From positions 1 through 64,000 of the forward strand of contig CAIJXV010000013.1 of NCBI GenBank assembly GCA_903824675.1: a DNA stretch of 64,000 nucleotides, given 5' to 3'. Shown piece after piece: positions 1 through 64,000 of this stretch (position 1 is its first letter; each line of letters begins with the position of its first letter). The position numbers and the translations under genes were made by a program. The notes beneath the pieces are model-generated. The model was not told the origin of the DNA and made no database searches. It was given only the letters and a program-made list of their open reading frames with translations. The stretch comes from an uncultured bacterium (GTDB taxonomy: Bacteria > Verrucomicrobiota > Kiritimatiellia > CAIKKV01 > CAIJXV01).

Positions 1-146
1 CTGCCCCCTTCACAGGTGGAACTCGCCTCAACCGGCTTCCTATACCCAAAACCACCGCATCAATGCCCGGTTTCGGATAGACTAAACGAGACCCCGGCGC
101 ATTTACCCTGCCAAAGTCTAATTCACTTTGTCCTTTGACCCGAAAA

Positions 147-896
147 TTAACCCCCCGCCCCCCCCTCGACCTCAAATTCGCACACCAGGGGCAAATGATC
201 GGAAAACATGACGTGGGGAACCTGTAAATTGGAAATCCGAATCTCCGGCGAATGCAGGATGAAATCCAGCTGCCGCCGCGGAGACCAGCTCGGATAGGTG
301 GGAGTCTCAACGGGTGTGGCATTCTTCAGCCGAGTGGCTTCGGTGAACAGCTCGATCTCCCGCGTTCCCCACAGGGCGTTGAAATCTCCGGCCACGATGC
401 AGGGCTTTTTAACCGCCTTGACCAACGCGCATAAATCCCGCAACTGGCCATGCCGGTGCCTGAATTTCAACGACAAATGCACGAGAAAAACCACCAGATT
501 ATCCAATTCCAACTCGATGACCAACCGCTTGATTCCCTGCGCAAAATAATGAAACCGCTCGCCTCGCACAGTATCCCGGGTCAAAAAGGCATTGCATTGC
601 TTGTTCCAAATCGGCAGGGAACGGATGATGGAGCCCTGGCCGTATTTCGTCGCGTAACAATGATAATGGCCCAATTCCCGGGCTATGACCGCCGCCTGAT
701 TCAGGCGGGAGGACCGGAAGGATCCACTGTCCACTTCGGTCAACGCGACAATATCCGGATTCTGGGCCTTGATGAACGCGGTAATCCGCGACAGATTGCG
801 TGTGGTCCGGCGCAAATACCCGCTCCCGGGAAACGGAAAATGAAAGCCGATTCCCGTCCCCGCACAGTACCGTAAATTATAAACCATCAAACGCAT
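147..896 (-). CDS. Endonuclease/exonuclease/phosphatase (EEP) family protein
   Basis: Predicted metal-dependent phosphodiesterase of the EEP (DNase I/AP endonuclease-like) fold; the substrate cannot be read from sequence. The family motifs appear in order: N7 in YNLR, catalytic Glu in TEVD (about E54), His in VHLSLKFRH (H140), AGDFNALWG (D171, N173), LDFIL (D211) and the C-terminal SDH (D233, H234). I start at position 896 because GGGAGG lies just upstream; the frame is open further upstream, to 947, but that would run into the preceding gene. No signal peptide is evident. It is the last gene of the lysS-lolC-lolD unit, 34 bp after lolD, so it is probably cotranscribed. Family assignment is secure, cellular role unknown. 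Confidence 0.85.
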   Translation of the reverse strand: MRLMVYNLRYCAGTGIGFHFPFPGSGYLRRTTRNLSRITAFIKAQNPDIVALTEVDSGSFRSSRLNQAAVIARELGHYHCYATKYGQGSIIRSLPIWNKQCNAFLTRDTVRGERFHYFAQGIKRLVIELELDNLVVFLVHLSLKFRHRHGQLRDLCALVKAVKKPCIVAGDFNALWGTREIELFTEATRLKNATPVETPTYPSWSPRRQLDFILHSPEIRISNLQVPHVMFSDHLPLVCEFEVEGGAGG

Positions 897-930
897 TGCC
901 TGCCTCCCAGCCACCCCTCCGCATCCGCCG

Positions 931-1620
931 TCACCCCGGAACCGCAATCAACCCGTCCACCATCCGGATCGTGCGACGACACCGGGCCGCCACCTGCTCG
1001 TTATGGGTCACCATGATGAGCGTGTGATGCCGGTCGGAGGTCAACTCAAACAGGCAATCCAACACCTGGAACCCGGTGTGGGTGTCGAGATTGCCCGTGG
1101 GCTCATCCGCCAGCACCACATCCGGTCCATTCATCAACGCCCGGGCTAAAGCCACCCGTTGTTGCTCGCCGCCCGACAATTCGGTCGGCCGATGCCCCCG
1201 GCGAGCAGCCAACCCCACCCGGTCGAGCAGGTCCTCGGCCCGGCGCCGCTCAACCGTCCGGCGCCGCCAACCGCCGGTTCGGATCAGAGCCGGCACCATT
1301 ACATTCTCCACAATATCCAGCTCCGGCAATAAATGGAAACCCTGAAATACAAACCCAATCCGTTCGGCACGGATCGCATTGCGCGCCGGGGGGGGCAGGG
1401 CATACAAATCCTGCCCCTCCAACATCACCCGTCCCGCCGTCGGTCGGTCCAAGCCCCCCAAAATGTGCAATAATGTGCTTTTTCCCGCTCCGCTCGGGCC
1501 CATGATAGCCACCGTTTCACCGGCGGCGATGCCGAGTGAAACCCCCTTTAAAACCTCCAGATCGGTCGACCCCATCCGGTAGGTTTTTCGCACCTCACTT
1601 GTTTCCAGAACCCAAGACAC
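931..1620 (-). CDS. lolD: Lipoprotein-releasing ABC transporter ATPase (LolD type)
   Basis: ATPase subunit of a MacB/LolCDE-type ABC transporter, expected to power release of outer-membrane lipoproteins from the inner membrane. Walker [10 protein letters not shown] (about residues 41-49), Q-loop VFQGF, signature [15 protein letters not shown], Walker B VVLADEP and switch His in MVTHN are all present. I choose a GTG start at 1620 because AGGAGG lies 5 nt upstream. An ATG at 1653 is also possible and would overlap the permease stop codon by 8 nt. It directly follows the cognate permease. The length of about 229 residues is typical of LolD. Distinguishing LolD from other MacB-class ATPases rests on the neighbour. 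Confidence 0.9.
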
Positions 1621-1645
1621 AACGCCTCCTTGTCCCCATCCCTGA

Positions 1646-2872
1646 TTATTCATTGCGCAGAGCCTGAACCGGATCCAACCGGGCCGCCCGATGCGCCGGA
1701 ATCAGGCCGGCCAGGGTACAGATGATAATCACTGAAAACGCTACAATGGCCACATCGCTACCTGACGTTTTAGCCGGAATCTCCGTCAGGCGGTAGAGTT
1801 CCTTGGGGAACAACTCCAGGTGAAAGGTGTCGGACAGCCAGTGCATCAAATGATTGCGTTCGTGCAGAATGTACAGCCCGGTCAGAATCCCGGCCCCGGT
1901 CCCCACCATGCCTTGCAACCAACCCTGCCAGAAAAACACCCCGGTTATGGTCCGGTTGGAACAGCCCATCGCCTTTAATAGGCCGATCTCGCGCGTCTTC
2001 TGGATCGTTACGGTAATCAGGGTATTGGTGATCCCGAAGGCCGCCACCACGGCAATGAAAATCAGCAAAAAAAACATCATGTTCTTTTCGACCCGCAACG
2101 CGCTGAAGAGCTGGCGGTTCTGGTCGATCCACGTCTCCACCCACCAATCCGGCCCCAGTTTCCGGCGGATCTCGGTCGCGGCCTGATACGCCCGGTAGGG
2201 ATCACGTACCATCACCCGCAGGGTCAGGGCCTCCGTCTCCAGTCCGTTCAACTCCTGAGCCATCGCCAACGAGGTCAGCAAAAACCCCATATCGTATTCC
2301 CACATCCCCACCTCGAAAATCCCCCGGACCACGAGTTCTTCGGGCAGGTGGATTTCGTCTTTCGACATGAAGGAGCGGGGCGCATTCACCAGCAGGGTGT
2401 CGCCCGGCCGGACCCCCATCCGTTCCGCCAGGTCCTTCCCGATCACCACCCCGTTATCGCTGAGATCAAAAACCCCGCGCACCATCGAAGTGGGAATCGC
2501 GCTGACGCCCCGCTCCAATTGGGGATCGACCCCGCGCAGAACCGGCGTGTAAATCCGCCCCTGATGCTGGATCACCACCGGACCTTCGATCGTCGGCGCC
2601 GCCGCCACAACCTCCGGTACGGCACACACCGCCCGCATCGTGGCCGCGACATCGTCGATCCCTTCGCGCCGCGCCACGGTCACATGGGCATTGAAGCCCA
2701 AAATCTTCTCGCGCCACATCTCATCGAATCCGCTCATGACCGACAGCACGATGATTAGAACCGCCACCCCCAGCAAAACCCCCAGCACGGAAATAATCGT
2801 GATCACCGAAAAATAGGACCGTTTCGGCTTCAGATATTTGAGGGCTAAAAACAACGAAAAGGGCAACATCAT
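1646..2872 (-). CDS. lolC: Lipoprotein-releasing system permease (LolC/LolE type)
   Basis: Inner-membrane permease of the LolCDE/FtsX-MacB family, which extracts lipoproteins for transfer to the LolA chaperone. The 408 residues show the usual layout: one N-terminal membrane segment (about 20-42), a large periplasmic domain, then three membrane segments (about 268-300, 315-340, 372-398). The TREIGLLKAMG coupling motif between the second and third segments is typical. GGAGAG precedes the ATGATG start. It lies 18 bp after lysS and overlaps or abuts lolD. Only one permease gene is present, so the complex may use a homodimer, as in other non-enterobacterial Lol systems; this is inference. Confidence 0.9.
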   Translation of the reverse strand: MMLPFSLFLALKYLKPKRSYFSVITIISVLGVLLGVAVLIIVLSVMSGFDEMWREKILGFNAHVTVARREGIDDVAATMRAVCAVPEVVAAAPTIEGPVVIQHQGRIYTPVLRGVDPQLERGVSAIPTSMVRGVFDLSDNGVVIGKDLAERMGVRPGDTLLVNAPRSFMSKDEIHLPEELVVRGIFEVGMWEYDMGFLLTSLAMAQELNGLETEALTLRVMVRDPYRAYQAATEIRRKLGPDWWVETWIDQNRQLFSALRVEKNMMFFLLIFIAVVAAFGITNTLITVTIQKTREIGLLKAMGCSNRTITGVFFWQGWLQGMVGTGAGILTGLYILHERNHLMHWLSDTFHLELFPKELYRLTEIPAKTSGSDVAIVAFSVIIICTLAGLIPAHRAARLDPVQALRNE

Positions 2873-2890
2873 GCAAAGCTCTCCACCCGG

Positions 2891-4327
2891 TTATTCGCGG
2901 GGCTTCAGTTGCGGAAAGAGAATCACATCCCGGATCGCTTCCTGCGCGAAAAGCGTCATCGCGAGGCGGTCAATCCCGATCCCCATTCCCCCCGCCGGGG
3001 GCATGCCATGTTCCAGCGCCAACTGGAAATCCTCATCGATCGTCTGGCGTTCCGTCCCCGCCTGTTCCTCAAAACGCCGGCGCTGCTCCAGCGGATCGTT
3101 GAGCTCGGAATACGCCGGAGCGATCTCCTTGCCACCGATCACCAGTTCAAACACATCCACCAGGCTGGGATCGTCGGCGCAACGGCGGGCCAGAGGGACC
3201 AGTTGGGCCGGCAGGCGGGTTACAAACGTCGGATTGCGCAAACTCTTTTCAATCAGTTTCTCGTACACTTCATGGCTGATCTCCAGATGCGTCCAGCCCG
3301 GCTCCGGGTTTACCCCCGCCGCCGTCGCCCGCGCCGCGGCCGCCGCCGGGTCCAGCTCATACCAATCGGCGCCCATCCGTTCCCGAATCAACTCGCGGTA
3401 GGGCGCTTCGCGCCAGGGAAGCGTCAGGTCGATCGCGGTTTCGCCTTCCCCGACTTTCAGGGTTCCGCAGACTTTTTCCGCCACGGTCGTAATCAAGCCG
3501 GTGACCAGCTCTTTCATGGTCCGGACGTCCCCATAGGCCTCATACATCTCGATCATCGTGAATTCCGGGTTGTGCGTCCGCGACAATCCCTCATTCCGAA
3601 AATTACGGTTCAACTCAAAAACCTTGTCATATCCGCCCACCAGCAACCGCTTGAGATACAATTCGGGCGCAATCCGCAAATACATATCCGCATCCAGGGC
3701 ATGGTAGCGGGTCACAAACGGCCGCGCGGCCGCCCCCCCCGCCTGAGGCTGCATCATGGGCGTCTCCACCTCCATATACCCCCGATCCGCCAGGTAGGTG
3801 CGAATCTCGCGAATCATCCGCGTCCGCTGGTCGAACAACGTGCGCACCTCCGGATTCACCAGCAGGTCGAGATATCGTTGGCGATATCGCGCATCGGTGT
3901 CGCGCAATCCATGCCATTTTTCAGGCAACGGCCGCAGGGCCTTGGACAGCAGGGTCCATCGCGCAACCTTTAAGGTCGGCTCGCCCGTCCGCGTCACAAA
4001 CAGGGTCCCTTCCACCCCGACATGATCGCCCAGATCGACATATTTAAAGGCTTCGAACGGGGCATCGCCCAGATGGTTTTTCTGAATGTAGACCTGGAAC
4101 CGGTCGGACCCATCGCGGAGATCCACAAAAATACTCTTGCCCATATCGCGGAGCATCATCACCCGCCCTGCGGCGCGGACTTCCAGATTTTCAACAAATG
4201 CGGCGCGAATATCCGCCAGTCGCCCGGTACGGGGAAACACCCCTCCGTAGGCGGGATACCCCAACGATTCGAGTTTTTGCAGGTTGTTCAGTCGCTGTTG
4301 CCGGAATTCATCATTCGTTTCAGTCAT
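2891..4327 (-). CDS. lysS: Lysyl-tRNA synthetase, class II
   Basis: Charges tRNA-Lys with lysine. An N-terminal OB-fold anticodon-binding domain (AAGRVMMLRDMGKSIF region) precedes the class II catalytic core. Motif 2 is FRNEGLSRTHNPEFTMIEMYEAY and motif 3 is GMGIGIDRLAMTL near the C-terminus. The length of 478 residues is normal. I start at the ATG at 4327; a TTG in frame 18 nt upstream (4345) is possible but weaker. It heads the minus-strand unit with lolC, lolD and the EEP gene. The upstream region carries a TATAAA box (4367-4372) and then a REP-like repeat. Confidence 0.97.
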   Translation of the reverse strand: MTETNDEFRQQRLNNLQKLESLGYPAYGGVFPRTGRLADIRAAFVENLEVRAAGRVMMLRDMGKSIFVDLRDGSDRFQVYIQKNHLGDAPFEAFKYVDLGDHVGVEGTLFVTRTGEPTLKVARWTLLSKALRPLPEKWHGLRDTDARYRQRYLDLLVNPEVRTLFDQRTRMIREIRTYLADRGYMEVETPMMQPQAGGAAARPFVTRYHALDADMYLRIAPELYLKRLLVGGYDKVFELNRNFRNEGLSRTHNPEFTMIEMYEAYGDVRTMKELVTGLITTVAEKVCGTLKVGEGETAIDLTLPWREAPYRELIRERMGADWYELDPAAAAARATAAGVNPEPGWTHLEISHEVYEKLIEKSLRNPTFVTRLPAQLVPLARRCADDPSLVDVFELVIGGKEIAPAYSELNDPLEQRRRFEEQAGTERQTIDEDFQLALEHGMPPAGGMGIGIDRLAMTLFAQEAIRDVILFPQLKPRE

Positions 4328-4414
4328 GATCCTAAATCTCCCCAATAAACATCATCAATTTCTCAATTTATACCATTTCTGCGACGGATGCACGTTTTTC
4401 TATCGGGGTTCATA

Positions 4415-4440
4415 CGGCGCATCTGTGATTCGGTGCATCG
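4415..4440 (-). repeat. Degenerate copy of hairpin repeat A (inverted)
   Basis: On the minus strand this reads GCACCGAATC followed by ACAGATGCGCC, matching the loop and 3' arm of the hairpin repeats at 6306-6335 and 34250-34279. The 5' arm has decayed, so this copy would not fold well. It lies between the lysS promoter region and the split REP element. Confidence 0.6.
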
Positions 4441-4477
4441 AAAACGTTTATAAGGGCGTGTACACCAACCGTTTTCT

Positions 4478-4499
4478 ATTGATGTCGGCCCGCCCTTCT
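4478..4499. repeat. Left half of REP-like element B, interrupted by the IS110 element
   Basis: Nineteen bases (4478-4496) are identical to the reverse complement of the intact repeat at about 29.68-29.70 kb, ending in the CCCGCC arm of its hairpin. The other arm, GGCGGG, is found at 6186-6191, directly after the IS110 element. The two halves joined reproduce the intact repeat apart from a few loop bases. Confidence 0.75.
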
Positions 4500-4992
4500 A
4501 TGAGGATTCACGTCAACTATTTGTTTGGGGTTCTTTTCTTATGCTGTTGTTTTCATTCGTATCCTATTGTTGTTTTGCTATGGACCGTGCGGTGAGCCTG
4601 GCTCGGACCGACGGCCGCGCCGAGAATGGGCGCACCCCGCTCGTCGCAGGTGTGGCCGTCGCACGCCGAGCCGGGCGGCCGTTGCCCGGTGAACACCGAT
4701 TGTTCGGGCCAGATTCATTTTTTTATTCGGCAGTCGCATCCGAGGATGATTCGGCTGATGTGGGCTCCAAGCCACCTATGGCTGGACAACCTTCTATCCG
4801 TTAGGGCCGAAGCCCTGAACAAAATGCTGCATACGTCAAAAAGACTCATTCAGCCGAAATAACCAGGAAAAACAATCTCTGAAACCGGTGTGATGAGCAC
4901 CAAGGGCGGGCCCGTTTTCCTGAACATCCTTGTGAGACAACTTCACCGCCTTAAACTCCTTCTGGGTCGGCCCCCGGGCGGGGGTCGCGCCA
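4500..4992 (-). ncRNA. Candidate bridge (guide) RNA region of the IS110 element
   Basis: This is the long non-coding segment 3' of the transposase. IS110-family elements carry a structured guide RNA in one non-coding end; in IS1111-like members it lies downstream of the transposase. On the plus strand, 4902-4912 (AAGGGCGGGCC) is the exact reverse complement of 11 bases of the target flank at 4487-4497, as a target-binding loop would be. GC-rich potential stems surround it, for instance CCCCCGGGCGGGGG at 4971-4984. The exact RNA ends are not visible. An alternative is that the match is another REP fragment. Confidence 0.35.
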
Positions 4993-6099
4993 TTATGCTT
5001 TGAGAACCGCACCCTCCGGTACAAGGCCATATTCCAAGTACTTCCAGAGGGCCACGAGCAGTTTTCGGGCCACCGCAACGATGCCTTTACGCTTGGAACG
5101 GCTGGTCCCCCCGCGGACATATCGTTCGATAAACCAGTGAGTTAGGGCACTCTTCGGCTGCCATCGGACCCAATTCCAAGCCAATTCGATCATCGTCATG
5201 CGCACCCGTCCGCTACCCGCTTTACTGATTCCTTGCTCGCGCAACGTCTCGCCGCTATCAAAGGGGGTGCCGGTCAGTCCCGCAAACGATCCGAGGTGCT
5301 TGCGATTGGCGAAGGTCCGCCAGCCGAAGCACTCATGACTGAGCACCCAACTGCTCTGAGGCCCCACCGCCTTGAGACGCGACAACTTACGGGCCTTTTG
5401 TAAAGCTGGGGTCGGGGCTTGAGCCAAGGCGGCAACCTGATGCTTCTCAAGACCTTTAATCTGCTCTTCCACCAGACACAACCGTTGCTGTTCTCGTTTT
5501 AACTCGGTGATCCAAAGCTCAGGTAACGGCTTCCCCTCCCAGGTCTGCAATTGGTCGATCACCACCGTGGCCGGATTGCGGAGGTCAACCCCATGCAACA
5601 CGCCGATCGACTTCATCCGGGCCCGGTGTCCGGTGCGTTCTTTAACCAATCGCTCCCGCTCACGGTGAATCCGCATTTCAGATTCCTGCTCTTCACTGGG
5701 AACCCGGACGGTGGAAAAAGTCCCCCGTTCGCCCCACAGTTCCCGGCGCAACAGGAGCTTCAAAAGCTTGTGGGCATCCAGTCGATCCGTCTTCCGGGTG
5801 CGGGATCGCCGGGGCACCTCGATACTGGCCGGATCCATCACGTAGTTCTTAAATCCGTGCTTCTTCAACATTCGATCAATCCAAAACCCATCCCGCCCTG
5901 CTTCGTAACAGAACACCACGGGGGCGTCGACCGCCAAACCCAGTTTCTCTTTTGCCCAGACCACTTCTCGAAGTAACATCTCTTCCTGGCGCGCGGGCAG
6001 GGTTCGTTCCCGTTCCACGCTCCCTTCTCCGAAAACCAGCTTCCATTTTTTGTTGCTCAATTCCATCGCTACGAATAGACTTTTTTCTTGCAGGGACAT
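4993..6099 (-). CDS. IS110-family transposase
   Basis: Recombinase with an N-terminal RuvC-like DEDD domain and a C-terminal Transposase_20 domain. SRTRKTDRLDAHKLLKLL carries the later acidic residues of the N-terminal domain. GISKAGSGRVR in the C-terminal domain contains the Ser expected to be the nucleophile. The first acidic position is Glu (FVAMELSNKKW) rather than the Asp seen in many family members. I start at 6099 because AAGGAGG lies about 8 nt upstream; the frame stays open to 6174 but that extension has no family match that I recognise. The 368 residues are intact, so the element may be active. Confidence 0.92.
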   Translation of the reverse strand: MSLQEKSLFVAMELSNKKWKLVFGEGSVERERTLPARQEEMLLREVVWAKEKLGLAVDAPVVFCYEAGRDGFWIDRMLKKHGFKNYVMDPASIEVPRRSRTRKTDRLDAHKLLKLLLRRELWGERGTFSTVRVPSEEQESEMRIHRERERLVKERTGHRARMKSIGVLHGVDLRNPATVVIDQLQTWEGKPLPELWITELKREQQRLCLVEEQIKGLEKHQVAALAQAPTPALQKARKLSRLKAVGPQSSWVLSHECFGWRTFANRKHLGSFAGLTGTPFDSGETLREQGISKAGSGRVRMTMIELAWNWVRWQPKSALTHWFIERYVRGGTSRSKRKGIVAVARKLLVALWKYLEYGLVPEGAVLKA

Positions 6100-6174
6100 G
6101 ACTCCGCCTCCTTGGGTTGATGGTTTATATAACAACACACCCTTCAACTTTAATGGTTGATCATGTCCCTGCAT
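6091..6174. repeat. 10-bp inverted repeat flanking the transposase start
   Basis: CAGGGACATG at 6091-6100 and its exact reverse complement at 6165-6174 enclose 64 bp that include the ribosome binding site. The inner arm covers the ATG of the transposase. It could be a subterminal recognition repeat, or an mRNA stem that limits translation. Confidence 0.5.
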
Positions 6175-6179
6175 AGTAT

Positions 6180-6252
6180 CTCTGTGGCGGGCGTCTGAAG
6201 ATGAAGCGGGCTGGATCCGCTGACGCCGGGCGCTGAGGCCCGGCCTACACCA
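6180..6252. repeat. Right half of REP-like element B
   Basis: Contains GGCGGGCGTCT (6186-6196), the second arm of the hairpin split by the insertion. It is followed by a second palindrome, GCCGGGC to GGCCCGGC, ending CCTACACC near 6250. In reverse orientation it aligns with 29625-29680, with small indels between the two palindromes. Confidence 0.7.
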
Positions 6253-6262
6253 ACGGGGAATC

Positions 6263-6335
6263 GGGTTGTGGGCGAAGCCCCACCAAGGTGTTAATTAAGG
6301 GAATAGGCGAATTTGCACCGAATCGCAAATGCGCC
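6263..6335 (+). repeat. Repeat A, copy 1: conserved 20-mer plus hairpin
   Basis: The 20-mer at 6263-6282 is identical to 34205-34224. About 20 bp later lies a hairpin at 6306-6335: arms GGCGAATTTGC and GCAAATGCGCC with one A-G mismatch, enclosing the loop ACCGAATC. The same arrangement recurs at 34205-34279. It sits in the 277-bp gap before the lipoprotein gene. Confidence 0.75.
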
Positions 6336-6451
6336 CGTTCACAACGGATCTTCAATTTAAGATTGACGCCCCCGCGTCAACGGCCTACAAATTAAGACCG
6401 ATCTTGAAGATAACAGTCGCGGGGTGATCCCGAACGAAAAGGCGGTGTGTC

Positions 6452-6862
6452 ATGAAAAAAGTCATCGGTCTTCTGCTGGGTGTCGCCGGTTTGGTCATTC
6501 TATCAGGATGTGCTGGCGTGTGGGCTCCTCCGCCCGGAGGCGCACAACCGGCCATGATCCTGACTGAAACCACCTATCCCTCCATGTACCAGGCCCCCGC
6601 CGTTAAATTTAATTTCGACCGCAGTGACATCGAAATCCTCGGCCCCGTCAGCGCCACTTCCGAAAGCCAGTCCATCCTGGGCATCCTCTGCCAGGGCGAC
6701 AACGGCTATGGAACCTTGATGCGCGCCGCCAAAGCCGCCTATCCGACTTGCGATGGCGTCATGAACATCATGTGGGATACCCATTACAATTGCATCTGCC
6801 TCGGGATCATCACCAAGGTCAAATCCAATGTGGACGGCGTGGCTTTCCGGTATAAGAAATAA
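6452..6862 (+). CDS. TRL-like family lipoprotein
   Basis: Small exported lipoprotein of 136 residues. The signal peptide ends in the lipobox ILSGC (Cys about residue 20). The mature part resembles the TRL-like family: a variable N-terminal half, then SILGILCQGDNGYGTLMRAAKAA and a C-terminal LGIITKVKSNVDGVAF segment. It probably sits on the inner face of the outer membrane or in the periplasm; function unknown. It is monocistronic between the repeat cluster and a convergent gene. AAAGGCGG precedes the ATG. Confidence 0.7.
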   Translation: MKKVIGLLLGVAGLVILSGCAGVWAPPPGGAQPAMILTETTYPSMYQAPAVKFNFDRSDIEILGPVSATSESQSILGILCQGDNGYGTLMRAAKAAYPTCDGVMNIMWDTHYNCICLGIITKVKSNVDGVAFRYKK

Positions 6863-6989
6863 GGCCGGCAGTCGGAAGCAGGACTAAGGCGCCTCCTGCG
6901 ATAACCCAGGGTTCGGGGTTCAGGTCGGAACGCATTCGGATTCCCGTCACACAGGCCTGAACCCGCCTCCGTTCCTGCTCCCCCCCTCC

Positions 6990-7985
6990 TCACCCCCCCT
7001 TCACCGCGGCATCGATCATCACCAACTCGTCGGAAGTGAACCCGGTGTTTTTCAAGGCGCCCACCGCGTCCTCGATCTGCTCCACCCGACTGGCCCCGAT
7101 CAGGGCGGAGGTCATCCCGCCATGGCGCAACACCCAGGCCAGCGCCATCTGCGCCAGGCTCTGTCCGCGGGCCCGCGCCAATTCGTTCAACCGGGCCACA
7201 ATGGCCAGGGTTTCGGCGGTAATATGGGCCGGCTTTAAAAACCCATGCGGCTTCGCCGCCCGGGATCCTTCGGGTATGCCATTCAAATATTTATCCGTCA
7301 ACAACCCCTGCGCCAACGGACAGAACCCGATGCACCCGATGCCTTCTTTCTCCAGTACCCCCAGCAGATCCGGCTCGATCCACCGGTTTATCAGATTATA
7401 ACTCGGTTGGTGAATCAAACAGGGCGTTCCCAAATTGCGCAAGATTCGGGCGGCGGACCGGGTCAATTCCGCCGGATAACTGGAAATCCCCACATAAAGG
7501 GCTCGCCCGCTCCGGACGATATAATCCAACGCCCCCAGGGTCTCCTCCAGGGGAGTATCGGGATCCGGCCGGTGGTGATAGAAAATATCCACATAATCCA
7601 CGCCCATGCGCTTTAAACTCTGATCCAGACTGGACACCAGGTATTTGCGCGACCCCCACTCACCATAGGGCCCCGGCCACATCAGATACCCGGCCTTGGT
7701 CGAGAGGATCAATTCATCCCGCCAGGGCTTTAGATCATTTTTAAAAATCCGACCGAAATTCTCCTCGGCCGAGCCGGGGGGCGGTCCATAATTATTGGCC
7801 AGATCAAAATGGGTGATGCCCAGATCGAAAGCGCGAAGGGCCATCTTGCGGCTGTTTTCGAAGACATCGACCCCGCCGAAATTATGCCACAACCCCAGCG
7901 AAATCGCCGGCAACTTCACCCCGCTGTGTCCACATCGATTGTACCGCATTGCAGCATAGCGCGAATCCAGCGGTTGATAGCTCAT
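6990..7985 (-). CDS. Aldo/keto reductase (YghZ-like)
   Basis: NADPH-dependent reductase with a TIM-barrel fold. The family motifs are visible: FDLANNYGPPPGSAEENFG (catalytic Asp and Tyr region), ILSTKAGY (Lys), FYHHRPDPDTPLEETL (His), and the C-terminal ALIGASRVEQIEDAV nucleotide-binding stretch. It most resembles the L-glyceraldehyde-3-phosphate reductase (YghZ) subgroup, with its long DPDTPLEETLGALDYIVRSGRALYVGISSY segment. The start at 7985 is chosen for the GGAGG upstream; the frame is open to 8066. It appears monocistronic. Confidence 0.9.
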   Translation of the reverse strand: MSYQPLDSRYAAMRYNRCGHSGVKLPAISLGLWHNFGGVDVFENSRKMALRAFDLGITHFDLANNYGPPPGSAEENFGRIFKNDLKPWRDELILSTKAGYLMWPGPYGEWGSRKYLVSSLDQSLKRMGVDYVDIFYHHRPDPDTPLEETLGALDYIVRSGRALYVGISSYPAELTRSAARILRNLGTPCLIHQPSYNLINRWIEPDLLGVLEKEGIGCIGFCPLAQGLLTDKYLNGIPEGSRAAKPHGFLKPAHITAETLAIVARLNELARARGQSLAQMALAWVLRHGGMTSALIGASRVEQIEDAVGALKNTGFTSDELVMIDAAVKGG

Positions 7986-8146
7986 ATAGACCTCCGGAAA
8001 ATATCCGATTGAATAACACCTGCTAAGGATGACGAAAAGGATGACGGGGCCCGGCTGGAAAGTCAAGGTTTAGCATTGACGCAACTCCCGCAGGACTTAT
8101 GATTTCCACCGACATGAGCCAACCCCATTATGGCCGCTAAAGAAGC

Positions 8147-10327
8147 ATGAAAAAACATCTCATCCTCTTCGCCGGCCTGGCACTGACGGTCGCCTGCGTT
8201 TTCCTTTATATTTACGAACCGCCCATCATCACCACCCTCGCCAATGTTTCCCACGACCTGCTGATCCGGAAAAACGCGGAAAGCCCGAAATCCGGTCGGA
8301 TCGCGATCGTCGATATCGACGAAGCCAGTCTCCAGGAATTCGGCCAATGGCCCTGGCCCCGTTTTCTCCTCGCCGATCTCACCCGCGCCCTGCATGAGGC
8401 CGGTGCCAAAATCGTCGTCTTCGATGTCATTTTCGCCGAACCCGATCGAACCTCTCCCCGGCACATCGAGGAACTCATGCGCCGCCGATTTAAGCTGGAC
8501 CTCCCGTTCGGTGAAGCGGCCGGTACAAACGCCGATTTCGACCGACTTTTCGCCGATGCCCTACAGACGGGACCGGTGGTCCTCGGCTGTTACCTCCATC
8601 CCAGTGCCCGGATCACCGAATCACCCCCCCTGACACCCCCGGAGGATCCGACCTTCAAGAGCATCTTTTATCTCCAGGGACCCGGCAACTACCGGGAGCG
8701 CATTAAGGACTACCTACTCCACGGCGACCATATTACGCTCTCGCTTCCCGAACTCCGTGTCGCCGCCGGCCAGGATGGCTTCATCAACGCAACGGCCGAT
8801 AACGATGGGATCATCCGGTCCAGTCCCCTCGTCTGGTCGCTCGGACAGGACCGGTTCTATCCGTCCCTCGCCCTGGAAGCGCTCCGCCTTGATGCCGGAC
8901 TGAATCAGATCGGCATTCATTTCGATGTCGCCGGCATCGTCGCCCTGCAACTCGGTCCTCGCCGCATCTCCACCGACCCCGCCGGCCGCCTGGCCATCAA
9001 CTACCGACGCCTCGAACCGGATTCCGAAAATCCCCGATCTTTCCGTTCTTTCCCCACAATCCCGGCCCGCACGGTCATCCGCCGCGAAATCCCTCCCGGC
9101 GTTTTTTCCAACCGGATCGTCTTTGTCGGCACCTCCGCCGTCGGGCTCCGGGATATCCGGGCGACCCCCCTTTCCCCCGATTTTTCCGGAGTCGAAATCC
9201 AAGCCACGGTGGTCGATAATATTCTCGCGGGCGATTCCCTGACCCATCCGGGATGGATCCGGTATCTCCTTGAAATCGGGGTGATCTTACTGATGGGCTT
9301 ATTCCTCACCTGGTGTATCGATCACGGCCAGGCCTGGATCTCCTTCCTGCTCCTGATCCTGGCCGCACTGGCGATCATCAAGACCAGCCTGCTGCTTCTC
9401 GAGGATTTTCATTTCATCTACCGGCCGGCTCCCCTCCTGGTCTATCTCCTGATCATCTATAGCGTGCTCACCATGCTCAAATACTGGCAATCCGAAATCC
9501 AGAAGCGCTGGGTTCGCAATCTCTTCGGCACCATGGTCTCTCCCGCCGTTCTCCAGTATCTCGAAAAAAATCCCGACGGGGTTTCGCTCCGGGGCTCCAA
9601 GACAGAAGCCACCATGATGTTCTCCGACATCGCCGGATTCACCGCCATCACCGAAATCCTCCCCCCGGAACAACTCACCCGTCTCCTCTCTGAATACCTC
9701 AACCCCATGACCCACCTCATCATGGAACGCCGCGGATACGTCGACAAATTCGCGGGCGACTTGATCATGGCAGTCTGGGGTATTCCGTTTCCCCTGCCCG
9801 ATCACGCGCTGCAGGCCTGCCTCACCGCCCTCGAAAAACAAGAAGCCCTCGATCGTCTCCGCCCCCTCTTCAAATCCACCTTCAACACCGAAATTACGGT
9901 GCGGATCGGCATCAATTCCGGTCTCGTGACGGCCGGCAACATGGGATCCGACCAGCGTATGCAGTACACCGTCGTCGGCGAAGCGGTTAATTTCGCCTCC
10001 CGCTTTGAAACCCTCAATAAAGATTACGGCACACGGATCATCCTTGGCGAGGAAACCCGTCTTCAGGCCGGCCCGGAAATCGAAACCCGTCTTCTGGACC
10101 AGGTCATCCCGAAGGGAAGCTCTCACGCCGTCCGTATTTATGAATTACTCGGCCGCAAAAACAGGACCGATGAACGCCTGATTCAAACAGCCCGACTCTA
10201 CGAGGCGGCCCTCGACGCATTCTGGAAACAAGACCTCAATCTGGCTGTTCGCCATTTATCCGCCGCGCTCCAAATCTCGCCGGAAGACAGCCCCTCCCTC
10301 GCCCTTCAGGCACGCCTCGTTAAATAA
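8147..10327 (+). CDS. CHASE2-domain adenylate/guanylate cyclase
   Basis: Membrane receptor cyclase of 726 residues. An N-terminal membrane anchor (about 4-22) is followed by an extracytoplasmic CHASE2 sensor domain (about 30-340), three membrane segments (about 365-441) and a class III nucleotidyl cyclase domain (about 485-650). MMFSDIAGFT and KFAGDLIMAVWG supply the two metal-binding Asp residues, and TVVGEAVNFASRFE follows. A short helical tail closes the protein. It should make cAMP or cGMP in response to an unknown periplasmic signal. No linked effector is seen. No strong Shine-Dalgarno site precedes the ATG. Confidence 0.93.
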   Translation: MKKHLILFAGLALTVACVFLYIYEPPIITTLANVSHDLLIRKNAESPKSGRIAIVDIDEASLQEFGQWPWPRFLLADLTRALHEAGAKIVVFDVIFAEPDRTSPRHIEELMRRRFKLDLPFGEAAGTNADFDRLFADALQTGPVVLGCYLHPSARITESPPLTPPEDPTFKSIFYLQGPGNYRERIKDYLLHGDHITLSLPELRVAAGQDGFINATADNDGIIRSSPLVWSLGQDRFYPSLALEALRLDAGLNQIGIHFDVAGIVALQLGPRRISTDPAGRLAINYRRLEPDSENPRSFRSFPTIPARTVIRREIPPGVFSNRIVFVGTSAVGLRDIRATPLSPDFSGVEIQATVVDNILAGDSLTHPGWIRYLLEIGVILLMGLFLTWCIDHGQAWISFLLLILAALAIIKTSLLLLEDFHFIYRPAPLLVYLLIIYSVLTMLKYWQSEIQKRWVRNLFGTMVSPAVLQYLEKNPDGVSLRGSKTEATMMFSDIAGFTAITEILPPEQLTRLLSEYLNPMTHLIMERRGYVDKFAGDLIMAVWGIPFPLPDHALQACLTALEKQEALDRLRPLFKSTFNTEITVRIGINSGLVTAGNMGSDQRMQYTVVGEAVNFASRFETLNKDYGTRIILGEETRLQAGPEIETRLLDQVIPKGSSHAVRIYELLGRKNRTDERLIQTARLYEAALDAFWKQDLNLAVRHLSAALQISPEDSPSLALQARLVK

Positions 10328-10353
10328 GGAAATGCGTTTCGGACTGCGGCCAT

Positions 10354-11238
10354 TCACTGCCGCCTTCGCTCCGCCCCATACAGCTCCACAATCGCCGGGG
10401 TCACCTCTTCGATCCGGTGAATCCGCTCGCGCAACTCCTGCGCTGATTCACCCAAAGTGATCAAGGGCACCGGATTTTCGGTGTGTCGGGAATGACTCAA
10501 ATCTTCAATGTTGCCGTGATCGCTGGTCAGGATCAACCGGTGTCCAGGTCTCTCCAATTCAGGCCGCAAGACCGCCAGAAACCGGTCCAGCAAACCCAGC
10601 GCCTGTTCGGCCCGTTTCCGGTCCCCGCCATGGCCCGCGTGATCGGTCTGAAAATATTCGAAGAGGGTAAAGTCATGCTCGGCGATTAACGCCAGCGCAT
10701 CCCGCGCCGATTCCTCCGGTGTCACCAGCGCGCCGGTGTATCCGCGCGGCACCAGGGATTCGCGCGTTAAATCCTGGTAGACCGCCTTTCCCGCGGCCAG
10801 GTCCCGCTTGTCCCGAACCCGCCCGAAAGCCGCCAGGGTCATCACGCTGCTGACCGACAATCGCCGCCATTCGAGAAGTTCCCGTTGCTCGTCGATGAAA
10901 TAGGCATTGGCGAAAGTGCAACGACAACCCAATTCCGCGAGGCGGCCAAAAATATGAGCCTTCCCGATCAGATCCCGTAACGGCGGTCCCGGAAAACCCT
11001 CCTGATGCCGGCCCACGAGCTGTGCTGCATTGGTCCCGGTCCACAAGGCCGTCTGTCCCGTCGCGCTCTGCGGAATCCCCGGCCAGTCCAACCCGGCATT
11101 AATCGGCACCGCATGGTGCGCCAGGAGATCTGAAAGACAGGGACACCCGGCGGGCGTCACCGGATTATCCGGCCCCGCCGGAGCCCAGCCGAGTCCATCG
11201 ACAAATAAAAAGAAGGTGTGCGTGAATTTCCAACCCAT
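10354..11238 (-). CDS. Alkaline-phosphatase-superfamily metalloenzyme
   Basis: A 294-residue protein with the phosphoglyceromutase/phosphopentomutase metalloenzyme fold. The N-terminal FLFVDGLG supplies the first metal Asp, PQSATGQTALWTG the Thr/Ser nucleophile region, YFQTDHAGHG an Asp/His pair, and LILTSDHGNIED with SHSRHTENPVPL the remaining ligands. It is shorter than cofactor-independent phosphoglycerate mutase and lacks that enzyme's large inserted domain. Phosphodiesterase, phosphatase or mutase activity is possible; the substrate is unknown. It converges with the cyclase gene and has GGGAG before the ATG. Confidence 0.75.
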   Translation of the reverse strand: MGWKFTHTFFLFVDGLGWAPAGPDNPVTPAGCPCLSDLLAHHAVPINAGLDWPGIPQSATGQTALWTGTNAAQLVGRHQEGFPGPPLRDLIGKAHIFGRLAELGCRCTFANAYFIDEQRELLEWRRLSVSSVMTLAAFGRVRDKRDLAAGKAVYQDLTRESLVPRGYTGALVTPEESARDALALIAEHDFTLFEYFQTDHAGHGGDRKRAEQALGLLDRFLAVLRPELERPGHRLILTSDHGNIEDLSHSRHTENPVPLITLGESAQELRERIHRIEEVTPAIVELYGAERRRQ

Positions 11239-11349
11239 GCTCCCAACGTACCACCCCGGAAAAATTCTTCAATTTTAATTTCTGGCCGGGGCGACAGACA
11301 CGGCAGCCGACCCCAAGCACGCCTCAGGCGGCGCTCCTCCCGCAAGTCA

Positions 11350-13743
11350 TCAAGAAGCATCCACCCAGGTCAGCGGGTACTCCACTTGGTCGGAGGTATT
11401 ATCCCGTTCGACCAGTCGCGTTCCTTTTTCCAGAACAATCCCCACTCCACTCCGACTGCAGTGATTTTTCTCGATCACGACCCCGGCCTCCCGGACCCGA
11501 GTCGCGGTGTCCGTTTCCCGGCCCCGATTGGCACCCCGCGAAAACGAGGCCTGGAACCCGATCCCCGTATTGTTCATCGCATGATTGTTCCGCACCACGT
11601 AACCCAGGTAATCATATCCGATCGGCGCCCCCGAATAATCGAAACAGATGAGGTTGAAAATACCCAATGGGCCCCCATTGGCCGGCACCGAACTCCCAAA
11701 CCCGCGATCCACCACGTTGTTGATCACGGTGGTAAATATCGCGCCCCCCCACACTTTCTGGTCGGGCGCCAGGCGGACTGACCAGATCGTAATCCCCGGG
11801 CCATCGGCGGTCATATTGCCATCCACCACCGTATCGTAACTGGTCCCCCACACGATGATATTGACCGCTTCGGAAATCACCGTGTTGTCGACCAGGGTCA
11901 GATTACGAAAGGGGGCTGGCGCGGTGAAGGCGATCCGGCTGTGTTCGTCGGGCTCGCAGTCCCAAGGCCGGTCGATTTTAAACTGGTTTCCATCCCTTTT
12001 CACCACCCGTCGCAACTGGGCCAATCCCCGTCCTTCCATGACTTCCAGCCAAGCGCCTTCAAGATTTTCCCGGGACACTTCACCGCCGGGATCCAGGATT
12101 TCACCCGTGGTCGGCCCCGTCATGCGAATTCGCGGTTCGACCCAGCGCGCCTGCCAGAGATGGGTCATCAACGCCTCCGAATCGCAGTTCGGCAAAATAC
12201 CCTGGATCCGGTTGCGGACGATATGCAGGTCGTCCCCTCCGAAATTAAACGACACCAGGTTCCGGGCGAATTCAGAAACGGCGGAAATGTCATTATCTTC
12301 CACGATCACCCGGGCCATGGCGCACCCTTCGATTTTCGCGCCGCTCCCATCCGCCGGCCAGGTCAGACGCGAATACCCATGAACCGCCATGCCCGCACAT
12401 CCCGCCCGCAAGGTATTCCCCGTGATCCGCACCGAGGTACTGCGATTCATATTCACCGCATGCCCGCCCCCGATGATATGACTGTCGGCCACCTCCAGGC
12501 CGTCACCTTTGAAAAATACCGCAGCATATTGATCGGCGCCAATTCCGGCCCAGCCTTTTCCACCAAAAGCTTTCATCCACCCGCGCGAATCAAAATCCTT
12601 TGGGCGCCGCATGGATTGACGGAAGGGTAATTGTTCCAGCCGGCACCGCCGCACCGCCACGTTATGAGCCCGCCGTTCGGACAGCCCCAACTGCGCATCG
12701 CTTTCGCGCGCGGCCTCGTCCTGGGTCTGCGGGTTGAAACTCGGCGCGCAAATCAATAAGGGCGCGTAGGTCCCGCGAATATACAAATCTTCCACGGCAA
12801 AATCCCCGTCGCCCGTGATGGCCACAAAGGGCGGTTGGGCGCCACTCGTGTGGTCAAACGGCAGATCCAGCAAGGTCCGGTCCGCCCCCGCTCCCCGGAC
12901 CACCGTCCGTGGGGGAATTACCAGGGTTTCCGTCAGATGGTAGGTCCGAGGTCCGAACCGTAAAATCCCTCCGCCGTTCTTCTGAAGATCCGCCAACGCA
13001 TGGGCGATCCCGGTCGCCTCATTCCCCGTCTTCGCCACATAGGCATCCACCTCATACCCGGTCGACGGCCAGGACGAACACGCCTCGATGTCCACGAAAA
13101 AGGGCTCCGACCATCCATCCATCCCCCCCCACCCGTTATGTAAAAAAACCTCATAGGCTCCCGGAGTCAAAATGGCCGGCAAGAGGACCCGGGCCTCATA
13201 CGCACTGGCCTTGATCGGCCCGATGGGAAGTCCGGAGGATTCGCCGCGACGTCGGATCCATCCTCGCGTCCCGGCCGCGGTGGATTGCAGGTCATCAAAT
13301 TCCAGTAACCCGCCAAAACTCACCGGATGTTTCGGATTGATCGTCGGATACCAGTCGAACCGGGCCAGATTGCGTCCCATCAGGCGCAATTCTCCACCCG
13401 GTTTCGCACTGGCCGGATAGGCCCAGTTGATCTGCGGCCGATTTACAATCCAAGCTCGTTTGGGATCGAAATGGGCGCTGGTCAGCAAAGCGCTTACGCC
13501 TCGTAAATCGCCGGGAATATCCACCGTCAGAACTTCTTCCGTACGCTGGATGATGGTCAGGGGAATACCCGTACCCAATAATCGTTGGGTCCGGCGATCA
13601 GGTTTTTCCGTCGGCCCGGTGGCCAACGGAAACGCCCATAAACCGGTGTCATCAGTGGCCCCTCCCACCGTTAGAACCCCATAGGTGCCCGGGACCCAGG
13701 GTTCCATCACATGCGTCACCGCGCTCTGGGATTTATGGGTCAT
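11350..13743 (-). CDS. Right-handed parallel beta-helix protein (pectate-lyase-like fold)
   Basis: A 797-residue protein. An N-terminal beta-sandwich-like part (about 1-225) precedes VDAYVAKTGNEATGIAHALADLQKNGGGILRFGPRTYHL, the typical opening of a pectate-lyase-3 type beta-helix. Repeated short strands with Asn and Gly turns continue to the C-terminus. Likely a carbohydrate-active or carbohydrate-binding protein; no catalytic triad can be assigned. I see no signal peptide at the chosen start, which is unusual for this fold. AGGAG precedes the ATG, which supports the start. Function is inferred only from fold. Confidence 0.75.
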   Translation of the reverse strand: MTHKSQSAVTHVMEPWVPGTYGVLTVGGATDDTGLWAFPLATGPTEKPDRRTQRLLGTGIPLTIIQRTEEVLTVDIPGDLRGVSALLTSAHFDPKRAWIVNRPQINWAYPASAKPGGELRLMGRNLARFDWYPTINPKHPVSFGGLLEFDDLQSTAAGTRGWIRRRGESSGLPIGPIKASAYEARVLLPAILTPGAYEVFLHNGWGGMDGWSEPFFVDIEACSSWPSTGYEVDAYVAKTGNEATGIAHALADLQKNGGGILRFGPRTYHLTETLVIPPRTVVRGAGADRTLLDLPFDHTSGAQPPFVAITGDGDFAVEDLYIRGTYAPLLICAPSFNPQTQDEAARESDAQLGLSERRAHNVAVRRCRLEQLPFRQSMRRPKDFDSRGWMKAFGGKGWAGIGADQYAAVFFKGDGLEVADSHIIGGGHAVNMNRSTSVRITGNTLRAGCAGMAVHGYSRLTWPADGSGAKIEGCAMARVIVEDNDISAVSEFARNLVSFNFGGDDLHIVRNRIQGILPNCDSEALMTHLWQARWVEPRIRMTGPTTGEILDPGGEVSRENLEGAWLEVMEGRGLAQLRRVVKRDGNQFKIDRPWDCEPDEHSRIAFTAPAPFRNLTLVDNTVISEAVNIIVWGTSYDTVVDGNMTADGPGITIWSVRLAPDQKVWGGAIFTTVINNVVDRGFGSSVPANGGPLGIFNLICFDYSGAPIGYDYLGYVVRNNHAMNNTGIGFQASFSRGANRGRETDTATRVREAGVVIEKNHCSRSGVGIVLEKGTRLVERDNTSDQVEYPLTWVDAS

Positions 13744-13959
13744 GGTTCGTCTCCTGTATTCAGACTTAAAACTTTAGCGAACCCTATCCGTTCCGACAAT
13801 GTGATTTAAATGACTTGTCTTACACAAATCTGATCAATGGCCGGACCTCCCTCCCGGTGGCGAGGGAATGAACCCAAACGAATAGGTGCCGGCAGTCGGT
13901 GCGGATGCGCGCAACCCCTTACCTTCTGCCGAGTCTAAACCGCTACAAACGGGGGGCAC

Positions 13960-14745
13960 CTAAGCCTTCAAATCGATGCCCAACACCCGAGCCGCTGTCT
14001 CTCCCAGGATTTTGCGCTTGGCGACATCCGAGATCCGGGCAAACAGCACTTTACCCAACTGATGGGTCATGGAAAAGGTCGGGGCATCGCTCCCCCACAC
14101 GATCTGGTCGGGCCCCACCGCCTCGACCATCGTCTCGATCATGTTGGTGTGCTCCCGGGAATAGGTCAGATCCAGGTAAAAGTTCGGCAGGCGGAGAGCC
14201 GCATCGATATACGGCTGATAGGCAAAACCGCTACCGGCATGTCCAGCCAGAAAATTCACGTCGGGATTTTTTTCAGCGGCCTTATCGAATCCCGTCAGGT
14301 TTCCGCCCCAGGTATGCGCGAGAACCGGCGCGCGATGGGCTTTGGCAAAAGCCCAAACCGCATCGTAAGCCGGGCAGTCATACATCGGCCCCACCTGGTA
14401 CACTTTGATCCCGCGAAAGATCGGGTTGGCAAAGCACCGCTCCAATTCCGGCAACATCCGTTCCGGATAGACGGCGCTTACATGACAATAACCGAGAAAC
14501 CGCCCGGGGAAACGCCGGGCGGCGTCTGCCACCAGATCATTCCCGCGAGCAAAATCCGCCGCGAGGGCCAGGATTGAACTCACCGTCATGACATTAATTC
14601 CGCAACGGTCCATTTCTCGAACCTGATCCTCCAAGGGCAACACATCGCTTCCCGCCATGAAATGCACGTGGGCATGGGCATCCAAAATCGGAAACGCATC
14701 GACGGTCTTTCCCTGCCGTCCATATTCGATCAAGGGTAGGCTCAT
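13960..14745 (-). CDS. Amidohydrolase-2 family metal-dependent hydrolase
   Basis: TIM-barrel hydrolase of the ACMSD/amidohydrolase-2 group, 261 residues. Metal-binding motifs are intact: DAHAHVH (HxH), HTWGG, HAGSG and the late Asp in WGSDAPTFS. Such enzymes decarboxylate or hydrolyse small cyclic or aromatic acids; the substrate here is unknown. The start overlaps the stop of the upstream gene by 4 nt (ATGA) with AGGAGG just before it, so the two are translationally coupled. The partner is a related protein that has lost these motifs. Confidence 0.85.
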   Translation of the reverse strand: MSLPLIEYGRQGKTVDAFPILDAHAHVHFMAGSDVLPLEDQVREMDRCGINVMTVSSILALAADFARGNDLVADAARRFPGRFLGYCHVSAVYPERMLPELERCFANPIFRGIKVYQVGPMYDCPAYDAVWAFAKAHRAPVLAHTWGGNLTGFDKAAEKNPDVNFLAGHAGSGFAYQPYIDAALRLPNFYLDLTYSREHTNMIETMVEAVGPDQIVWGSDAPTFSMTHQLGKVLFARISDVAKRKILGETAARVLGIDLKA

Positions 14746-15503
14746 AGCCGCACCTCCTGCATGAGTTCCTGAAGATTACCGCCCAGGATTCGGGCTTTAT
14801 CCGCATCCGGGATATCCGCATATTGAACATGGGCAATCATCCCGCCGGGCGAAAACTCGGGCAGGCCCGACCCGAACAATAGGCGATCCGCCGTGAAATG
14901 TTTGAGAAACCGTCCGGGATTTCCCGACGGAATATACATCTGGCCCAGGCAAACCCGCAATTGTCGATGTTGCTTCAACAAGGGATACAAAAAATGATCC
15001 CCGACATAGATTACCCCGGTCAGAATTAATCGCAGATCCGGAAATTCCGAGCAGAGCGTGTGAAACAAGGTGGGATCATCGTCCTCGGCGTGAAAGAATA
15101 CCGGAATCCGTTTCTCGGAACAGGCGCGCAACCAGTCGCCGATCAACCAACTGGCGTAACTGCGGGCCTGCCGATACGGGGTGGCCGGCAACCTCAGCCA
15201 GACCGCCTTGCCTTTTGCCGCTTTCAGGGCGGCTAGGTAATCCCCCAGCGCGGGCCCCGAATCATGGGGATGCAAACCCATGACAAAGGCGGGAATAAAC
15301 CGGGGTTCCTTTTGGCAGATTTCAGCGATCTGCTGATTGGCATCGGGAGCCCACCCGCTGAATTTCATCGAGTTATGATAAACCAGGGCCTTCGCTACCC
15401 CAAAATGATCCATCAACCGGACGATTTCGTCCGTGCGACTGGGTAAAATAGGATCTTTGGTCGCCCAGTCTCCCACTCCGCAAAAACAATCCAGAATTTC
15501 CAT
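14742..15503 (-). CDS. Amidohydrolase-like protein with degenerate metal site
   Basis: A 253-residue paralogue of the downstream amidohydrolase, first gene of a two-gene unit. The overall pattern is kept (FHAED at mid-protein, LLFGSGLPEFSPGGM near the end), but the N-terminal HxH is replaced by DCFC, the usual HxG segment reads LTGV, and the late GSD is GSG. It therefore probably does not bind the catalytic metal. It could be a regulatory or structural partner of the intact enzyme. GGAGG precedes the ATG, and codon use looks like that of its neighbours, so it is not obviously decaying. Confidence 0.75.
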   Translation of the reverse strand: MEILDCFCGVGDWATKDPILPSRTDEIVRLMDHFGVAKALVYHNSMKFSGWAPDANQQIAEICQKEPRFIPAFVMGLHPHDSGPALGDYLAALKAAKGKAVWLRLPATPYRQARSYASWLIGDWLRACSEKRIPVFFHAEDDDPTLFHTLCSEFPDLRLILTGVIYVGDHFLYPLLKQHRQLRVCLGQMYIPSGNPGRFLKHFTADRLLFGSGLPEFSPGGMIAHVQYADIPDADKARILGGNLQELMQEVRL

Positions 15504-15644
15504 GGGGTCCTCCGTTCAAATGTAATATTGTCAATTCCAGACGGAGGATTGTCAATCCTGTTGTGTCTGGATTGAGTTGAGGTTGTTTCCTCCACTCTCA
15601 AAATAATCCTGTTTGTTCTTAAAAAAGAAGTTATCCTGTTTCAC

Positions 15645-18161
15645 ATGAAATGTAATTTTCGTATCCTGCTTGGGTCCGTTCTCCTCGCTGGCGGTTGTTT
15701 GGCAACCCTGTCAGTCGCTGCCCCATCGTCCACAACCTCCAATACGCCGGCCAGTCCCCCCTTTCCCTATGTCTGGGCCACCGCTTATCACGTTCTGCCC
15801 GAAACCACCAGCGAGGAGTCCGGCTATTTTTCGCTCTGTGAAGGGCGGGATGGCAGCATCTATGTCGGCAGTGCCAAATACGGAGTGAATTCCTTTCTCG
15901 TCGAATTCGATCCGGTCCGTTTCTCCCAACGGATCGTCCTCGATACCCATAAGGTCTGCGGCCTCACAAACACCGGGTACGCCGCCCAGGCCAAACTGCA
16001 CACGCGCAATTTTGTCGGATCCTCCGGCACCCTCTATGTCGGGAGCAAACAAGGTTATCGCCTCGGCAAGGAAGACACCACCGCCTATCCGGGCGGCTAC
16101 GTCATGAGCTACGATCCCGGCACGGGTCAGGCTAAAAATCTGGGGCTCCCGTTCCCCGGGCAGGGGATTATTGATATCGTCGCCGACGAATCCCGCAGCC
16201 TGCTTTACGCTGTCACCTGCGAAGACCAGCATTGGATGCTCGGCCGGCTCGGCGGAACCAATGCCTGGCGCGAACTCGGCCCGATGCTCACCCCTTATGC
16301 CACCACCTTGGTCGATTCACAGGGTCGCGCACACGTCTTATCCACCAATTTCGATTTATGTACCTATGACCCCGCCACCGATCAAATCTCGATCCGCCCC
16401 ATTTTTGTCGGCAAACAAAAATTCACTCACGCCACAGGGGCTTCCATTCCCACTTGGAATCTGGCTCCCGATGGAAAAACCGCCTATCTCATCCTGATGA
16501 ACGACCCCACCCTGTTCGCCATCGATCTCGGCGGCAAGGGACGGACCATCAAGGCCAAAAACTGCGGTCGCCTGACCGAGTCCCCCAGTCCGGATTCGCG
16601 GGCCGCCCTCAGCATCGGCCCCGATGGCCGGGTCTGGACCCTCATCCGAACCGCCAACAACACGGGTTTCGGCAAGGGCATGTTACATCGACTGATCTGC
16701 TACGATCCCCAAAAACGGACCATCAAAGACCTGGGTGTACTCGCCGTCAAAAACCCGGACTTCTACGATTTTGCCGCCAAGAAACACCATAGCCATGGCT
16801 ACCATAATCTGCCCGATGGAACCCTGACCCCCTTGCATGCCCACATGGGGCTGATCGTCGCCCATGACAACGCCATCTATGTCACCATTCTCTACCCTTA
16901 CACCCTGCTCCGGATCGAGGCCTTCAAAACCCCACCGCCGCCCGCGCAAGTTTCCAGTCCCTCGGCCCAAATACTTGAGGGGGTCCTCAAGCTCTGTGAT
17001 GAGGCGGAAGCTCGGATACCCGAGGCCACGCGGGTCGGAGAAACCATCGCGGACCGCCACCTCAAAGGAGGCGCGATTGGCCTCTGGTGGGAAAACGGAT
17101 GCCTCGGCCCCGAACTCTACGGCCGGGCCGGAAACCTGGTGAATATCGGGTTTGATCGGGTCTGGACCACCAATCGTACTGAATCCGAAAAAGCCCAGGA
17201 CATCGCCCTGGTCGGCATGGAATGGCCCCCTTGGAATACCGCCCGCAAGCTGATCGGCAAGGAAGCCAAACGCCCCACCTATCTCGTGGGATTCGGCCCG
17301 AAATCTCACCCCGACCTCTCCAATGAGGTGGCCGCCTGCAGTGCCTTTTTCGATACCGGCTTTGGCGCAAACGACCAAGTGGCCCGGATTGACGATACCC
17401 GGCATTCCGGCCACCTGAACCATGTCGCCAATGCCCTCAATGGCTGGATGGTCATGGCCGAAACCACGGCCGCCTTGACGCGTAAAGGTCGCATGCCGGC
17501 CATGTGGAAATCCTACAGTTATCCCGATGCCCGTGAATGGGGTAGCCGCTATTTGGGCAAAAAACAATTCCATGACGAATTTTCGGTCCCCCCCCAGCCG
17601 CCTGGCGTTTTGGCCCAAGCCTATCTCAACCGCATCCGTTATCTCATTCGGCGCCTGAAAAGCGAACAAATCGATCACCTGCAGAAAGCGGCGGCGTTGA
17701 TTGCGGCCGAACAGCGACACGGCCGAAAAACCGTCGTCGCCTGGGCCGGGCACATGCCCGAGGCCTATGTGGGCCTACTCGAAGATCAAGCTTGGGCGTT
17801 ACCCATCCAGTTTCATCCTTTCCTCGAAAGTCAGCGCAAGGATTTCATCAAAACCGCGCCTAAAGGGGCGTTGGTTGTCCGCCTGGGCTATCATGGTCTC
17901 GATCCGGAAGCACTCCCCCTGTTTCGCGAAAAGAACAACCGGCTGATTTGCCTGGCGGGCGCAAATCCCGATCCCGCCTGGCAAATGCCGAAGGATGACC
18001 TGGTCAACATCAACCTGCTCTGGCCCTATGGCGATGCCTGTGTCTCGATTGAAGGCTACCCCTTCCCGGTTTTCGCCCCCTCAGGAATCCTGCAGGCCGC
18101 CGCCTATTCGGCGCTCTGCGCCGAAGTCGAGGCGTTGGGTGTGGCCTCCTTACCTAAATAG
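15645..18161 (+). CDS. Exported beta-propeller protein with unknown C-terminal domain
   Basis: An 838-residue secreted protein. A Sec signal peptide covers about residues 1-26 (AGGC is near, but not a canonical lipobox). Residues 30-430 contain repeats of the type LYVGSKQGYRLG, SLLYAVTCEDQ and GRVWTLIR, consistent with a beta-propeller. Residues 450-838 form a second domain with alternating Rossmann-like strands (GGAIGLWW, PTYLVGFG, KTVVAWAGH, GALVVRLGYHG). This part vaguely recalls sugar-isomerase (SIS)-type folds, but I cannot assign it. It is monocistronic and divergent from the amidohydrolase pair. Function unknown. Confidence 0.7.
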   Translation: MKCNFRILLGSVLLAGGCLATLSVAAPSSTTSNTPASPPFPYVWATAYHVLPETTSEESGYFSLCEGRDGSIYVGSAKYGVNSFLVEFDPVRFSQRIVLDTHKVCGLTNTGYAAQAKLHTRNFVGSSGTLYVGSKQGYRLGKEDTTAYPGGYVMSYDPGTGQAKNLGLPFPGQGIIDIVADESRSLLYAVTCEDQHWMLGRLGGTNAWRELGPMLTPYATTLVDSQGRAHVLSTNFDLCTYDPATDQISIRPIFVGKQKFTHATGASIPTWNLAPDGKTAYLILMNDPTLFAIDLGGKGRTIKAKNCGRLTESPSPDSRAALSIGPDGRVWTLIRTANNTGFGKGMLHRLICYDPQKRTIKDLGVLAVKNPDFYDFAAKKHHSHGYHNLPDGTLTPLHAHMGLIVAHDNAIYVTILYPYTLLRIEAFKTPPPPAQVSSPSAQILEGVLKLCDEAEARIPEATRVGETIADRHLKGGAIGLWWENGCLGPELYGRAGNLVNIGFDRVWTTNRTESEKAQDIALVGMEWPPWNTARKLIGKEAKRPTYLVGFGPKSHPDLSNEVAACSAFFDTGFGANDQVARIDDTRHSGHLNHVANALNGWMVMAETTAALTRKGRMPAMWKSYSYPDAREWGSRYLGKKQFHDEFSVPPQPPGVLAQAYLNRIRYLIRRLKSEQIDHLQKAAALIAAEQRHGRKTVVAWAGHMPEAYVGLLEDQAWALPIQFHPFLESQRKDFIKTAPKGALVVRLGYHGLDPEALPLFREKNNRLICLAGANPDPAWQMPKDDLVNINLLWPYGDACVSIEGYPFPVFAPSGILQAAAYSALCAEVEALGVASLPK

Positions 18162-18217
18162 GCTGGCCAGGACGGGTATCGATTTCATGGCCCGGCGCTC
18201 ATCCGGATTCCATCCGT

Positions 18218-19528
<1,311 letters not shown>

Positions 19529-19563
19529 TCATTGTTCGATGTGTTATGCCCTTCCCACCCGCC

Positions 19564-20403
19564 TCAAAATGCATATTGCGCACTCAAAACCACGCCGTCA
19601 CCCAGCCCGGCTTCCGTTGTCGATTTCGAATCGCCGGCGCTGACATACGCGCCAATTAACGACAGGTTCTTGTTGGCAAACCAGGCGACATGCGCATCCC
19701 AATAATCGGCATTATTGAAATCGCTGTAAGACGCGCCCTGCTTGTACTCGAACCCGACCGCCAGGTTGGAGAGCGGCAGCACATCGATATTCCCGAAGAA
19801 GGTGTTATCGGAATTATCGTTGTAGCCGAAGACCCCCGTTACCTGTTCCTTGGTATTCAGAATGCCGCCAGACAATAGAACCGGCAGGGGCAATTGGGTC
19901 ACCAACTTGGTGGCGACTAGATAGTAGTCGAAGGCGTTGTCATCCACTCCCTCCGCGACATTATCCGTCTTTTTCCAGATGGTGCCCACGGAGACCGCCG
20001 GCACATAGGCCTGCCCGCCCAGATTTTCGGGAACCAACAGCAACTTGGCTCCGAGATCCGACTTTTTGATGTTTTGCGCCGCAGGGGATATCACTTCATA
20101 CCCGTAGGACAATTCCAACCGGCCCCCAATCGTCTCGGCGACGCCGATGGCCGTCCAGTCCACATCCACATCGCTCAGATTGACATACCAAGCCCCGAAC
20201 TGGGGATTACTGAGTACGCTATCCGAATTTTCCGCCTTGTTCTGCCCCGCTGGATAAGCCAGGGGGTTGAACGCCGCCCCGCCTACTCCTTGGAGGTTGT
20301 TAAAAGGCACTCCGGCTTGCGCGGAATACACCAACGACACCCCGAGGATACCCGCCACGATCCAATTACTCTTCCCAAACCCGCTCATAATCTGCTTTTT
20401 CAT
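19564..20403 (-). CDS. Outer-membrane beta-barrel protein
   Basis: A 279-residue exported protein. The signal peptide ends near YSAQA-GVP (about residue 31). The mature part has alternating hydrophobic/polar strands (GYEVISPAAQNIKKSDLGAKLLLVP; LAVGFEYKQGASYSD) and ends VLSAQYAF, with the terminal Phe expected for BAM-inserted barrels. About 12 strands look possible. The substrate is unknown. The ATG lacks a strong Shine-Dalgarno site. A terminator and a structured RNA lie upstream, so expression may be controlled by attenuation. Confidence 0.75.
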   Translation of the reverse strand: MKKQIMSGFGKSNWIVAGILGVSLVYSAQAGVPFNNLQGVGGAAFNPLAYPAGQNKAENSDSVLSNPQFGAWYVNLSDVDVDWTAIGVAETIGGRLELSYGYEVISPAAQNIKKSDLGAKLLLVPENLGGQAYVPAVSVGTIWKKTDNVAEGVDDNAFDYYLVATKLVTQLPLPVLLSGGILNTKEQVTGVFGYNDNSDNTFFGNIDVLPLSNLAVGFEYKQGASYSDFNNADYWDAHVAWFANKNLSLIGAYVSAGDSKSTTEAGLGDGVVLSAQYAF

Positions 20404-20470
20404 GATGTTTTCCTAATCTTTCGTTTGTCCATCTATGTTTGTCTTTTTTTCGTTTGATGATTTGATCCTT

Positions 20471-20507
20471 AAAAACAAAAACCCACCTCCCTGTTACCGG
20501 GGGTGGG
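20471..20507 (-). terminator. Rho-independent terminator upstream of the barrel gene
   Basis: On the minus strand CCCACC (20502-20507) pairs with GGTGGG (20482-20487), extended by an inner CCC/GGG, followed by TTTTTGTTTTT (20471-20481). The T-run is present only for minus-strand transcription. It lies about 70 bp before the start codon of the outer-membrane protein. Confidence 0.8.
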
Positions 20508-20695
20508 CTATGTCCAATGTACCTGCCTGTTTAGGTCAACAGTACCGCATAGTCCCTCCTTCCGGACAAGGACGCGCACAAGTACAACACAGATCGGTGC
20601 TGTTGCTCATCGCCTCATGGGTACTGCCAAAAAACCTATTCACAGCCTGAATTCCTTCCTCATGACACATAAAACCAAGTATGTCCATCGATTTG
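20508..20695 (-). ncRNA. Candidate structured leader RNA or small RNA
   Basis: Minus-strand segment ending in a strong terminator. GGTACTG (20620-20626) and CAGTACC (20540-20546) form a perfect 7-bp closing stem. Within it a CAACA/TGTTG plus CAC/GTG arm (about 20585-20606) and a second arm with a UCC-GGAA-GGA tip (about 20552-20572) can form. It matches no riboswitch class I can recall. It could be a riboswitch-type attenuator for the barrel-metY genes or a free-standing small RNA of about 220 nt. Confidence 0.5.
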
Positions 20696-20700
20696 CTTTA

Positions 20701-20728
20701 CTATTACACAAGAAGGGTGATTTGTCGA
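20701..20728 (-). promoter_or_regulatory. Possible sigma-70 promoter for the structured RNA
   Basis: Minus strand: TCGACA (20723-20728), 16-bp spacer, TAATAG (20701-20706). The predicted start near 20694 would place the foldable segment at the 5' end of the transcript. Confidence 0.4.
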
Positions 20729-20776
20729 AATAATTTTTAACTTTTTTAATGACCGGAGGTCAGGCCCCGTCAATCA

Positions 20777-21886
20777 TTAGATGACTTCCAACCCATCCGC
20801 ACCCGGCAATTTCGGAAAAACGGGCGTCGGCAGGGTTTGATACCAATATGCCACCGACGCAATATCATCCTGCAGGGGCAGATACCGCCCACCGCTCCGC
20901 CAACCCAGCGCCTGGATCGTCACCCGGAGTTCCCGCTCAAATCGGATTGGGTCGGGAATATGCCAGCGATACATCCCAAACCGGGTTTGCGATTGGTAGA
21001 CCCCATCCGGCCGGATGACCTGATGCATCCCCGAATAAGGCGTCGTGAAAGGCTGATAACGGGAGGCCTCACCCCGCGTGTCACCAAAAGTGCATCGATT
21101 GGAGGTGCCGGGATCGAAATTATAGGAACCCAGGAAATAATCCTCTGTTCCCGTTCCACAAATCGTTGGGAACCGGCGATCGCCATCTAGATAGAATTTA
21201 ATCTCCCCTTCCCCCCACCACCCGGTGTTGTTCACTCCCCAGCACATCGAAGTCCCCACGTACTGGCCCCATCCCCGGACGCCATCCAAAATCGTGTAAA
21301 CCTCGCCGTAAGGCTGGGGATTCGCGCGGCGAAATTGGGCATGAAAATAGGCGCAATCCTCCGGCACTTCGGTCAGGGTGTAATCGATCTGATAGTAGAG
21401 ATGGGTTTCGGCCGCCCCCCGATTCTCCAGGGTCATCCGGCAGCGCTTACGAAACGGCATCTCCCACCAGCAATTCATTCCCGAACCGGGATTGAGACAC
21501 ACCGGCAAACTCGATAACTGCCCATACACCCCCCACCCGTTGCAGAAGAAATCCCCATAGGGCACCTCCACGCTGGGCCGCTTCTGGTCATCCCAATAAA
21601 TCCGCAATATCGCGAACCGCGGATGCGCCGCCGTCATCCAGAGATGCTGGATCGCGCCTGCCCCGCGAATGTCGGCGATCTCCACGGTTTCGCCCGGCTT
21701 GATCGAAATGCAGGGTTGCACCTTCCATCCCTGACCCAACTCCCGCGCCGCCCCTCCCTGGGGAACAGCCATCCCCCCGCGGCCCTTTTCCCCTTTCGGA
21801 TTTTCCGCCGAAATCGAGCGGGTCTTGGCTTTTGATAATCGAGCGAGATTCCCCAGATTCATTCCCAGTCCATTGAATGTTTTCAT
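20777..21886 (-). CDS. DUF2961 family protein (GH172-type glycosidase)
   Basis: A 369-residue protein of the DUF2961 family, members of which have been assigned to glycoside hydrolase family 172 acting on fructofuranosyl or arabinofuranosyl bonds. The double jelly-roll signature appears as GAGAIQHLWMT, VEVPYGDFFCNG, NCWWEMPFRK, WWGEGEIKFYLDGD and GTGTEDYFLGSYNF; the Glu residues in the last two segments are the likely catalytic pair. No signal peptide is seen. It follows a Gfo/Idh oxidoreductase gene by 20 bp, suggesting joint metabolism of a glycan-derived sugar. Confidence 0.85.
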   Translation of the reverse strand: MKTFNGLGMNLGNLARLSKAKTRSISAENPKGEKGRGGMAVPQGGAARELGQGWKVQPCISIKPGETVEIADIRGAGAIQHLWMTAAHPRFAILRIYWDDQKRPSVEVPYGDFFCNGWGVYGQLSSLPVCLNPGSGMNCWWEMPFRKRCRMTLENRGAAETHLYYQIDYTLTEVPEDCAYFHAQFRRANPQPYGEVYTILDGVRGWGQYVGTSMCWGVNNTGWWGEGEIKFYLDGDRRFPTICGTGTEDYFLGSYNFDPGTSNRCTFGDTRGEASRYQPFTTPYSGMHQVIRPDGVYQSQTRFGMYRWHIPDPIRFERELRVTIQALGWRSGGRYLPLQDDIASVAYWYQTLPTPVFPKLPGADGLEVI

Positions 21887-21906
21887 GCGGTTATCGTTCC
21901 TTCCTG

Positions 21907-22902
21907 TTACGCTGAAACCAGCGAAATCGTGCAGCCTTGCCGGCCAGAAGCCACAATGGCTTCGGCAATCCGAATGTCATCAAGGGTGTCCGCGGGCGTA
22001 TTTCGACACTGGTTGCTCCCGTCGAGAGAAGCGAGAAACGCAGCCGCCTGGACCTTGAAGGGATTATCCGCGGACTCGAACTGGCGACACTCACACTGGT
22101 CACCTCGATAGAACAGCAGGTGGCCGACGCCGTTCTCCAACGGAAATAGTTCCACGGCAGCGCGAGTTCCGATGAACATGGCCGTCCACGCCGGCAGGTT
22201 GCCGGGCTTGACGAATCCTGCGGTGAGACTGCCCAGTACATTCCCCTTAAAAAGCAGGTTGGCGACGCACGTCTCCTCGTTCAGCAAGCCGGGTGCCGTA
22301 TGGAGCTTGCGATTGGAGAACGCCGACACCGCGTGCGGGTTACCCGCAAGCCAGCGGATGGGATTGATAAAGCAATAGCTCATGTGGGTTAGCGGCATCC
22401 CGCCACTGTCCTCTTGCCGATAGTACCAGCTTTTCGGATCCCCACCCCATAAGGCCAGAGAACGAATCGCGACCAAATCGCCCAATTCTCCGCTGTCGAG
22501 CAAGGTCTTGGCCGCAATCCACACGGCGTCGTATCGCGCCTCGAAACCGGCCTCGACCACCCGGTGTCGGCTCCGGGACAGGTTCAGGATCCGTTGCGCC
22601 GTCTCGGTGTTCGCAGCCAGAACACCCCCGATCAACAGGTGTAAATTTTGCTCCAGCGCCCAGCCGGTAATCTCGTCCTGCACCGTGTGCGGGACTTCCA
22701 CCAGCAACGCATCCGGGTGCGCGGTCATCAACTGACGATAGTCATCAAAATAGGTGGCGCACCCGATCTCGGTGGCGAACGCCTGCGCGGTGGAAAGGTG
22801 GCGGGAGGCAACCGCGCAGATTTCGACCTCTCCCGACGCCATCAAGGCTTGCGCCCGCGTTCGGGCCATCCCGCCCGCACCGACAATCGCGATCCGTTTC
22901 AT
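21907..22902 (-). CDS. Gfo/Idh/MocA family oxidoreductase
   Basis: NAD(P)-dependent sugar or inositol dehydrogenase type protein, 331 residues. The Rossmann motif IAIVGAGGMARTRAQAL is at the N-terminus. LVEVPHTVQDE replaces the common EKP motif, with Val-Pro in place of Lys-Pro. The C-terminal beta-sheet domain includes GGDPKSWYYRQEDSGGMPLTHMSYCFINPIRWLAG. The start at 22902 has GGAGG upstream; the frame runs on to 22965 without support. It is the first gene of a pair with the GH172-type gene. Confidence 0.85.
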   Translation of the reverse strand: MKRIAIVGAGGMARTRAQALMASGEVEICAVASRHLSTAQAFATEIGCATYFDDYRQLMTAHPDALLVEVPHTVQDEITGWALEQNLHLLIGGVLAANTETAQRILNLSRSRHRVVEAGFEARYDAVWIAAKTLLDSGELGDLVAIRSLALWGGDPKSWYYRQEDSGGMPLTHMSYCFINPIRWLAGNPHAVSAFSNRKLHTAPGLLNEETCVANLLFKGNVLGSLTAGFVKPGNLPAWTAMFIGTRAAVELFPLENGVGHLLFYRGDQCECRQFESADNPFKVQAAAFLASLDGSNQCRNTPADTLDDIRIAEAIVASGRQGCTISLVSA

Positions 22903-23110
22903 GGTCCTCCGATCGGTAAAACAGAGGGCGGATAAATTTCGAGCCCCTTCTCTGACGAAAATCAAACAATAACAACACGGGAACGATTGGCCGAGATAAA
23001 TTTCCAGGGGCTACGCCTGGAATTGATAATTGCCAAGTCCGGCCGGGCGGCTTATAGTGAAACCGTATTTTTCAACGTGCAAAGGGTTTTCAGCCTCGGT
23101 GGATGGAAAG

Positions 23111-24559
23111 ATGATTATGCAAAGAATAATCCGTGGTTTTATCGGCTTGGCCGTTCTTATTCTCCTCGTCTCGGGAACCGCCTGCCGGGTTCGACCCTCC
23201 CGGGCCGCGCTGGAGGAAGGTATCGAAGCACTCGAAAAAGGGAATCCGGCCAAGGCCGTTCACATTCTCGAAAAACTCGTGGCGGCCGAACCCGCCAACG
23301 CCTCGGCCTGCGCCAATCTCGGCCTGGCCTATCTCAAAACCGGCAAAACAACCGAGGCAGTCGATCAGTTCCAACGCGCCGCCGGATTGAACGCCGAGGA
23401 CTCCCGTCCCCTTGAATACCTGGCCAACCTGCAACAATCGGCCGGGCATCTCGAAGAGGCGCGGGATTTGCTCACCCAGGCCTATTACCGGCAGCCGCTC
23501 TCCCCTCGCATCCTCACCGCCATGGCCGGTCTCGAACTCTACCTGAAAGGCGCGGATGACGCCCGGCTTTGGTTGCGGCAAGCCCTCGCTGTTTCACCCC
23601 ATTATCCCCCCGCCCTCTACAACATGGGACTCCTCCATCAAAACTGGCTCAACGATCAAGCCCAAGCCAAAATCTATTTCCAACAATTTGCCAAATTCGC
23701 CGGCAATGATCCGCGTGCCCAAGCCATCCGCAACGGCACCCGGCCGGCCCGCGCTTCCGGAAAATCCGCCCGCTCTGCGCCTGAAATTGAAACCGTCCTG
23801 AATTCGGTCCGCAAGGCCATCGCCGGCGAGAACTATGACGAGGCGCTCGTCCTCCTCCAACAGGGTCGGGCACGTCACCCCGATCAACCGGATTTCTATT
23901 GGGAACTCGCGGTTCTCCAGGACCGCCACCTGGACAACAGCGCGGCCGCCATTGAGGCCTATCGCGACTTCATCCGGCGCTTCGCACGGGATTCACGCAT
24001 GGCCGAGGCCCGCACCCGCATTCTCGCGCGAGAGAACGGTGCCACCGCCTCCGACGGCGCCCATCAGGCATTCCATTTCACCCCCGCTCCCGTCCGAGAC
24101 CCCAAATCCGCCGCCGAAGCCCACGCCCGAGGTCTCACCTATTTTCAGCAGCGCGATTGGAATCGGGCGATTTATTTCTTTACCCGCGCCATCGAGCAGG
24201 ACCCCAAACTCGTCAATGCTTTCTACAATCTCGGCCTCGCCTATAAGGCTAACAATGAACCCGAAAATGCCCGCGACGCCTATCTCTATGCCCTGGACCT
24301 TCAACCTCAACTCTTCAGTGCCCGCTACATGCTGGGCCTGACCTTGCGCGATTTGCGCCACTACGAAGAATCCATCTTCCAACTCTCCCAAGTTCAGGCG
24401 GCCCAACCCGCCAACCCCGAAGTGCATCTGGCCCTGGGCCTCGTCTACCAACAGGTCGGCAATAAATCCATGAGCCGGAAAAATTTTGAGCGATATCTTG
24501 AGCTGGACCCCAAAAGTACCGAAGCGGCTAAAATCCGCCAGTTGCTCGGCCGCAAGTGA
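23111..24559 (+). CDS. Exported tetratricopeptide repeat protein
   Basis: A 482-residue TPR protein. The N-terminus (MIMQRIIRGFIGLAVLILLVSGTAC) is an export signal; the Cys could be lipidated, although the sequence before it is not a canonical lipobox. Two TPR arrays follow (about 30-215 and 330-480), with consensus features such as AKAVHILEKLVAAEPANASACANLGLAYLKTG. They are separated by a Pro/Ala-rich linker. Probably an envelope scaffold; partner unknown. CvpA and dnaG follow within short distances on the same strand. Confidence 0.8.
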   Translation: MIMQRIIRGFIGLAVLILLVSGTACRVRPSRAALEEGIEALEKGNPAKAVHILEKLVAAEPANASACANLGLAYLKTGKTTEAVDQFQRAAGLNAEDSRPLEYLANLQQSAGHLEEARDLLTQAYYRQPLSPRILTAMAGLELYLKGADDARLWLRQALAVSPHYPPALYNMGLLHQNWLNDQAQAKIYFQQFAKFAGNDPRAQAIRNGTRPARASGKSARSAPEIETVLNSVRKAIAGENYDEALVLLQQGRARHPDQPDFYWELAVLQDRHLDNSAAAIEAYRDFIRRFARDSRMAEARTRILARENGATASDGAHQAFHFTPAPVRDPKSAAEAHARGLTYFQQRDWNRAIYFFTRAIEQDPKLVNAFYNLGLAYKANNEPENARDAYLYALDLQPQLFSARYMLGLTLRDLRHYEESIFQLSQVQAAQPANPEVHLALGLVYQQVGNKSMSRKNFERYLELDPKSTEAAKIRQLLGRK

Positions 24560-24586
24560 TCCGTATCCGCTCTCCGGAGGTGTCCC

Positions 24587-25144
24587 ATGGAATCGTCCTT
24601 TAGTCTTGTGGATATCGTCGCCGTGATTCTCGTAATCGCCGGCGTGATCCATGGCTTTCGCCAGGGTGTCTCGCCCAGTTTCACTTTGTTCTGTGGCTCC
24701 CTCATCGGCCTCTTCTGCGGGGTCATGGCTTATCCCGCACTCGCCCGATTTATCAATTCGTCCGGTGAGGTGAACGAAACCCTCCTCGACTTCTGCTCCC
24801 TCATGGGCAGTGTTTTTGTTTTTTTCCTGACGCTCATGCTGATCCGTTATGTTCTGGCCCAGTTTGCCCGTTTCGCCACCACTCTGATTTTGGACCGCAT
24901 CGGCGGCGCCTTTGCCGGCTTCGTCCAAACGGTTACCATCATCATCCTGCTCTTCATTGCCCTCACGTCCATCGAGCAGCCCCTCCTTCAGAAAACATTC
25001 GGTCAGGAATCCGCTATCGGCCGCCCCCTGGTCATCATCAAAAACCGACTGGGGAACGCCTTGGAATCCGACTACGCTCGAGCCCATAACCGCATGCTCC
25101 AACAACGCGAACAGCGCTCCGATCAGCGCACCCAACCCCGTTAA
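24587..25144 (+). CDS. CvpA family membrane protein
   Basis: A 185-residue inner-membrane protein with four hydrophobic segments (about 8-26, 32-50, 66-88, 107-125) and the CvpA opening VDIVAVILVIAGVIHGFRQG. CvpA proteins are linked to colicin V export and envelope homeostasis; the mechanism is not settled. The C-terminal tail is charged and Gln/Arg-rich. GGAGG lies 7 nt before the ATG. The stop is 5-11 bp from the start of dnaG. Confidence 0.85.
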   Translation: MESSFSLVDIVAVILVIAGVIHGFRQGVSPSFTLFCGSLIGLFCGVMAYPALARFINSSGEVNETLLDFCSLMGSVFVFFLTLMLIRYVLAQFARFATTLILDRIGGAFAGFVQTVTIIILLFIALTSIEQPLLQKTFGQESAIGRPLVIIKNRLGNALESDYARAHNRMLQQREQRSDQRTQPR

Positions 25145-25149
25145 GGTGC

Positions 25150-27003
25150 GTGCTCATGGCCGGTCTCATCGCCAAGGAAGTCCTCGAGGAAATTCGCCTC
25201 CGCAACGACATCGCCGATGTCATCGGTCGCTATTTCCAAATCCAGAAGGCGGGCGCCACATTCAAGGCCCTCTGCCCTTTCCATAAGGAAAAAACCCCCT
25301 CCTTCACCGTTAACCCCCAACGCCAGATTTTCCACTGCTTCGGGTGCGGGGCCGGCGGCGATGTCTTCAAGTTCATCATGCAAATCGAAAATGTCGATTT
25401 CATGACGGCCGTCCGTATGCTCGCCGAAAAAACCGGGGTGGTTCTTGAACTCGAGTCGGGGCCCGACGCCCTCAAAAGCGGAGAAAAAAACCAGCTCTTC
25501 AAAATCCATTCCGAAGTCACTGATTTTTTTCACAACAACCTGCTTCAGGCGCCCGAAGCCCGCGTCGCCCGTGAGTATCTGGCCCGCCGGGGAATCGATC
25601 AGGATATCATCCGCGAATTCCAATTCGGCTTTGCCCTTAACAGCTGGGACCGGATCCTTATTTGGTCCCGCGCCCAAAAATATCCCCCCGAACTCATGGA
25701 AAAGGCCGGCCTCCTCATCAAAAGCGACCGCCCTTCCTCCGCCTCACCCTGGTATGACCGCTTTCGGGACCGGGTCATGATTCCCATCCGCGATGAACAG
25801 GGGCGGGTGATCGCCTTTACCGGCCGCACGCTTTCAACTGACGCTCAGACCGCCAAATATGTCAACAGCCCCGAAACCCCTCTCTTCCGCAAAAGCCATA
25901 TCCTCTTCGCCCTTGATCGCGCCCGGAACGCCCTCGTTGAATCCCGGGAAGCGATTATTTGTGAAGGCCAGATTGATGTCATCCGGTGTCATGCCGCCGG
26001 ATTCAAAGCCGCTGTCGCGTCCCAGGGGACGGCCTTCACCGAAGATCACGCACGCATCCTCCGCCGGTACGTCGACACCATTGTCCTGGTCTTCGATCCT
26101 GATCACGCCGGTCAGGAAGCCGCCATCCGCACCGCTGGCATCTTTGTCCAGGCCGGTCTCGCCGTCCGCATTGCCCGCCTGCCGCCGGGAACCGATCCCG
26201 ACAGCTTTATTCTAAAAAATGGCGCTGAACCTTTTGCCCAGATTCTCAAGGCCGCCCGCTCTGCCATCGAGTTCCTGGTCGACCTGAATCTCGAACGCGA
26301 GGACCCCCATTCCGAAGTCGGCCTGCGGCGCATCGAAAAAAATCTCATCGAATTCCTTAAGCTCGCCCCTTCCGCCGTTCAACGCGACCTCATGATCGAA
26401 TCGGCCGGACGTCGTCTGCAAATTCATCCCGATGACCTGCGCCGGGACCTCAAGGACGCGGAACGGACATTCCAACGGAGGGCTGAATCCCCGTCCGATT
26501 CAAAACTCCAGCCTGCCCTCCCTTCCCTTCCCGAGGAAATGGAGCTGGCTTTTTATCTGGCCGCGCATCCCGAGCTCGCCGAAATGCTCGATGCCCACCT
26601 GCCCCTGCATTTGATCCAGGACACCCAGGCCCGCCGATTCATCGAAGCGGTCCGGATTTCCCGGCAGGAGCAGCAACCCTTGATGTCCGTCATCCTGGAG
26701 CGCGATGATGTCGATCGCACGCTGGGTCGATTCGCCGCCGATGTCCTGAGTCGACCGATCAAGTCAACCGGGGAGGAAACTTCTCCGCAGGAAATCGTCG
26801 AAGGTCTACTCATGGCCATCTGGCGCCGCGAACTCAAACGGCGGCGCACCAAACTCGAACAGACCTTGTTGAAAGCGGATCTGGACCCGGATAGCCGGCA
26901 TGAGGTTGAAACGGAGATTCACCGTCTCACCCCCGAAATCAAGCAACTGACTCACTGGCAATCCGCCGTCAAAACCATCGCCGCTCACCGGGCGGAAGAA
27001 TAA
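25150..27003 (+). CDS. dnaG: DNA primase
   Basis: Synthesises RNA primers at the replication fork. The N-terminal CHC2 zinc finger is complete (CPFH near residue 40, HCFGCG about 20 residues on). The RNA-polymerase core and Toprim domain follow, with EAIICEGQIDVIRCHAAG and VLVFDPDHAGQEAA carrying the catalytic Glu and Asp residues. The C-terminal helicase-binding region (about 460-617) is present but divergent. A GTG at 25150 or an ATG at 25156 can serve as start; AAGGTG is close by. The 617-residue length is usual. Confidence 0.96.
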   Translation: MLMAGLIAKEVLEEIRLRNDIADVIGRYFQIQKAGATFKALCPFHKEKTPSFTVNPQRQIFHCFGCGAGGDVFKFIMQIENVDFMTAVRMLAEKTGVVLELESGPDALKSGEKNQLFKIHSEVTDFFHNNLLQAPEARVAREYLARRGIDQDIIREFQFGFALNSWDRILIWSRAQKYPPELMEKAGLLIKSDRPSSASPWYDRFRDRVMIPIRDEQGRVIAFTGRTLSTDAQTAKYVNSPETPLFRKSHILFALDRARNALVESREAIICEGQIDVIRCHAAGFKAAVASQGTAFTEDHARILRRYVDTIVLVFDPDHAGQEAAIRTAGIFVQAGLAVRIARLPPGTDPDSFILKNGAEPFAQILKAARSAIEFLVDLNLEREDPHSEVGLRRIEKNLIEFLKLAPSAVQRDLMIESAGRRLQIHPDDLRRDLKDAERTFQRRAESPSDSKLQPALPSLPEEMELAFYLAAHPELAEMLDAHLPLHLIQDTQARRFIEAVRISRQEQQPLMSVILERDDVDRTLGRFAADVLSRPIKSTGEETSPQEIVEGLLMAIWRRELKRRRTKLEQTLLKADLDPDSRHEVETEIHRLTPEIKQLTHWQSAVKTIAAHRAEE

Positions 27004-27022
27004 CCATTACCGAGGAATCCTG

Positions 27023-28402
27023 ATGAATCCTGCCTTTCAAATCGGAGTGGCTGAAACGACGATCAATCCGCGGCTGGGCATGCAGATCGACGGCAATATC
27101 GGCGCTTATCGCCCGGCTGAATGTATTCTCAACGATCTGTATGGCCGGGCCCTTGTTTTTCAAAAAGGCAACCAGCGGTTTCTGCTTTTGAGCCTTGATT
27201 TACTGGCCATCACCCGGGAATGGTCCGAAGCGATCCGGGATTTTGCGGCCACCGAATTGGGATTTGACCGGGATGCCGTGGCCGTTCATGTGGTCCAAAA
27301 TCACTCCTCTCCCTCCCTGGGTCATATCATGCTGACCGACCGATTTGAGGCGGCGAAGAAATACCCATGGATTCGGGGTTCCGATCCCGCTTACGGCCCC
27401 CTGGCTCTTGAAAAACTGAAGCCCATGATCCGCGAAGCAGCCAGCCAGGTACAACCGGTACGCCTGCTCTTCGGGAGTTCCCTGGAAGCGCGTGTTTCAT
27501 TCAATCGTCGGGTCGTGATGCGCGATGGAACCGCGGAAATGGGCTTATGGTCGAGGCCCTATGACGCGCTTTACCGGGAAGGCCCCAGTGACCCGGAGGT
27601 GGGCGTGGCGCTTTTTACCACGCCGGAGTTAAAGACTTTGGCGCTGTTGTTGCATCACACATCGCATCCCGTCCATTGGGATCCCCACACCGCGATTCAC
27701 AGCGATTGGCCGGGAGCCTGGGCCCGGGAAGTCCGTGAGACCCTGTTTCCAGGAGGAATTCCCCTGGTTCTAAACGGCTGTTGCGGCAATGTGATTCATC
27801 ATGATTCCTTAAATCCTCACCGGGAAGACACGCCCGAAAGCATGGCCAAACTGCTCACCCAGGCGGTCCAGACGGCACTGACCAATCCTTGCATCAGTCA
27901 GGACGATCCCGTGCTCGCTTATAAGACCATCCGGTTTGACATTCCATTCCGTGCGTTTCCCAAAAAGATTTTCGAAGATGCACACCTGTTTCTGAAAGCC
28001 AATCCCGATCCGAAATGGACCGATGCGACCCACACGCGATTCGAATGGGACTGGCATTTCGCCGCCTCGCTGGTGGATTTGGAGCAGGTCTTGGCGACCC
28101 AAAAGGCGTTTGAATATGAAATCCAGGCGGTGCGTTTGGGCGATCTGGCCCTGCTGGTGCTTCCGGGCGAACCGTTTGTCGAGGCCCAACTCGAAATCAA
28201 GCAGCGAAGCCCCGCCAAACGCACCTTCGTCGCGCACATGTCCAACCGCTATGTCGGTTATATCCCGACACCGGAGGCCATTCGACGCGGCGGGTATGAA
28301 ACCCGGCCGTCCAGCGCTTCAAAACTGATTCCGGAAGCGCTCCAAATGATTACTGACCAGTCCGTAGCCTTACTCAAGGAGTTGTATGCCCGCCCTCAAT
28401 GA
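27023..28402 (+). CDS. Neutral/alkaline ceramidase-like hydrolase
   Basis: A 459-residue protein related to the N-terminal domain of neutral/alkaline non-lysosomal ceramidases. Visible signatures are FQIGVAETTINPRLGM at the start, LNDLYGRALVF, VVQNHSSPSLGH (zinc-ligand region) and LNGCCGNVIHHDS. It lacks an obvious signal peptide and is shorter than classical ceramidases. In bacteria of this group such proteins are often found in sugar-catabolic clusters, so ceramide is not necessarily the substrate. The stop overlaps the next gene by 17 bp. GAGGA precedes the ATG. Confidence 0.75.
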   Translation: MNPAFQIGVAETTINPRLGMQIDGNIGAYRPAECILNDLYGRALVFQKGNQRFLLLSLDLLAITREWSEAIRDFAATELGFDRDAVAVHVVQNHSSPSLGHIMLTDRFEAAKKYPWIRGSDPAYGPLALEKLKPMIREAASQVQPVRLLFGSSLEARVSFNRRVVMRDGTAEMGLWSRPYDALYREGPSDPEVGVALFTTPELKTLALLLHHTSHPVHWDPHTAIHSDWPGAWAREVRETLFPGGIPLVLNGCCGNVIHHDSLNPHREDTPESMAKLLTQAVQTALTNPCISQDDPVLAYKTIRFDIPFRAFPKKIFEDAHLFLKANPDPKWTDATHTRFEWDWHFAASLVDLEQVLATQKAFEYEIQAVRLGDLALLVLPGEPFVEAQLEIKQRSPAKRTFVAHMSNRYVGYIPTPEAIRRGGYETRPSSASKLIPEALQMITDQSVALLKELYARPQ

Positions 28403-29630
28403 TATTCGAATTCTGCGGGATTTGGCAAAACAGTATGCCGAATTGGCGGCCCAGCCGATCCAGGAACAGCGCCGCCGCTTATGGTCGGCCCATCACAGTT
28501 TCAAATCCTCCCCGGTCCCGGTGTTGGCAACCTATGGAATGTGGAATGTCTGGTGCCGCGAGTTTTTTGGCGATGCGGCGATGAAATGTCAGGATCCGTT
28601 TTTCCGAGATCATGAACGCGCCTTGCGGATGATGATCTTTCAGGACAGCGTCGGGGATGATTCCATTCTGGAGCCGTGGATCACGCAACGGGCGGCCGTC
28701 AAGGGAACCTGGGGCCAACTCTGGGGACTCAAGGAAGAGTTCATCCATTCGGAAGACACGGGAGGCGCCTGGAAATTCAACCCGGCCATTCGGGAATGGG
28801 CGGATCTGGACAAGATCAAGCCGACTCCACATGAAATCGACGAAGCCCAAACCCGTGAGTGGGTTTCCAAAATCCAGGAGGCCGTGGGGGATATTCTGCC
28901 GATCGATGTGAACCGGGCCCCCGCCTATCACGGCTTTTCAGCCGACATTTCCACCAGCCTCGCTCGTTTGCGGGGCCTGCAAACCCTGATGATGGACATG
29001 TATGAATATCCGGCGGAGTTGCATCGGCTGCTCACCCTGATGCGGGACGGCATTCTGGCCAACAACGACGCAGCCGAAAAAGCCGGCGATTATTCCTTAA
29101 CCTCCCACGCCAACCAGGCGACCACCTATTGTGATGAACTCGAATGGCCCCGCCCCAATTCAGGGCCGCGCAAACGAGCTCACCTGTGGGGATTCTGTGC
29201 CGCCCAGGAATACACGTTGATCTCTCCCCGATTTCATGAGGAATTCCTTCTGCAATATCAACTGCCCATCATTTCGAAATTTGGAATGACACACTACGGT
29301 TGTTGCGAAGATCTGACCGCCAAAATCGATATGCTCAGGAAAATCCCGAATTTACGAAGCATCGCCGTCACCCCGACGGCCGACATCCATCGTTGCGCCG
29401 AGCAGATCGGCAAAGACTATGTCATTTCCTGGCGGCCCAACCCGACCGACATGGTATGCGCGGGTTGGGATGAGACCCGGATTCGGCAAATCATCCGGGA
29501 TGGCGTGAAAGCCTGCAAGGGCCTGGCCTTGCACATTCACTTAAAAGACGTTGAAACGGTGCAGGGCGACGTATCCCGTCTGGCTCGTTGGGTGAAAATC
29601 GTGCGAGAAGAAACTGCGCGGGGCGTGTAG
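28386..29630 (+). CDS. URO-D superfamily protein (methyltransferase-like)
   Basis: A 414-residue protein with the uroporphyrinogen decarboxylase fold, of the broad group that includes corrinoid methyltransferases such as MtaA. The late HYGCCEDL motif resembles the zinc-ligand HxC region of methyltransferases (His, Cys, Cys), which heme-pathway HemE lacks. TYGMWNVWCREFF and SISWRPNP-like segments follow the family. It overlaps the ceramidase-like gene and has its own AAGGAG site. The stop codon TAG (29628-29630) lies within a REP-like repeat, so the last residues come from repeat DNA. Confidence 0.75.
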   Translation: MPALNDIRILRDLAKQYAELAAQPIQEQRRRLWSAHHSFKSSPVPVLATYGMWNVWCREFFGDAAMKCQDPFFRDHERALRMMIFQDSVGDDSILEPWITQRAAVKGTWGQLWGLKEEFIHSEDTGGAWKFNPAIREWADLDKIKPTPHEIDEAQTREWVSKIQEAVGDILPIDVNRAPAYHGFSADISTSLARLRGLQTLMMDMYEYPAELHRLLTLMRDGILANNDAAEKAGDYSLTSHANQATTYCDELEWPRPNSGPRKRAHLWGFCAAQEYTLISPRFHEEFLLQYQLPIISKFGMTHYGCCEDLTAKIDMLRKIPNLRSIAVTPTADIHRCAEQIGKDYVISWRPNPTDMVCAGWDETRIRQIIRDGVKACKGLALHIHLKDVETVQGDVSRLARWVKIVREETARGV

Positions 29631-29703
29631 GCCGGGCCTCGGTGCCCGGCGGCCGGATGGGTCGGGAAGACGCCCGCCAGAGAGGGCGGGCCGACATCAA
29701 TCG
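29625..29703 (+). repeat. REP-like element B, intact copy
   Basis: Two palindromes in tandem. The first is GCCGGGC (29631-29637) pairing with GCCCGGC (29644-29650). The second is CCCGCC (29673-29678) pairing with GGCGGG (29685-29690), and the element then runs to GACATCAA. The reverse complement matches the two halves flanking the IS110 element at 4478-4499 and 6180-6252. It starts inside the 3' end of the preceding gene. The rest of the gap to 29792 holds nothing else I recognise. Confidence 0.8.
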
Positions 29704-29792
29704 AAGACACATCTTTCTCGGGCAACCCCGGCATTGATCGTCTCGGTCTTCGATGTTCGGGATGGGTAAGGTACTCAATAAAGGAGCTGAAC

Positions 29793-30623
29793 ATGGCCGA
29801 ACGATTTATGATCCCCCAACCCAAACCCGGTCCGTATGTTTTAGGCCCGGACTCGAATTACCAACCGGGCGTCCCGCGGGGAACCATCACCCAAGCCGAA
29901 TGGCGCAGTGCGATTTTTCCCGGCACAACACGAGACTATTATGTGTATGTTCCCGCCCAATATCGGCCCGACTCACCGGCATCGGTCATGGTTTTCCAGG
30001 ATGGCGGCGCTTATGTAGATGTAACCGGGGATGTGCGGGCTCCCATTGTAATGGATAATTTGATTCATCAGGGTCGGATGCCGGTCACGATCGGACTATT
30101 CATTAATCCGGGCCTCTTCCCCCCTGTGGCACCCGGCAAGGAGCCGATCAGCAATCGCAGCTTCGAGTATGACACGCTGAGCGATCAATACGTCCGGTTC
30201 CTGCTGGAGGAAATGTTTCCGATGCTCGGTGAAACCTACCGACTGACTTCAGCGGCAACAGAACGGGCGATTTGCGGAGCCAGTTCGGGAGGAATCTGCG
30301 CTTTCAATGCCGCGTGGGAACGACCGGATTTTTTCCATAAAGTATTGAGTCATGTCGGCAGTTTCGCCGATATTCGCGGGGGCCATGTGTACCCCACCCG
30401 GGTGCGCAAGTCGCCGCCCAAACCCATTCGCGTGTTCCTACAGGCGGGCGCAGCCGATCTGGATTGCAGTTGGGGCCATTGGGCCTTGGCGAACCTGGAG
30501 ATGGCCGCAGCCTTGCAGTTCGCGGGTTATGATTACCGGCTGGACTATGGCGATGGAGAGCACAATTATAAACATGGCGGCGTCCTCCTGCCCGAGTCTC
30601 TGGAATGGCTTTGGCGGAAATAG
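29793..30623 (+). CDS. Esterase (Fes/IroE-type alpha/beta hydrolase)
   Basis: A 276-residue alpha/beta hydrolase of the putative-esterase family (the enterochelin esterase/feruloyl esterase group). The nucleophile elbow is CGASSGG (GxSxG), the acid is probably in AGAADLDCS, and the catalytic His in YGDGEHNYKHGG. TRDYYVYVPAQYRPDSPASVMVFQDGGAY matches the family start. No signal peptide. It may remove acyl or feruloyl groups from plant-type glycans, given the GHL6 protein encoded beside it. AAGGAG precedes the ATG. Confidence 0.85.
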   Translation: MAERFMIPQPKPGPYVLGPDSNYQPGVPRGTITQAEWRSAIFPGTTRDYYVYVPAQYRPDSPASVMVFQDGGAYVDVTGDVRAPIVMDNLIHQGRMPVTIGLFINPGLFPPVAPGKEPISNRSFEYDTLSDQYVRFLLEEMFPMLGETYRLTSAATERAICGASSGGICAFNAAWERPDFFHKVLSHVGSFADIRGGHVYPTRVRKSPPKPIRVFLQAGAADLDCSWGHWALANLEMAAALQFAGYDYRLDYGDGEHNYKHGGVLLPESLEWLWRK

Positions 30624-30632
30624 GAAACCCCT

Positions 30633-32687
30633 TTAAACCCCCTCAAAAGCCACCATCGTGTGCGCCTTCACCTCGGGCACCACCAGTCGGCAATACGCGC
30701 CGTCCATTGTGAAGGTTAAGGGTTCGCCGGAAGGCGCCAGGGTTACAGCCGTCGGCCGTTTTCCAGTCCGCACCGAGAGCGGAATATCCCTGACCGGATA
30801 CAGTTCTTCGATCCATTCCACCTGGATGTGGCGGCGCTGAGGTTGAAAATTCACCAGATGCGCGACCAGTCGCTTGGGCTTTGTCTGGCGATTGACCGAA
30901 ATTTCCATGGCCGAAGGAGCCTGCGCCTTTACGAGAGGCTGCGGGAGTACCTGTTCCAAAACGCGTGCCACGATACTCTTGTACAACGAGTACGAGTGCA
31001 ACCGGTACGCCTTGAAGATCTCCGCCGAAATATACGCCACACGGCCCTTGACCACCGCCACCGGATACGGGGTCTTCTTGTCATAAGGGGTCTGGTTATG
31101 CGAGCAGAAATGTTCATAGGTTCGGTTGAAATAGGAACTGACCAGCCGTCCCAATGACTTCGCGCCGGCGACCGGCTTAACAAAACTACTCGCCTCATAG
31201 AAAACAAAATTGCTCTGCGGCCAGCCTTGGCCGAGTTCCTTGCCCAAGTCCAGATAACAGGGCAGGCTCGGATTATCGCCGACATATCGGACCGGCAACC
31301 CCGGACACTGGAATTTACCGTCCCGCAGCGAAGCCTTGTAGGAGGCGATCACGGCGCCCCCCTTGGCGATGAAGTCTTTCAGCGCCTTTTGTAGCGGCGC
31401 GGTAACCACTCCCTGATCCGGCAAAATCACAACCTGGTAATCCTGCAGGGGGGTATCGGGGTAAATCAGGTTGAACTGTTGCTTCAGTTCCAAGAGCATC
31501 CGCCCGGCCCCATCCACCGATTCGTTCAACCCCCCCATATATCCGGCCCCGACGGATGTTCCAGTCTTTTCGTTTTCGCCCGGCAACATCATAACGCCGA
31601 TCTCTGCCGCCGCTTTTGCTCCTGCGCACCACGGTTCGCATTGCTCGACGTGCTTGAATGCGGTGCCAATCACTTCGTAGGCCCCTTTGTCCAGCGCACC
31701 GCGGGGATGGCATTGGTCCCCCACATTCATGACCGCCCCGGCGGAGAGAATCGTTCCGGTTTCGAACATCAACTGGTCGGCGGTTTTTACACCGCCGAAA
31801 TCGGCCCAACTCTTGTGGAAGCGGGCAGTCATCCCCTGGAGTGGACGCGGCAGAACGCGCCCGTAGCGGGCATGGATCGGGAAGAAGGCATACCCCCATC
31901 CGCCGGTGGGAAGCGCCTCGATCTCGATATGGGTGAAGACATCCAGTTCCTCGGAAATGCCAGGCCGCATGCGGCCGTTGAAGAAAATCGTGGCGTTCTT
32001 CTTGATCTTGCGGATCGTCCGGGTCAGGCGTTGCGTATACTCGCGGGTGATGAGGAACTCGTGCTTCCGGTGATCTTCGTCGCTGGTGAAGTCCAATCCT
32101 CGCCGCTTCATGCTATCGTAACAGCGGGGACAATAGCAACCGGGCTCCGGACAGTAGCACATGTCGAAAAACAACCCTTCCACATCGTACCACTTGAGCA
32201 CTTCAACAGTCTGGGCTTCCAGTTCGTCGAGGTAGGCCGGATTGTTCATGCAATGGTTGTACCAACCGGCGTTCAGGGTATCGCCCCATTTCCAGTACTT
32301 GTTATCCTTGAGATGGCCGATCCATTCGGGATGACTTTTGGCGTTATGTTCATCCACGCGAACACTGATATAGGCCGGAGTCACAATGTTGCGTTTCCGA
32401 CAGGCTTCGATCTGTTCCCCTAACAGATCAAATTTAAGGCTCGGGTGCCGGGTGCCGGCTTCGGTCGGATAGTAGCTCATTCCATGATGACACTTGGCAA
32501 ATAGGGTGATCCAATTAACCCGCGCCTCGGACAGCAAGTCGCCATAGGTGTCCGCGTCGAATTCCGACCCCACATCCGGAATGAGTTCCGAGGTATGGAA
32601 ATCCAGATGAATCTGGCGGAATCGTGAGGCGACCAGTTCAGACCCGGAACACTGAATCGGACTTTTTGAGACTTTCTTGATTTTCAT
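30633..32687 (-). CDS. GHL6/beta-galactosidase-trimerisation-like glycosidase protein
   Basis: A 684-residue protein. The N-terminal TIM-barrel (about 20-370) resembles the hypothetical glycosyl hydrolase 6 family, with WITLFAKCHHGMSYYPTEAGTRHPSLKFDLLGEQIEACRKRN and a Cys-rich loop CYCPEPGCYCPRCYDSM. A class I amidotransferase-like domain (about 390-520) recalls the beta-galactosidase trimerisation domain, and a small beta domain ends the protein. The linkage cleaved is unknown. No signal peptide, so it probably acts in the cytoplasm on imported sugars. AGGAG precedes the ATG. Confidence 0.75.
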   Translation of the reverse strand: MKIKKVSKSPIQCSGSELVASRFRQIHLDFHTSELIPDVGSEFDADTYGDLLSEARVNWITLFAKCHHGMSYYPTEAGTRHPSLKFDLLGEQIEACRKRNIVTPAYISVRVDEHNAKSHPEWIGHLKDNKYWKWGDTLNAGWYNHCMNNPAYLDELEAQTVEVLKWYDVEGLFFDMCYCPEPGCYCPRCYDSMKRRGLDFTSDEDHRKHEFLITREYTQRLTRTIRKIKKNATIFFNGRMRPGISEELDVFTHIEIEALPTGGWGYAFFPIHARYGRVLPRPLQGMTARFHKSWADFGGVKTADQLMFETGTILSAGAVMNVGDQCHPRGALDKGAYEVIGTAFKHVEQCEPWCAGAKAAAEIGVMMLPGENEKTGTSVGAGYMGGLNESVDGAGRMLLELKQQFNLIYPDTPLQDYQVVILPDQGVVTAPLQKALKDFIAKGGAVIASYKASLRDGKFQCPGLPVRYVGDNPSLPCYLDLGKELGQGWPQSNFVFYEASSFVKPVAGAKSLGRLVSSYFNRTYEHFCSHNQTPYDKKTPYPVAVVKGRVAYISAEIFKAYRLHSYSLYKSIVARVLEQVLPQPLVKAQAPSAMEISVNRQTKPKRLVAHLVNFQPQRRHIQVEWIEELYPVRDIPLSVRTGKRPTAVTLAPSGEPLTFTMDGAYCRLVVPEVKAHTMVAFEGV

Positions 32688-32768
32688 GGAACTCCTGCTT
32701 CAATCGGCATGATCACATGCCTGTATATTCGACGTAACGCCGCGCATTCGTGGTGGGAAAAGTGACAG

Positions 32769-32790
32769 AATCTGCACCGATTCGCAAGCG
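32769..32790 (+). repeat. Partial copy of hairpin repeat A
   Basis: Matches the central part of the repeat at 6310-6333 (TGCACCGA, then TTCGCAA), with a changed loop base and a one-base gap. The outer GGCG/CGCC arms are missing. Confidence 0.45.
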
Positions 32791-32811
32791 GAAAACTCAA
32801 TTCTCCCTTTC

Positions 32812-32840
32812 TGGACAATCATTTCCAAGGGTGCTAGTGT
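32812..32840 (+). promoter_or_regulatory. Possible promoter of the URO-D gene
   Basis: TGGACA (32812-32817), 17-bp spacer, TAGTGT (32835-32840). The -35 is a fair match and the -10 is weak. It lies about 55 bp before the start codon at 32896. Confidence 0.3.
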
Positions 32841-32895
32841 AATTACGCGATAGGCGAAAAATAAACACATCCATCCCATGGAGGGAGACTTTCAG

Positions 32896-34050
32896 ATGAA
32901 TCATCGTGAACGCGCAATGGCCGTATTGAACGATAAACCCTATGACCGCCTGCCCATCGTACACTTTGGCTTTTGGGGTGAAACCCTCGCGAAATGGTCT
33001 CTGGAAGGGCACATCACGGAAGATCTTGTCAAAACCTGGGGCGACGGGAACCCGACGGATGCGCGAATCAGCGAAATCCTTGGGTTCGATTTCAACTGGT
33101 ATAGCGCCTTCCACCCCAACGCGTTTCTCCGCCCGGAATTTGAACCCCGGGTCATCGAGGTTTTTCCCGATGGTCGAAAGCACATTCGGAACAACGAGGG
33201 CGTCACCCTGGTACAGGAACCGGAAGCCGGCAGTATTCCGGCTGAAATCGATCATTTGCTCAAGGATCGCGCCTCCTGGGAGGAGCATTACAAACATCGC
33301 CTGACGTGGCACGAAGAGCGGGTCACAAAAGCCTCCGTTCGCGTGAACGATCGGATGCTTCCCTTCGACCAGGGCGGCCTGGATTTCCTCAAGGCGAACC
33401 AACGGGATTATCCCTATGGCCTTCATTGCGGCAGCCTGTATGGCGTCATCCGGAATGTGATCGGCATGGAAAATCTCTGCTACCTGCAGGCGGACGATGA
33501 GGCCCTCTACGATGAGATCATCCAAACCGTGGCCGACCTATCCTATCACTGCGTGGAGTACACCCTCAAATCCGGGGCCCGGTTTGATTTTGCTCATTTC
33601 TGGGAGGACATCTGCTTTAAAAACGGACCGTTGGTGTCGCCCGCCGTATTCCTGGAAAAAGTCGGTCCCCATTACAAAAGGATTACCGACCTCATCCATC
33701 AATACGGGTTGAACATCGTGTCGCTGGATTGCGACGGAATGATCGATGCGCTCATTCCGACCTGGCTCCAGAATGGGGTCAACACCATGTTCCCGATCGA
33801 AGTCGGAACCTGGAACGCGAATATCCGACCGTGGCGCGAACGTTACGGCAAGGAACTGCGGGGGGTGGGCGGCATGAACAAAACCGTTTTTGCTCATGAC
33901 AAGGCCGCCATTGACGCCGAGATCGAACGTTTGAAAGGCTTGGTTGCGCTCGGCGGGTATATTCCCTGCCCCGACCACCGAATCGCGCCGGACGCCAAAT
34001 TCGAACTGGTCCGCTATTATTGCGATCGGATGCGTAAAATATTCGGATAG
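32896..34050 (+). CDS. URO-D family protein (methyltransferase-like)
   Basis: A 384-residue member of the uroporphyrinogen decarboxylase superfamily. MNHRERAMAVLNDKPYDRLPIVHFGFW is the typical start of catabolic URO-D proteins, followed by FAHFWEDICFKNGPLVSPAVF and IVSLDCDGMIDALIPTWLQNGVNTMFPIE. The C-terminal GGYIPCPDHRIAPD is characteristic. The canonical HemE arginines are not in the expected N-terminal pattern, so heme synthesis is unlikely. GGAGGG supports the start at 32896. Substrate unknown; demethylation or methyl transfer is a family-based guess. Confidence 0.75.
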   Translation: MNHRERAMAVLNDKPYDRLPIVHFGFWGETLAKWSLEGHITEDLVKTWGDGNPTDARISEILGFDFNWYSAFHPNAFLRPEFEPRVIEVFPDGRKHIRNNEGVTLVQEPEAGSIPAEIDHLLKDRASWEEHYKHRLTWHEERVTKASVRVNDRMLPFDQGGLDFLKANQRDYPYGLHCGSLYGVIRNVIGMENLCYLQADDEALYDEIIQTVADLSYHCVEYTLKSGARFDFAHFWEDICFKNGPLVSPAVFLEKVGPHYKRITDLIHQYGLNIVSLDCDGMIDALIPTWLQNGVNTMFPIEVGTWNANIRPWRERYGKELRGVGGMNKTVFAHDKAAIDAEIERLKGLVALGGYIPCPDHRIAPDAKFELVRYYCDRMRKIFG

Positions 34051-34204
34051 ATTGGGCAACGGCCCGAAAGAGAATCGCTTTCCAAAATGTTTCCCAGAAA
34101 GCGATATTTCATGCGTCCAATCAAGATCGGGGCTCAAGGAATTCCGATTAGAGTGGATGACCCACCCCGTCCGCGAATCTGCACGAATCGCACACGAATC
34201 AAGA

Positions 34205-34279
34205 GGGTTGTGGGCGAAGCCCCAACTGGGGCTGGTTATCAAGGAAATAGGCGAATTTGCACCGAATCGCAGATGCGCC
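34205..34279 (+). repeat. Repeat A, copy 2: conserved 20-mer plus hairpin
   Basis: The 20-mer 34205-34224 is identical to 6263-6282. The hairpin has arms GGCGAATTTGC (34250-34260) and GCAGATGCGCC (34269-34279) around ACCGAATC. Compared with copy 1, one arm base changes A to G, turning an A-T pair into a G-T wobble, so the fold is kept. Confidence 0.75.
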
Positions 34280-34307
34280 CTGTCAAGTCCATCCCTCAAA
34301 CTAGAGC

Positions 34308-34336
34308 TTTTCTAATTTAGTAAAAACCACTATAAT
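34308..34336 (+). promoter_or_regulatory. Promoter of the DUF3570-ApbE-TlpA-DUF4266 cluster
   Basis: A perfect -10 TATAAT at 34331-34336, with a poor -35 (TTTTCT, 34308-34313) at 17-bp spacing. The predicted leader is about 45 nt and contains AGGGAG 8 nt before the ATG at 34387. Confidence 0.5.
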
Positions 34337-34386
34337 CTGACGACGACTCGCAGGTTCATCCCGACACTTTATAGGGAGTATGGAAT

Positions 34387-35835
34387 ATGGAACGGGCATC
34401 ACTGAATATCGGAGTGGTTCGCGATTGGCGTTTTAAAAGCCTCGCACTGGGAACAGCTTTCCTTCTTTACCTGAGTCCTGTCAAGCGTGTCGCGGCGGAG
34501 GACCGGGTGGAGTTAAAAATCAATGATTACACCGAAGATGGCGATCGCATGCACATCTTTTCCCCACTCTTCCTGTACCAACAGGATCTCACGCCTGATT
34601 TGTCGATTAAAGTGGACGGCATCTATAATGCCATTTCCGGAGCATCTCCGACCGGTGCGCCCGCCAGTCCGGTAATACCGGCATACCCTTCTATTTCTCC
34701 TGTTTCGTCTCCTAGTTCCGCGCCTTCCACCCCCTCTTCACCGGGGGTTATTGCGCCGGTTGAGCCGGGCGAAGAGGAGGAGGCAGATGAAGAAGATCGT
34801 CGGGTCAACCGCTGGGCAATGCCTGCCTCTCTCCATTGGCATGGTAAAGCCGGAGCCACCCAGCCCGCGCCGTCACCCACCCCAACTCCGGCACCTTCCT
34901 CTCCGGCACCTTCCTCTCCGGCCGGCAGCCCTGCGCCGACACCCTCCTCCCCGTCGCCGTCACCATCAACCCCCGTCATCCCAGTCACTCAGGGGTCGTC
35001 CGGCAAAGTTCCCACCGCCCCAGTGGACGACACCCGGTATGGGATCAATGTCGAATTAGCCAAGCGCATCGAGAACCAAACGGTCGCAGGGCAGGTTTCC
35101 GTAAGCACCGAATCCGACTTCCAGTCTGTGGGTCTGGCCCTGCGGGATGCGATCGACTTCAACCAAAAAAACACCACTCTGTTGATCGGGGGAGCGTTAA
35201 CGCACGACCAGATCGATGTCTATTACCGTAATGCCACGGAAACCAAGGATTCCGTGGATTTCTTAGTGGGAGTTTCACAGGTCTTGGACCCCAAAACGCT
35301 CTTGACGCTGAATTTGACCTATGGGCAAGTCGACGGTTTTCTCAGCGACCCTTACAAAGTTGCAGAGGTCAACGGCGTGCTGGTCCCCGAAAACCGACCG
35401 GATCAAAAGGACAAGCAGATCGCCTATCTTTCCCTGATTCATTTCTTTGATCAATTGAATGGGAGTCTGGATGCCTCCTATCGCTACTATCAGGACAGCT
35501 ATGGAATTCGGGGCGGAACCGCACAACTGGCATGGTTTCAAAAAATGGGGGACCATTTCGTTCTGAGTCCGATGGTTCGCCTATATAATCAATCGGCGGC
35601 CGATTTTTATGCGGTCCGATTCGCCGGTGCCCCTGAAAATTATTCGGCGGATTATCGCCTTTCGGAACTCAGCGCCACCTCATGGGGTCTGAAATTGATC
35701 TGGACCCCAAAACCGGATCTGTCCATCGATGTAGGATTTGAGCGCTATATCATGGAAGGGGGGGACGGGGTCACTGCCGACGATGCCTATCCTTCGGCCA
35801 ATCTCTTATCGCTGGGGATCAAGCTATGGTTTTAG
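34387..35835 (+). CDS. DUF3570 outer-membrane protein
   Basis: A 482-residue exported protein of the DUF3570 family. The signal peptide ends near RVAA-ED (about residue 37). YTEDGDRMHIFSPLFLYQQDL and GINVELAKRIENQTVAGQVSVSTESDFQS show the amphipathic strands of a barrel; the protein ends ANLLSLGIKLWF with terminal Phe. Two Pro/Ser/Thr-rich low-complexity stretches (about 85-128 and 158-205) interrupt the first third, including a tandem 15-bp DNA repeat at 34891-34920. It is the first gene of the cluster with ApbE, thioredoxin and DUF4266. Function unknown. Confidence 0.8.
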   Translation: MERASLNIGVVRDWRFKSLALGTAFLLYLSPVKRVAAEDRVELKINDYTEDGDRMHIFSPLFLYQQDLTPDLSIKVDGIYNAISGASPTGAPASPVIPAYPSISPVSSPSSAPSTPSSPGVIAPVEPGEEEEADEEDRRVNRWAMPASLHWHGKAGATQPAPSPTPTPAPSSPAPSSPAGSPAPTPSSPSPSPSTPVIPVTQGSSGKVPTAPVDDTRYGINVELAKRIENQTVAGQVSVSTESDFQSVGLALRDAIDFNQKNTTLLIGGALTHDQIDVYYRNATETKDSVDFLVGVSQVLDPKTLLTLNLTYGQVDGFLSDPYKVAEVNGVLVPENRPDQKDKQIAYLSLIHFFDQLNGSLDASYRYYQDSYGIRGGTAQLAWFQKMGDHFVLSPMVRLYNQSAADFYAVRFAGAPENYSADYRLSELSATSWGLKLIWTPKPDLSIDVGFERYIMEGGDGVTADDAYPSANLLSLGIKLWF

Positions 35836-36806
35836 CCCCCGCCCAATCTGCACCTGTCAAATCCGTGGGAGCGGATTACTACGAGTTCCGCTTCTCCGCC
35901 ATGGGAACCTCGTGTGGCCTGATTTTTTCCGCCTCCTCCCGGGGGCGCGCCCAGAGTTTCGAAGGCGAAATACTCCAGTGGATCCAATCCTTTGAAGACC
36001 GGTTCTCACGGCATCGTCCGAATAGTCTGGTCAGCCGGATCAATCTCTCCGCCGGTGGGGATTGGGTCGATATTGATGCCGAAGCGGAAAGCCTGTTCTC
36101 TTTATGCGATTGGTATTTTTGGTTGACGAATGGCATTTTTGATCCCACGGTTCTGCCGCTCCTCCGACTCTGGAACTATAAGGCCACGCCTCCGGTGATT
36201 CCCGATGAGGCCGACATTGCCAGCGCCCTGCAAAAGGTCGGCTGGAAAAAAACCGAGCGTCGGAACGGACGGTTTCGTCTCATGGAACCCGGTATGGGAA
36301 TTGACTTGGGGGGGCTCGGAAAGGAATATGCCGTTGACCGCGTCTTGGAAATGGCCCTGGCGGCGGGCATCGAAAACATTTTGATCGATTTTGGACATGA
36401 TTTGCGCCTGCACGGCGAGCCACCGGAAGGAGGGCCCTGGCGAATCGGTTTGGAAGACCCGGCCGATTCTACGCAATGCTGGCGAGGTCTGGCTTTGACT
36501 CGCCGGGCGGTCACCACTTCCGGCGATTATCTTCGTCACATGACCGTCAATGGCAAACGATATGGACATATCCTCGACCCCCGGACCGGGATCCCCGTCT
36601 CCCATTCCTGCCGGGCGGTCACCGTGGTGGCGCCCACCTGCACAGAAGCCGGTATTCTTTCCACTTCGGCCTTTATCCTGGGCCCCACCGAAGGATTGGC
36701 TCTCATTGAGGGGTGCCTTCAAGCGGAAGGCTGTATGGTGACGGATAAACATCGAATCGAAACTGGGAGGTTTTATGCCTACAATTATTCAGCGCAACGT
36801 TCGTAA
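35826..36806 (+). CDS. ApbE-like FAD:protein FMN transferase homologue
   Basis: A 326-residue protein of the ApbE family, which covalently attaches FMN from FAD to Thr/Ser of exported proteins. FSAMGTSCGL, IDLGGLGKEYAVDRVLE, TSGDYLRHMTVNGKRYGHILDPRTG and the final ILG segment follow the family. However, the Asp of the usual ADALAT metal site is Gly here (EAGILSTSAF, about residue 276). It has no clear signal peptide at this start. It overlaps the DUF3570 gene by 10 bp and the thioredoxin gene by 32 bp, so the genes are tightly coupled. Transferase activity is likely but altered chemistry is possible. Confidence 0.8.
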   Translation: MVLAPAQSAPVKSVGADYYEFRFSAMGTSCGLIFSASSRGRAQSFEGEILQWIQSFEDRFSRHRPNSLVSRINLSAGGDWVDIDAEAESLFSLCDWYFWLTNGIFDPTVLPLLRLWNYKATPPVIPDEADIASALQKVGWKKTERRNGRFRLMEPGMGIDLGGLGKEYAVDRVLEMALAAGIENILIDFGHDLRLHGEPPEGGPWRIGLEDPADSTQCWRGLALTRRAVTTSGDYLRHMTVNGKRYGHILDPRTGIPVSHSCRAVTVVAPTCTEAGILSTSAFILGPTEGLALIEGCLQAEGCMVTDKHRIETGRFYAYNYSAQRS

Positions 36807-37287
36807 TGTGGCGTTTGGCCTGATATTGGTGGCCGGGTTGGCCTCTTCGTCCGCCTTGGCAGAACCTTGGGCACCCGGCCAATCGCTTCCGTCTTTGGCT
36901 ACCTTCGCGTTGGAAGGGACCCTGCCGGATCTCGCCAACAAGGTGGTGCTGGTGGACTTCTGGGCTTCCTGGTGTGGTCCGTGTAAGGCGTCTTTCCCGG
37001 TCTTGGACGCCCTGCAGAAGCGCTATGCAAGCCAGGGGTTCACGGTCGTCGGCATCAATGTGGATGAAAAGCGCGGTGCCATGGAAACTTTTCTAAAAAC
37101 GCATTCCGTGAGTTTTCCCATCCTTCGCGATGCCCGGCAGAAACTCGTCGCGAGTGCCGAGATCCAGGGCATGCCATCGTCGTATATAGTGGATCGTAAG
37201 GGAATTATTCGGAACGTTCACGCGGGATTTAAAGGCGCGGACACCGAAGCCGAATTGATACGTGAAATCGAGGAACTCTTGAAATGA
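36775..37287 (+). CDS. TlpA-type thioredoxin-like protein
   Basis: A 170-residue periplasmic redox protein. The signal peptide ends SSALA-EP (about residue 29). The thioredoxin fold carries WASWCGPC (Cys 67 and 70) and the cis-Pro loop IQGMPSSYIVD, with the TlpA/ResA-type inserted helix (KRGAMETFLKTHSVSF). It would reduce disulfides or deliver thiols to a periplasmic partner. The DUF4266 product of the next gene, with two Cys in its tail, is an obvious candidate. It overlaps both neighbours (32 bp upstream, 4 bp downstream). Confidence 0.9.
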   Translation: MPTIIQRNVRNVAFGLILVAGLASSSALAEPWAPGQSLPSLATFALEGTLPDLANKVVLVDFWASWCGPCKASFPVLDALQKRYASQGFTVVGINVDEKRGAMETFLKTHSVSFPILRDARQKLVASAEIQGMPSSYIVDRKGIIRNVHAGFKGADTEAELIREIEELLK

Positions 37288-37520
37288 AAAAATATCCATT
37301 CGATTGGAAACGGCTGGGTCAATTGTTGAGCACTGTTTTGTTGGCCATCGCAGGGGGGTGTGCCACCGTCCAACCCTGGGAGCGGGGAACCTTGGCGGAT
37401 TACACCATGCGCCCCGATCGGGATGAGCTCTCCAATTCCTTCGCCGAGCATGTTTATTTCACCCGTGAATCCGCTGCAGGAGGGCGAGGGGTTGGCGGCG
37501 GGGGTTGCGGCTGTAATTAG
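37284..37520 (+). CDS. DUF4266 small exported protein with GGGGCGCN tail
   Basis: A 78-residue protein. An N-terminal export signal leads to AIAGGC, probably a lipid-attachment Cys at residue 26, directly followed by ATVQPWERGTLADYTM, the core of DUF4266. It ends in a Gly-rich tail, GGRGVGGGGCGCN, with two Cys and a terminal Asn. I recall this tail as a conserved feature of the family. It starts with a 4-bp overlap on the thioredoxin gene, the last of four coupled genes. The tail could bind metal, be oxidised and reduced by the thioredoxin, or be modified. Role unknown. Confidence 0.8.
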   Translation: MKKYPFDWKRLGQLLSTVLLAIAGGCATVQPWERGTLADYTMRPDRDELSNSFAEHVYFTRESAAGGRGVGGGGCGCN

Positions 37521-37676
37521 CAGCCTGTGCGAAGAAGGCGTCCGGGTCCACTCCGGTACAGATCCGCCCGGCCCGCCGGTCATTGAGCCCTGCCTCGACG
37601 ATCCCTTCCCCAACGACGATACCGAACCGGTACTTGAACACAGCGGGGTGCCCGGCCCGCCCGAAGCAATCTCTTA

Positions 37677-37889
37677 TCAATCCATATCACCGGGTTGCCG
37701 TTTGGCCTCCTTGCGCCGGGCTTCTTCAACCAGTTCTGCGATATGATTCCACTCTTCGAGAACCCGGGCCTCAAATCTGGCAACGGCGGGATGTCGTGGT
37801 AATAATCGAGCCATCCGTCCATTCCCGTCAAACCAGCCTTCGTAGCCTGGGGCATTCCTACGGCGGAGTCGGCCCGGGGGAGCCGTCAT
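37677..37889 (-). pseudogene. Doubtful small ORF or gene remnant
   Basis: A 70-codon frame. Its second half (ARFEARVLEEWNHIAELVEEARRKEAKRQPGD) looks like a genuine charged helix, while its start overlaps the edge of a dispersed hairpin repeat. There is no ribosome binding site. It may be the 3' remnant of a deleted gene, or chance. Confidence 0.25.
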
Positions 37890-37953
37890 TTCGAGCGAAG
37901 TCGAGACATCCCATCATCCAAATGACCGTTCGGGTGAGATCTCTCGACTGCGC
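37884..37953. repeat. Dispersed hairpin-type repeat
   Basis: GCGAAGTCGAGA (37895-37906) and TCTCGACTGCGC (37942-37953) form a 12-bp inverted repeat with one mismatch. The preceding GTCATTTCGA resembles a widespread repeat found in many bacterial genomes that carries the same arms. Confidence 0.5.
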
Positions 37954-38014
37954 ACAATCTGATTCTTCTCGCACTTCCCCGATAGAGCCGGGCGTCCCTG
38001 CACGGCTCAAACCA

Positions 38015-39109
38015 TCAATTCTTCCCCTCTTTAGGGGGCTTTCCGGTGAGGTTGGCGATGCGTCCGATATAACCGATGAGTTTTTCTGGATCGACCGCGA
38101 ACGGTTTTACGAAGGGCAACTGTTTTCGCCCCCATTGCAACCACTGCCGCACCCAGAGTCGCCACAAAACAATACCGATCACCAGGGCCATAACCCCCAG
38201 AACGACGAAATATCCCCATTTCCAGCGCAGTTCCGGCATGTAATCAAAATTCATGCCGTAAATCCCCGCCAACAGGGTCAGGGGCATAAAAATGGTGGCG
38301 ACGATGGACAGAACCCGCATCGTTTCATTCTGACGGTTGGCAACCGAAGCGAGATGGGTTGCCAGCACATTATCCGCCCGATCCAAAAGGCCCTGGTTCA
38401 TGTCCTCAATGCGGACAATATGGTCATACACATCGCGATAAAAAATGTGGGCTTCATCCCGAATGATGGAAAACTCGCGCCGACTCAGCCGGTTCATCAC
38501 CTCCCGCTGCGGCGCCATGACCCGGTGGATTCGCAGCGTCGACCGCTTGAGTTTTAAAATGGCTTCCAGCGTGGTTTGTTGAGGACTCCGAATGGTTTCC
38601 TCTTCAATCGCCTCGGCGATATCGCTCATCTGGTCCAGGGTGGGCATCACATTATCCACCAGAACATCGATCAATGTGTAGGCGAGAAAGTCAGCGCCCC
38701 GCTTCAGGGGTCGGCCATCCCGTTCCACCAGACGTCGAACGGCATCCACGCTATAGAGCGGAAAATTATGATTACTCACCACAAAATGGGACCCCAGAAA
38801 GATCGCCAGTTCCGCGGTCTCGACCAGTTCGGCATCCGCCTGGTGATTGATCCCATGCACAATAATGAAAAGATGATCGCCGAAGTCGTCAATTTTAGGC
38901 GGGTGAATGAGGGGGCTGACACAATCTTCCAAAGCGAGCGTGTGAAAATTAAAAACACGACCCAGAAAGGCATGGTCTTCTTCGGTGGTCTCCCTCACAT
39001 CCAACCAGAGCAGGCCTTTTCGTGATTCAAAAGCGGCTTTCGTCTCGGCTTCACTCAATCCCGACTGGATAACACCCTCAGGGTTCAAATAATAAGTTGT
39101 CACTGGCAT
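38015..39109 (-). CDS. corA: CorA family magnesium/cobalt transporter
   Basis: A 364-residue divalent cation channel. A large cytoplasmic N-terminal domain is followed by two C-terminal membrane segments. The first ends with the diagnostic YGMN pore motif (IFMPLTLLAGIYGMNFDYMPEL, near residue 305), the second is YFVVLGVMALVIGIVLWRLW. It transports Mg2+ or Co2+ into the cell. GGAGG precedes the ATG. The gene is divergent from the larA-type gene across a 227-bp gap. Confidence 0.95.
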   Translation of the reverse strand: MPVTTYYLNPEGVIQSGLSEAETKAAFESRKGLLWLDVRETTEEDHAFLGRVFNFHTLALEDCVSPLIHPPKIDDFGDHLFIIVHGINHQADAELVETAELAIFLGSHFVVSNHNFPLYSVDAVRRLVERDGRPLKRGADFLAYTLIDVLVDNVMPTLDQMSDIAEAIEEETIRSPQQTTLEAILKLKRSTLRIHRVMAPQREVMNRLSRREFSIIRDEAHIFYRDVYDHIVRIEDMNQGLLDRADNVLATHLASVANRQNETMRVLSIVATIFMPLTLLAGIYGMNFDYMPELRWKWGYFVVLGVMALVIGIVLWRLWVRQWLQWGRKQLPFVKPFAVDPEKLIGYIGRIANLTGKPPKEGKN

Positions 39110-39336
39110 GAGATTGCCTCCTGGTTGAGTTGCCGTTTTTTATGGTCAAAACTGTGCCCGAACGGATCCTCAAACACAAGCGCGATGTGATATCCAAGGC
39201 GGGGTTGCGACACTTACCCGAGTCGGCCAGGAATGGCCGACCTGCTTGTTGGAGGGCACTCAGAATGAGAATTGCTGCAATTTGCGCTTCCCTCTTCGCC
39301 TGCCCCACAGTACATTTCTGGAAAGCGGAGGTTTCC

Positions 39337-40707
39337 TTGCGCACCCTCGAACTTGAATATGGCTCCCAATCGATCGAAATCCGGATTCCGGATTCGGCGG
39401 TCGTTCGTTCCCTCCCCGATACCTCCCCCCTCCCCCCCGGGGGGGGGGCCATCAACGCCGCCCTGGCCCGCCCCCTGAATTCCCCGCCCTTCGCCGAATT
39501 GGCCCGGCAACGCCGCCAATCCATCGGACCCAACTGTCGCGCACTCATCGTCGTCAGCGATAACACCCGCCCGGTCCCCTATCGCGGGTCGGACAGCATC
39601 TTAATCCCCATAATCGATCAACTCGTTGCCGTGGATATCCGCCAGATCGACGTTCTCGTCGCCGCCGGAACCCATCGCGCCCTGAGCGAAGCGGAACTGA
39701 AATCCTTCCTGCCCGACCGGTTATGGGCCGGGGATATCCGTCTGCTCCAGCACGATTGCACCGATTCCACCCATCTTCGCCGGGTGGGTGTTACCCCGCG
39801 CGGGACCGAGGCTTGGATCAATACTCATTACCTGGATGCCGACCTCAAAATTATCACCGGCCTGGTTGAACCCCATTTCATGGCCGGTGCCAGCGGCGGA
39901 TCCAAGTCCATTTGCCCCGGTATCGCCGGCGAAAAAGTCACCTATGAATTCCATGGCGCGGCCATGATGGCGGATCCCCTCTGCCAAAGCCTGAACCTGA
40001 CCGACAATCCGTGCCTGACCGAATCCCGGGCTGTGGCCGCACTGGCCGGTTGCGATTTCACCCTGAATTGCACCGTCAATCGCCGCCGTGAATTAACCGG
40101 AGTCTGGGGCGGGGCGATGTGCCAGGTTCACGCGGCCGCCTGTGCGGCCATCCTGGCGGATTCAACCCTGGTTATTCCCCATGCTTTTGACGCGGTCTTA
40201 TCCCATGCCGGATTTGTTGGGGTCAACCATTACCAGGCCGGCAAAGCAGGCGTCGAAGCCGTCCGCGCGGTCAAGCCCGGGGGAACCCTGATTCTATTCG
40301 CTTGTCATTCCGACCCCGACCCGATCGGAAGCGCCCGGTACAAAAAAGTCCTCGCGCTCCTCAAGCAACTCGGTCCTGACGGATTGGATGCCCACCTGCT
40401 CTCGCCCGACTGGACGTTCATCCCGGAACAGTGGCAACCCCAAATGTGGGGACGGGTCCTGCGCAAATTGGGGCCGACCGGTCGCCTGATCTATTGCGCA
40501 CCCCAAGTCACCGGAGCCCTCTTCGAAACCCATGCGCTTCCCGGGATGGATGGCGGAGCCGGCCTGTGTCTCCCGCCCGATCCACGGCAGTCTGCGGAAC
40601 AGATGGTCCAACGCGCCATCGATCGCCTATCGGCAAATAAAACCCTTCTCATTCTGGAAGACGGTCCCTACGGAATTCCCTTGATCAACCCTCCACCGGA
40701 GAAATAA
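39337..40707 (+). CDS. larA: LarA-type nickel-pincer racemase homologue
   Basis: A 456-residue protein of the lactate racemase family (DUF2088), which uses a nickel pincer nucleotide cofactor to racemise or epimerise 2-hydroxyacids. VVSDNTRPVPYRG, AAGTHRAL, DSTHLRRVG and GLVEPHFMAGASGGSKSICPGIAG carry the expected His and Lys positions. I choose the TTG at 39337 because GGAGG lies 5 nt upstream; the frame is open back to 39130, but the extra residues do not resemble LarA. The cofactor genes larB, larC and larE are not in the window. Many such homologues act on acids other than lactate. Confidence 0.85.
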   Translation: MRTLELEYGSQSIEIRIPDSAVVRSLPDTSPLPPGGGAINAALARPLNSPPFAELARQRRQSIGPNCRALIVVSDNTRPVPYRGSDSILIPIIDQLVAVDIRQIDVLVAAGTHRALSEAELKSFLPDRLWAGDIRLLQHDCTDSTHLRRVGVTPRGTEAWINTHYLDADLKIITGLVEPHFMAGASGGSKSICPGIAGEKVTYEFHGAAMMADPLCQSLNLTDNPCLTESRAVAALAGCDFTLNCTVNRRRELTGVWGGAMCQVHAAACAAILADSTLVIPHAFDAVLSHAGFVGVNHYQAGKAGVEAVRAVKPGGTLILFACHSDPDPIGSARYKKVLALLKQLGPDGLDAHLLSPDWTFIPEQWQPQMWGRVLRKLGPTGRLIYCAPQVTGALFETHALPGMDGGAGLCLPPDPRQSAEQMVQRAIDRLSANKTLLILEDGPYGIPLINPPPEK

Positions 40708-40710
40708 CCC

Positions 40711-41727
40711 ATGGATTCCCGTGAACGCCTGCGCACGATTTTCAACAAACGCCCGGCCGACCGCTGTGGTTTCTGGACTGGCAATCCCCACCCGGACACG
40801 GTGCCGCTCTATTTGAATCACTTCAAGGTTCCCCATCTGGAAGGCCTTTATTCCCTGCTGAACGACGATTTTCGCTGGATATGTCCCCAATGGAACAGTT
40901 ACCACCACCCGGAAGGCAAGGGCATGTTTGTGGTCACCAAGGGATTTGAGTGCAACCTCGGCCACGGCGCCCCGGGCCCGCTCGCCTATTGCGAAGACCC
41001 CCGTGAGATTGACCGACTGGATTGGCCGGATCCGCGACATATGGATTACACCGCGTGCCTCAAGGCCCTTCGGGCTTGCGGTCCTTATTATCGGGCAAGT
41101 GGCATGTGGAGTTGTTTCTTCCACAATGTCATGGATCTTTTCGGCCTGGAAAATTATTTTGTCAAAATGTACACCCATCCCGAAGTCGTCGAAGCGGTCA
41201 CCCGCCGCGTATGCGAATTTTACCTGCAATGCAATGAGGATTTTTTCCGTCTGGCCGGGCGAGAGGTCGATGGTTTCTTCTTTGGCAATGATTTCGGCAC
41301 CCAGTTGGATCTCTTCCTGGCCCCGGAGATGTTCGACCGGTTTGTTCTGCCCTGGTTCCGCAAATTCACCGATCAAGGACATGCCCACGGGTATCAGGTC
41401 ATCCTTCACTCCTGCGGGGCCATCCACAAGGTTATCGGTCGACTGATCGATACCGGGGTCGACGCCCTCCACCCCCTCCAGGCCCGAGCGGCGGATATGG
41501 ATGCCGCCACCCTGGCCCGCGATTTTAAGGGAAAAATCGCCTTCATGGGCGGGATTGACACCCAGGAATTGCTGGTCCGGGGGACGCCAGACGAAATCCG
41601 TCGCGACGTCCGCCGGGTGATCGACCTCCTGGGCCCCGCCTTGGTGGTCAGCCCCAGCCACGAGGCGCTCCTACCCAATGTTCCCCCGGAAAATGTCCGC
41701 GCCATGGCTGAAGCCACTCGCGATTAA
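40711..41727 (+). CDS. URO-D family protein (methyltransferase-like)
   Basis: A 338-residue member of the uroporphyrinogen decarboxylase superfamily, just 3 bp after the larA-type gene and so probably cotranscribed. MDSRERLRTIFNKRPADRCGFW opens it. GYQVILHSCGAIHKVIGRLIDTGVDALHPLQ contains the HxC motif shared with corrinoid methyltransferases, and GKIAFMGGIDTQELLVRGTPDEIRRDVRRVID closes the barrel. GGAGAA precedes the ATG. A role in a methyl-transfer or hydroxyacid pathway with the racemase is inferred from position only. Confidence 0.8.
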   Translation: MDSRERLRTIFNKRPADRCGFWTGNPHPDTVPLYLNHFKVPHLEGLYSLLNDDFRWICPQWNSYHHPEGKGMFVVTKGFECNLGHGAPGPLAYCEDPREIDRLDWPDPRHMDYTACLKALRACGPYYRASGMWSCFFHNVMDLFGLENYFVKMYTHPEVVEAVTRRVCEFYLQCNEDFFRLAGREVDGFFFGNDFGTQLDLFLAPEMFDRFVLPWFRKFTDQGHAHGYQVILHSCGAIHKVIGRLIDTGVDALHPLQARAADMDAATLARDFKGKIAFMGGIDTQELLVRGTPDEIRRDVRRVIDLLGPALVVSPSHEALLPNVPPENVRAMAEATRD

Positions 41728-41878
41728 TGGTCCGGCCGGGTTAACAAGAAATCGCTGGTTTCCAAGTCGTTTATAAAAGTTCCAGACCGGCCAACCTAGG
41801 ACTTGTTCCCTATCCGACCTTATGTTATTTTGTCAAATGATTTTGGAGTGGTTGAACTTACAGGGATGAGGTGTTGTT

Positions 41879-44800
41879 GTGAAAGCCGATCTTAAAAAAA
41901 ATCCTCCGGAATTTAAACCAACCGGACCCAACCTGACTTTGGATCCCCCCCCCGCTGCCGGGCCCTTTTTCTCACGGATCGATTGGTCGGCCTTTTGGGT
42001 CGCCACTCTGGTCAGTCTGGTCGTTTACATCATCAGTCTGGCACCCTCCGTTACTCTGGAGGATTCCGGCGAATTGGCCGTCGCAGGCGATTATCTCGGA
42101 GTCCCCCATCCCCCGGGATACCCCAGTTGGACCATGATCGTCTGGGTTTTTACTGAAATTTTCGGATTTGTTAGATTCCGGGGTCAACCCAATCCCGCCT
42201 GGAGTGTCGCCCTGGCTTCAGCTGTCTTCGGTGCCCTGGCCGCAGGGATTACCGCCCTGCTCCTCTGCCGGTCAGGACGCGACATGCTCCGGAGCATGAA
42301 ACGAACCACTGAAGTCCTCGGGATTTCATCCGAAAATATCATCTGCTGGTCCGGCGCCGTCTCGGCCAGCCTGATCTTCGCCTTCAGCCCGGTCATGTGG
42401 TCCCAGTCGGTCATCGTCGAAGTCTACGCCCTGAACGCCTTTTTTCTAACCTTGGTTCTTCTGCTCGCCTATATCTGGATCCGGCGACCCAGCGACAAAC
42501 TGCTGATCCTGACCGGTCTGGTCTTTGGAATTGGCCTGACCAACTATCAGGTGCTATTGCTCCTGCTGGTGCCTCTGATTTTTTTCCTCGTCGCCAAGGA
42601 TTTGCGACTCTTCCGCGGATTTATCCTCTTTGGAATCACCTTTTTCGGCGGGATTATCCTGACCATCGTCGGCATGGTTCTTCTCAAACAAATGGCCCCG
42701 AATCTCACGTTCGAAACCATCTTCCCCCAGATCGAGCTCCTGCGCCGATTCACCTCCACCCAATGGACCGAAACCTTTATCCTGCCGTGGAAGCTCTTTG
42801 GCATTCTCCCCGACTTCCAAATGCTCACATTGCAGGGCTTCATTGCCATTCTGATCGTCAACACCATCGCCCTGATCGTGACCTACTTCTATTTCCCCCG
42901 GGGCAAAACCGTGGCATTAACCGTCCTGGCCACCGAACTGGGCTTGGGACTTTATTTATTCATGCCCATCTCGTCTGACTTCAATCCCCCCATGAACTGG
43001 GGCTATCCCCGAACTTGGGAAGGGTTCAAGCACGCCCTCTCCCGGGGCCAGTATGAAAAAATCGTCCCCACCGATATTTTCAGCATGACCTTTATTCATC
43101 AAATCGGAAGTTACCTCAAAGATCTGCGCTTTCAGTTCACCTTGCCGATCGCCATCCTGGGATTTATGCCATTCACCCTCTGGGGGATTACAGTCGCCAA
43201 GCGGCGCGTCCGCGCCTTTTTGATCGCCTGTATTCTCGCTTTCTGCGCCGGCATCCTGGTTTCTATTGAGGAATTCGCCCCGGGATTCGCCGCCCGCTTT
43301 AAGCTGATTGAAATCCTCTATCGTTTCTGCTCACTCGGTATCCTCCTCCTCTTGCTCGTCGGCGGAGTCAACCTGGTCCTCGGTGAAATTCACGACCTGT
43401 TCAGCCAAATGCGCCGACGGGAATCGAAATGGTCCGGGAAATTGGTCGTTGGCCTTATCTTGGTGGTTCTGTTCGCGGTTTATGCCTTTTTTGCCATTCA
43501 AATGTTCCGCCATGCGATGGTCCCCGATCTCTCTACCCTTGAGCGTTTCGGCGTGATCCTGTTTGCTTTCCTGCCCGCCGCCTTTGCGGCGCTCGTGGCC
43601 ATCTTTATGCGGCACCCGCTCTTTCGGCTCGAATTCGAAATCGACCGGGACGACCAGAAATGGATCATGGCGACCGTCCTTAGTTTCCTCGTTATGAGTG
43701 TCATGCTGATCGCCTTGGCCAACCCTAAAGGCGACATTCAGGATGCCTTTATTCAAAAGGTTAAATTCATCTCGTCCCACGCCCTCTTCTCCTTCTGGAT
43801 CGGATATGGCATCATTTTCGGCCTGGCGGTGGTGGATACCCTCTTCCGCGGGAACCGCTGGATTAAAGGCTTGGGCGTTACTTTCGTCCTGCTCCTCCCC
43901 TTTGTCCCCATCGGCGAAAATGCCTTTAATCAGGAACTCGTCCGGATCATGGGCGGCGCGGAACAGAACGGACACGACTTTGGCTGGCAGTTTGGCAATT
44001 ATCAGCTCCGGGGCGCCGAAGCCGTCGCCGAGGAAGTCGATGTGGAAGATGAACCCATGCCCAATCCGGCCTTCCCTCCGGACATGGGGCCCCGGGCTAT
44101 TTTCTTCGGCGGCACCGACCCGGGTCGTTTCGTTCCCACCTATATGATTTATTCCGCCCGCGTCCGTTCGGATGTCTATCTCATCACCCAGAATGCCCTC
44201 GCGGATAACACCTACATGAGCGTCATGCGCGATCTGTATGGGGATACCATTTATATCCCGTCCACCCGCGATGGCAACCAGGCTTTCCAGAAATACATCG
44301 AAGATGTTCGCGCCGGCATTACCCCGGCCAGCGCCGACATTCAGATCGAAAACGGCCGGGTCAGCGTTCAGGGCGTCGGAGGCGTCATGCTCATCAACGG
44401 CATTCTGGCCCAGATGATCTTCGATCGTAACAAATTCAGGCACGAATTCTTTGTCGAGGAAAGTTACGTCATCCAGTGGATGTATCCTTACCTGACCCCC
44501 CACGGATTGATCATGAAAATCAACCGGGAACCGGTCCCCACCCTCCCGATTGACGTCATCCGCAATGATCTCGATTTCTGGGACTGGTACACCCGCCGGC
44601 TTACCGCCAATTCAAAATTCAAGCGCGATGTGGTCGCCCAGAAATCCTTCTCCAAGCTCCGGAGCGCCATTGCCGGACTCTATGCCGTTCGCGGCCACAT
44701 GGCTCAGGCTGAAATCGCCTTCCAGGAAGCCTTGGAACTCTATGAACTCAGCCCGGAAGCCAATTTCCGTCTGGCCGATCTCTATCTGCGCTCCAACCGC

Positions 44801-45346
44801 TTCCAAGATGCCTATCGTGTCATGGACCTGTTCACAAAAATGGATCCCTCCAACACCCGGGCTTTCGACTTCATGCACGAAATCGAAAATCGGATGGGTC
44901 TCGTCAAGCGGCGGCAGGAACTTGAAACCATCCTGGGAAAAGGCGCCACCGACATCAATCAGGCTCTTGAATTAGCCGATATCTACCGACGCATGGGAAT
45001 CGTTGAAGCCTTCGTCTCCCTCAGCCAGAATATTATCAGCACCCGCGAAGTCCCCCCGCAGGCTTACCTGCGAATCGCCAGCATGGCCGCCGAGGAACAC
45101 CGTTATGACCTGATGGCCTCGGCTCTCGAAAAATATCTCGACCGGGTTCCCGCCGACGCCAAGGCCTGGCTTGACCTCGCGGCCGTCCGGGTGATGACCT
45201 CGAAAAATGAAGAGGCACTGAAAGCCATTCAGGCGGCTGTCCGGATCGGGGGCGACGATGCCATCCGGATCGTCCGCGAAGATCAACGCTTCGCCCCCCT
45301 GCGGCGACTGGACGGCTTCCAGCGCCTCATCCTTCGCCAGTTCTAA
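41879..45346 (+). CDS. DUF2723 membrane protein with C-terminal TPRs
   Basis: A 1155-residue inner-membrane protein. The DUF2723 region begins VVYIISLAPSVTLEDSGELAVAGDYLGVPHPPGYPSW, with the Glu/Asp-rich first loop typical of GT-C glycosyltransferases. About 14 membrane segments follow to residue 690. A soluble domain (about 700-920) and TPR-like repeats (about 930-1130) end the protein. Homologues in other bacteria act as protein O-mannosyl- or other lipid-linked glycosyltransferases. It starts at a GTG preceded by GATGAGG. The gap before it (41728-41878) holds nothing I recognise beyond a possible leader. Confidence 0.85.
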   Translation: MKADLKKNPPEFKPTGPNLTLDPPPAAGPFFSRIDWSAFWVATLVSLVVYIISLAPSVTLEDSGELAVAGDYLGVPHPPGYPSWTMIVWVFTEIFGFVRFRGQPNPAWSVALASAVFGALAAGITALLLCRSGRDMLRSMKRTTEVLGISSENIICWSGAVSASLIFAFSPVMWSQSVIVEVYALNAFFLTLVLLLAYIWIRRPSDKLLILTGLVFGIGLTNYQVLLLLLVPLIFFLVAKDLRLFRGFILFGITFFGGIILTIVGMVLLKQMAPNLTFETIFPQIELLRRFTSTQWTETFILPWKLFGILPDFQMLTLQGFIAILIVNTIALIVTYFYFPRGKTVALTVLATELGLGLYLFMPISSDFNPPMNWGYPRTWEGFKHALSRGQYEKIVPTDIFSMTFIHQIGSYLKDLRFQFTLPIAILGFMPFTLWGITVAKRRVRAFLIACILAFCAGILVSIEEFAPGFAARFKLIEILYRFCSLGILLLLLVGGVNLVLGEIHDLFSQMRRRESKWSGKLVVGLILVVLFAVYAFFAIQMFRHAMVPDLSTLERFGVILFAFLPAAFAALVAIFMRHPLFRLEFEIDRDDQKWIMATVLSFLVMSVMLIALANPKGDIQDAFIQKVKFISSHALFSFWIGYGIIFGLAVVDTLFRGNRWIKGLGVTFVLLLPFVPIGENAFNQELVRIMGGAEQNGHDFGWQFGNYQLRGAEAVAEEVDVEDEPMPNPAFPPDMGPRAIFFGGTDPGRFVPTYMIYSARVRSDVYLITQNALADNTYMSVMRDLYGDTIYIPSTRDGNQAFQKYIEDVRAGITPASADIQIENGRVSVQGVGGVMLINGILAQMIFDRNKFRHEFFVEESYVIQWMYPYLTPHGLIMKINREPVPTLPIDVIRNDLDFWDWYTRRLTANSKFKRDVVAQKSFSKLRSAIAGLYAVRGHMAQAEIAFQEALELYELSPEANFRLADLYLRSNRFQDAYRVMDLFTKMDPSNTRAFDFMHEIENRMGLVKRRQELETILGKGATDINQALELADIYRRMGIVEAFVSLSQNIISTREVPPQAYLRIASMAAEEHRYDLMASALEKYLDRVPADAKAWLDLAAVRVMTSKNEEALKAIQAAVRIGGDDAIRIVREDQRFAPLRRLDGFQRLILRQF

Positions 45347-45400
45347 CCCGGCCGGGCGGCGCGGGGTATCGGAACGTTGCGGGACATTCGCAGTCAGGTT

Positions 45401-46801
45401 TTATTCGTCACCCGCCTCGCCGGTCATCTGTTCCCGATATTGTTTCAATTTACGTTGCAAGGTTCGCCGACTGATCCCGAGTTGGGCGGCCGCTTGCGTC
45501 CGATTCCCCTGCCGTCGTTTAAGCGCGGCTTGAATCAGATTCCGTTCCACCGACTCCAGCGAATCCGTACCGGTCAAACTTCCGCCACCCCGTAAAGTCC
45601 CCGAAGTGGAATCCTGCTGAACTGCGAGGCGCAGGGCGGCGGGCAAGTCCCGGGCCGTCAACTTGGGTCCCCGGCTGAGCACCACCATGCGTTCGATCAC
45701 ATTGCGCAACTCGCGCACATTTCCCGGCCAGGAATAGGCGGATAGGATCTGTAAAGCGTCCGGCGTAAATTCACCGATCACCTTGTTGTTCTGTTGAGCG
45801 AATTCCTTGAGGAAATGATGACACAACAGGACGACATCGTCTTCCCGTTCCCGCAAGGGGGGCAGCAGGATGCTGACCACATCCAACCGGAAGAAAAGGT
45901 CCTGCCGAAACTTTCCTTGGTCGACCATCGCCTTCAGATCGCGATTCGTCGCCGCAATCAAGCGGATATCAACCTCCAGCGTTTCGTTCCCCCCCACCCG
46001 CTCAAATTTCCGTTCCTCCAATACGCGCAGGAGTTTGACTTGGATGGCCGGCTCGATTTCTGAGATTTCGTCCAGAAACAAGGTGCCCCCATCCGCCAGT
46101 TCGAAACGGCCTCGCCGCCGTTCGGAAGCACCGGTAAAGGCCCCCTTTTCATGGCCAAAGAGTTCGCTTTCAAGCAGATTGGTTGAGAGCGATGCACAAT
46201 GGACCGGAATGAAGGGACCCTGGGCACGGGGACTCAACCGATGGATCGCATGGGCCACCAATTCCTTGCCGGTTCCACTTTCGCCGTTGAGCAGAATGGT
46301 TGCGGCACTCGGCGCCGCCTGTTTGACCACATCGAAAACCTCCTGCATCCGGGGCGACTGGCCTAAAATGTTTTCCAATCCATAATGCCGGTTTAACTCC
46401 TCGCGCAAAGTGGCATTCTCCTTTTCCACCTGTCGCGACCGAAGCGCCCGCTGCAGCAAGAGATCCAAATGATCCAAATTGACCGGCTTCGTCAAGAAAT
46501 CGTAAGCCCCGCGTTTCATGGCCTCGACGGCGACCTCGACATTGCCATACGCCGTCAGCATGATGCAGACCGGCTGGGGCGCACGGGCCATTGCCCGACT
46601 GAGCAGGGTCATGCCATCCATCCCGGGCATCCGGATGTCGCTGAGCAGAACGTCAACGGGAGTGGAACTCATCACGGACAAGGCCCGTTCGCCGCTTTCG
46701 GCGAGCAAAACCTTGTAGTCCCCCCCCAATGCCCGGGCCAATCCTTCCCGGGTATTCTTATCATCCTCGGCGATTAAAATGGTCGGGGGGGGGGATTTCA
46801 T
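45401..46801 (-). CDS. Sigma-54-dependent response regulator (NtrC family)
   Basis: A 466-residue activator of sigma-54 promoters. Receiver domain (about 7-120) with acidic pocket AEDD and phosphorylation site in LLSDIRMPGMDG; AAA+ domain with Walker A GESGTGKE, the sigma-54-contacting GAFTGA loop and Walker B GGTLFLDEI; C-terminal Fis-type helix-turn-helix RTQAAAQLGISRRTLQRKL. It overlaps the kinase stop by 4 bp (ATGA). Target promoters are unknown; I found no clear -24/-12 element near it. A run of ten G near the start codon (46786-46795) is a slippage-prone site. Confidence 0.95.
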   Translation of the reverse strand: MKSPPPTILIAEDDKNTREGLARALGGDYKVLLAESGERALSVMSSTPVDVLLSDIRMPGMDGMTLLSRAMARAPQPVCIMLTAYGNVEVAVEAMKRGAYDFLTKPVNLDHLDLLLQRALRSRQVEKENATLREELNRHYGLENILGQSPRMQEVFDVVKQAAPSAATILLNGESGTGKELVAHAIHRLSPRAQGPFIPVHCASLSTNLLESELFGHEKGAFTGASERRRGRFELADGGTLFLDEISEIEPAIQVKLLRVLEERKFERVGGNETLEVDIRLIAATNRDLKAMVDQGKFRQDLFFRLDVVSILLPPLREREDDVVLLCHHFLKEFAQQNNKVIGEFTPDALQILSAYSWPGNVRELRNVIERMVVLSRGPKLTARDLPAALRLAVQQDSTSGTLRGGGSLTGTDSLESVERNLIQAALKRRQGNRTQAAAQLGISRRTLQRKLKQYREQMTGEAGDE

Positions 46802-47994
46802 ACAATGGTTTCCTGTTCTTTCGCAGGGGTAATATGGGCGGCTTTCAATAGGCGAACCCGGCGCTCATCAACCGGCAAGCGGATAGTCACCGTCGTCCCG
46901 GCATCGGGTGCACTCTCAATCAAAATTTTGCCACCGTGTTCCTGAACGATTCGCTGCACAATCATCAGGCCCAATCCGGTGCCTGATGATTTGGTCGTAT
47001 AATACGGCTCGAAAATATGACCAAAATCCTCGGGACGGATACCGGCCCCCGTGTCCCGGACTGAGATATTCACAAAATCCCCGACGATTTGCAGGGTCAG
47101 GGTCAGGCGCCCGCCATCGCTCATGGCCTGAATCCCATTTTTGATCACATTGAAAAAAGCCTGCTTCATCTGGTCTTTGTCGAGTTTCAATACCGGCAGG
47201 GGTTCGGGGCAATCAATGGCCACCCGAATCTGACGGTTCTCGATTTCAGATTTCAGAATAGCCAGCGTTTCCTGGATCAAAACCGCAGGATCAGCCGGCG
47301 TTAGAACCGGCGTCGAAGGTCGGATCGCCTTGAGAAATTTGGTGATGATCAAATCCAGCCGGGACACCTCATTTTTGGCGACCTCCATCAACTCCGCCAA
47401 GGGGGCGCGTTGATCTTCCGGTAGCCGCGAAATCTGGCGAGCCAACAGTTGCAGATGGATGGTCAAGGCGTTGAGCGGATTGCCAACTTCATGGGCCACA
47501 CCAGCCGCCAAAAGCCGAATGGCGTTGATCCGCTCGGACTCAATCTGCGTGACGCTGTTCTCGCGATCCCGGGTGACATCTCGCAACAACACCACCGCAC
47601 CTTTTTCCGCACTATTGACGGCAACCAAGGGCACCACATAAAAACTGAGAAAGCGATGCTCGGGATAGCGCACTTCGATTTCATAGCTGACCATGCGCGT
47701 CCATTCGGCCGCATCCAAAGCCAAAACCCGATCCCAGTCAATTTCAGGTAAATAGCGCTGGATTGGACGATTGCGGACCTTTTCCAGCCGAAAACCCAGA
47801 AATTGCTCAGCCGCTCGATTGGCATAGGACATCCGCCCCTGACCATCGATCAGCAAAATACCTTCCTGAATCGATTGAAAAATCGCTTCCATCAATCCCT
47901 TTTCCTGGGCCAAATGGAGAAAATGGGACTGCAAACTCTCAGGATCAACCCGGTCCATTCGCTCGATTAATTTATCTAAAAATGCGCTTTTCAT
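46798..47994 (-). CDS. PAS-domain sensor histidine kinase
   Basis: A cytoplasmic kinase, about 398 residues from the chosen ATG at 47994. A PAS domain (about 35-130) contains GILLIDGQGRMSYANRAAEQFLGF; the HisKA region has the phospho-acceptor His in LAAGVAHEVGNPLN; the ATPase domain shows N box QAFFNVIKNGIQAM, VRDTGAGI and GTGLGLMIVQRI. No membrane segments are visible, so the signal is probably internal. The frame is open to 48105 but those residues look non-coding. It phosphorylates the NtrC-type regulator encoded directly after it. Confidence 0.92.
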   Translation of the reverse strand: MKSAFLDKLIERMDRVDPESLQSHFLHLAQEKGLMEAIFQSIQEGILLIDGQGRMSYANRAAEQFLGFRLEKVRNRPIQRYLPEIDWDRVLALDAAEWTRMVSYEIEVRYPEHRFLSFYVVPLVAVNSAEKGAVVLLRDVTRDRENSVTQIESERINAIRLLAAGVAHEVGNPLNALTIHLQLLARQISRLPEDQRAPLAELMEVAKNEVSRLDLIITKFLKAIRPSTPVLTPADPAVLIQETLAILKSEIENRQIRVAIDCPEPLPVLKLDKDQMKQAFFNVIKNGIQAMSDGGRLTLTLQIVGDFVNISVRDTGAGIRPEDFGHIFEPYYTTKSSGTGLGLMIVQRIVQEHGGKILIESAPDAGTTVTIRLPVDERRVRLLKAAHITPAKEQETIV

Positions 47995-48117
47995 TGTACT
48001 GCCATCCAATCGCATTGAGACACAATGTCGCACAGCGTAACATTGTCTCGGTGAGCATTCAAGCTTGAAGCCGGAGATGGCGTGCCGTCGCGCCAACCAA
48101 TCCATTCAAATAAAAAT

Positions 48118-49977
48118 TTAAACTCGAATCGGAGCGGGTAATGTGTCGAGGATCTGAAGAGCCCACTCAATCCGCCGGGCATGGAAGGGAAGGACCAAGT
48201 AAATCCCGTCGCCGGCCGCGAAGGCCGCGGCCAGTTCAAGCGCCAGGTCCAGGCCGCATTGCGCCTGGTCTTCCACTTTTTCATATCGTTCGAATCGTGC
48301 GGCCACCTCATCGGGAACCGCGATCCCCGGGATTTTTCCGGATCTCAAGAACGACACCTGCCGCCGACCGGCCAGCGGAAACAGGCCGGGTAAAAACCGG
48401 ATCCCCGGAGCGGCAACACTTTGAAACGCCTCGTTCGCCTTTAAAAAATCATCCCGGGTGAAAATCGGCTGGGAAAAAACCAGTTCGGCACCGGCCGCCA
48501 GTTTGCGCTCCAACCACCGGGTCTGACCCGCCCGATTTAACCCCGGGGCAAAGGCACACCCGGCGACAAAATCCATCGCCTCCCGCAGCATCTGCCCATT
48601 CAACAATTCCCCGCGTCGGAGAAGCGTGAGCGCTTCCAGGAAATCAACCGAACTCTTCAGGTCGGTCACACGGGAAGCCAGACGGTCGAATGGCCCGACA
48701 CTGGGCGGATCCCCGGTCACCGCTAAAATTCCGGACACCCCCAGATCCCACGCTCCCACCAATTGCGAATACAACTGGATTAGATTGGACTGGGTCGCCG
48801 CTTTATGGGCCATCCCCGGCACGCCCGTCTTATTCCGGATCAGGGCGGCCGCCACCACGCTGTCACGGCCGAGATTACCGCCGGGATTGTCGGGCACATC
48901 AAAAAAAGTCACCCGCCCGGACAAGGCCAGGGCCTGATCCAGCGTGGCCGCCAGGTTGGGGTTCAGCTCGGCCCGCATTTCCACCGCCACCGCATAACCC
49001 GGTTTCTTCAGAACTTCGCGCAGGGGATTGGGCGGCGCGAGTTTGGGAACGATGGGTGCGGAAATCGAAACCTTGACCGTCGGCGCCGATCGAGTGGGCG
49101 GCACCGGGATCCGGCCCGCACACTCAGCCGCCAGAGCCTGGATATGGTTTGGTGTGGTGCCGCAACAGCCGCCCACCAAGGCCACACCGAGGTCCAACCA
49201 CCGCCGCACTTCGGTCAACAACTGTCCGGTCGGCAGGTCATACACCACCACGCCGCGTTCCACCCCGGGACTTCCCCCGTTGGGTAAGGCCATCAAGGGC
49301 AAATCGGTTCCGGCCCGCAAGAGAGGCAACAACTCGCTGATATCGTAAGGAATCAGGCAATTGAGGCCCACGGCGGCCAGATCGAATTCTCCCGCCATCG
49401 CCGCCATCTCTTGAATCCGCCGCCGCCCGCCCGCCCGCGTAAACCCCTGCCCCCCCATGCAAAAACAGACCGGCCGGCCATAGGAACAGGCCTGTGCCAA
49501 GGCGGCACGGGCTTCGCGGGTTGAACTGAAGGTTTCCAAAATAAAAAGATCAACCCCCGCCGCCGCCAGGGCGTCCATCTGCCGCGCAAACAACGAGCGC
49601 CAGACCGATTCCGATCCACTCTGGCCCGCGCCCCAATCCAAGGGGCCCACGGATCCCGCCACCCACCGATCCGGACCCGCGGCCGACCGGCACACCGCCA
49701 CGGCCGTACGGTTGATTTCCTCAGTGCGATCAGCCAACCCGAACGCCTCCAGCATTCGCGGATTCGCGGCAAAGGTGTCGGTTTCCAATAATTGGGCGCC
49801 GGCGGCAACATAGTCCCGATGCACCTCGGCCACCCGTTGCCGCCCCGCTTCCTCCAGGAGCAACGCCTCGGGACACGGCATCGGGTGGTCCTGCCGACGC
49901 AATAATTCGGTCCCCAACGCCCCGTCCCCAATCACCACACCCTGGCTCAAGGCCCTTTTAAAATCACGATCGATCAT
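48118..49977 (-). CDS. Homocysteine S-methyltransferase / methylenetetrahydrofolate reductase fusion
   Basis: A 619-residue two-domain enzyme similar in layout to Bacillus YitJ. The N-terminal homocysteine methyltransferase domain (about 1-300) has GDGALGTELLRR and the zinc ligands in GLNCLIP and GGCCGTTPNHI. The C-terminal MTHFR domain (about 325-619) has VAVEMRAELNPN, DVPDNPGG and an FAD-site region ILAVTGDPP. It would reduce methylene-THF and methylate homocysteine, the product of the MetY reaction encoded at 18-19 kb. The B12-binding domains of full MetH are absent. GGAGAGG precedes the ATG. Confidence 0.9.
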   Translation of the reverse strand: MIDRDFKRALSQGVVIGDGALGTELLRRQDHPMPCPEALLLEEAGRQRVAEVHRDYVAAGAQLLETDTFAANPRMLEAFGLADRTEEINRTAVAVCRSAAGPDRWVAGSVGPLDWGAGQSGSESVWRSLFARQMDALAAAGVDLFILETFSSTREARAALAQACSYGRPVCFCMGGQGFTRAGGRRRIQEMAAMAGEFDLAAVGLNCLIPYDISELLPLLRAGTDLPLMALPNGGSPGVERGVVVYDLPTGQLLTEVRRWLDLGVALVGGCCGTTPNHIQALAAECAGRIPVPPTRSAPTVKVSISAPIVPKLAPPNPLREVLKKPGYAVAVEMRAELNPNLAATLDQALALSGRVTFFDVPDNPGGNLGRDSVVAAALIRNKTGVPGMAHKAATQSNLIQLYSQLVGAWDLGVSGILAVTGDPPSVGPFDRLASRVTDLKSSVDFLEALTLLRRGELLNGQMLREAMDFVAGCAFAPGLNRAGQTRWLERKLAAGAELVFSQPIFTRDDFLKANEAFQSVAAPGIRFLPGLFPLAGRRQVSFLRSGKIPGIAVPDEVAARFERYEKVEDQAQCGLDLALELAAAFAAGDGIYLVLPFHARRIEWALQILDTLPAPIRV

Positions 49978-50159
49978 GGTCCTCTCCTTGTGTTTAAAGA
50001 TACGGCTTATGCGGTTCGGCTGTCAACACGTCCTGCGGAATTTATCGACCGGCACCGGGTGACGAAGCCCGCGTCCATCTATTGCAAACCAACAAAACAT
50101 TGATTGTTTCTTTTGCGTAAGGTACCCTGCCAGTGTTAACAAGGAAAGGAACGCGTTCC

Positions 50160-50510
50160 ATGAGCAGCACCTACAATGAATCGGATCTTTCAGCTCCGGC
50201 CCGCGATATGCATCGTGCACTGGCAAGTCTCCAGGAAGAGTTGGAAGCCGTTGATTACTATCACCAGCGGGCCGATCGTACCGAGGACGCCGGTCTCAAG
50301 GCGGTTCTCCTGCATAATCGGAATGAGGAAATCGAACACGCCGTCATGTTGCTCGAATATCTCCGGCGAATCGTGCCGGAATTCGATACCCAGTTAAAAA
50401 CCTATCTGTTCTCAACCCAACCCATCACCACGATTGAAGCCGGTGGCGCGGCGGGTAAGGCGGCGGGGTCCAGCGATTTAGGTCTGCGAAATTTAAAACA
50501 GGAGAATTGA
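50160..50510 (+). CDS. Encapsulated ferritin-like cargo protein
   Basis: A 116-residue ferritin-like protein of the encapsulin-associated type (EncFtn). Two helices carry the ferroxidase residues in SLQEELEAVDYY (E29 region) and HNRNEEIEHAVMLLEYLRR (E57-H60 region). Such proteins form an annular decamer that oxidises Fe(II). The tail ends with a flexible Gly/Ala stretch and DLGLRNLK, matching the encapsulin cargo-loading peptide pattern (L-G-x-x-x-L-K). AAGGAAAGGA supports the ATG at 50160. It lies 2 bp before the shell gene. Confidence 0.93.
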   Translation: MSSTYNESDLSAPARDMHRALASLQEELEAVDYYHQRADRTEDAGLKAVLLHNRNEEIEHAVMLLEYLRRIVPEFDTQLKTYLFSTQPITTIEAGGAAGKAAGSSDLGLRNLKQEN

Positions 50511-50512
50511 TT

Positions 50513-51322
50513 ATGACCGATATATTACGACGTTCCATGGCCCCTATCTCTGACAAAGCGTGGGCGGAAATCGACAACCAGGCCCAGCGCACTCTCAAAG
50601 GCAATCTCTCGGCCCGCAAGGTCGTGGATTTCAGCGGCCCCCACGGGCTGGAACTGGGCGCGGTCAATCTCGGCCTGCTTAAGCTTCCCGAAGGCGACAA
50701 TGCCCGGACTGCGCCCTGGGGCCTCCGCCAGGTGTTGCCTCTGGTCGAAGTCCGCATTCCTTTTACCCTTAAAATCTGGGAACTCGACAATGTCGACCGG
50801 GGTGCCAAGGCGCCCGATCTCGACACCCTGATTGCCGCCGCCCGCAAAATCGCCATTTTCGAGGAAAGTGCGGTTTACAAGGGCCTGTCCGACGCCGGCA
50901 TCAAAGGCTTGATCGAGGCGGCTCGCCATAAACCCGTCGCTCTTCCCAAAACCGCCGAGGGGTTTGTGGCCGCTGTCGAAGCCGGCATCCTCGCTTTGCA
51001 GAATGCCGGGATCAGTGGACCGTACGCGCTCGTGTTGGGCACCACCCCCTATGAAATCCTGATGGCTGGTTGCGATCCCGGGTATCCCATCATTAAAAAA
51101 GTCAAGGCCCTGGTCGAAAGCGGGATCAGTTGGTCGCCCGTTCTCGAGGGGGGAATTATTCTCTCCCGACGCGGAGGCGACTTTGAGTTCACCAGCGGGC
51201 AGGATCTGGCCATCGGCTACAAGTCCCATTCCGCAACGGAGGTTGAACTTTACCTGACCGAATCGTTCACCTTCCGGGTGTTGGAACCCCAGGCGATCGT
51301 CGAACTCAAAATCAAGGGATAA
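50513..51322 (+). CDS. Family 1 encapsulin shell protein
   Basis: HK97-fold shell protein, 269 residues. MTDILRRSMAPISDKAWAEIDNQAQRTLKGNLSARKVVDFSGPHG is the classic encapsulin N-terminus, with PLVEVRIPFTLKIWELDNVDRGA (E-loop region) and GPYALVLGTTPYEIL in the P/A domains, and YLTESFTFRVLEPQAIVELK at the end. It forms a T=1 nanocompartment that stores iron oxidised by the cargo. The start at 50513 has AGGAG 8 nt upstream. With the cargo gene it makes a two-gene unit for iron storage or detoxification. Confidence 0.96.
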   Translation: MTDILRRSMAPISDKAWAEIDNQAQRTLKGNLSARKVVDFSGPHGLELGAVNLGLLKLPEGDNARTAPWGLRQVLPLVEVRIPFTLKIWELDNVDRGAKAPDLDTLIAAARKIAIFEESAVYKGLSDAGIKGLIEAARHKPVALPKTAEGFVAAVEAGILALQNAGISGPYALVLGTTPYEILMAGCDPGYPIIKKVKALVESGISWSPVLEGGIILSRRGGDFEFTSGQDLAIGYKSHSATEVELYLTESFTFRVLEPQAIVELKIKG

Positions 51323-51370
51323 TTCCCTTTCGATGAGTTTTCGCTGAAGGTCAATCGTTGGAGAAAGCCG

Positions 51371-52609
51371 ATGGGGCTCAAATTAGGATTGGTGGGTCTG
51401 GGCGGTTTCGGTAGTGCTTTTGCCCCGCTTTTCAAAAGTCATCCCCTGGTGGATCGGATCGCGTTTTGCGACCGGAATCCGGATGCGCTCGCCAAGTTTG
51501 TGAACGATCCTTTCTACCGCGACAAGTTCAATGTCCGGGACACCTACACCTCGCTGGATGAAATTCTCAAAACCGATCTGGATGCCCTGGTCATCATCAC
51601 CCAACCGTGGTTGCATGCCCCGCAATGCATCGCGGCCATGAAGGCGGGCAAACACGTCTACAGCGCCGTCCCGGTCATCTCGCTCCCTGACTTCGATGAA
51701 GTGCTGGACTGGTGCGACCGGATCATCAGCGCCTGTGAAACAACCGGCATGCGCTACATGTTGGGCGAAACAACGATCTATCGGCCCAAGACCATGTTTT
51801 GCCGCCGCATGGCGGACCAGGGGAAATTTGGGACGTTTGTGTATGCGGAGGGCGAGTATTTCCACGATGTGGATTCACATTGTAACCTCCGGAATGTGCG
51901 GGCACAGCGCCTCGCCAATCCCGCCGGTCAGGAATGGCCGCCGCAGGCGCAGAAATATCTCGATCGCGGGATCAAGGGCAGTCCGATGTCGTATCCGACT
52001 CATTCCGTCAGCGGGCCGGTCCATGTGATGCGCGCCCATGCCGTCAAGGCTTGTGGTGTCGGGTATCGAAACCAGAATGGGGATCCCTTCTTCGCACCCG
52101 ATGCCTTTTCCAATGTCGTCGGTTTTTTTAAAATGAGCAATGGCGCAACGTGCCGCATCTGTGAATTCCGGGAATCGCCGGGACATCTCGGGGACGATGG
52201 CGAGACGTTCCGCATCGCCGGCACCGCCGGCACTTTCAGCAATGGATCGTGGTGGCACAATGGACGGACGAAGGGTGAACTCGTGCCGCCCCCGGTTCTC
52301 GACAAGCCAACGGATCAGGAGATGCGCGATCCATTGCCCGATGCCGTCCGCGAAGCCTTCAAGCGCGTGCAACATCGGGACAAGGCGGAGAATGATCTGG
52401 CAACGCTGGATTTCACTCCCACCGGCCATGGTGGCAGTCATCCGTATTTGGTTCATGAATTTGTCAGTGCGGTGGCCGGGAACCGGCAACCCGTCATCAA
52501 TGCGTGGGAATCCGCCCGCTATATGGCAATGGGTGCCACGGCACACCGATCGGCACTCAAGGATGGGGAGTGGCTCAAGGTTCCGGATTGGGGTGATGCC
52601 CCGGCCTGA
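51371..52609 (+). CDS. Gfo/Idh/MocA family oxidoreductase
   Basis: A 412-residue NAD(P)-dependent oxidoreductase. Rossmann motif LGLVGLGGFGSAFAPLF, then DALVIITQPWLHAPQCIAAMKAGKHVYSAVPV, which takes the place of the usual EKP motif. The C-terminal domain contains YAEGEYFHDV and GHGGSHPYLVHEFVSAVAGNRQPVINAWES, typical of the large Verrucomicrobia/Planctomycetes type group acting on sugars. GGAGAAAG precedes the ATG. It follows the encapsulin gene by 48 bp and may or may not share its transcript; a functional link to iron is unlikely. Confidence 0.88.
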   Translation: MGLKLGLVGLGGFGSAFAPLFKSHPLVDRIAFCDRNPDALAKFVNDPFYRDKFNVRDTYTSLDEILKTDLDALVIITQPWLHAPQCIAAMKAGKHVYSAVPVISLPDFDEVLDWCDRIISACETTGMRYMLGETTIYRPKTMFCRRMADQGKFGTFVYAEGEYFHDVDSHCNLRNVRAQRLANPAGQEWPPQAQKYLDRGIKGSPMSYPTHSVSGPVHVMRAHAVKACGVGYRNQNGDPFFAPDAFSNVVGFFKMSNGATCRICEFRESPGHLGDDGETFRIAGTAGTFSNGSWWHNGRTKGELVPPPVLDKPTDQEMRDPLPDAVREAFKRVQHRDKAENDLATLDFTPTGHGGSHPYLVHEFVSAVAGNRQPVINAWESARYMAMGATAHRSALKDGEWLKVPDWGDAPA

Positions 52610-52617
52610 TTCAGACC

Positions 52618-54132
52618 TTATAACTCTCCGCCCACCGCAGCTTCCAGACGCAGGAAAGCCAGTCGTCCGCTTTGCTCAAGATCATTAATCAAAGATTCCA
52701 GGTCCAATGCGGCTTCCCGTAAACGCGCCTCGTCAAACCGGGAAAACTCCGAATTTCCAACGGACAGGTCCTGATGGGTCAGGATCTGCGCTTCCTGGAC
52801 TTGAACGTCCTGGCGAACCGCAGCGATACGCCGCATCTGGTCCCCATAATCCTGAAAAGCCGACCGGACTTCCCCCGCCACTTGGGCGGCGATTTGCTCT
52901 TCTTCCGCTCCGGCAGCCCGTTGCCCTGCCAGGGCAACCCGGGTGGCCCGCGGCCCCAGCGAAAAGATCGGCAGAGTGATCCCGAGATCGAGCCGCCACT
53001 CATCCTCCGTATCTTGATCCTGACTGAACCATTGGGCGGGCTCATTCTCACCTTTCGGATCAACGGAGTTCATCCACAAAGCCCCGCCCACATCGTCTCG
53101 GGTCAAGGTCCGGCCATACGATGCTTCCAGAAAGCTGAACCAGGGTATTTGCATGGACCGGGCTTCCCTCAAGGCTTCGGCCGCCACTCGTCCCCTCCAA
53201 TGGGCGGAGATGATTTCAGATCGACGGGCCAAAGCCCGATTTTCAAGAAGGTTGATATCCAGGGTGTCCAGCGCCGGTAAAGGAGCTGGCTTTCCCCGCA
53301 GGGCCGCACCCGCCGGAGGCGCGGCGAAACCCGCTAGACTCCGCAATTCGTCCGCTGCCGTTTGCCGTCGGCTGAGCAGGCGTTCGCGTTGCAGGGAGGT
53401 TTGGAAGACATTCTGGCGGGCGGAGATTTCGTCGAGCCGCGTCATTTCCCCGGCCGTCACCAGAGCCCGGGTGGCATCCAACATTTCGCGCCGGGTACCG
53501 ATCAGCCGATCAGCCAAAGCAATCCCCCGGTCCACTCCATCCCGCTCGGTCAGGGCGGCTTTCAACCCGCAATAAATCCGCCATTCCGCCGCCTTGAAAT
53601 CCGCCCGGGCGATTTCAGCCGACGCCCGATTGGCGGCATTCCGGGCGGACACATAAAGGGGATTGGGTGGAAAGAATCGAAGCGCCACTTGGAGTCGATC
53701 GGCTTGCGACATCGGGGTCGATGGCGAATGAGCCGACAAGTACGGGTCCTCCCCCGAGACCGGGAACCCTTCGGGAACAGACGCCCACCAAGTGCGTTCA
53801 GTGACCCTTTCACTCCGCCCGGCCCCCAACCGCAATTCGGGATCGCGCCAGCCTTCGACGGTTTGTGCCCGGGCATCCGCCACCTCGACGGCAACCCGCA
53901 ATCGGACCAGATCCGGATTGTGCCGGCGGGCCAATTCCATCCATGATTCAATTTCTGTCAGTTGACGCGAAGGGGATTCCACCTGAATGACCGGCACCGG
54001 ATCCAGCCCGGGGCTTTGCGGCAAATCCGGGGGATGACTGGACACCGGAGAGGTACTGCAACCGGTCGCCCAAATTACTCCGCATCCCACGCCCATCCGG
54101 ACCATGCCGAAAAGAAGCCGACCGGATATCAT
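52618..54132 (-). CDS. TolC/OprM-type outer-membrane channel
   Basis: A 504-residue outer-membrane efflux protein. The signal ends ATGCSTSP, a probable lipid-attached Cys as in OprM. Two long coiled-coil repeats follow (about 60-270 and 280-495), with ARRHNPDLVRLRVAVEVADARAQTVEGWRDPELRLGAG and SEIISAHWRGRVAAEALREARSMQIPWFSF. The ATG at 54132 overlaps the HlyD stop by 4 bp and has GGGAGGGGG upstream. It is the last gene of the 52.6-64 kb operon and would form the exit duct for the HlyD adaptor. Confidence 0.9.
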   Translation of the reverse strand: MISGRLLFGMVRMGVGCGVIWATGCSTSPVSSHPPDLPQSPGLDPVPVIQVESPSRQLTEIESWMELARRHNPDLVRLRVAVEVADARAQTVEGWRDPELRLGAGRSERVTERTWWASVPEGFPVSGEDPYLSAHSPSTPMSQADRLQVALRFFPPNPLYVSARNAANRASAEIARADFKAAEWRIYCGLKAALTERDGVDRGIALADRLIGTRREMLDATRALVTAGEMTRLDEISARQNVFQTSLQRERLLSRRQTAADELRSLAGFAAPPAGAALRGKPAPLPALDTLDINLLENRALARRSEIISAHWRGRVAAEALREARSMQIPWFSFLEASYGRTLTRDDVGGALWMNSVDPKGENEPAQWFSQDQDTEDEWRLDLGITLPIFSLGPRATRVALAGQRAAGAEEEQIAAQVAGEVRSAFQDYGDQMRRIAAVRQDVQVQEAQILTHQDLSVGNSEFSRFDEARLREAALDLESLINDLEQSGRLAFLRLEAAVGGEL

Positions 54133-55316
54133 CGGCCCCCTCCCGATTGAAAACGAGAAAACCACCGCCGCACGGCTTCGCGCAACGGCTCATCGGTGTG
54201 CAATTCAACGGTTTCACCCGGTCGCAAGTCGTGCCCGGGATCCAGCTGGAAAAAAAGTTCACGTCCCCGAACCGTACGGGTGGCAAGCGGACTGATCCGT
54301 CCCGGCAATGCGCGCATCGCCGGTTGAATGGCAATCAAGGTCGCCTTGCCCGCAACCCGGGCATCATAGATCCGGCTAACCCCCACCCGATCTCCGATCT
54401 GGAGCGGTGCCTCGGTGGCCTCCGGCAAAAACCCCACTACCCGGTCGGAAGTCGTCTCGATCACTTTAACCACCACTTCGCCAGAGGAGACCACTTCGCC
54501 CGGGAGGCGGCTTACGCCCGAAACGAAACCGGCCACCGGAGTTTTTTGTTCCATTGCCGCCTGGCGCAACTCGAGTAGTCGAACCTTATTCTGTTGGGCT
54601 TCGGCGGCATAACTGGTCCATCGGGTTTCATTCTTCATCCGCTCGCCAGCGGCGTCCCCCATCTCCCGGCGCACCTGATCATATTGACGATGCCAATCGG
54701 CAACCACCGATTTTTGATGTTCGATTTGGGTGGGATACTCGGATATCTGTTGAAGCAATATCGCCACCCGGGTCCGTAACTCCGACAAGGCGGAAGCGGA
54801 AATCAATCGGTCGGCATAAAGTTTTTCCAGACGGGCCAATTCATTGGAACCAACCTGAAATTCGGCCTGATCGCGGGATTGCCAAAGGATGAGATCCCTC
54901 AGATCTTTTTCCGCCGTGTTCAGGGCGCCGGCGAATTGACGATCCACCTGGGTCTTGAATTGGGCTGCCTCCGGCACCTGACTCTGCGCATCGGCCAGAT
55001 ACGACCGTTCGACCGCCAGTTCAGCCGACAAAAGAGAATCGTCCATGACAAACAAGAGCGTGCCGACCGGCACCGCATCGCCAACCCGAACCGTGATGGA
55101 GCGGATACGTCCGCTCTCCTGCGGCCCGAATTGATGCTCGACCACCTCGACATAACCGAGGACGCCGCCGGAGCCAGCGCCCTGGAAATAGAAAAATGTG
55201 GCGGCACCCGCCGCAGCCAGCCAGCATAACATCGGCCAGTGCCATTTCATCCGGCTCCACCATACGGCGGGATGTCGGCGGGGAGATCGGGTATCGGACA
55301 GCGGTTTGACAGACAT
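54129..55316 (-). CDS. HlyD-family membrane-fusion (adaptor) protein
   Basis: A 395-residue periplasmic adaptor. One N-terminal membrane anchor (about 27-47) is followed by a split biotinyl-lipoyl domain (SGRIRSITVRVGDAVPVGTLLFVMDD and AAMEQKTPVAGFVSGVSRLPGEVVSSGEVV), a long hairpin coiled coil between them (about 100-255) and a beta-barrel domain. It would bridge an inner-membrane partner to the TolC-type channel encoded next. No ABC or RND pump gene is adjacent; the DUF4956 membrane protein 2 bp upstream is the only candidate partner. Confidence 0.9.
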   Translation of the reverse strand: MSVKPLSDTRSPRRHPAVWWSRMKWHWPMLCWLAAAGAATFFYFQGAGSGGVLGYVEVVEHQFGPQESGRIRSITVRVGDAVPVGTLLFVMDDSLLSAELAVERSYLADAQSQVPEAAQFKTQVDRQFAGALNTAEKDLRDLILWQSRDQAEFQVGSNELARLEKLYADRLISASALSELRTRVAILLQQISEYPTQIEHQKSVVADWHRQYDQVRREMGDAAGERMKNETRWTSYAAEAQQNKVRLLELRQAAMEQKTPVAGFVSGVSRLPGEVVSSGEVVVKVIETTSDRVVGFLPEATEAPLQIGDRVGVSRIYDARVAGKATLIAIQPAMRALPGRISPLATRTVRGRELFFQLDPGHDLRPGETVELHTDEPLREAVRRWFSRFQSGGGR

Positions 55317-55318
55317 AG

Positions 55319-56002
55319 TCAGATTTCCACCGTTGAGCGTTGCATCAAAATCGAGACATTGTCGACCGCCGGCAATTCGCGGATCGCCTCGATCAAATCC
55401 TGCCGGCAGGAGGGATCCCTCAGTCGCACCTGGTAGGCATGTTCAACCCCCTCGCCCTGAATGGCATCCCGAAGGGCAATCAATTGGACCTGGGAACAGA
55501 ACTCCTCAAGAATCCGGTCGAGCGATCCTTGGAGACCGGCGCCCGGCGGAGCCACAAACCGGAGCAGTCCCTCGTATTCGCGACGGGAAGAATAGGGTGA
55601 ATAATGCAGATAGAGCGCGATACCGCAAAAAGCCAGGGTGCCGACAATGGCCACCGAGAAAACCGTCGCCCCGGTTGCAATGCCGATCGCCAGCGTGGCG
55701 AAGAGGAAGGTGATATCCCGCGGGTCGCGGATATGCGAGCGGAAACGAATCAGGGCCAGTGTTCCTAGAATGCCGAGCCCCCGGGCCAGATTGTTCCCGA
55801 TAGCCAGGATGATGACACAGGTAATCACCCCGCTGAGGACCATGGCCTGAATGAAAGACCGCGAATACGTCAGGGTTTCGGCGGTCCACCGATACACGCT
55901 CGTCACCAGTGTACACAGCACAAAACTCATCAGCACGGAACAGAGAATCTGCTCCAACCCCAACACCCGTGCGGGACCGAAAACCGTTAAGAATTCATCC
56001 AC
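55319..56002 (-). CDS. DUF4956 membrane protein
   Basis: A 227-residue inner-membrane protein with about four N-terminal membrane segments (about 20-45, 55-75, 80-100, 110-135). It has the family motif GIGTLALIRFRSHIRDPRDITFLFATLAIGIATG, here with GILGTLALIRFRSHIRDPRD. A small cytoplasmic domain (about 145-227) follows, with alternating strands resembling an ACT or ferredoxin-like fold. DUF4956 genes often stand beside VTC-domain genes, as here (26 bp). It may form a channel or regulate the VTC protein. Function not established. Confidence 0.85.
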   Translation of the reverse strand: MDEFLTVFGPARVLGLEQILCSVLMSFVLCTLVTSVYRWTAETLTYSRSFIQAMVLSGVITCVIILAIGNNLARGLGILGTLALIRFRSHIRDPRDITFLFATLAIGIATGATVFSVAIVGTLAFCGIALYLHYSPYSSRREYEGLLRFVAPPGAGLQGSLDRILEEFCSQVQLIALRDAIQGEGVEHAYQVRLRDPSCRQDLIEAIRELPAVDNVSILMQRSTVEI

Positions 56003-56028
56003 AGGCGGTCTCTCCTCAGTGATTTCCT

Positions 56029-56847
56029 CTAGAAACGCGACACTTCGAGCATATTAAATGGCATCCGCGGAAACCCATGAAACTGGGCCTCCGCCCATAC
56101 AGCGGAAGAATACTTGCAGTTCCCGATTTGTACAAGACGAAAAGCCTGAACCAGGTCCAGCATCCAGCGCGGCGCCTGGTCTTCCGACTTAAGCTCCAAA
56201 ACCACACCCGACCGGACTTGATCCTTGCCTTGGGACATCACATCATCCATCGGAATCCAGCGGCCCGTCGGGGGCAGAACGTCCCACGTCGTCGCGGGTT
56301 GGTAACATAACTGCCGATCCATGGAAACCCGTGCATACCGTTCCGCCACTCCGAAATAGGATTCCCGCCGATACCGAATCCGCATCACGGGTTCGGCCCC
56401 GATTTCCCGGACGATCCGGACAAACCGCAAAAAACCCTGGTATTCCCGATCAGATTTAAAGGTGAGATTAACCTGCGAATTAAACACCAAATCCCGGCCC
56501 CACGCCGCAAACGGAATCGTCGCCCGACTTTTCGAAACCTGGCGTCCGGTCTTGCACTTGACCTCGAGGATGATCGGAGCACGGCCATCGAGGCCATAGG
56601 TCCGGACTCGCAACTTAAAACGACGGTAGGCTTCCAATTCCTTGGCGGCATGCAAGGCATAGGTGGGGGTGTCGAGTTGCAGGGTGGTGATCAGGTATTC
56701 CGCCGGATCCCCCGCCCCGTGGGGATCCGGTCGGCAGTGCGGCTTCAGAAATTCCCGCACGGCGGGAATCACGGCGGTCGGCAGAAGGTATTTGGCTTCG
56801 CTCCGTTCAATCCGGATGGTTTCAACCGCTCGCTCCACACCCGCCAT
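56029..56847 (-). CDS. VTC-domain protein (polyphosphate polymerase type)
   Basis: A 272-residue protein with the triphosphate-tunnel (CYTH/VTC) pattern: ERSEAKYLLP at the start, then KLRVRTYG, ILEVKCKTG, MRIRYRRESY, RVSMDRQL and VVLELKSED. These give the Arg/Lys-lined tunnel and metal-binding Glu residues. Yeast Vtc4 uses this fold to make polyphosphate from ATP. No membrane segment is visible, so membrane contact may be through DUF4956. The start at 56847 has AAGGAGAGG just before it and overlaps the 3' end of the regulator gene by 26 bp. Confidence 0.85.
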   Translation of the reverse strand: MAGVERAVETIRIERSEAKYLLPTAVIPAVREFLKPHCRPDPHGAGDPAEYLITTLQLDTPTYALHAAKELEAYRRFKLRVRTYGLDGRAPIILEVKCKTGRQVSKSRATIPFAAWGRDLVFNSQVNLTFKSDREYQGFLRFVRIVREIGAEPVMRIRYRRESYFGVAERYARVSMDRQLCYQPATTWDVLPPTGRWIPMDDVMSQGKDQVRSGVVLELKSEDQAPRWMLDLVQAFRLVQIGNCKYSSAVWAEAQFHGFPRMPFNMLEVSRF

Positions 56848-59404
56848 CCTCTCCTTGCAGCGACCATTGCACGGCCCGTTCAATCTCCGCTTCGCACGCC
56901 AGAAAAGCATCGACCACTTCGGTGTCGAACTGGGTCCCCCGGTTCCCAATCAATTCTTTTCGGGCATAATCCGGATCCAGCGGGGCGCGATAGACCCGAC
57001 GTGAACGCATCGTATCATAGGAATCCGCCAGCATGACAATCCGGGCACCCAGGCCCATGTGATCGACCGAGAGGGCGCGGGGATAGCCCTTGCCGTCAAT
57101 GCGTTCATGATGGGACCGTACGATCTCCGCCGCATCGGACAGCCAGGAACAGGCCTGTAAAATGCGGAATCCATTTTCGGGATGACTGCGAATCTGCTCC
57201 CACTCGGCTTCATTCGGCTTCCCGACTTTCATCAGGATGGCATCCGGCAGGGCGATTTTTCCGATATCATGGAGGAGGGCGCCGGTTTCCAGCGTCGCCA
57301 ATTCCACCCCCTTGAGGCCGAGTTTCTCTCCGATAATCCGCGAAATTTTGCGCACCCGCAGACTGTGCTGGTTGGTATCCGGATCCCGTGCATCCAGCAT
57401 CAGAACAAAGGTTTCCAGGATCGATTCATTGGCCCGCCGCACCTCCGCCAGCGCCTGCACCAGTTCCGCATTGCGCGCTTCCACCATCGCCTCGAGATGC
57501 AGATGGTAGCGCCGGTTTTCCCGGCGCAACCGAAAATGCTCCAATGCGCGCGCCGCCACAGCCAGGAAGCCATCCATCTGCAATGGCTTTTCAACAAAGT
57601 CAAACGCCCCCCGGCGCAGGCTGTCCACCGCATTCTCCTTGGTGGCAAACCCCGTGATCACCACCCCGACACAATCAGGCCGCCGCCGCCCGACTTCGGC
57701 CAAAAAGGTGAACCCGTCGATTTCCGGCATGGATAAATCACTGAACACAACCCCGCAATCGGCCCCATCGTGATCCAGCCACTCGAGCGCTTCGCGGGCG
57801 TTGCCCGACACTTTGACGCGATGGCCCTGACTTTCCAGAAAGACCTCCATCACCCGGCAGATATCGGGATCGTCATCGACAACCAAAATCCAGGGCGCCG
57901 TGGCGGCTTCCGGACCGGAGGAAACGACTTCCGCCGGCGGAAGTTCATTCTCGCCCACCGGGGCTGAACTGACGCAATTGCGTCCCCGCCGCTTGGATTC
58001 ATAGAGGGCCAGATCCGCCCGATTAAACAAATCGGCACTCTGATCCCGCCCTTCTTGCGGTCGGCACGAAGCCACCCCGATCGAGATCGTGAACTGCACC
58101 GGTTGCCCCCCGACCTCCACTACATGTCGGGATACCGCGTCACAAATCCGCTGGGCCAGAGACTGCCCCGCCTCTACTCCCGTTTGCGGCAATAAGATGA
58201 TGAACTCATCTCCTCCATACCGCGCCACGATATCCGACGCACGCGCCATCCCCCGGATGATGCCCGCCACCTCTTTCAATACCTGATCCCCAACCACATG
58301 ACCATGGCAATCATTGATGGATTTAAACTGGTCGACATCCAATAAGGCCAGGGTAATGGGTTGATTGCGACGCACGGCCAATTTCCAGAAAATATCGAAT
58401 TGCGCCTCGAAATGCGCTCGATTATCAGCTCCGGTCAGGTAATCGTGCAACGCGGATGCCTGTAATTTCCGGATGGCCCAGAGGATGGTGGCAAACGTGC
58501 CCGCCAGGTTGTAAAGAAACGTGAGGTCCAAGGTGGCGTAGGGCTCTCCGGGCCGGCCGGCCAAAACCAACAGACCCCGGACTTCCCCTGCACTGATCAA
58601 GGGAACGGTCAGTACATCCGGAACAAATACGACGTCGGGATCGATTTCCCCCTTCACCTGTAAGTGGACCGTCCAACCCGCAACCGGACGCCCGACCAGG
58701 GCGGCGCATCGCCGCAAAACCTCTTCTTGCACCTGTTCCAGAACCGCATGGGCCACCGGCTCACGCAAATTCAGGGTCAGGATCTGTTCGTAATCCTCCA
58801 ACCCGAAAACTCCGACAATGGTCCGTTCCACGATCTGGCCCAGGCCGACACTCAACCCCTCAAAAGCCTCCATGGCATCCTGATGGGATAGAGCGGCCTC
58901 GCTGATTCGGCTTAACAAGCGGAGTTGCTTCTGGACCCGTTCGGGATTCAACTGCGGCAGAACGCCAACCCGTTCCCGACCGGCCCGGATTTCAGTCAGG
59001 GCCCGTTCGGTCAAATCGGACCAGGAAATCGGTTTCGTCAACACCGGCCAGCATCCGAGGTCTCGCAGACGAGTCTCGGCCTTGATATCGGCATATCCGG
59101 TCATGGGAATCACACCCAACCCGGGCCAGATGCGGCGCGCCTCCTCGATAAAGGCAATCCCATCCATCTCCGCCATCTGTAAATCCACCACCACCAGATC
59201 GAATTCCTCGCGCAACAACAGGTCTAATCCGGCCCGACCATGGGGTGCCGTCTTGACGGTGCAACCCTGGCTGACCAGGTAATATTCCAGCACCCGCCGG
59301 ATCGGTTCCTCATCATCCAGCACCAAAATACATAACCCGTTCAGGCGAAGGGGAGTTTTCCGGGGCGAATCTGCGGAAGCCAGCGTTGGATTGGATCCCG
59401 GCAT
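56822..59404 (-). CDS. Dual-receiver GGDEF / HD-GYP response regulator
   Basis: An 860-residue regulator with domains in the order REC (about 22-140), GAF-like (about 170-320), GGDEF (about 325-485), REC (about 500-620) and HD-GYP (about 650-850). The cyclase motif is intact (ARYGGDEFIILLPQ, near residue 395), as are the phosphodiesterase motifs HDIGK and HHERIDGKGYP. Both receivers keep their Asp (VVVDLQMAEMDG, VVFSDLSMPEIDG). It can in principle make and degrade c-di-GMP. It lies 3 bp after the GH8 gene, in line with control of polysaccharide output. Confidence 0.92.
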   Translation of the reverse strand: MPGSNPTLASADSPRKTPLRLNGLCILVLDDEEPIRRVLEYYLVSQGCTVKTAPHGRAGLDLLLREEFDLVVVDLQMAEMDGIAFIEEARRIWPGLGVIPMTGYADIKAETRLRDLGCWPVLTKPISWSDLTERALTEIRAGRERVGVLPQLNPERVQKQLRLLSRISEAALSHQDAMEAFEGLSVGLGQIVERTIVGVFGLEDYEQILTLNLREPVAHAVLEQVQEEVLRRCAALVGRPVAGWTVHLQVKGEIDPDVVFVPDVLTVPLISAGEVRGLLVLAGRPGEPYATLDLTFLYNLAGTFATILWAIRKLQASALHDYLTGADNRAHFEAQFDIFWKLAVRRNQPITLALLDVDQFKSINDCHGHVVGDQVLKEVAGIIRGMARASDIVARYGGDEFIILLPQTGVEAGQSLAQRICDAVSRHVVEVGGQPVQFTISIGVASCRPQEGRDQSADLFNRADLALYESKRRGRNCVSSAPVGENELPPAEVVSSGPEAATAPWILVVDDDPDICRVMEVFLESQGHRVKVSGNAREALEWLDHDGADCGVVFSDLSMPEIDGFTFLAEVGRRRPDCVGVVITGFATKENAVDSLRRGAFDFVEKPLQMDGFLAVAARALEHFRLRRENRRYHLHLEAMVEARNAELVQALAEVRRANESILETFVLMLDARDPDTNQHSLRVRKISRIIGEKLGLKGVELATLETGALLHDIGKIALPDAILMKVGKPNEAEWEQIRSHPENGFRILQACSWLSDAAEIVRSHHERIDGKGYPRALSVDHMGLGARIVMLADSYDTMRSRRVYRAPLDPDYARKELIGNRGTQFDTEVVDAFLACEAEIERAVQWSLQGEDGGCGASG

Positions 59405-59407
59405 AGG

Positions 59408-60601
59408 CTAAAAACTCCCGGCAGGTGGAATTTGCGTACCGTCAAAAACGACTTCGGGAGACGGAGTTCGCTCGCGGATTAAACTCGACCAGGCCGCCAA
59501 GCCAAACCATGTCCAATTCACATCATAATATCGTTTGGGGTTGGTTGCAATACGATCCAGTTGGCCCATCTGGAGGTGCCGATCCAAAATCGCCTCGGCC
59601 GTCGGCGGGGCCCATAAGGCAAACGCCGGCAAAAGCGCCCCATAAAAACTGGCTGATTCCCCCCGATCCAGAATTTCGCCGGTCAGGCTGTAGCGTTGGT
59701 ACAGCCGGCCATCCCGGGCCAGCAACCCAACCAATTCCCCCGTTCGCGCCGGGTCTGCACAAGCGCGCAAGCGGCGATGGATCTGGCAATCGACAGCCAC
59801 CCGCCAATAGATCCGGATGGCATCAAAGGAAAAATCCCGGGACAAGGCGGACTTTGGCGACAGGGGCAAAACATGACCCTCTTCATCCACCCCCATGAAG
59901 TCCGGGGGAAGCCGCGCGGGGGGACGCAGACTTTCGCCCAGGAGGTCGTAACCCACCTCGATCACCCGCTCCCATTGGCCTTCCGGATCCAACCGGGCGA
60001 AATAAGGATAGGCATAGGGCACAAAATAGGAGAGGTTGACAATGCGTTCCCTCACCGCCCAATTCCCGGCGGAGGGGAACCAGCCGTCCCGGACCGAAAT
60101 GCCGGTCTGTTTCCGAATGGCCAGCACCAAGTCGCGAGCCCGATTGAGATACGGGGGGTGCTTGAATTGATGCGAGGCCAGAATCAAGGCAAAAGCGATG
60201 TCCTGGTCACCATCCGTCGCCGTGTTGGCGTCCACCACCGTCTGCCGCCGGGTGTCCCAATGCCAGGCATATAATCCGTCTTCGGGCCGCCGCAAGTGGG
60301 CCTCGGTCCACTCAAACACTTTCGCAAAAGTCGTGGGATCGTCCATCCAAACGGCCCGCAAAAGCGCGTAGGATTGGCTCTCAGAGGTCACTTCCCCATC
60401 GGCCCGGGTGATGTCCCGCGCATACCCGTCGGGGTTCAAGTAAAGCGCTTTGTACTGTTCCCACGCGGATTGCAACCAGACCGCGTCGGGCCGATTCTTC
60501 GCATAGGGGGCGGGACGCAGCTTCGCACGCTGCCACATCCAAATCCCCAACATCAGAACGGCCAGGCACAGGACCGCAAAAAGGGGGAGGAACTTGCGCA
60601 T
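59408..60601 (-). CDS. GH8 endoglucanase (BcsZ-type)
   Basis: A 397-residue glycoside hydrolase family 8 enzyme. An N-terminal anchor or signal (about 4-23) directs it to the periplasm. TSESQSYALLRAVW holds the general acid (E74) and DANTATDGDQDIAFALI the conserved Asp cluster (D130-D134). BcsZ enzymes trim beta-1,4-glucan during cellulose secretion. It lies between a barrel gene (5 bp) and the c-di-GMP regulator (3 bp), strongly suggesting a cellulose-like exopolysaccharide pathway. Confidence 0.93.
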   Translation of the reverse strand: MRKFLPLFAVLCLAVLMLGIWMWQRAKLRPAPYAKNRPDAVWLQSAWEQYKALYLNPDGYARDITRADGEVTSESQSYALLRAVWMDDPTTFAKVFEWTEAHLRRPEDGLYAWHWDTRRQTVVDANTATDGDQDIAFALILASHQFKHPPYLNRARDLVLAIRKQTGISVRDGWFPSAGNWAVRERIVNLSYFVPYAYPYFARLDPEGQWERVIEVGYDLLGESLRPPARLPPDFMGVDEEGHVLPLSPKSALSRDFSFDAIRIYWRVAVDCQIHRRLRACADPARTGELVGLLARDGRLYQRYSLTGEILDRGESASFYGALLPAFALWAPPTAEAILDRHLQMGQLDRIATNPKRYYDVNWTWFGLAAWSSLIRERTPSPEVVFDGTQIPPAGSF

Positions 60602-60606
60602 GAGGG

Positions 60607-61671
60607 TCAGAACTTATAGGAACACTGGGCGGTGGTCCGCCAAATCCAATACTCGGTGGTCTCCCCGTAGAGAAAACCGCCGGCACCTAGCGCCCAGTGG
60701 CGTCCGATTTTACGGGTATAATCCAACACCACGTGCAATCCCATCTCCACCGATTCACTGTTGGACGTCATGTCGCCATTTTCAAAAAGCAAAACGGGAT
60801 TGACTTCGAATTCGAGGCGATTGAGCGGATCTTTCCGGATCGTGTGCCCCGCCAAACCCAGGGCAATGAAAGAATCCGGGCTGAAGTAAGCCGGAGAGGA
60901 ATCGGAGAAATGTTCAAAATAAATATTGGGCCGCAACACCGTCCATTTCCCGGCTTCGCTATCCAGCACGGGAAACTGGTAATGGGCGTAGGCAAAAATC
61001 TGCTCGTTATTGTCCTGCTCGTAATCGGAGCCGCCGACTTGCAGACGAAGTTGTTGTTCGGCCACCGGCACCAGGTCCGCCGTCCCCCAAATCCGGTTGA
61101 TCCGGGCGTCCTGATCGACCAATTCAAGGTTGTTAACCCGGGGATATTGTCGGGGATTTTGCACATCATAAATCGTCCAAAAAGATTCCGAAGCCGCCTC
61201 CAGAGACCAGAGCGAACGGTCCTCCTGCTGGAAATGAGCGCCCAATTGTCCGCCCAGAAGTTCGTCCTCATCAAAGAATTCGCCGGTGAGACGACCCGAA
61301 ACCCAGAGTTGCGGCTGAAGCCGGTATTCATTCATGAACAGATGAAAGGCCGTGCGTTCAAAGTCGTTGGAACCGGATCCCTTCCCCTGATCCTGCGAAA
61401 AATCACCCCACATGGCCTGGAGTCGCAGGGGGAGTGAGGGATCCAGCCAGAATTCGCCCACGGCCCCGCCCTGGAGGACCTGGATATCATTGGCATCACC
61501 CAAAGCGTTGAAAATCAGACCCGCGGTCGGCTGAATTTCAGCATCCAAACTTTGTTGGGCGGCTTGAATGGTTTTGGGGTCATCCTCGGTGGCTGCGCCG
61601 AGGGAGAGGACCAAAGCTCCGCCCAAACCGAATATCGCCAATCCGCGGCCCCATTTCGTTAGTTGCGCCAT
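60607..61671 (-). CDS. Outer-membrane beta-barrel protein (BcsC C-terminal type role)
   Basis: A 354-residue exported protein. Signal peptide to about SLGAA (residue 26); the rest shows regular amphipathic strands (LRLQAMWGDFSQDQG, FHLFMNEYRLQPQLWVSGRLTGEFF, LRLQVGGSDYEQDNNEQIFAYAHYQF) and ends TAQCSYKF. In proteobacterial BcsC the TPR part and a 16-strand barrel are one protein; here TPR and barrel are separate adjacent genes (37 bp). GGAGG supports the start at 61671. Probably the polysaccharide exit channel. Confidence 0.8.
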   Translation of the reverse strand: MAQLTKWGRGLAIFGLGGALVLSLGAATEDDPKTIQAAQQSLDAEIQPTAGLIFNALGDANDIQVLQGGAVGEFWLDPSLPLRLQAMWGDFSQDQGKGSGSNDFERTAFHLFMNEYRLQPQLWVSGRLTGEFFDEDELLGGQLGAHFQQEDRSLWSLEAASESFWTIYDVQNPRQYPRVNNLELVDQDARINRIWGTADLVPVAEQQLRLQVGGSDYEQDNNEQIFAYAHYQFPVLDSEAGKWTVLRPNIYFEHFSDSSPAYFSPDSFIALGLAGHTIRKDPLNRLEFEVNPVLLFENGDMTSNSESVEMGLHVVLDYTRKIGRHWALGAGGFLYGETTEYWIWRTTAQCSYKF

Positions 61672-61708
61672 ATGGAAATCCTCCCTCTTCGACATCGCCA
61701 GCACCGGG

Positions 61709-64000
61709 TTATTTGCCGCCAGCCCCGCGAATTTGTTGCAATTTCCGATCCGCCGCCGCTTCATCGCCCTTCACATCCCCTGCGGTTTCCGACGAAAAAT
61801 CCGCCGCTTTCTTATAGCTTTCATCCGCCGCCTTGCGATCACCCAAGGCTTGGGCAGCGCGTCCCCGCCAGATCCAATATCGCCGCTGGGCAGTCTTGGG
61901 ATCCTTGACCAACCCGTCAAAAATCCGGAAAGCTTCCAAGTGCCGGTCGCGCGCCATGGCCACCAACCCCAGCCACTCCACGCCCTCCGTTTGCTTTGAA
62001 ATGGAATCCTTATGCTGCTCCAGAATTTTGGCGGCCTCGCTGGTTTTACCCTGGAGATGGAGCGCCTGAACCAGACCCAATTGCGCGTGCCAATCCTGTT
62101 TATCCTGATCCAGACGGGCCCGGGCCCATTTTTCCGCCTCCGGGAAAATATTGGCCGCCAACGCCGCCCGCATCAGTTCGATCGCCTGACCATCCCAACT
62201 CTTGACCGCGGCAACATTGGTATAAAGGACATAGGCATCCGATTCCCGGCGCACGTTGATGAAAAAGCGGGCGGCTTCCAGCCGGACCTCTGGAATTTGC
62301 CCCAAAGAGGTGGTGAGCAACTGATCGTAGAGATTCAACGCCAGCGTAACATTGTCGGCGCTGTCCCGGGCCGACCGGGCCATTTTGAGAACCAAGTCCC
62401 GGTCCTTCTCCCCTCCGCTGATCTGCTGATAAGCCGTCAACGCTCCGGCCAGATCTCCGGCATCCGCGGAGAGATCTCCCAGGGGCTCTAATATCGTCCG
62501 ATCCGACGCAGGATCCTGGGCGAGTTCCTGGTACAAGGCCAGGGCTTTATCTTTCCGACCGGCTTCCCGATCCTGTCCCGCCAACCAGATCTTTTCCGCG
62601 CGGGTTAATGGGCGCACCCCTGCCAACCGATCCAGGAAATCGGCGGTTCGAACCGCATCCTTCATTATTGAAGTGGCCCGGGCCGCCGCGAGCAGATGAT
62701 CCGGTGAAACCGGTTTAAGCGCCAACAAGGGGGTCAAGGACTCCAAGGCCTCACGCCCCTGCCCCAGTTCCAGACAGGACAGGGCCAACCCATACCGAAC
62801 CGTTGCCGTCACCGGAACGTTGGTCCCTGAAACCGCGAGGGCCTGGCGATATGACTTGACCGCATCCGCATATTGTCCATTCCAACGCTGAATCTCGGCC
62901 AGTCGCAGGGTTAAGGTGGCGCGATCACCCCAGTTGCGCGTCAAAAGATCCCGCACCAGTGGAATCGCCTTCGCATATTGCTTATTCATCTCGTAGACGG
63001 TCGCCAGATCATTCAGCATTCGCGGATCATCCTGAGGATCGTAAGGCGACTTCACCAGGGAGAGGAGCAACGGCTCGGCTTCCGCATACCGTCGGAGTTC
63101 CATGGCCAATTCAGCGCGGGCTTGAAGATTGTCAATGGCCGCGTCCCGTCCATAGGCCGCATAGGCTTCCGCTGCCCGGCCGGCCGCCCGCCACGCGGCG
63201 GCCGCGTCTAATCGCGCCGCACGGGCGAAAACCGCGTCCGGCTCCACTTTTGCCAACTTGAGATACCAGTCGGCGGACACCTCATGCCGGCCCAACACGC
63301 CGTTCATTTCCGCCAGTTTGCGCAAAAGTTCCCTTTCCAATTCAGGGGCCGGATGGGCCGCCAGGAGACCCTCGGATTCCCGGATGGACGCTTCCGCCGC
63401 CCCGGCTGAAGTCAGAATGCGCAGCCGCTCCAGCCGTTGTTCGGCGGTCAATTTTTCATCCGGAATGGCTTTGAGCAAGGCCGTTGCCCGATCAGCATCG
63501 CCGGCGGTCCGGCATTGACCGGCCTGCAAAAGTTGTTCGGGCACGGTCAGCGGCCGCACAGCGGCCAACCGGTCAAAAACAGCAACCGCCTCAGCCGAGG
63601 ATCCAGCCCGCATAAACGCGCGAACCGCAAGTCCCAAGGCCTCGGGATCGGTGGAATTATTGGCGACTAACATCCGTGCCCACGGCAGGACGGCTTGCGG
63701 ATCGGCGATTTCAACTCCGGAGGCCGTCAGTCCCCGAACGACGGTATTGGAGGCTTCGGAGTTGGCCGGATTTCGCAGCGCCTTGAGATACCAGGCCACG
63801 GCGGCATCGGGTTTGCCCGCCCAGTGATAGAGCTTTCCAACCCGGGCGCATAATTCCGCGGTTTCCCCTTGAACCCGGATAATGGTCTCATAGCGCTGGG
63901 CCGCGGCTTCATGCTGTTTATTGGCCTCTTCCTGAACCGCCGTCTCACGCAACACCTTCACATCGGTGGGGGTCAGGGCCAGCAGGGCGTGCAAATCAGC
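61709..64000 (-). CDS. TPR-rich periplasmic scaffold (BcsC/PelB-like), partial
   Basis: At least 763 residues of almost continuous tetratricopeptide repeats, for example LEPLGDLSADAGDLAGALTAYQQISGG. The frame is open to the window edge. The first possible start in view (63994) is only an internal TTG, so the N-terminus and any signal peptide lie outside. Long TPR scaffolds of this kind guide cellulose or Pel polysaccharide through the periplasm. It precedes the barrel gene in the operon. The C-terminal tail is Lys-rich and ends AGGK. Confidence 0.85.
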   Translation of the reverse strand, partial: ADLHALLALTPTDVKVLRETAVQEEANKQHEAAAQRYETIIRVQGETAELCARVGKLYHWAGKPDAAVAWYLKALRNPANSEASNTVVRGLTASGVEIADPQAVLPWARMLVANNSTDPEALGLAVRAFMRAGSSAEAVAVFDRLAAVRPLTVPEQLLQAGQCRTAGDADRATALLKAIPDEKLTAEQRLERLRILTSAGAAEASIRESEGLLAAHPAPELERELLRKLAEMNGVLGRHEVSADWYLKLAKVEPDAVFARAARLDAAAAWRAAGRAAEAYAAYGRDAAIDNLQARAELAMELRRYAEAEPLLLSLVKSPYDPQDDPRMLNDLATVYEMNKQYAKAIPLVRDLLTRNWGDRATLTLRLAEIQRWNGQYADAVKSYRQALAVSGTNVPVTATVRYGLALSCLELGQGREALESLTPLLALKPVSPDHLLAAARATSIMKDAVRTADFLDRLAGVRPLTRAEKIWLAGQDREAGRKDKALALYQELAQDPASDRTILEPLGDLSADAGDLAGALTAYQQISGGEKDRDLVLKMARSARDSADNVTLALNLYDQLLTTSLGQIPEVRLEAARFFINVRRESDAYVLYTNVAAVKSWDGQAIELMRAALAANIFPEAEKWARARLDQDKQDWHAQLGLVQALHLQGKTSEAAKILEQHKDSISKQTEGVEWLGLVAMARDRHLEAFRIFDGLVKDPKTAQRRYWIWRGRAAQALGDRKAADESYKKAADFSSETAGDVKGDEAAADRKLQQIRGAGGK

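What the first reader, a model, noticed from the sequence alone, without database searches (positions are those of the whole stretch)
4478..6252. IS110 element inserted in the loop of a REP-like hairpin, with ends readable from an intact copy
Bases 4478-4496 and 6185-6196 flank the element. Together they match, contiguously and in order, the reverse complement of 29667-29702. The insertion point falls in the hairpin loop between CCCGCC and GGCGGG, and a CT dinucleotide occurs at both junctions. Several known IS110-family elements (IS621, IS1397 and relatives) target REP palindromes, so this may be a similar REP-targeting element outside the Proteobacteria.
Basis: partly seen in the sequence, partly recalled or inferred. 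Interest (0 to 1): 0.72.

Follow-up and report, generated by a model that had tools for sequence, protein, structure and literature searches.

The report
RNA-guided IS110 element nested in MITE
A small mobile DNA element has inserted into the loop of a hairpin inside another, much-copied mobile element, and it carries an RNA whose sequence visibly spells out that landing site; a well-readable new case of a recently discovered kind of RNA-guided insertion rather than a new kind of system.

Summary
A single-copy, intact IS110-family element (window 4497-6181, 1,685 bp; transposase 4996-6099, minus strand) sits in the loop of a GCCCGCC..GGCGGGC hairpin. Joining the flanks restores the hairpin (33/34 nt identical to 29667-29702), with CT at both junctions. 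Two corrections. (1) The interrupted sequence is not a plain REP. It is a ~237-bp MITE-like repeat with 23-bp terminal inverted repeats and 9-bp target duplications, at least 20 copies in this genome and none full-length in 38 relatives; the hairpin also occurs without the MITE ends. (2) IS1397 is IS3-family, not IS110. The target choice can be read. The 3' noncoding region folds into a bridge RNA/seekRNA whose target loop contains GGCCCGCCCT (complement of AGGGCGGGCC) and CAGAG (left half). In eight genomes (own plus seven relatives) the guide covaries with each copy's own target (4 of 40,320 permutations as good). The layout is IS1111-like, but the subterminal repeats are short (5 bp), and the clade carries Glu in place of the first catalytic Asp. 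I judge it a new member of a known kind. Host taxonomy was not established. Function is inferred, not shown.

The parts
4415..4496 (.). left part of the interrupted MITE-like repeat (23-bp terminal inverted repeat at 4415-4437; hairpin arm GGCCCGCC and core CT 4495-4496 at its right edge)
   Evidence: alignment of the joined site with intact copies L073, L003, L014, L077, L075; TIR and TSD test
4495..4496 (.). core dinucleotide CT (AG on the transposase strand), left copy
   Evidence: same core position in relatives: RE always ...CATAGA|AG|target
4497..6181 (-). IS110-family element, 1,685 bp (includes the second core copy 6180-6181); transposase strand is minus, so its LE lies at 6179 and its RE at 4497
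   Evidence: LE ATACTATGCAGGGACA and RE TTGACGTGAANCCTCATAGA conserved in L018 while the flanks differ
4497..4505 (-). RE terminus CCTCATAGA (carries CATAG, half of the 5-bp subterminal inverted repeat)
4746..4936 (-). predicted bridge RNA/seekRNA in the 3' noncoding region
   Evidence: conserved in 9 elements, 14 of 22 consensus pairs with changes on both sides; fold of this strand
4903..4912 (-). right-target guide GGCCCGCCCT, exact complement of AGGGCGGGCC (core plus hairpin arm)
   Evidence: covariation with target in 8 genomes
4873..4886 (-). left-target guide segment GGTTTCAGAGATTG; CAGAG equals the left target half plus core
4864..4872 (-). 3' arm of the target-loop stem (UUUUUCCUG), pairing with 4915-4922 (CAGGAAAA)
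4790..4834 (-). donor-binding loop (GTATGCAGCAT...GGATAGAAGG); ATAGAAG matches RE CATAGA-AG, AGCAT nearly complements LE
   Evidence: GGATAGAAG conserved in eight of the nine aligned elements
4996..6099 (-). transposase, 368 aa, intact; catalytic residues E13, E66, D105, D108
   Evidence: fold matches IS621 and ISCro4 recombinases
6167..6179 (-). LE terminus ATACTATGCAGGG (CTATG pairs with CATAG of the RE)
6180..6181 (.). core dinucleotide CT, right copy (an adjacent CT at 6182-6183 belongs to the target)
6182..6336 (.). right part of the interrupted MITE-like repeat: rest of hairpin, second GC-rich hairpin (6224-6250 region), TIR at 6314-6336
   Evidence: L008

Best explanation
It is an intact IS110-family element with an IS1111-like layout that inserted, guided by its own RNA, into the loop of a hairpin inside a ~237-bp MITE-like repeat. 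The proposed steps are these. (1) The transposase excises the element as a circle joining RE and LE across an AG core. (2) The RNA from the 3' noncoding region pairs through its target loop with the two strands of the site: GGCCCGCCCU pairs with AGGGCGGGCC on the top strand, and CAGAG corresponds to the left half and pairs with the bottom strand. Its donor loop pairs with the circle junction. (3) The RuvC-like transposase exchanges strands at the AG core, leaving AG at both ends and no other duplication. Choosing a multi-copy intergenic repeat gives many harmless landing sites. Shown here: site, ends, core, family, guide-target complementarity and its covariation. Inferred: circle, RNA expression, strand exchange and activity.
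For: Flank join and core. Ends fixed by comparison with L018, whose joined site GATGTGTAGGACGTGCTTCCCC resembles an intact copy GATGTGAAGGACGTGCTTCCCC in the same locus. Transposase family hits and fold match to IS621 and ISCro4 recombinases bound to bridge RNA. Guide GGCCCGCCCT is the exact 10-nt complement of the right target, found in 3 of 2,000 shuffled noncoding regions, at the same aligned position as in the relatives. Guide-target covariation in 8 genomes: 52 of 56 nt matched, permuted mean 32, 4 of 40,320 permutations as good. Left guide best with its own flank in 4 elements: true pairing is the top value of 24 permutations. Target-loop stem covaries. The string AAGGACTGACACC occurs in nine genomes only at the three element copies, confirming that the RE ends CATAGA before the AG core.
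Against: Single copy in this genome, so there is no second insertion and no proof of recent activity. The fold of the 191-nt RNA is only moderately more stable than shuffles (z -1.66). The 9-bp duplication of this particular MITE copy is degraded. The first catalytic residue is Glu, so activity is not certain. Two of the eight covariation targets are the same sequence. The Acidobacteria relatives L047-L049 gave no readable target loop by the same search.
Confidence: 0.87

Rival explanations
1. The transposase recognises the hairpin structure (cruciform) rather than sequence through a guide RNA, as suggested for some REP-targeting elements.
For: The own target is a palindrome loop; several relatives' targets also contain inverted repeats.
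Against: In L018 the insertion is at the base of a hairpin, not in its loop; targets differ in sequence and structure between relatives but follow the guide.
Confidence: 0.07
2. The site is coincidental: the element hopped into a common repeat because such repeats are frequent and tolerated, with no specific targeting.
For: The repeat family is abundant (at least 20 full copies, 53 hairpins) and intergenic insertion is harmless.
Against: Exact position in the loop at a core shared by all relatives; 10-nt guide complement; covariation.
Confidence: 0.03
3. The element is an old, inactive relic whose guide still matches only because its flanks have been preserved (compatible with guided insertion in the past).
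For: Single copy; Glu in place of the first catalytic Asp; MITE copy has a degraded target duplication.
Against: Open reading frame intact over 368 aa; Glu is invariant in the five full-length clade proteins, including the 67% relative, so it is not a fresh defect; two near-identical elements in one genome, G159, indicate recent mobility of the clade, although the second has a shorter match at the N-terminus.
Confidence: 0.2

Closest known systems
IS1111 group with seekRNA (ISEc11, ISPa11, ISKpn4; PMC11187229)
   Same: long noncoding region downstream of tnp; guide order top-strand match then bottom-strand match; ISPa11 targets a REP; PF02371 C-terminal domain
   Different: no 11-13 bp subterminal inverted repeat, only 5 bp perfect (CATAG/CTATG); transposase 368 aa against 330-350 aa; Glu at first catalytic position; target is a hairpin in a MITE
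IS621 and bridge RNA (PMC11208160)
   Same: IS110 recombinase fold; RNA with separate target and donor loops; CT core; insertion in a repeated palindrome
   Different: bridge RNA is at the other end of the element; only about 18% identity in the fold match
IS110-family elements nested in other mobile elements: IS4321/IS5075 in Tn21 terminal repeats (title cited in PMC11208160) and ISEc21 in IS3-family elements (PMC11187229)
   Same: an IS110-family element that uses another mobile element as its landing site
   Different: here the landing site is the internal hairpin of a small non-autonomous repeat
REP-targeting IS110 elements ISPpu9, ISPpu10, ISPa11, ISRm19 (PMC1525189)
   Same: high selectivity for repeated palindromes
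   Different: those are classical short REPs in Proteobacteria with several insertions each

Membership tests
IS110 family (broad) | transposase with DEDD_Tnp_IS110 and Transposase_20 domains | tested here: met
   PF01548 31.8 bits (cut-off 29), PF02371 51.9 bits (cut-off 21.3), NF033542 175.6 bits (cut-off 140); Foldseek to IS621 and ISCro4, E to 2e-11
IS110 family (broad) | DEDD catalytic tetrad | tested here: inconclusive
   E66, D105, D108 present, first position is Glu (E13) throughout the clade where ten other IS110-type proteins align Asp
IS110 family (broad) | no terminal inverted repeats and no target duplication beyond a short core; circle intermediate | tested here: met
   only AG shared at the two junctions and no long terminal repeat; the circle itself was not testable
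[quoted passage not shown]
   (by sequence only; no RNA data)
IS1111 group | long noncoding region downstream of tnp | tested here: met
   about 499 bp after tnp against about 80 bp before it
IS1111 group | top-strand match lies 5' of bottom-strand match in the RNA | tested here: met
   GGCCCGCCCT lies 5' of CAGAG; rule from PMC11187229
IS1111 group | subterminal inverted repeats of 7-17 bp, usually 11-13 bp | tested here: not met
   5 bp perfect CATAG/CTATG, 6 of 8 in the own element
IS1111 group | transposase clusters with IS1111 transposases | not tested
   no reference IS1111 sequences aligned; length 368 aa is outside the 330-350 aa quoted in PMC11187229
MITE (for the interrupted repeat) | terminal inverted repeats | tested here: met
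   23-bp GGGCGCATCTGCGATTCGGTGCA at both ends, sharp loss of similarity outside
MITE (for the interrupted repeat) | target-site duplication | tested here: met
   9-mers at the exact ends agree 65 of 99 over 11 copies against 20-29 for the other eight offsets of the same length; perfect in two copies
MITE (for the interrupted repeat) | multi-copy, non-coding, with an autonomous partner | tested here: inconclusive
   at least 20 full-length or nearly full-length copies of about 234 bp; an ISKra4-like gene in G006 abuts the same repeat, but scores below the NF033572 cut-off, only one end was found, and none was looked for in the own genome
REP | short extragenic palindrome at high copy, linked to a RAYT (Y1) transposase | tested here: inconclusive
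   53 palindromes, hairpin also outside the MITE, but the two Y1 hits in the genome have no such hairpin in their loci

The most novel reading that the evidence does not exclude
The element belongs to a distinct IS110 subgroup with E-E-D-D catalytic residues, a downstream bridge RNA and short (5 bp) subterminal repeats, intermediate between the IS110 and IS1111 groups, whose members in different genomes have been re-aimed by guide mutation at the local repeats of each host.
Probability: 0.35. Interest if true: 0.55.

Novelty: new member of a known kind. Interest (0 to 1): 0.42.

Why it matters
It is a clean natural case in which the guide, target, core and both element ends of an RNA-guided insertion can be read from sequence, together with seven relatives that show natural re-aiming. 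If the clade is active, its Glu-containing active site and short subterminal repeats would bear on how the IS110 and IS1111 groups split, and it adds candidates for programmable DNA insertion. It also shows guide-directed use of a MITE as a landing site.

Tried and rejected
Core placed one step further into the element (CT at 4498-4499, loop CTTCTGT, matching several intact 7-nt loops): rejected because the RE of every relative carries CATAGA before AG, AAGGACTGACACC occurs only at element copies, and the guide and the L018 intact copy fit the other placement. Patterns that included those extra A bases were therefore not valid counts of empty targets; they showed no clear excess over the reversed control for GAAGGACGYGC or AAGCCGTGGGC. 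RAYT origin of the hairpin: the two Y1 transposase hits have no hairpin in their loci. Taxonomy by 16S: none in the assembly. Rfam: no match in the window. Literature searches for IS110 with bridge RNA and MITE, IS1111 with Verrucomicrobia, and Kiritimatiellota with insertion sequences returned nothing. A first pooled offset score for the target duplication was not significant (838 of 5,000 shuffles as good); the exact-offset 9-mer comparison in the same call was clear.

Full report
Observation. The window carries an IS110-type transposase on the minus strand (PF01548 and PF02371; NF033542, 'IS110 family RNA-guided transposase', 175.6 bits against a cut-off of 140). It is the only copy of this element in a 4.24-Mb, 124-contig assembly; one other IS110-type gene is 27% identical. 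The flanks 4478-4496 and 6182-6196 join into a sequence 33/34 identical to the reverse complement of 29667-29702.

Exact ends. The closest relative (L018, 67% identity) shares LE ATACTATGCAGGGACA and RE TTGACGTGAANCCTCATAGA, then diverges. In all relatives with a readable RE it ends CATAGA followed by AG. The string AAGGACTGACACC, which contains the last A of that end, occurs in nine genomes only at the three element copies, so that A belongs to the element and AG is the core. This gives element 4497-6181 and restored target GCCCGCC-ACAGAG-GGCGGGCC. In L018 the joined site GATGTGTAGGACGTGCTTCCCC resembles an intact copy GATGTGAAGGACGTGCTTCCCC in the same locus.

What was interrupted. The palindrome GCCCGCCN2-14GGCGGGC occurs 53 times in the genome against 5 for the reversed pattern. 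Its copies share long flanks, and the joined site aligns to several of them over about 237 bp. The aligned unit is bounded by a 23-bp inverted repeat, GGGCGCATCTGCGATTCGGTGCA. Nine-base direct repeats abut those ends: 65 of 99 positions agree over 11 copies, against 20-29 at other offsets of the same length, with two perfect cases. At least 20 near-full-length copies occur in this genome and only fragments in 38 relatives. This is the anatomy of a MITE. In a genome of the same order an ISKra4-like transposase gene (165.6 bits, below the 205 cut-off; PF06782 above its cut-off) ends directly before the same terminal repeat, a plausible autonomous partner. Some hairpins, including the one at 29667, lack the MITE ends, so a REP-like two-hairpin unit exists separately too.

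Guide RNA. The 3' noncoding region (about 499 nt) contains a segment conserved in nine elements. Its consensus fold has 22 pairs, 14 of them with changes on both sides; the target-loop stem varies while staying paired. In the own element the target loop holds GGCCCGCCCT, the exact complement of AGGGCGGGCC, and CAGAG, the left target half including the core. A perfect 10-nt complement arises in 3 of 2,000 dinucleotide-shuffled noncoding regions. Over eight genomes (own and seven relatives) the first seven bases past the core match the guide at 52 of 56 positions; the mean of all permutations is 32 and only 4 of 40,320 do as well, ties included because two targets are identical and two others agree over those seven bases. 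The left guide fits its own flank best in the four elements where it can be read. The donor loop contains ATAGAAG, as does the RE plus core, and a segment nearly complementary to the LE.

Mechanism. By analogy with IS621 bridge RNA (PMC11208160) and IS1111 seekRNA (PMC11187229), the RNA most likely holds the circular element and the target together while the RuvC-like transposase exchanges strands at AG. The predicted fold (mean pLDDT 82.8) matches IS621 and ISCro4 complexes. Circle formation, RNA expression and activity were not shown.

Placement. The element is IS110 family in the broad sense. It has the IS1111 layout and guide order, but its subterminal inverted repeat is 5 bp (CATAG/CTATG) where IS1111 elements have 7-17 bp, and its transposase is longer, so I do not file it under IS1111. 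The clade has Glu where other IS110-type proteins in these genomes have Asp at the first catalytic position; I found no paper describing this in one search.

Limits. The nearest named transposase relatives are Acidobacteria MAGs and one gammaproteobacterial MAG. Whether the other relatives' targets are multi-copy was not properly counted.

Noticed in passing
L018, L019, L053, L047 and window 4996-6099: The first catalytic residue of the IS110 DEDD motif is Glu in the whole clade (E13 in the window protein), Asp in other IS110 proteins of the same set of genomes.
   Followed up: partly
window 34180-34285: Partial MITE-like remnant: terminal inverted repeat and flanking arm without the two GC-rich hairpins.
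   Followed up: partly
L118:207-1343: ISKra4-like transposase gene ending next to the 23-bp repeat that bounds the MITE; possible autonomous partner in a genome of the same order.
   Followed up: partly
L111 (G000:C13:121300-122600): The MITE's internal ~139-bp hairpin unit is tandemly triplicated between one pair of terminal repeats, with a perfect 9-bp duplication outside.
   Followed up: partly
L047 (Acidobacteria MAG): A 43% relative is inserted in an ACCACAGAG-ACGCCGAGACACG sequence with a CTCTGTGGTT counterpart downstream; its target loop could not be read with the same pattern.
   Followed up: partly
L053 and L055 (G159:C1): Two near-identical copies of a related element in one genome in front of TGACACCTTTTT repeats, suggesting recent mobility.
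   Followed up: no
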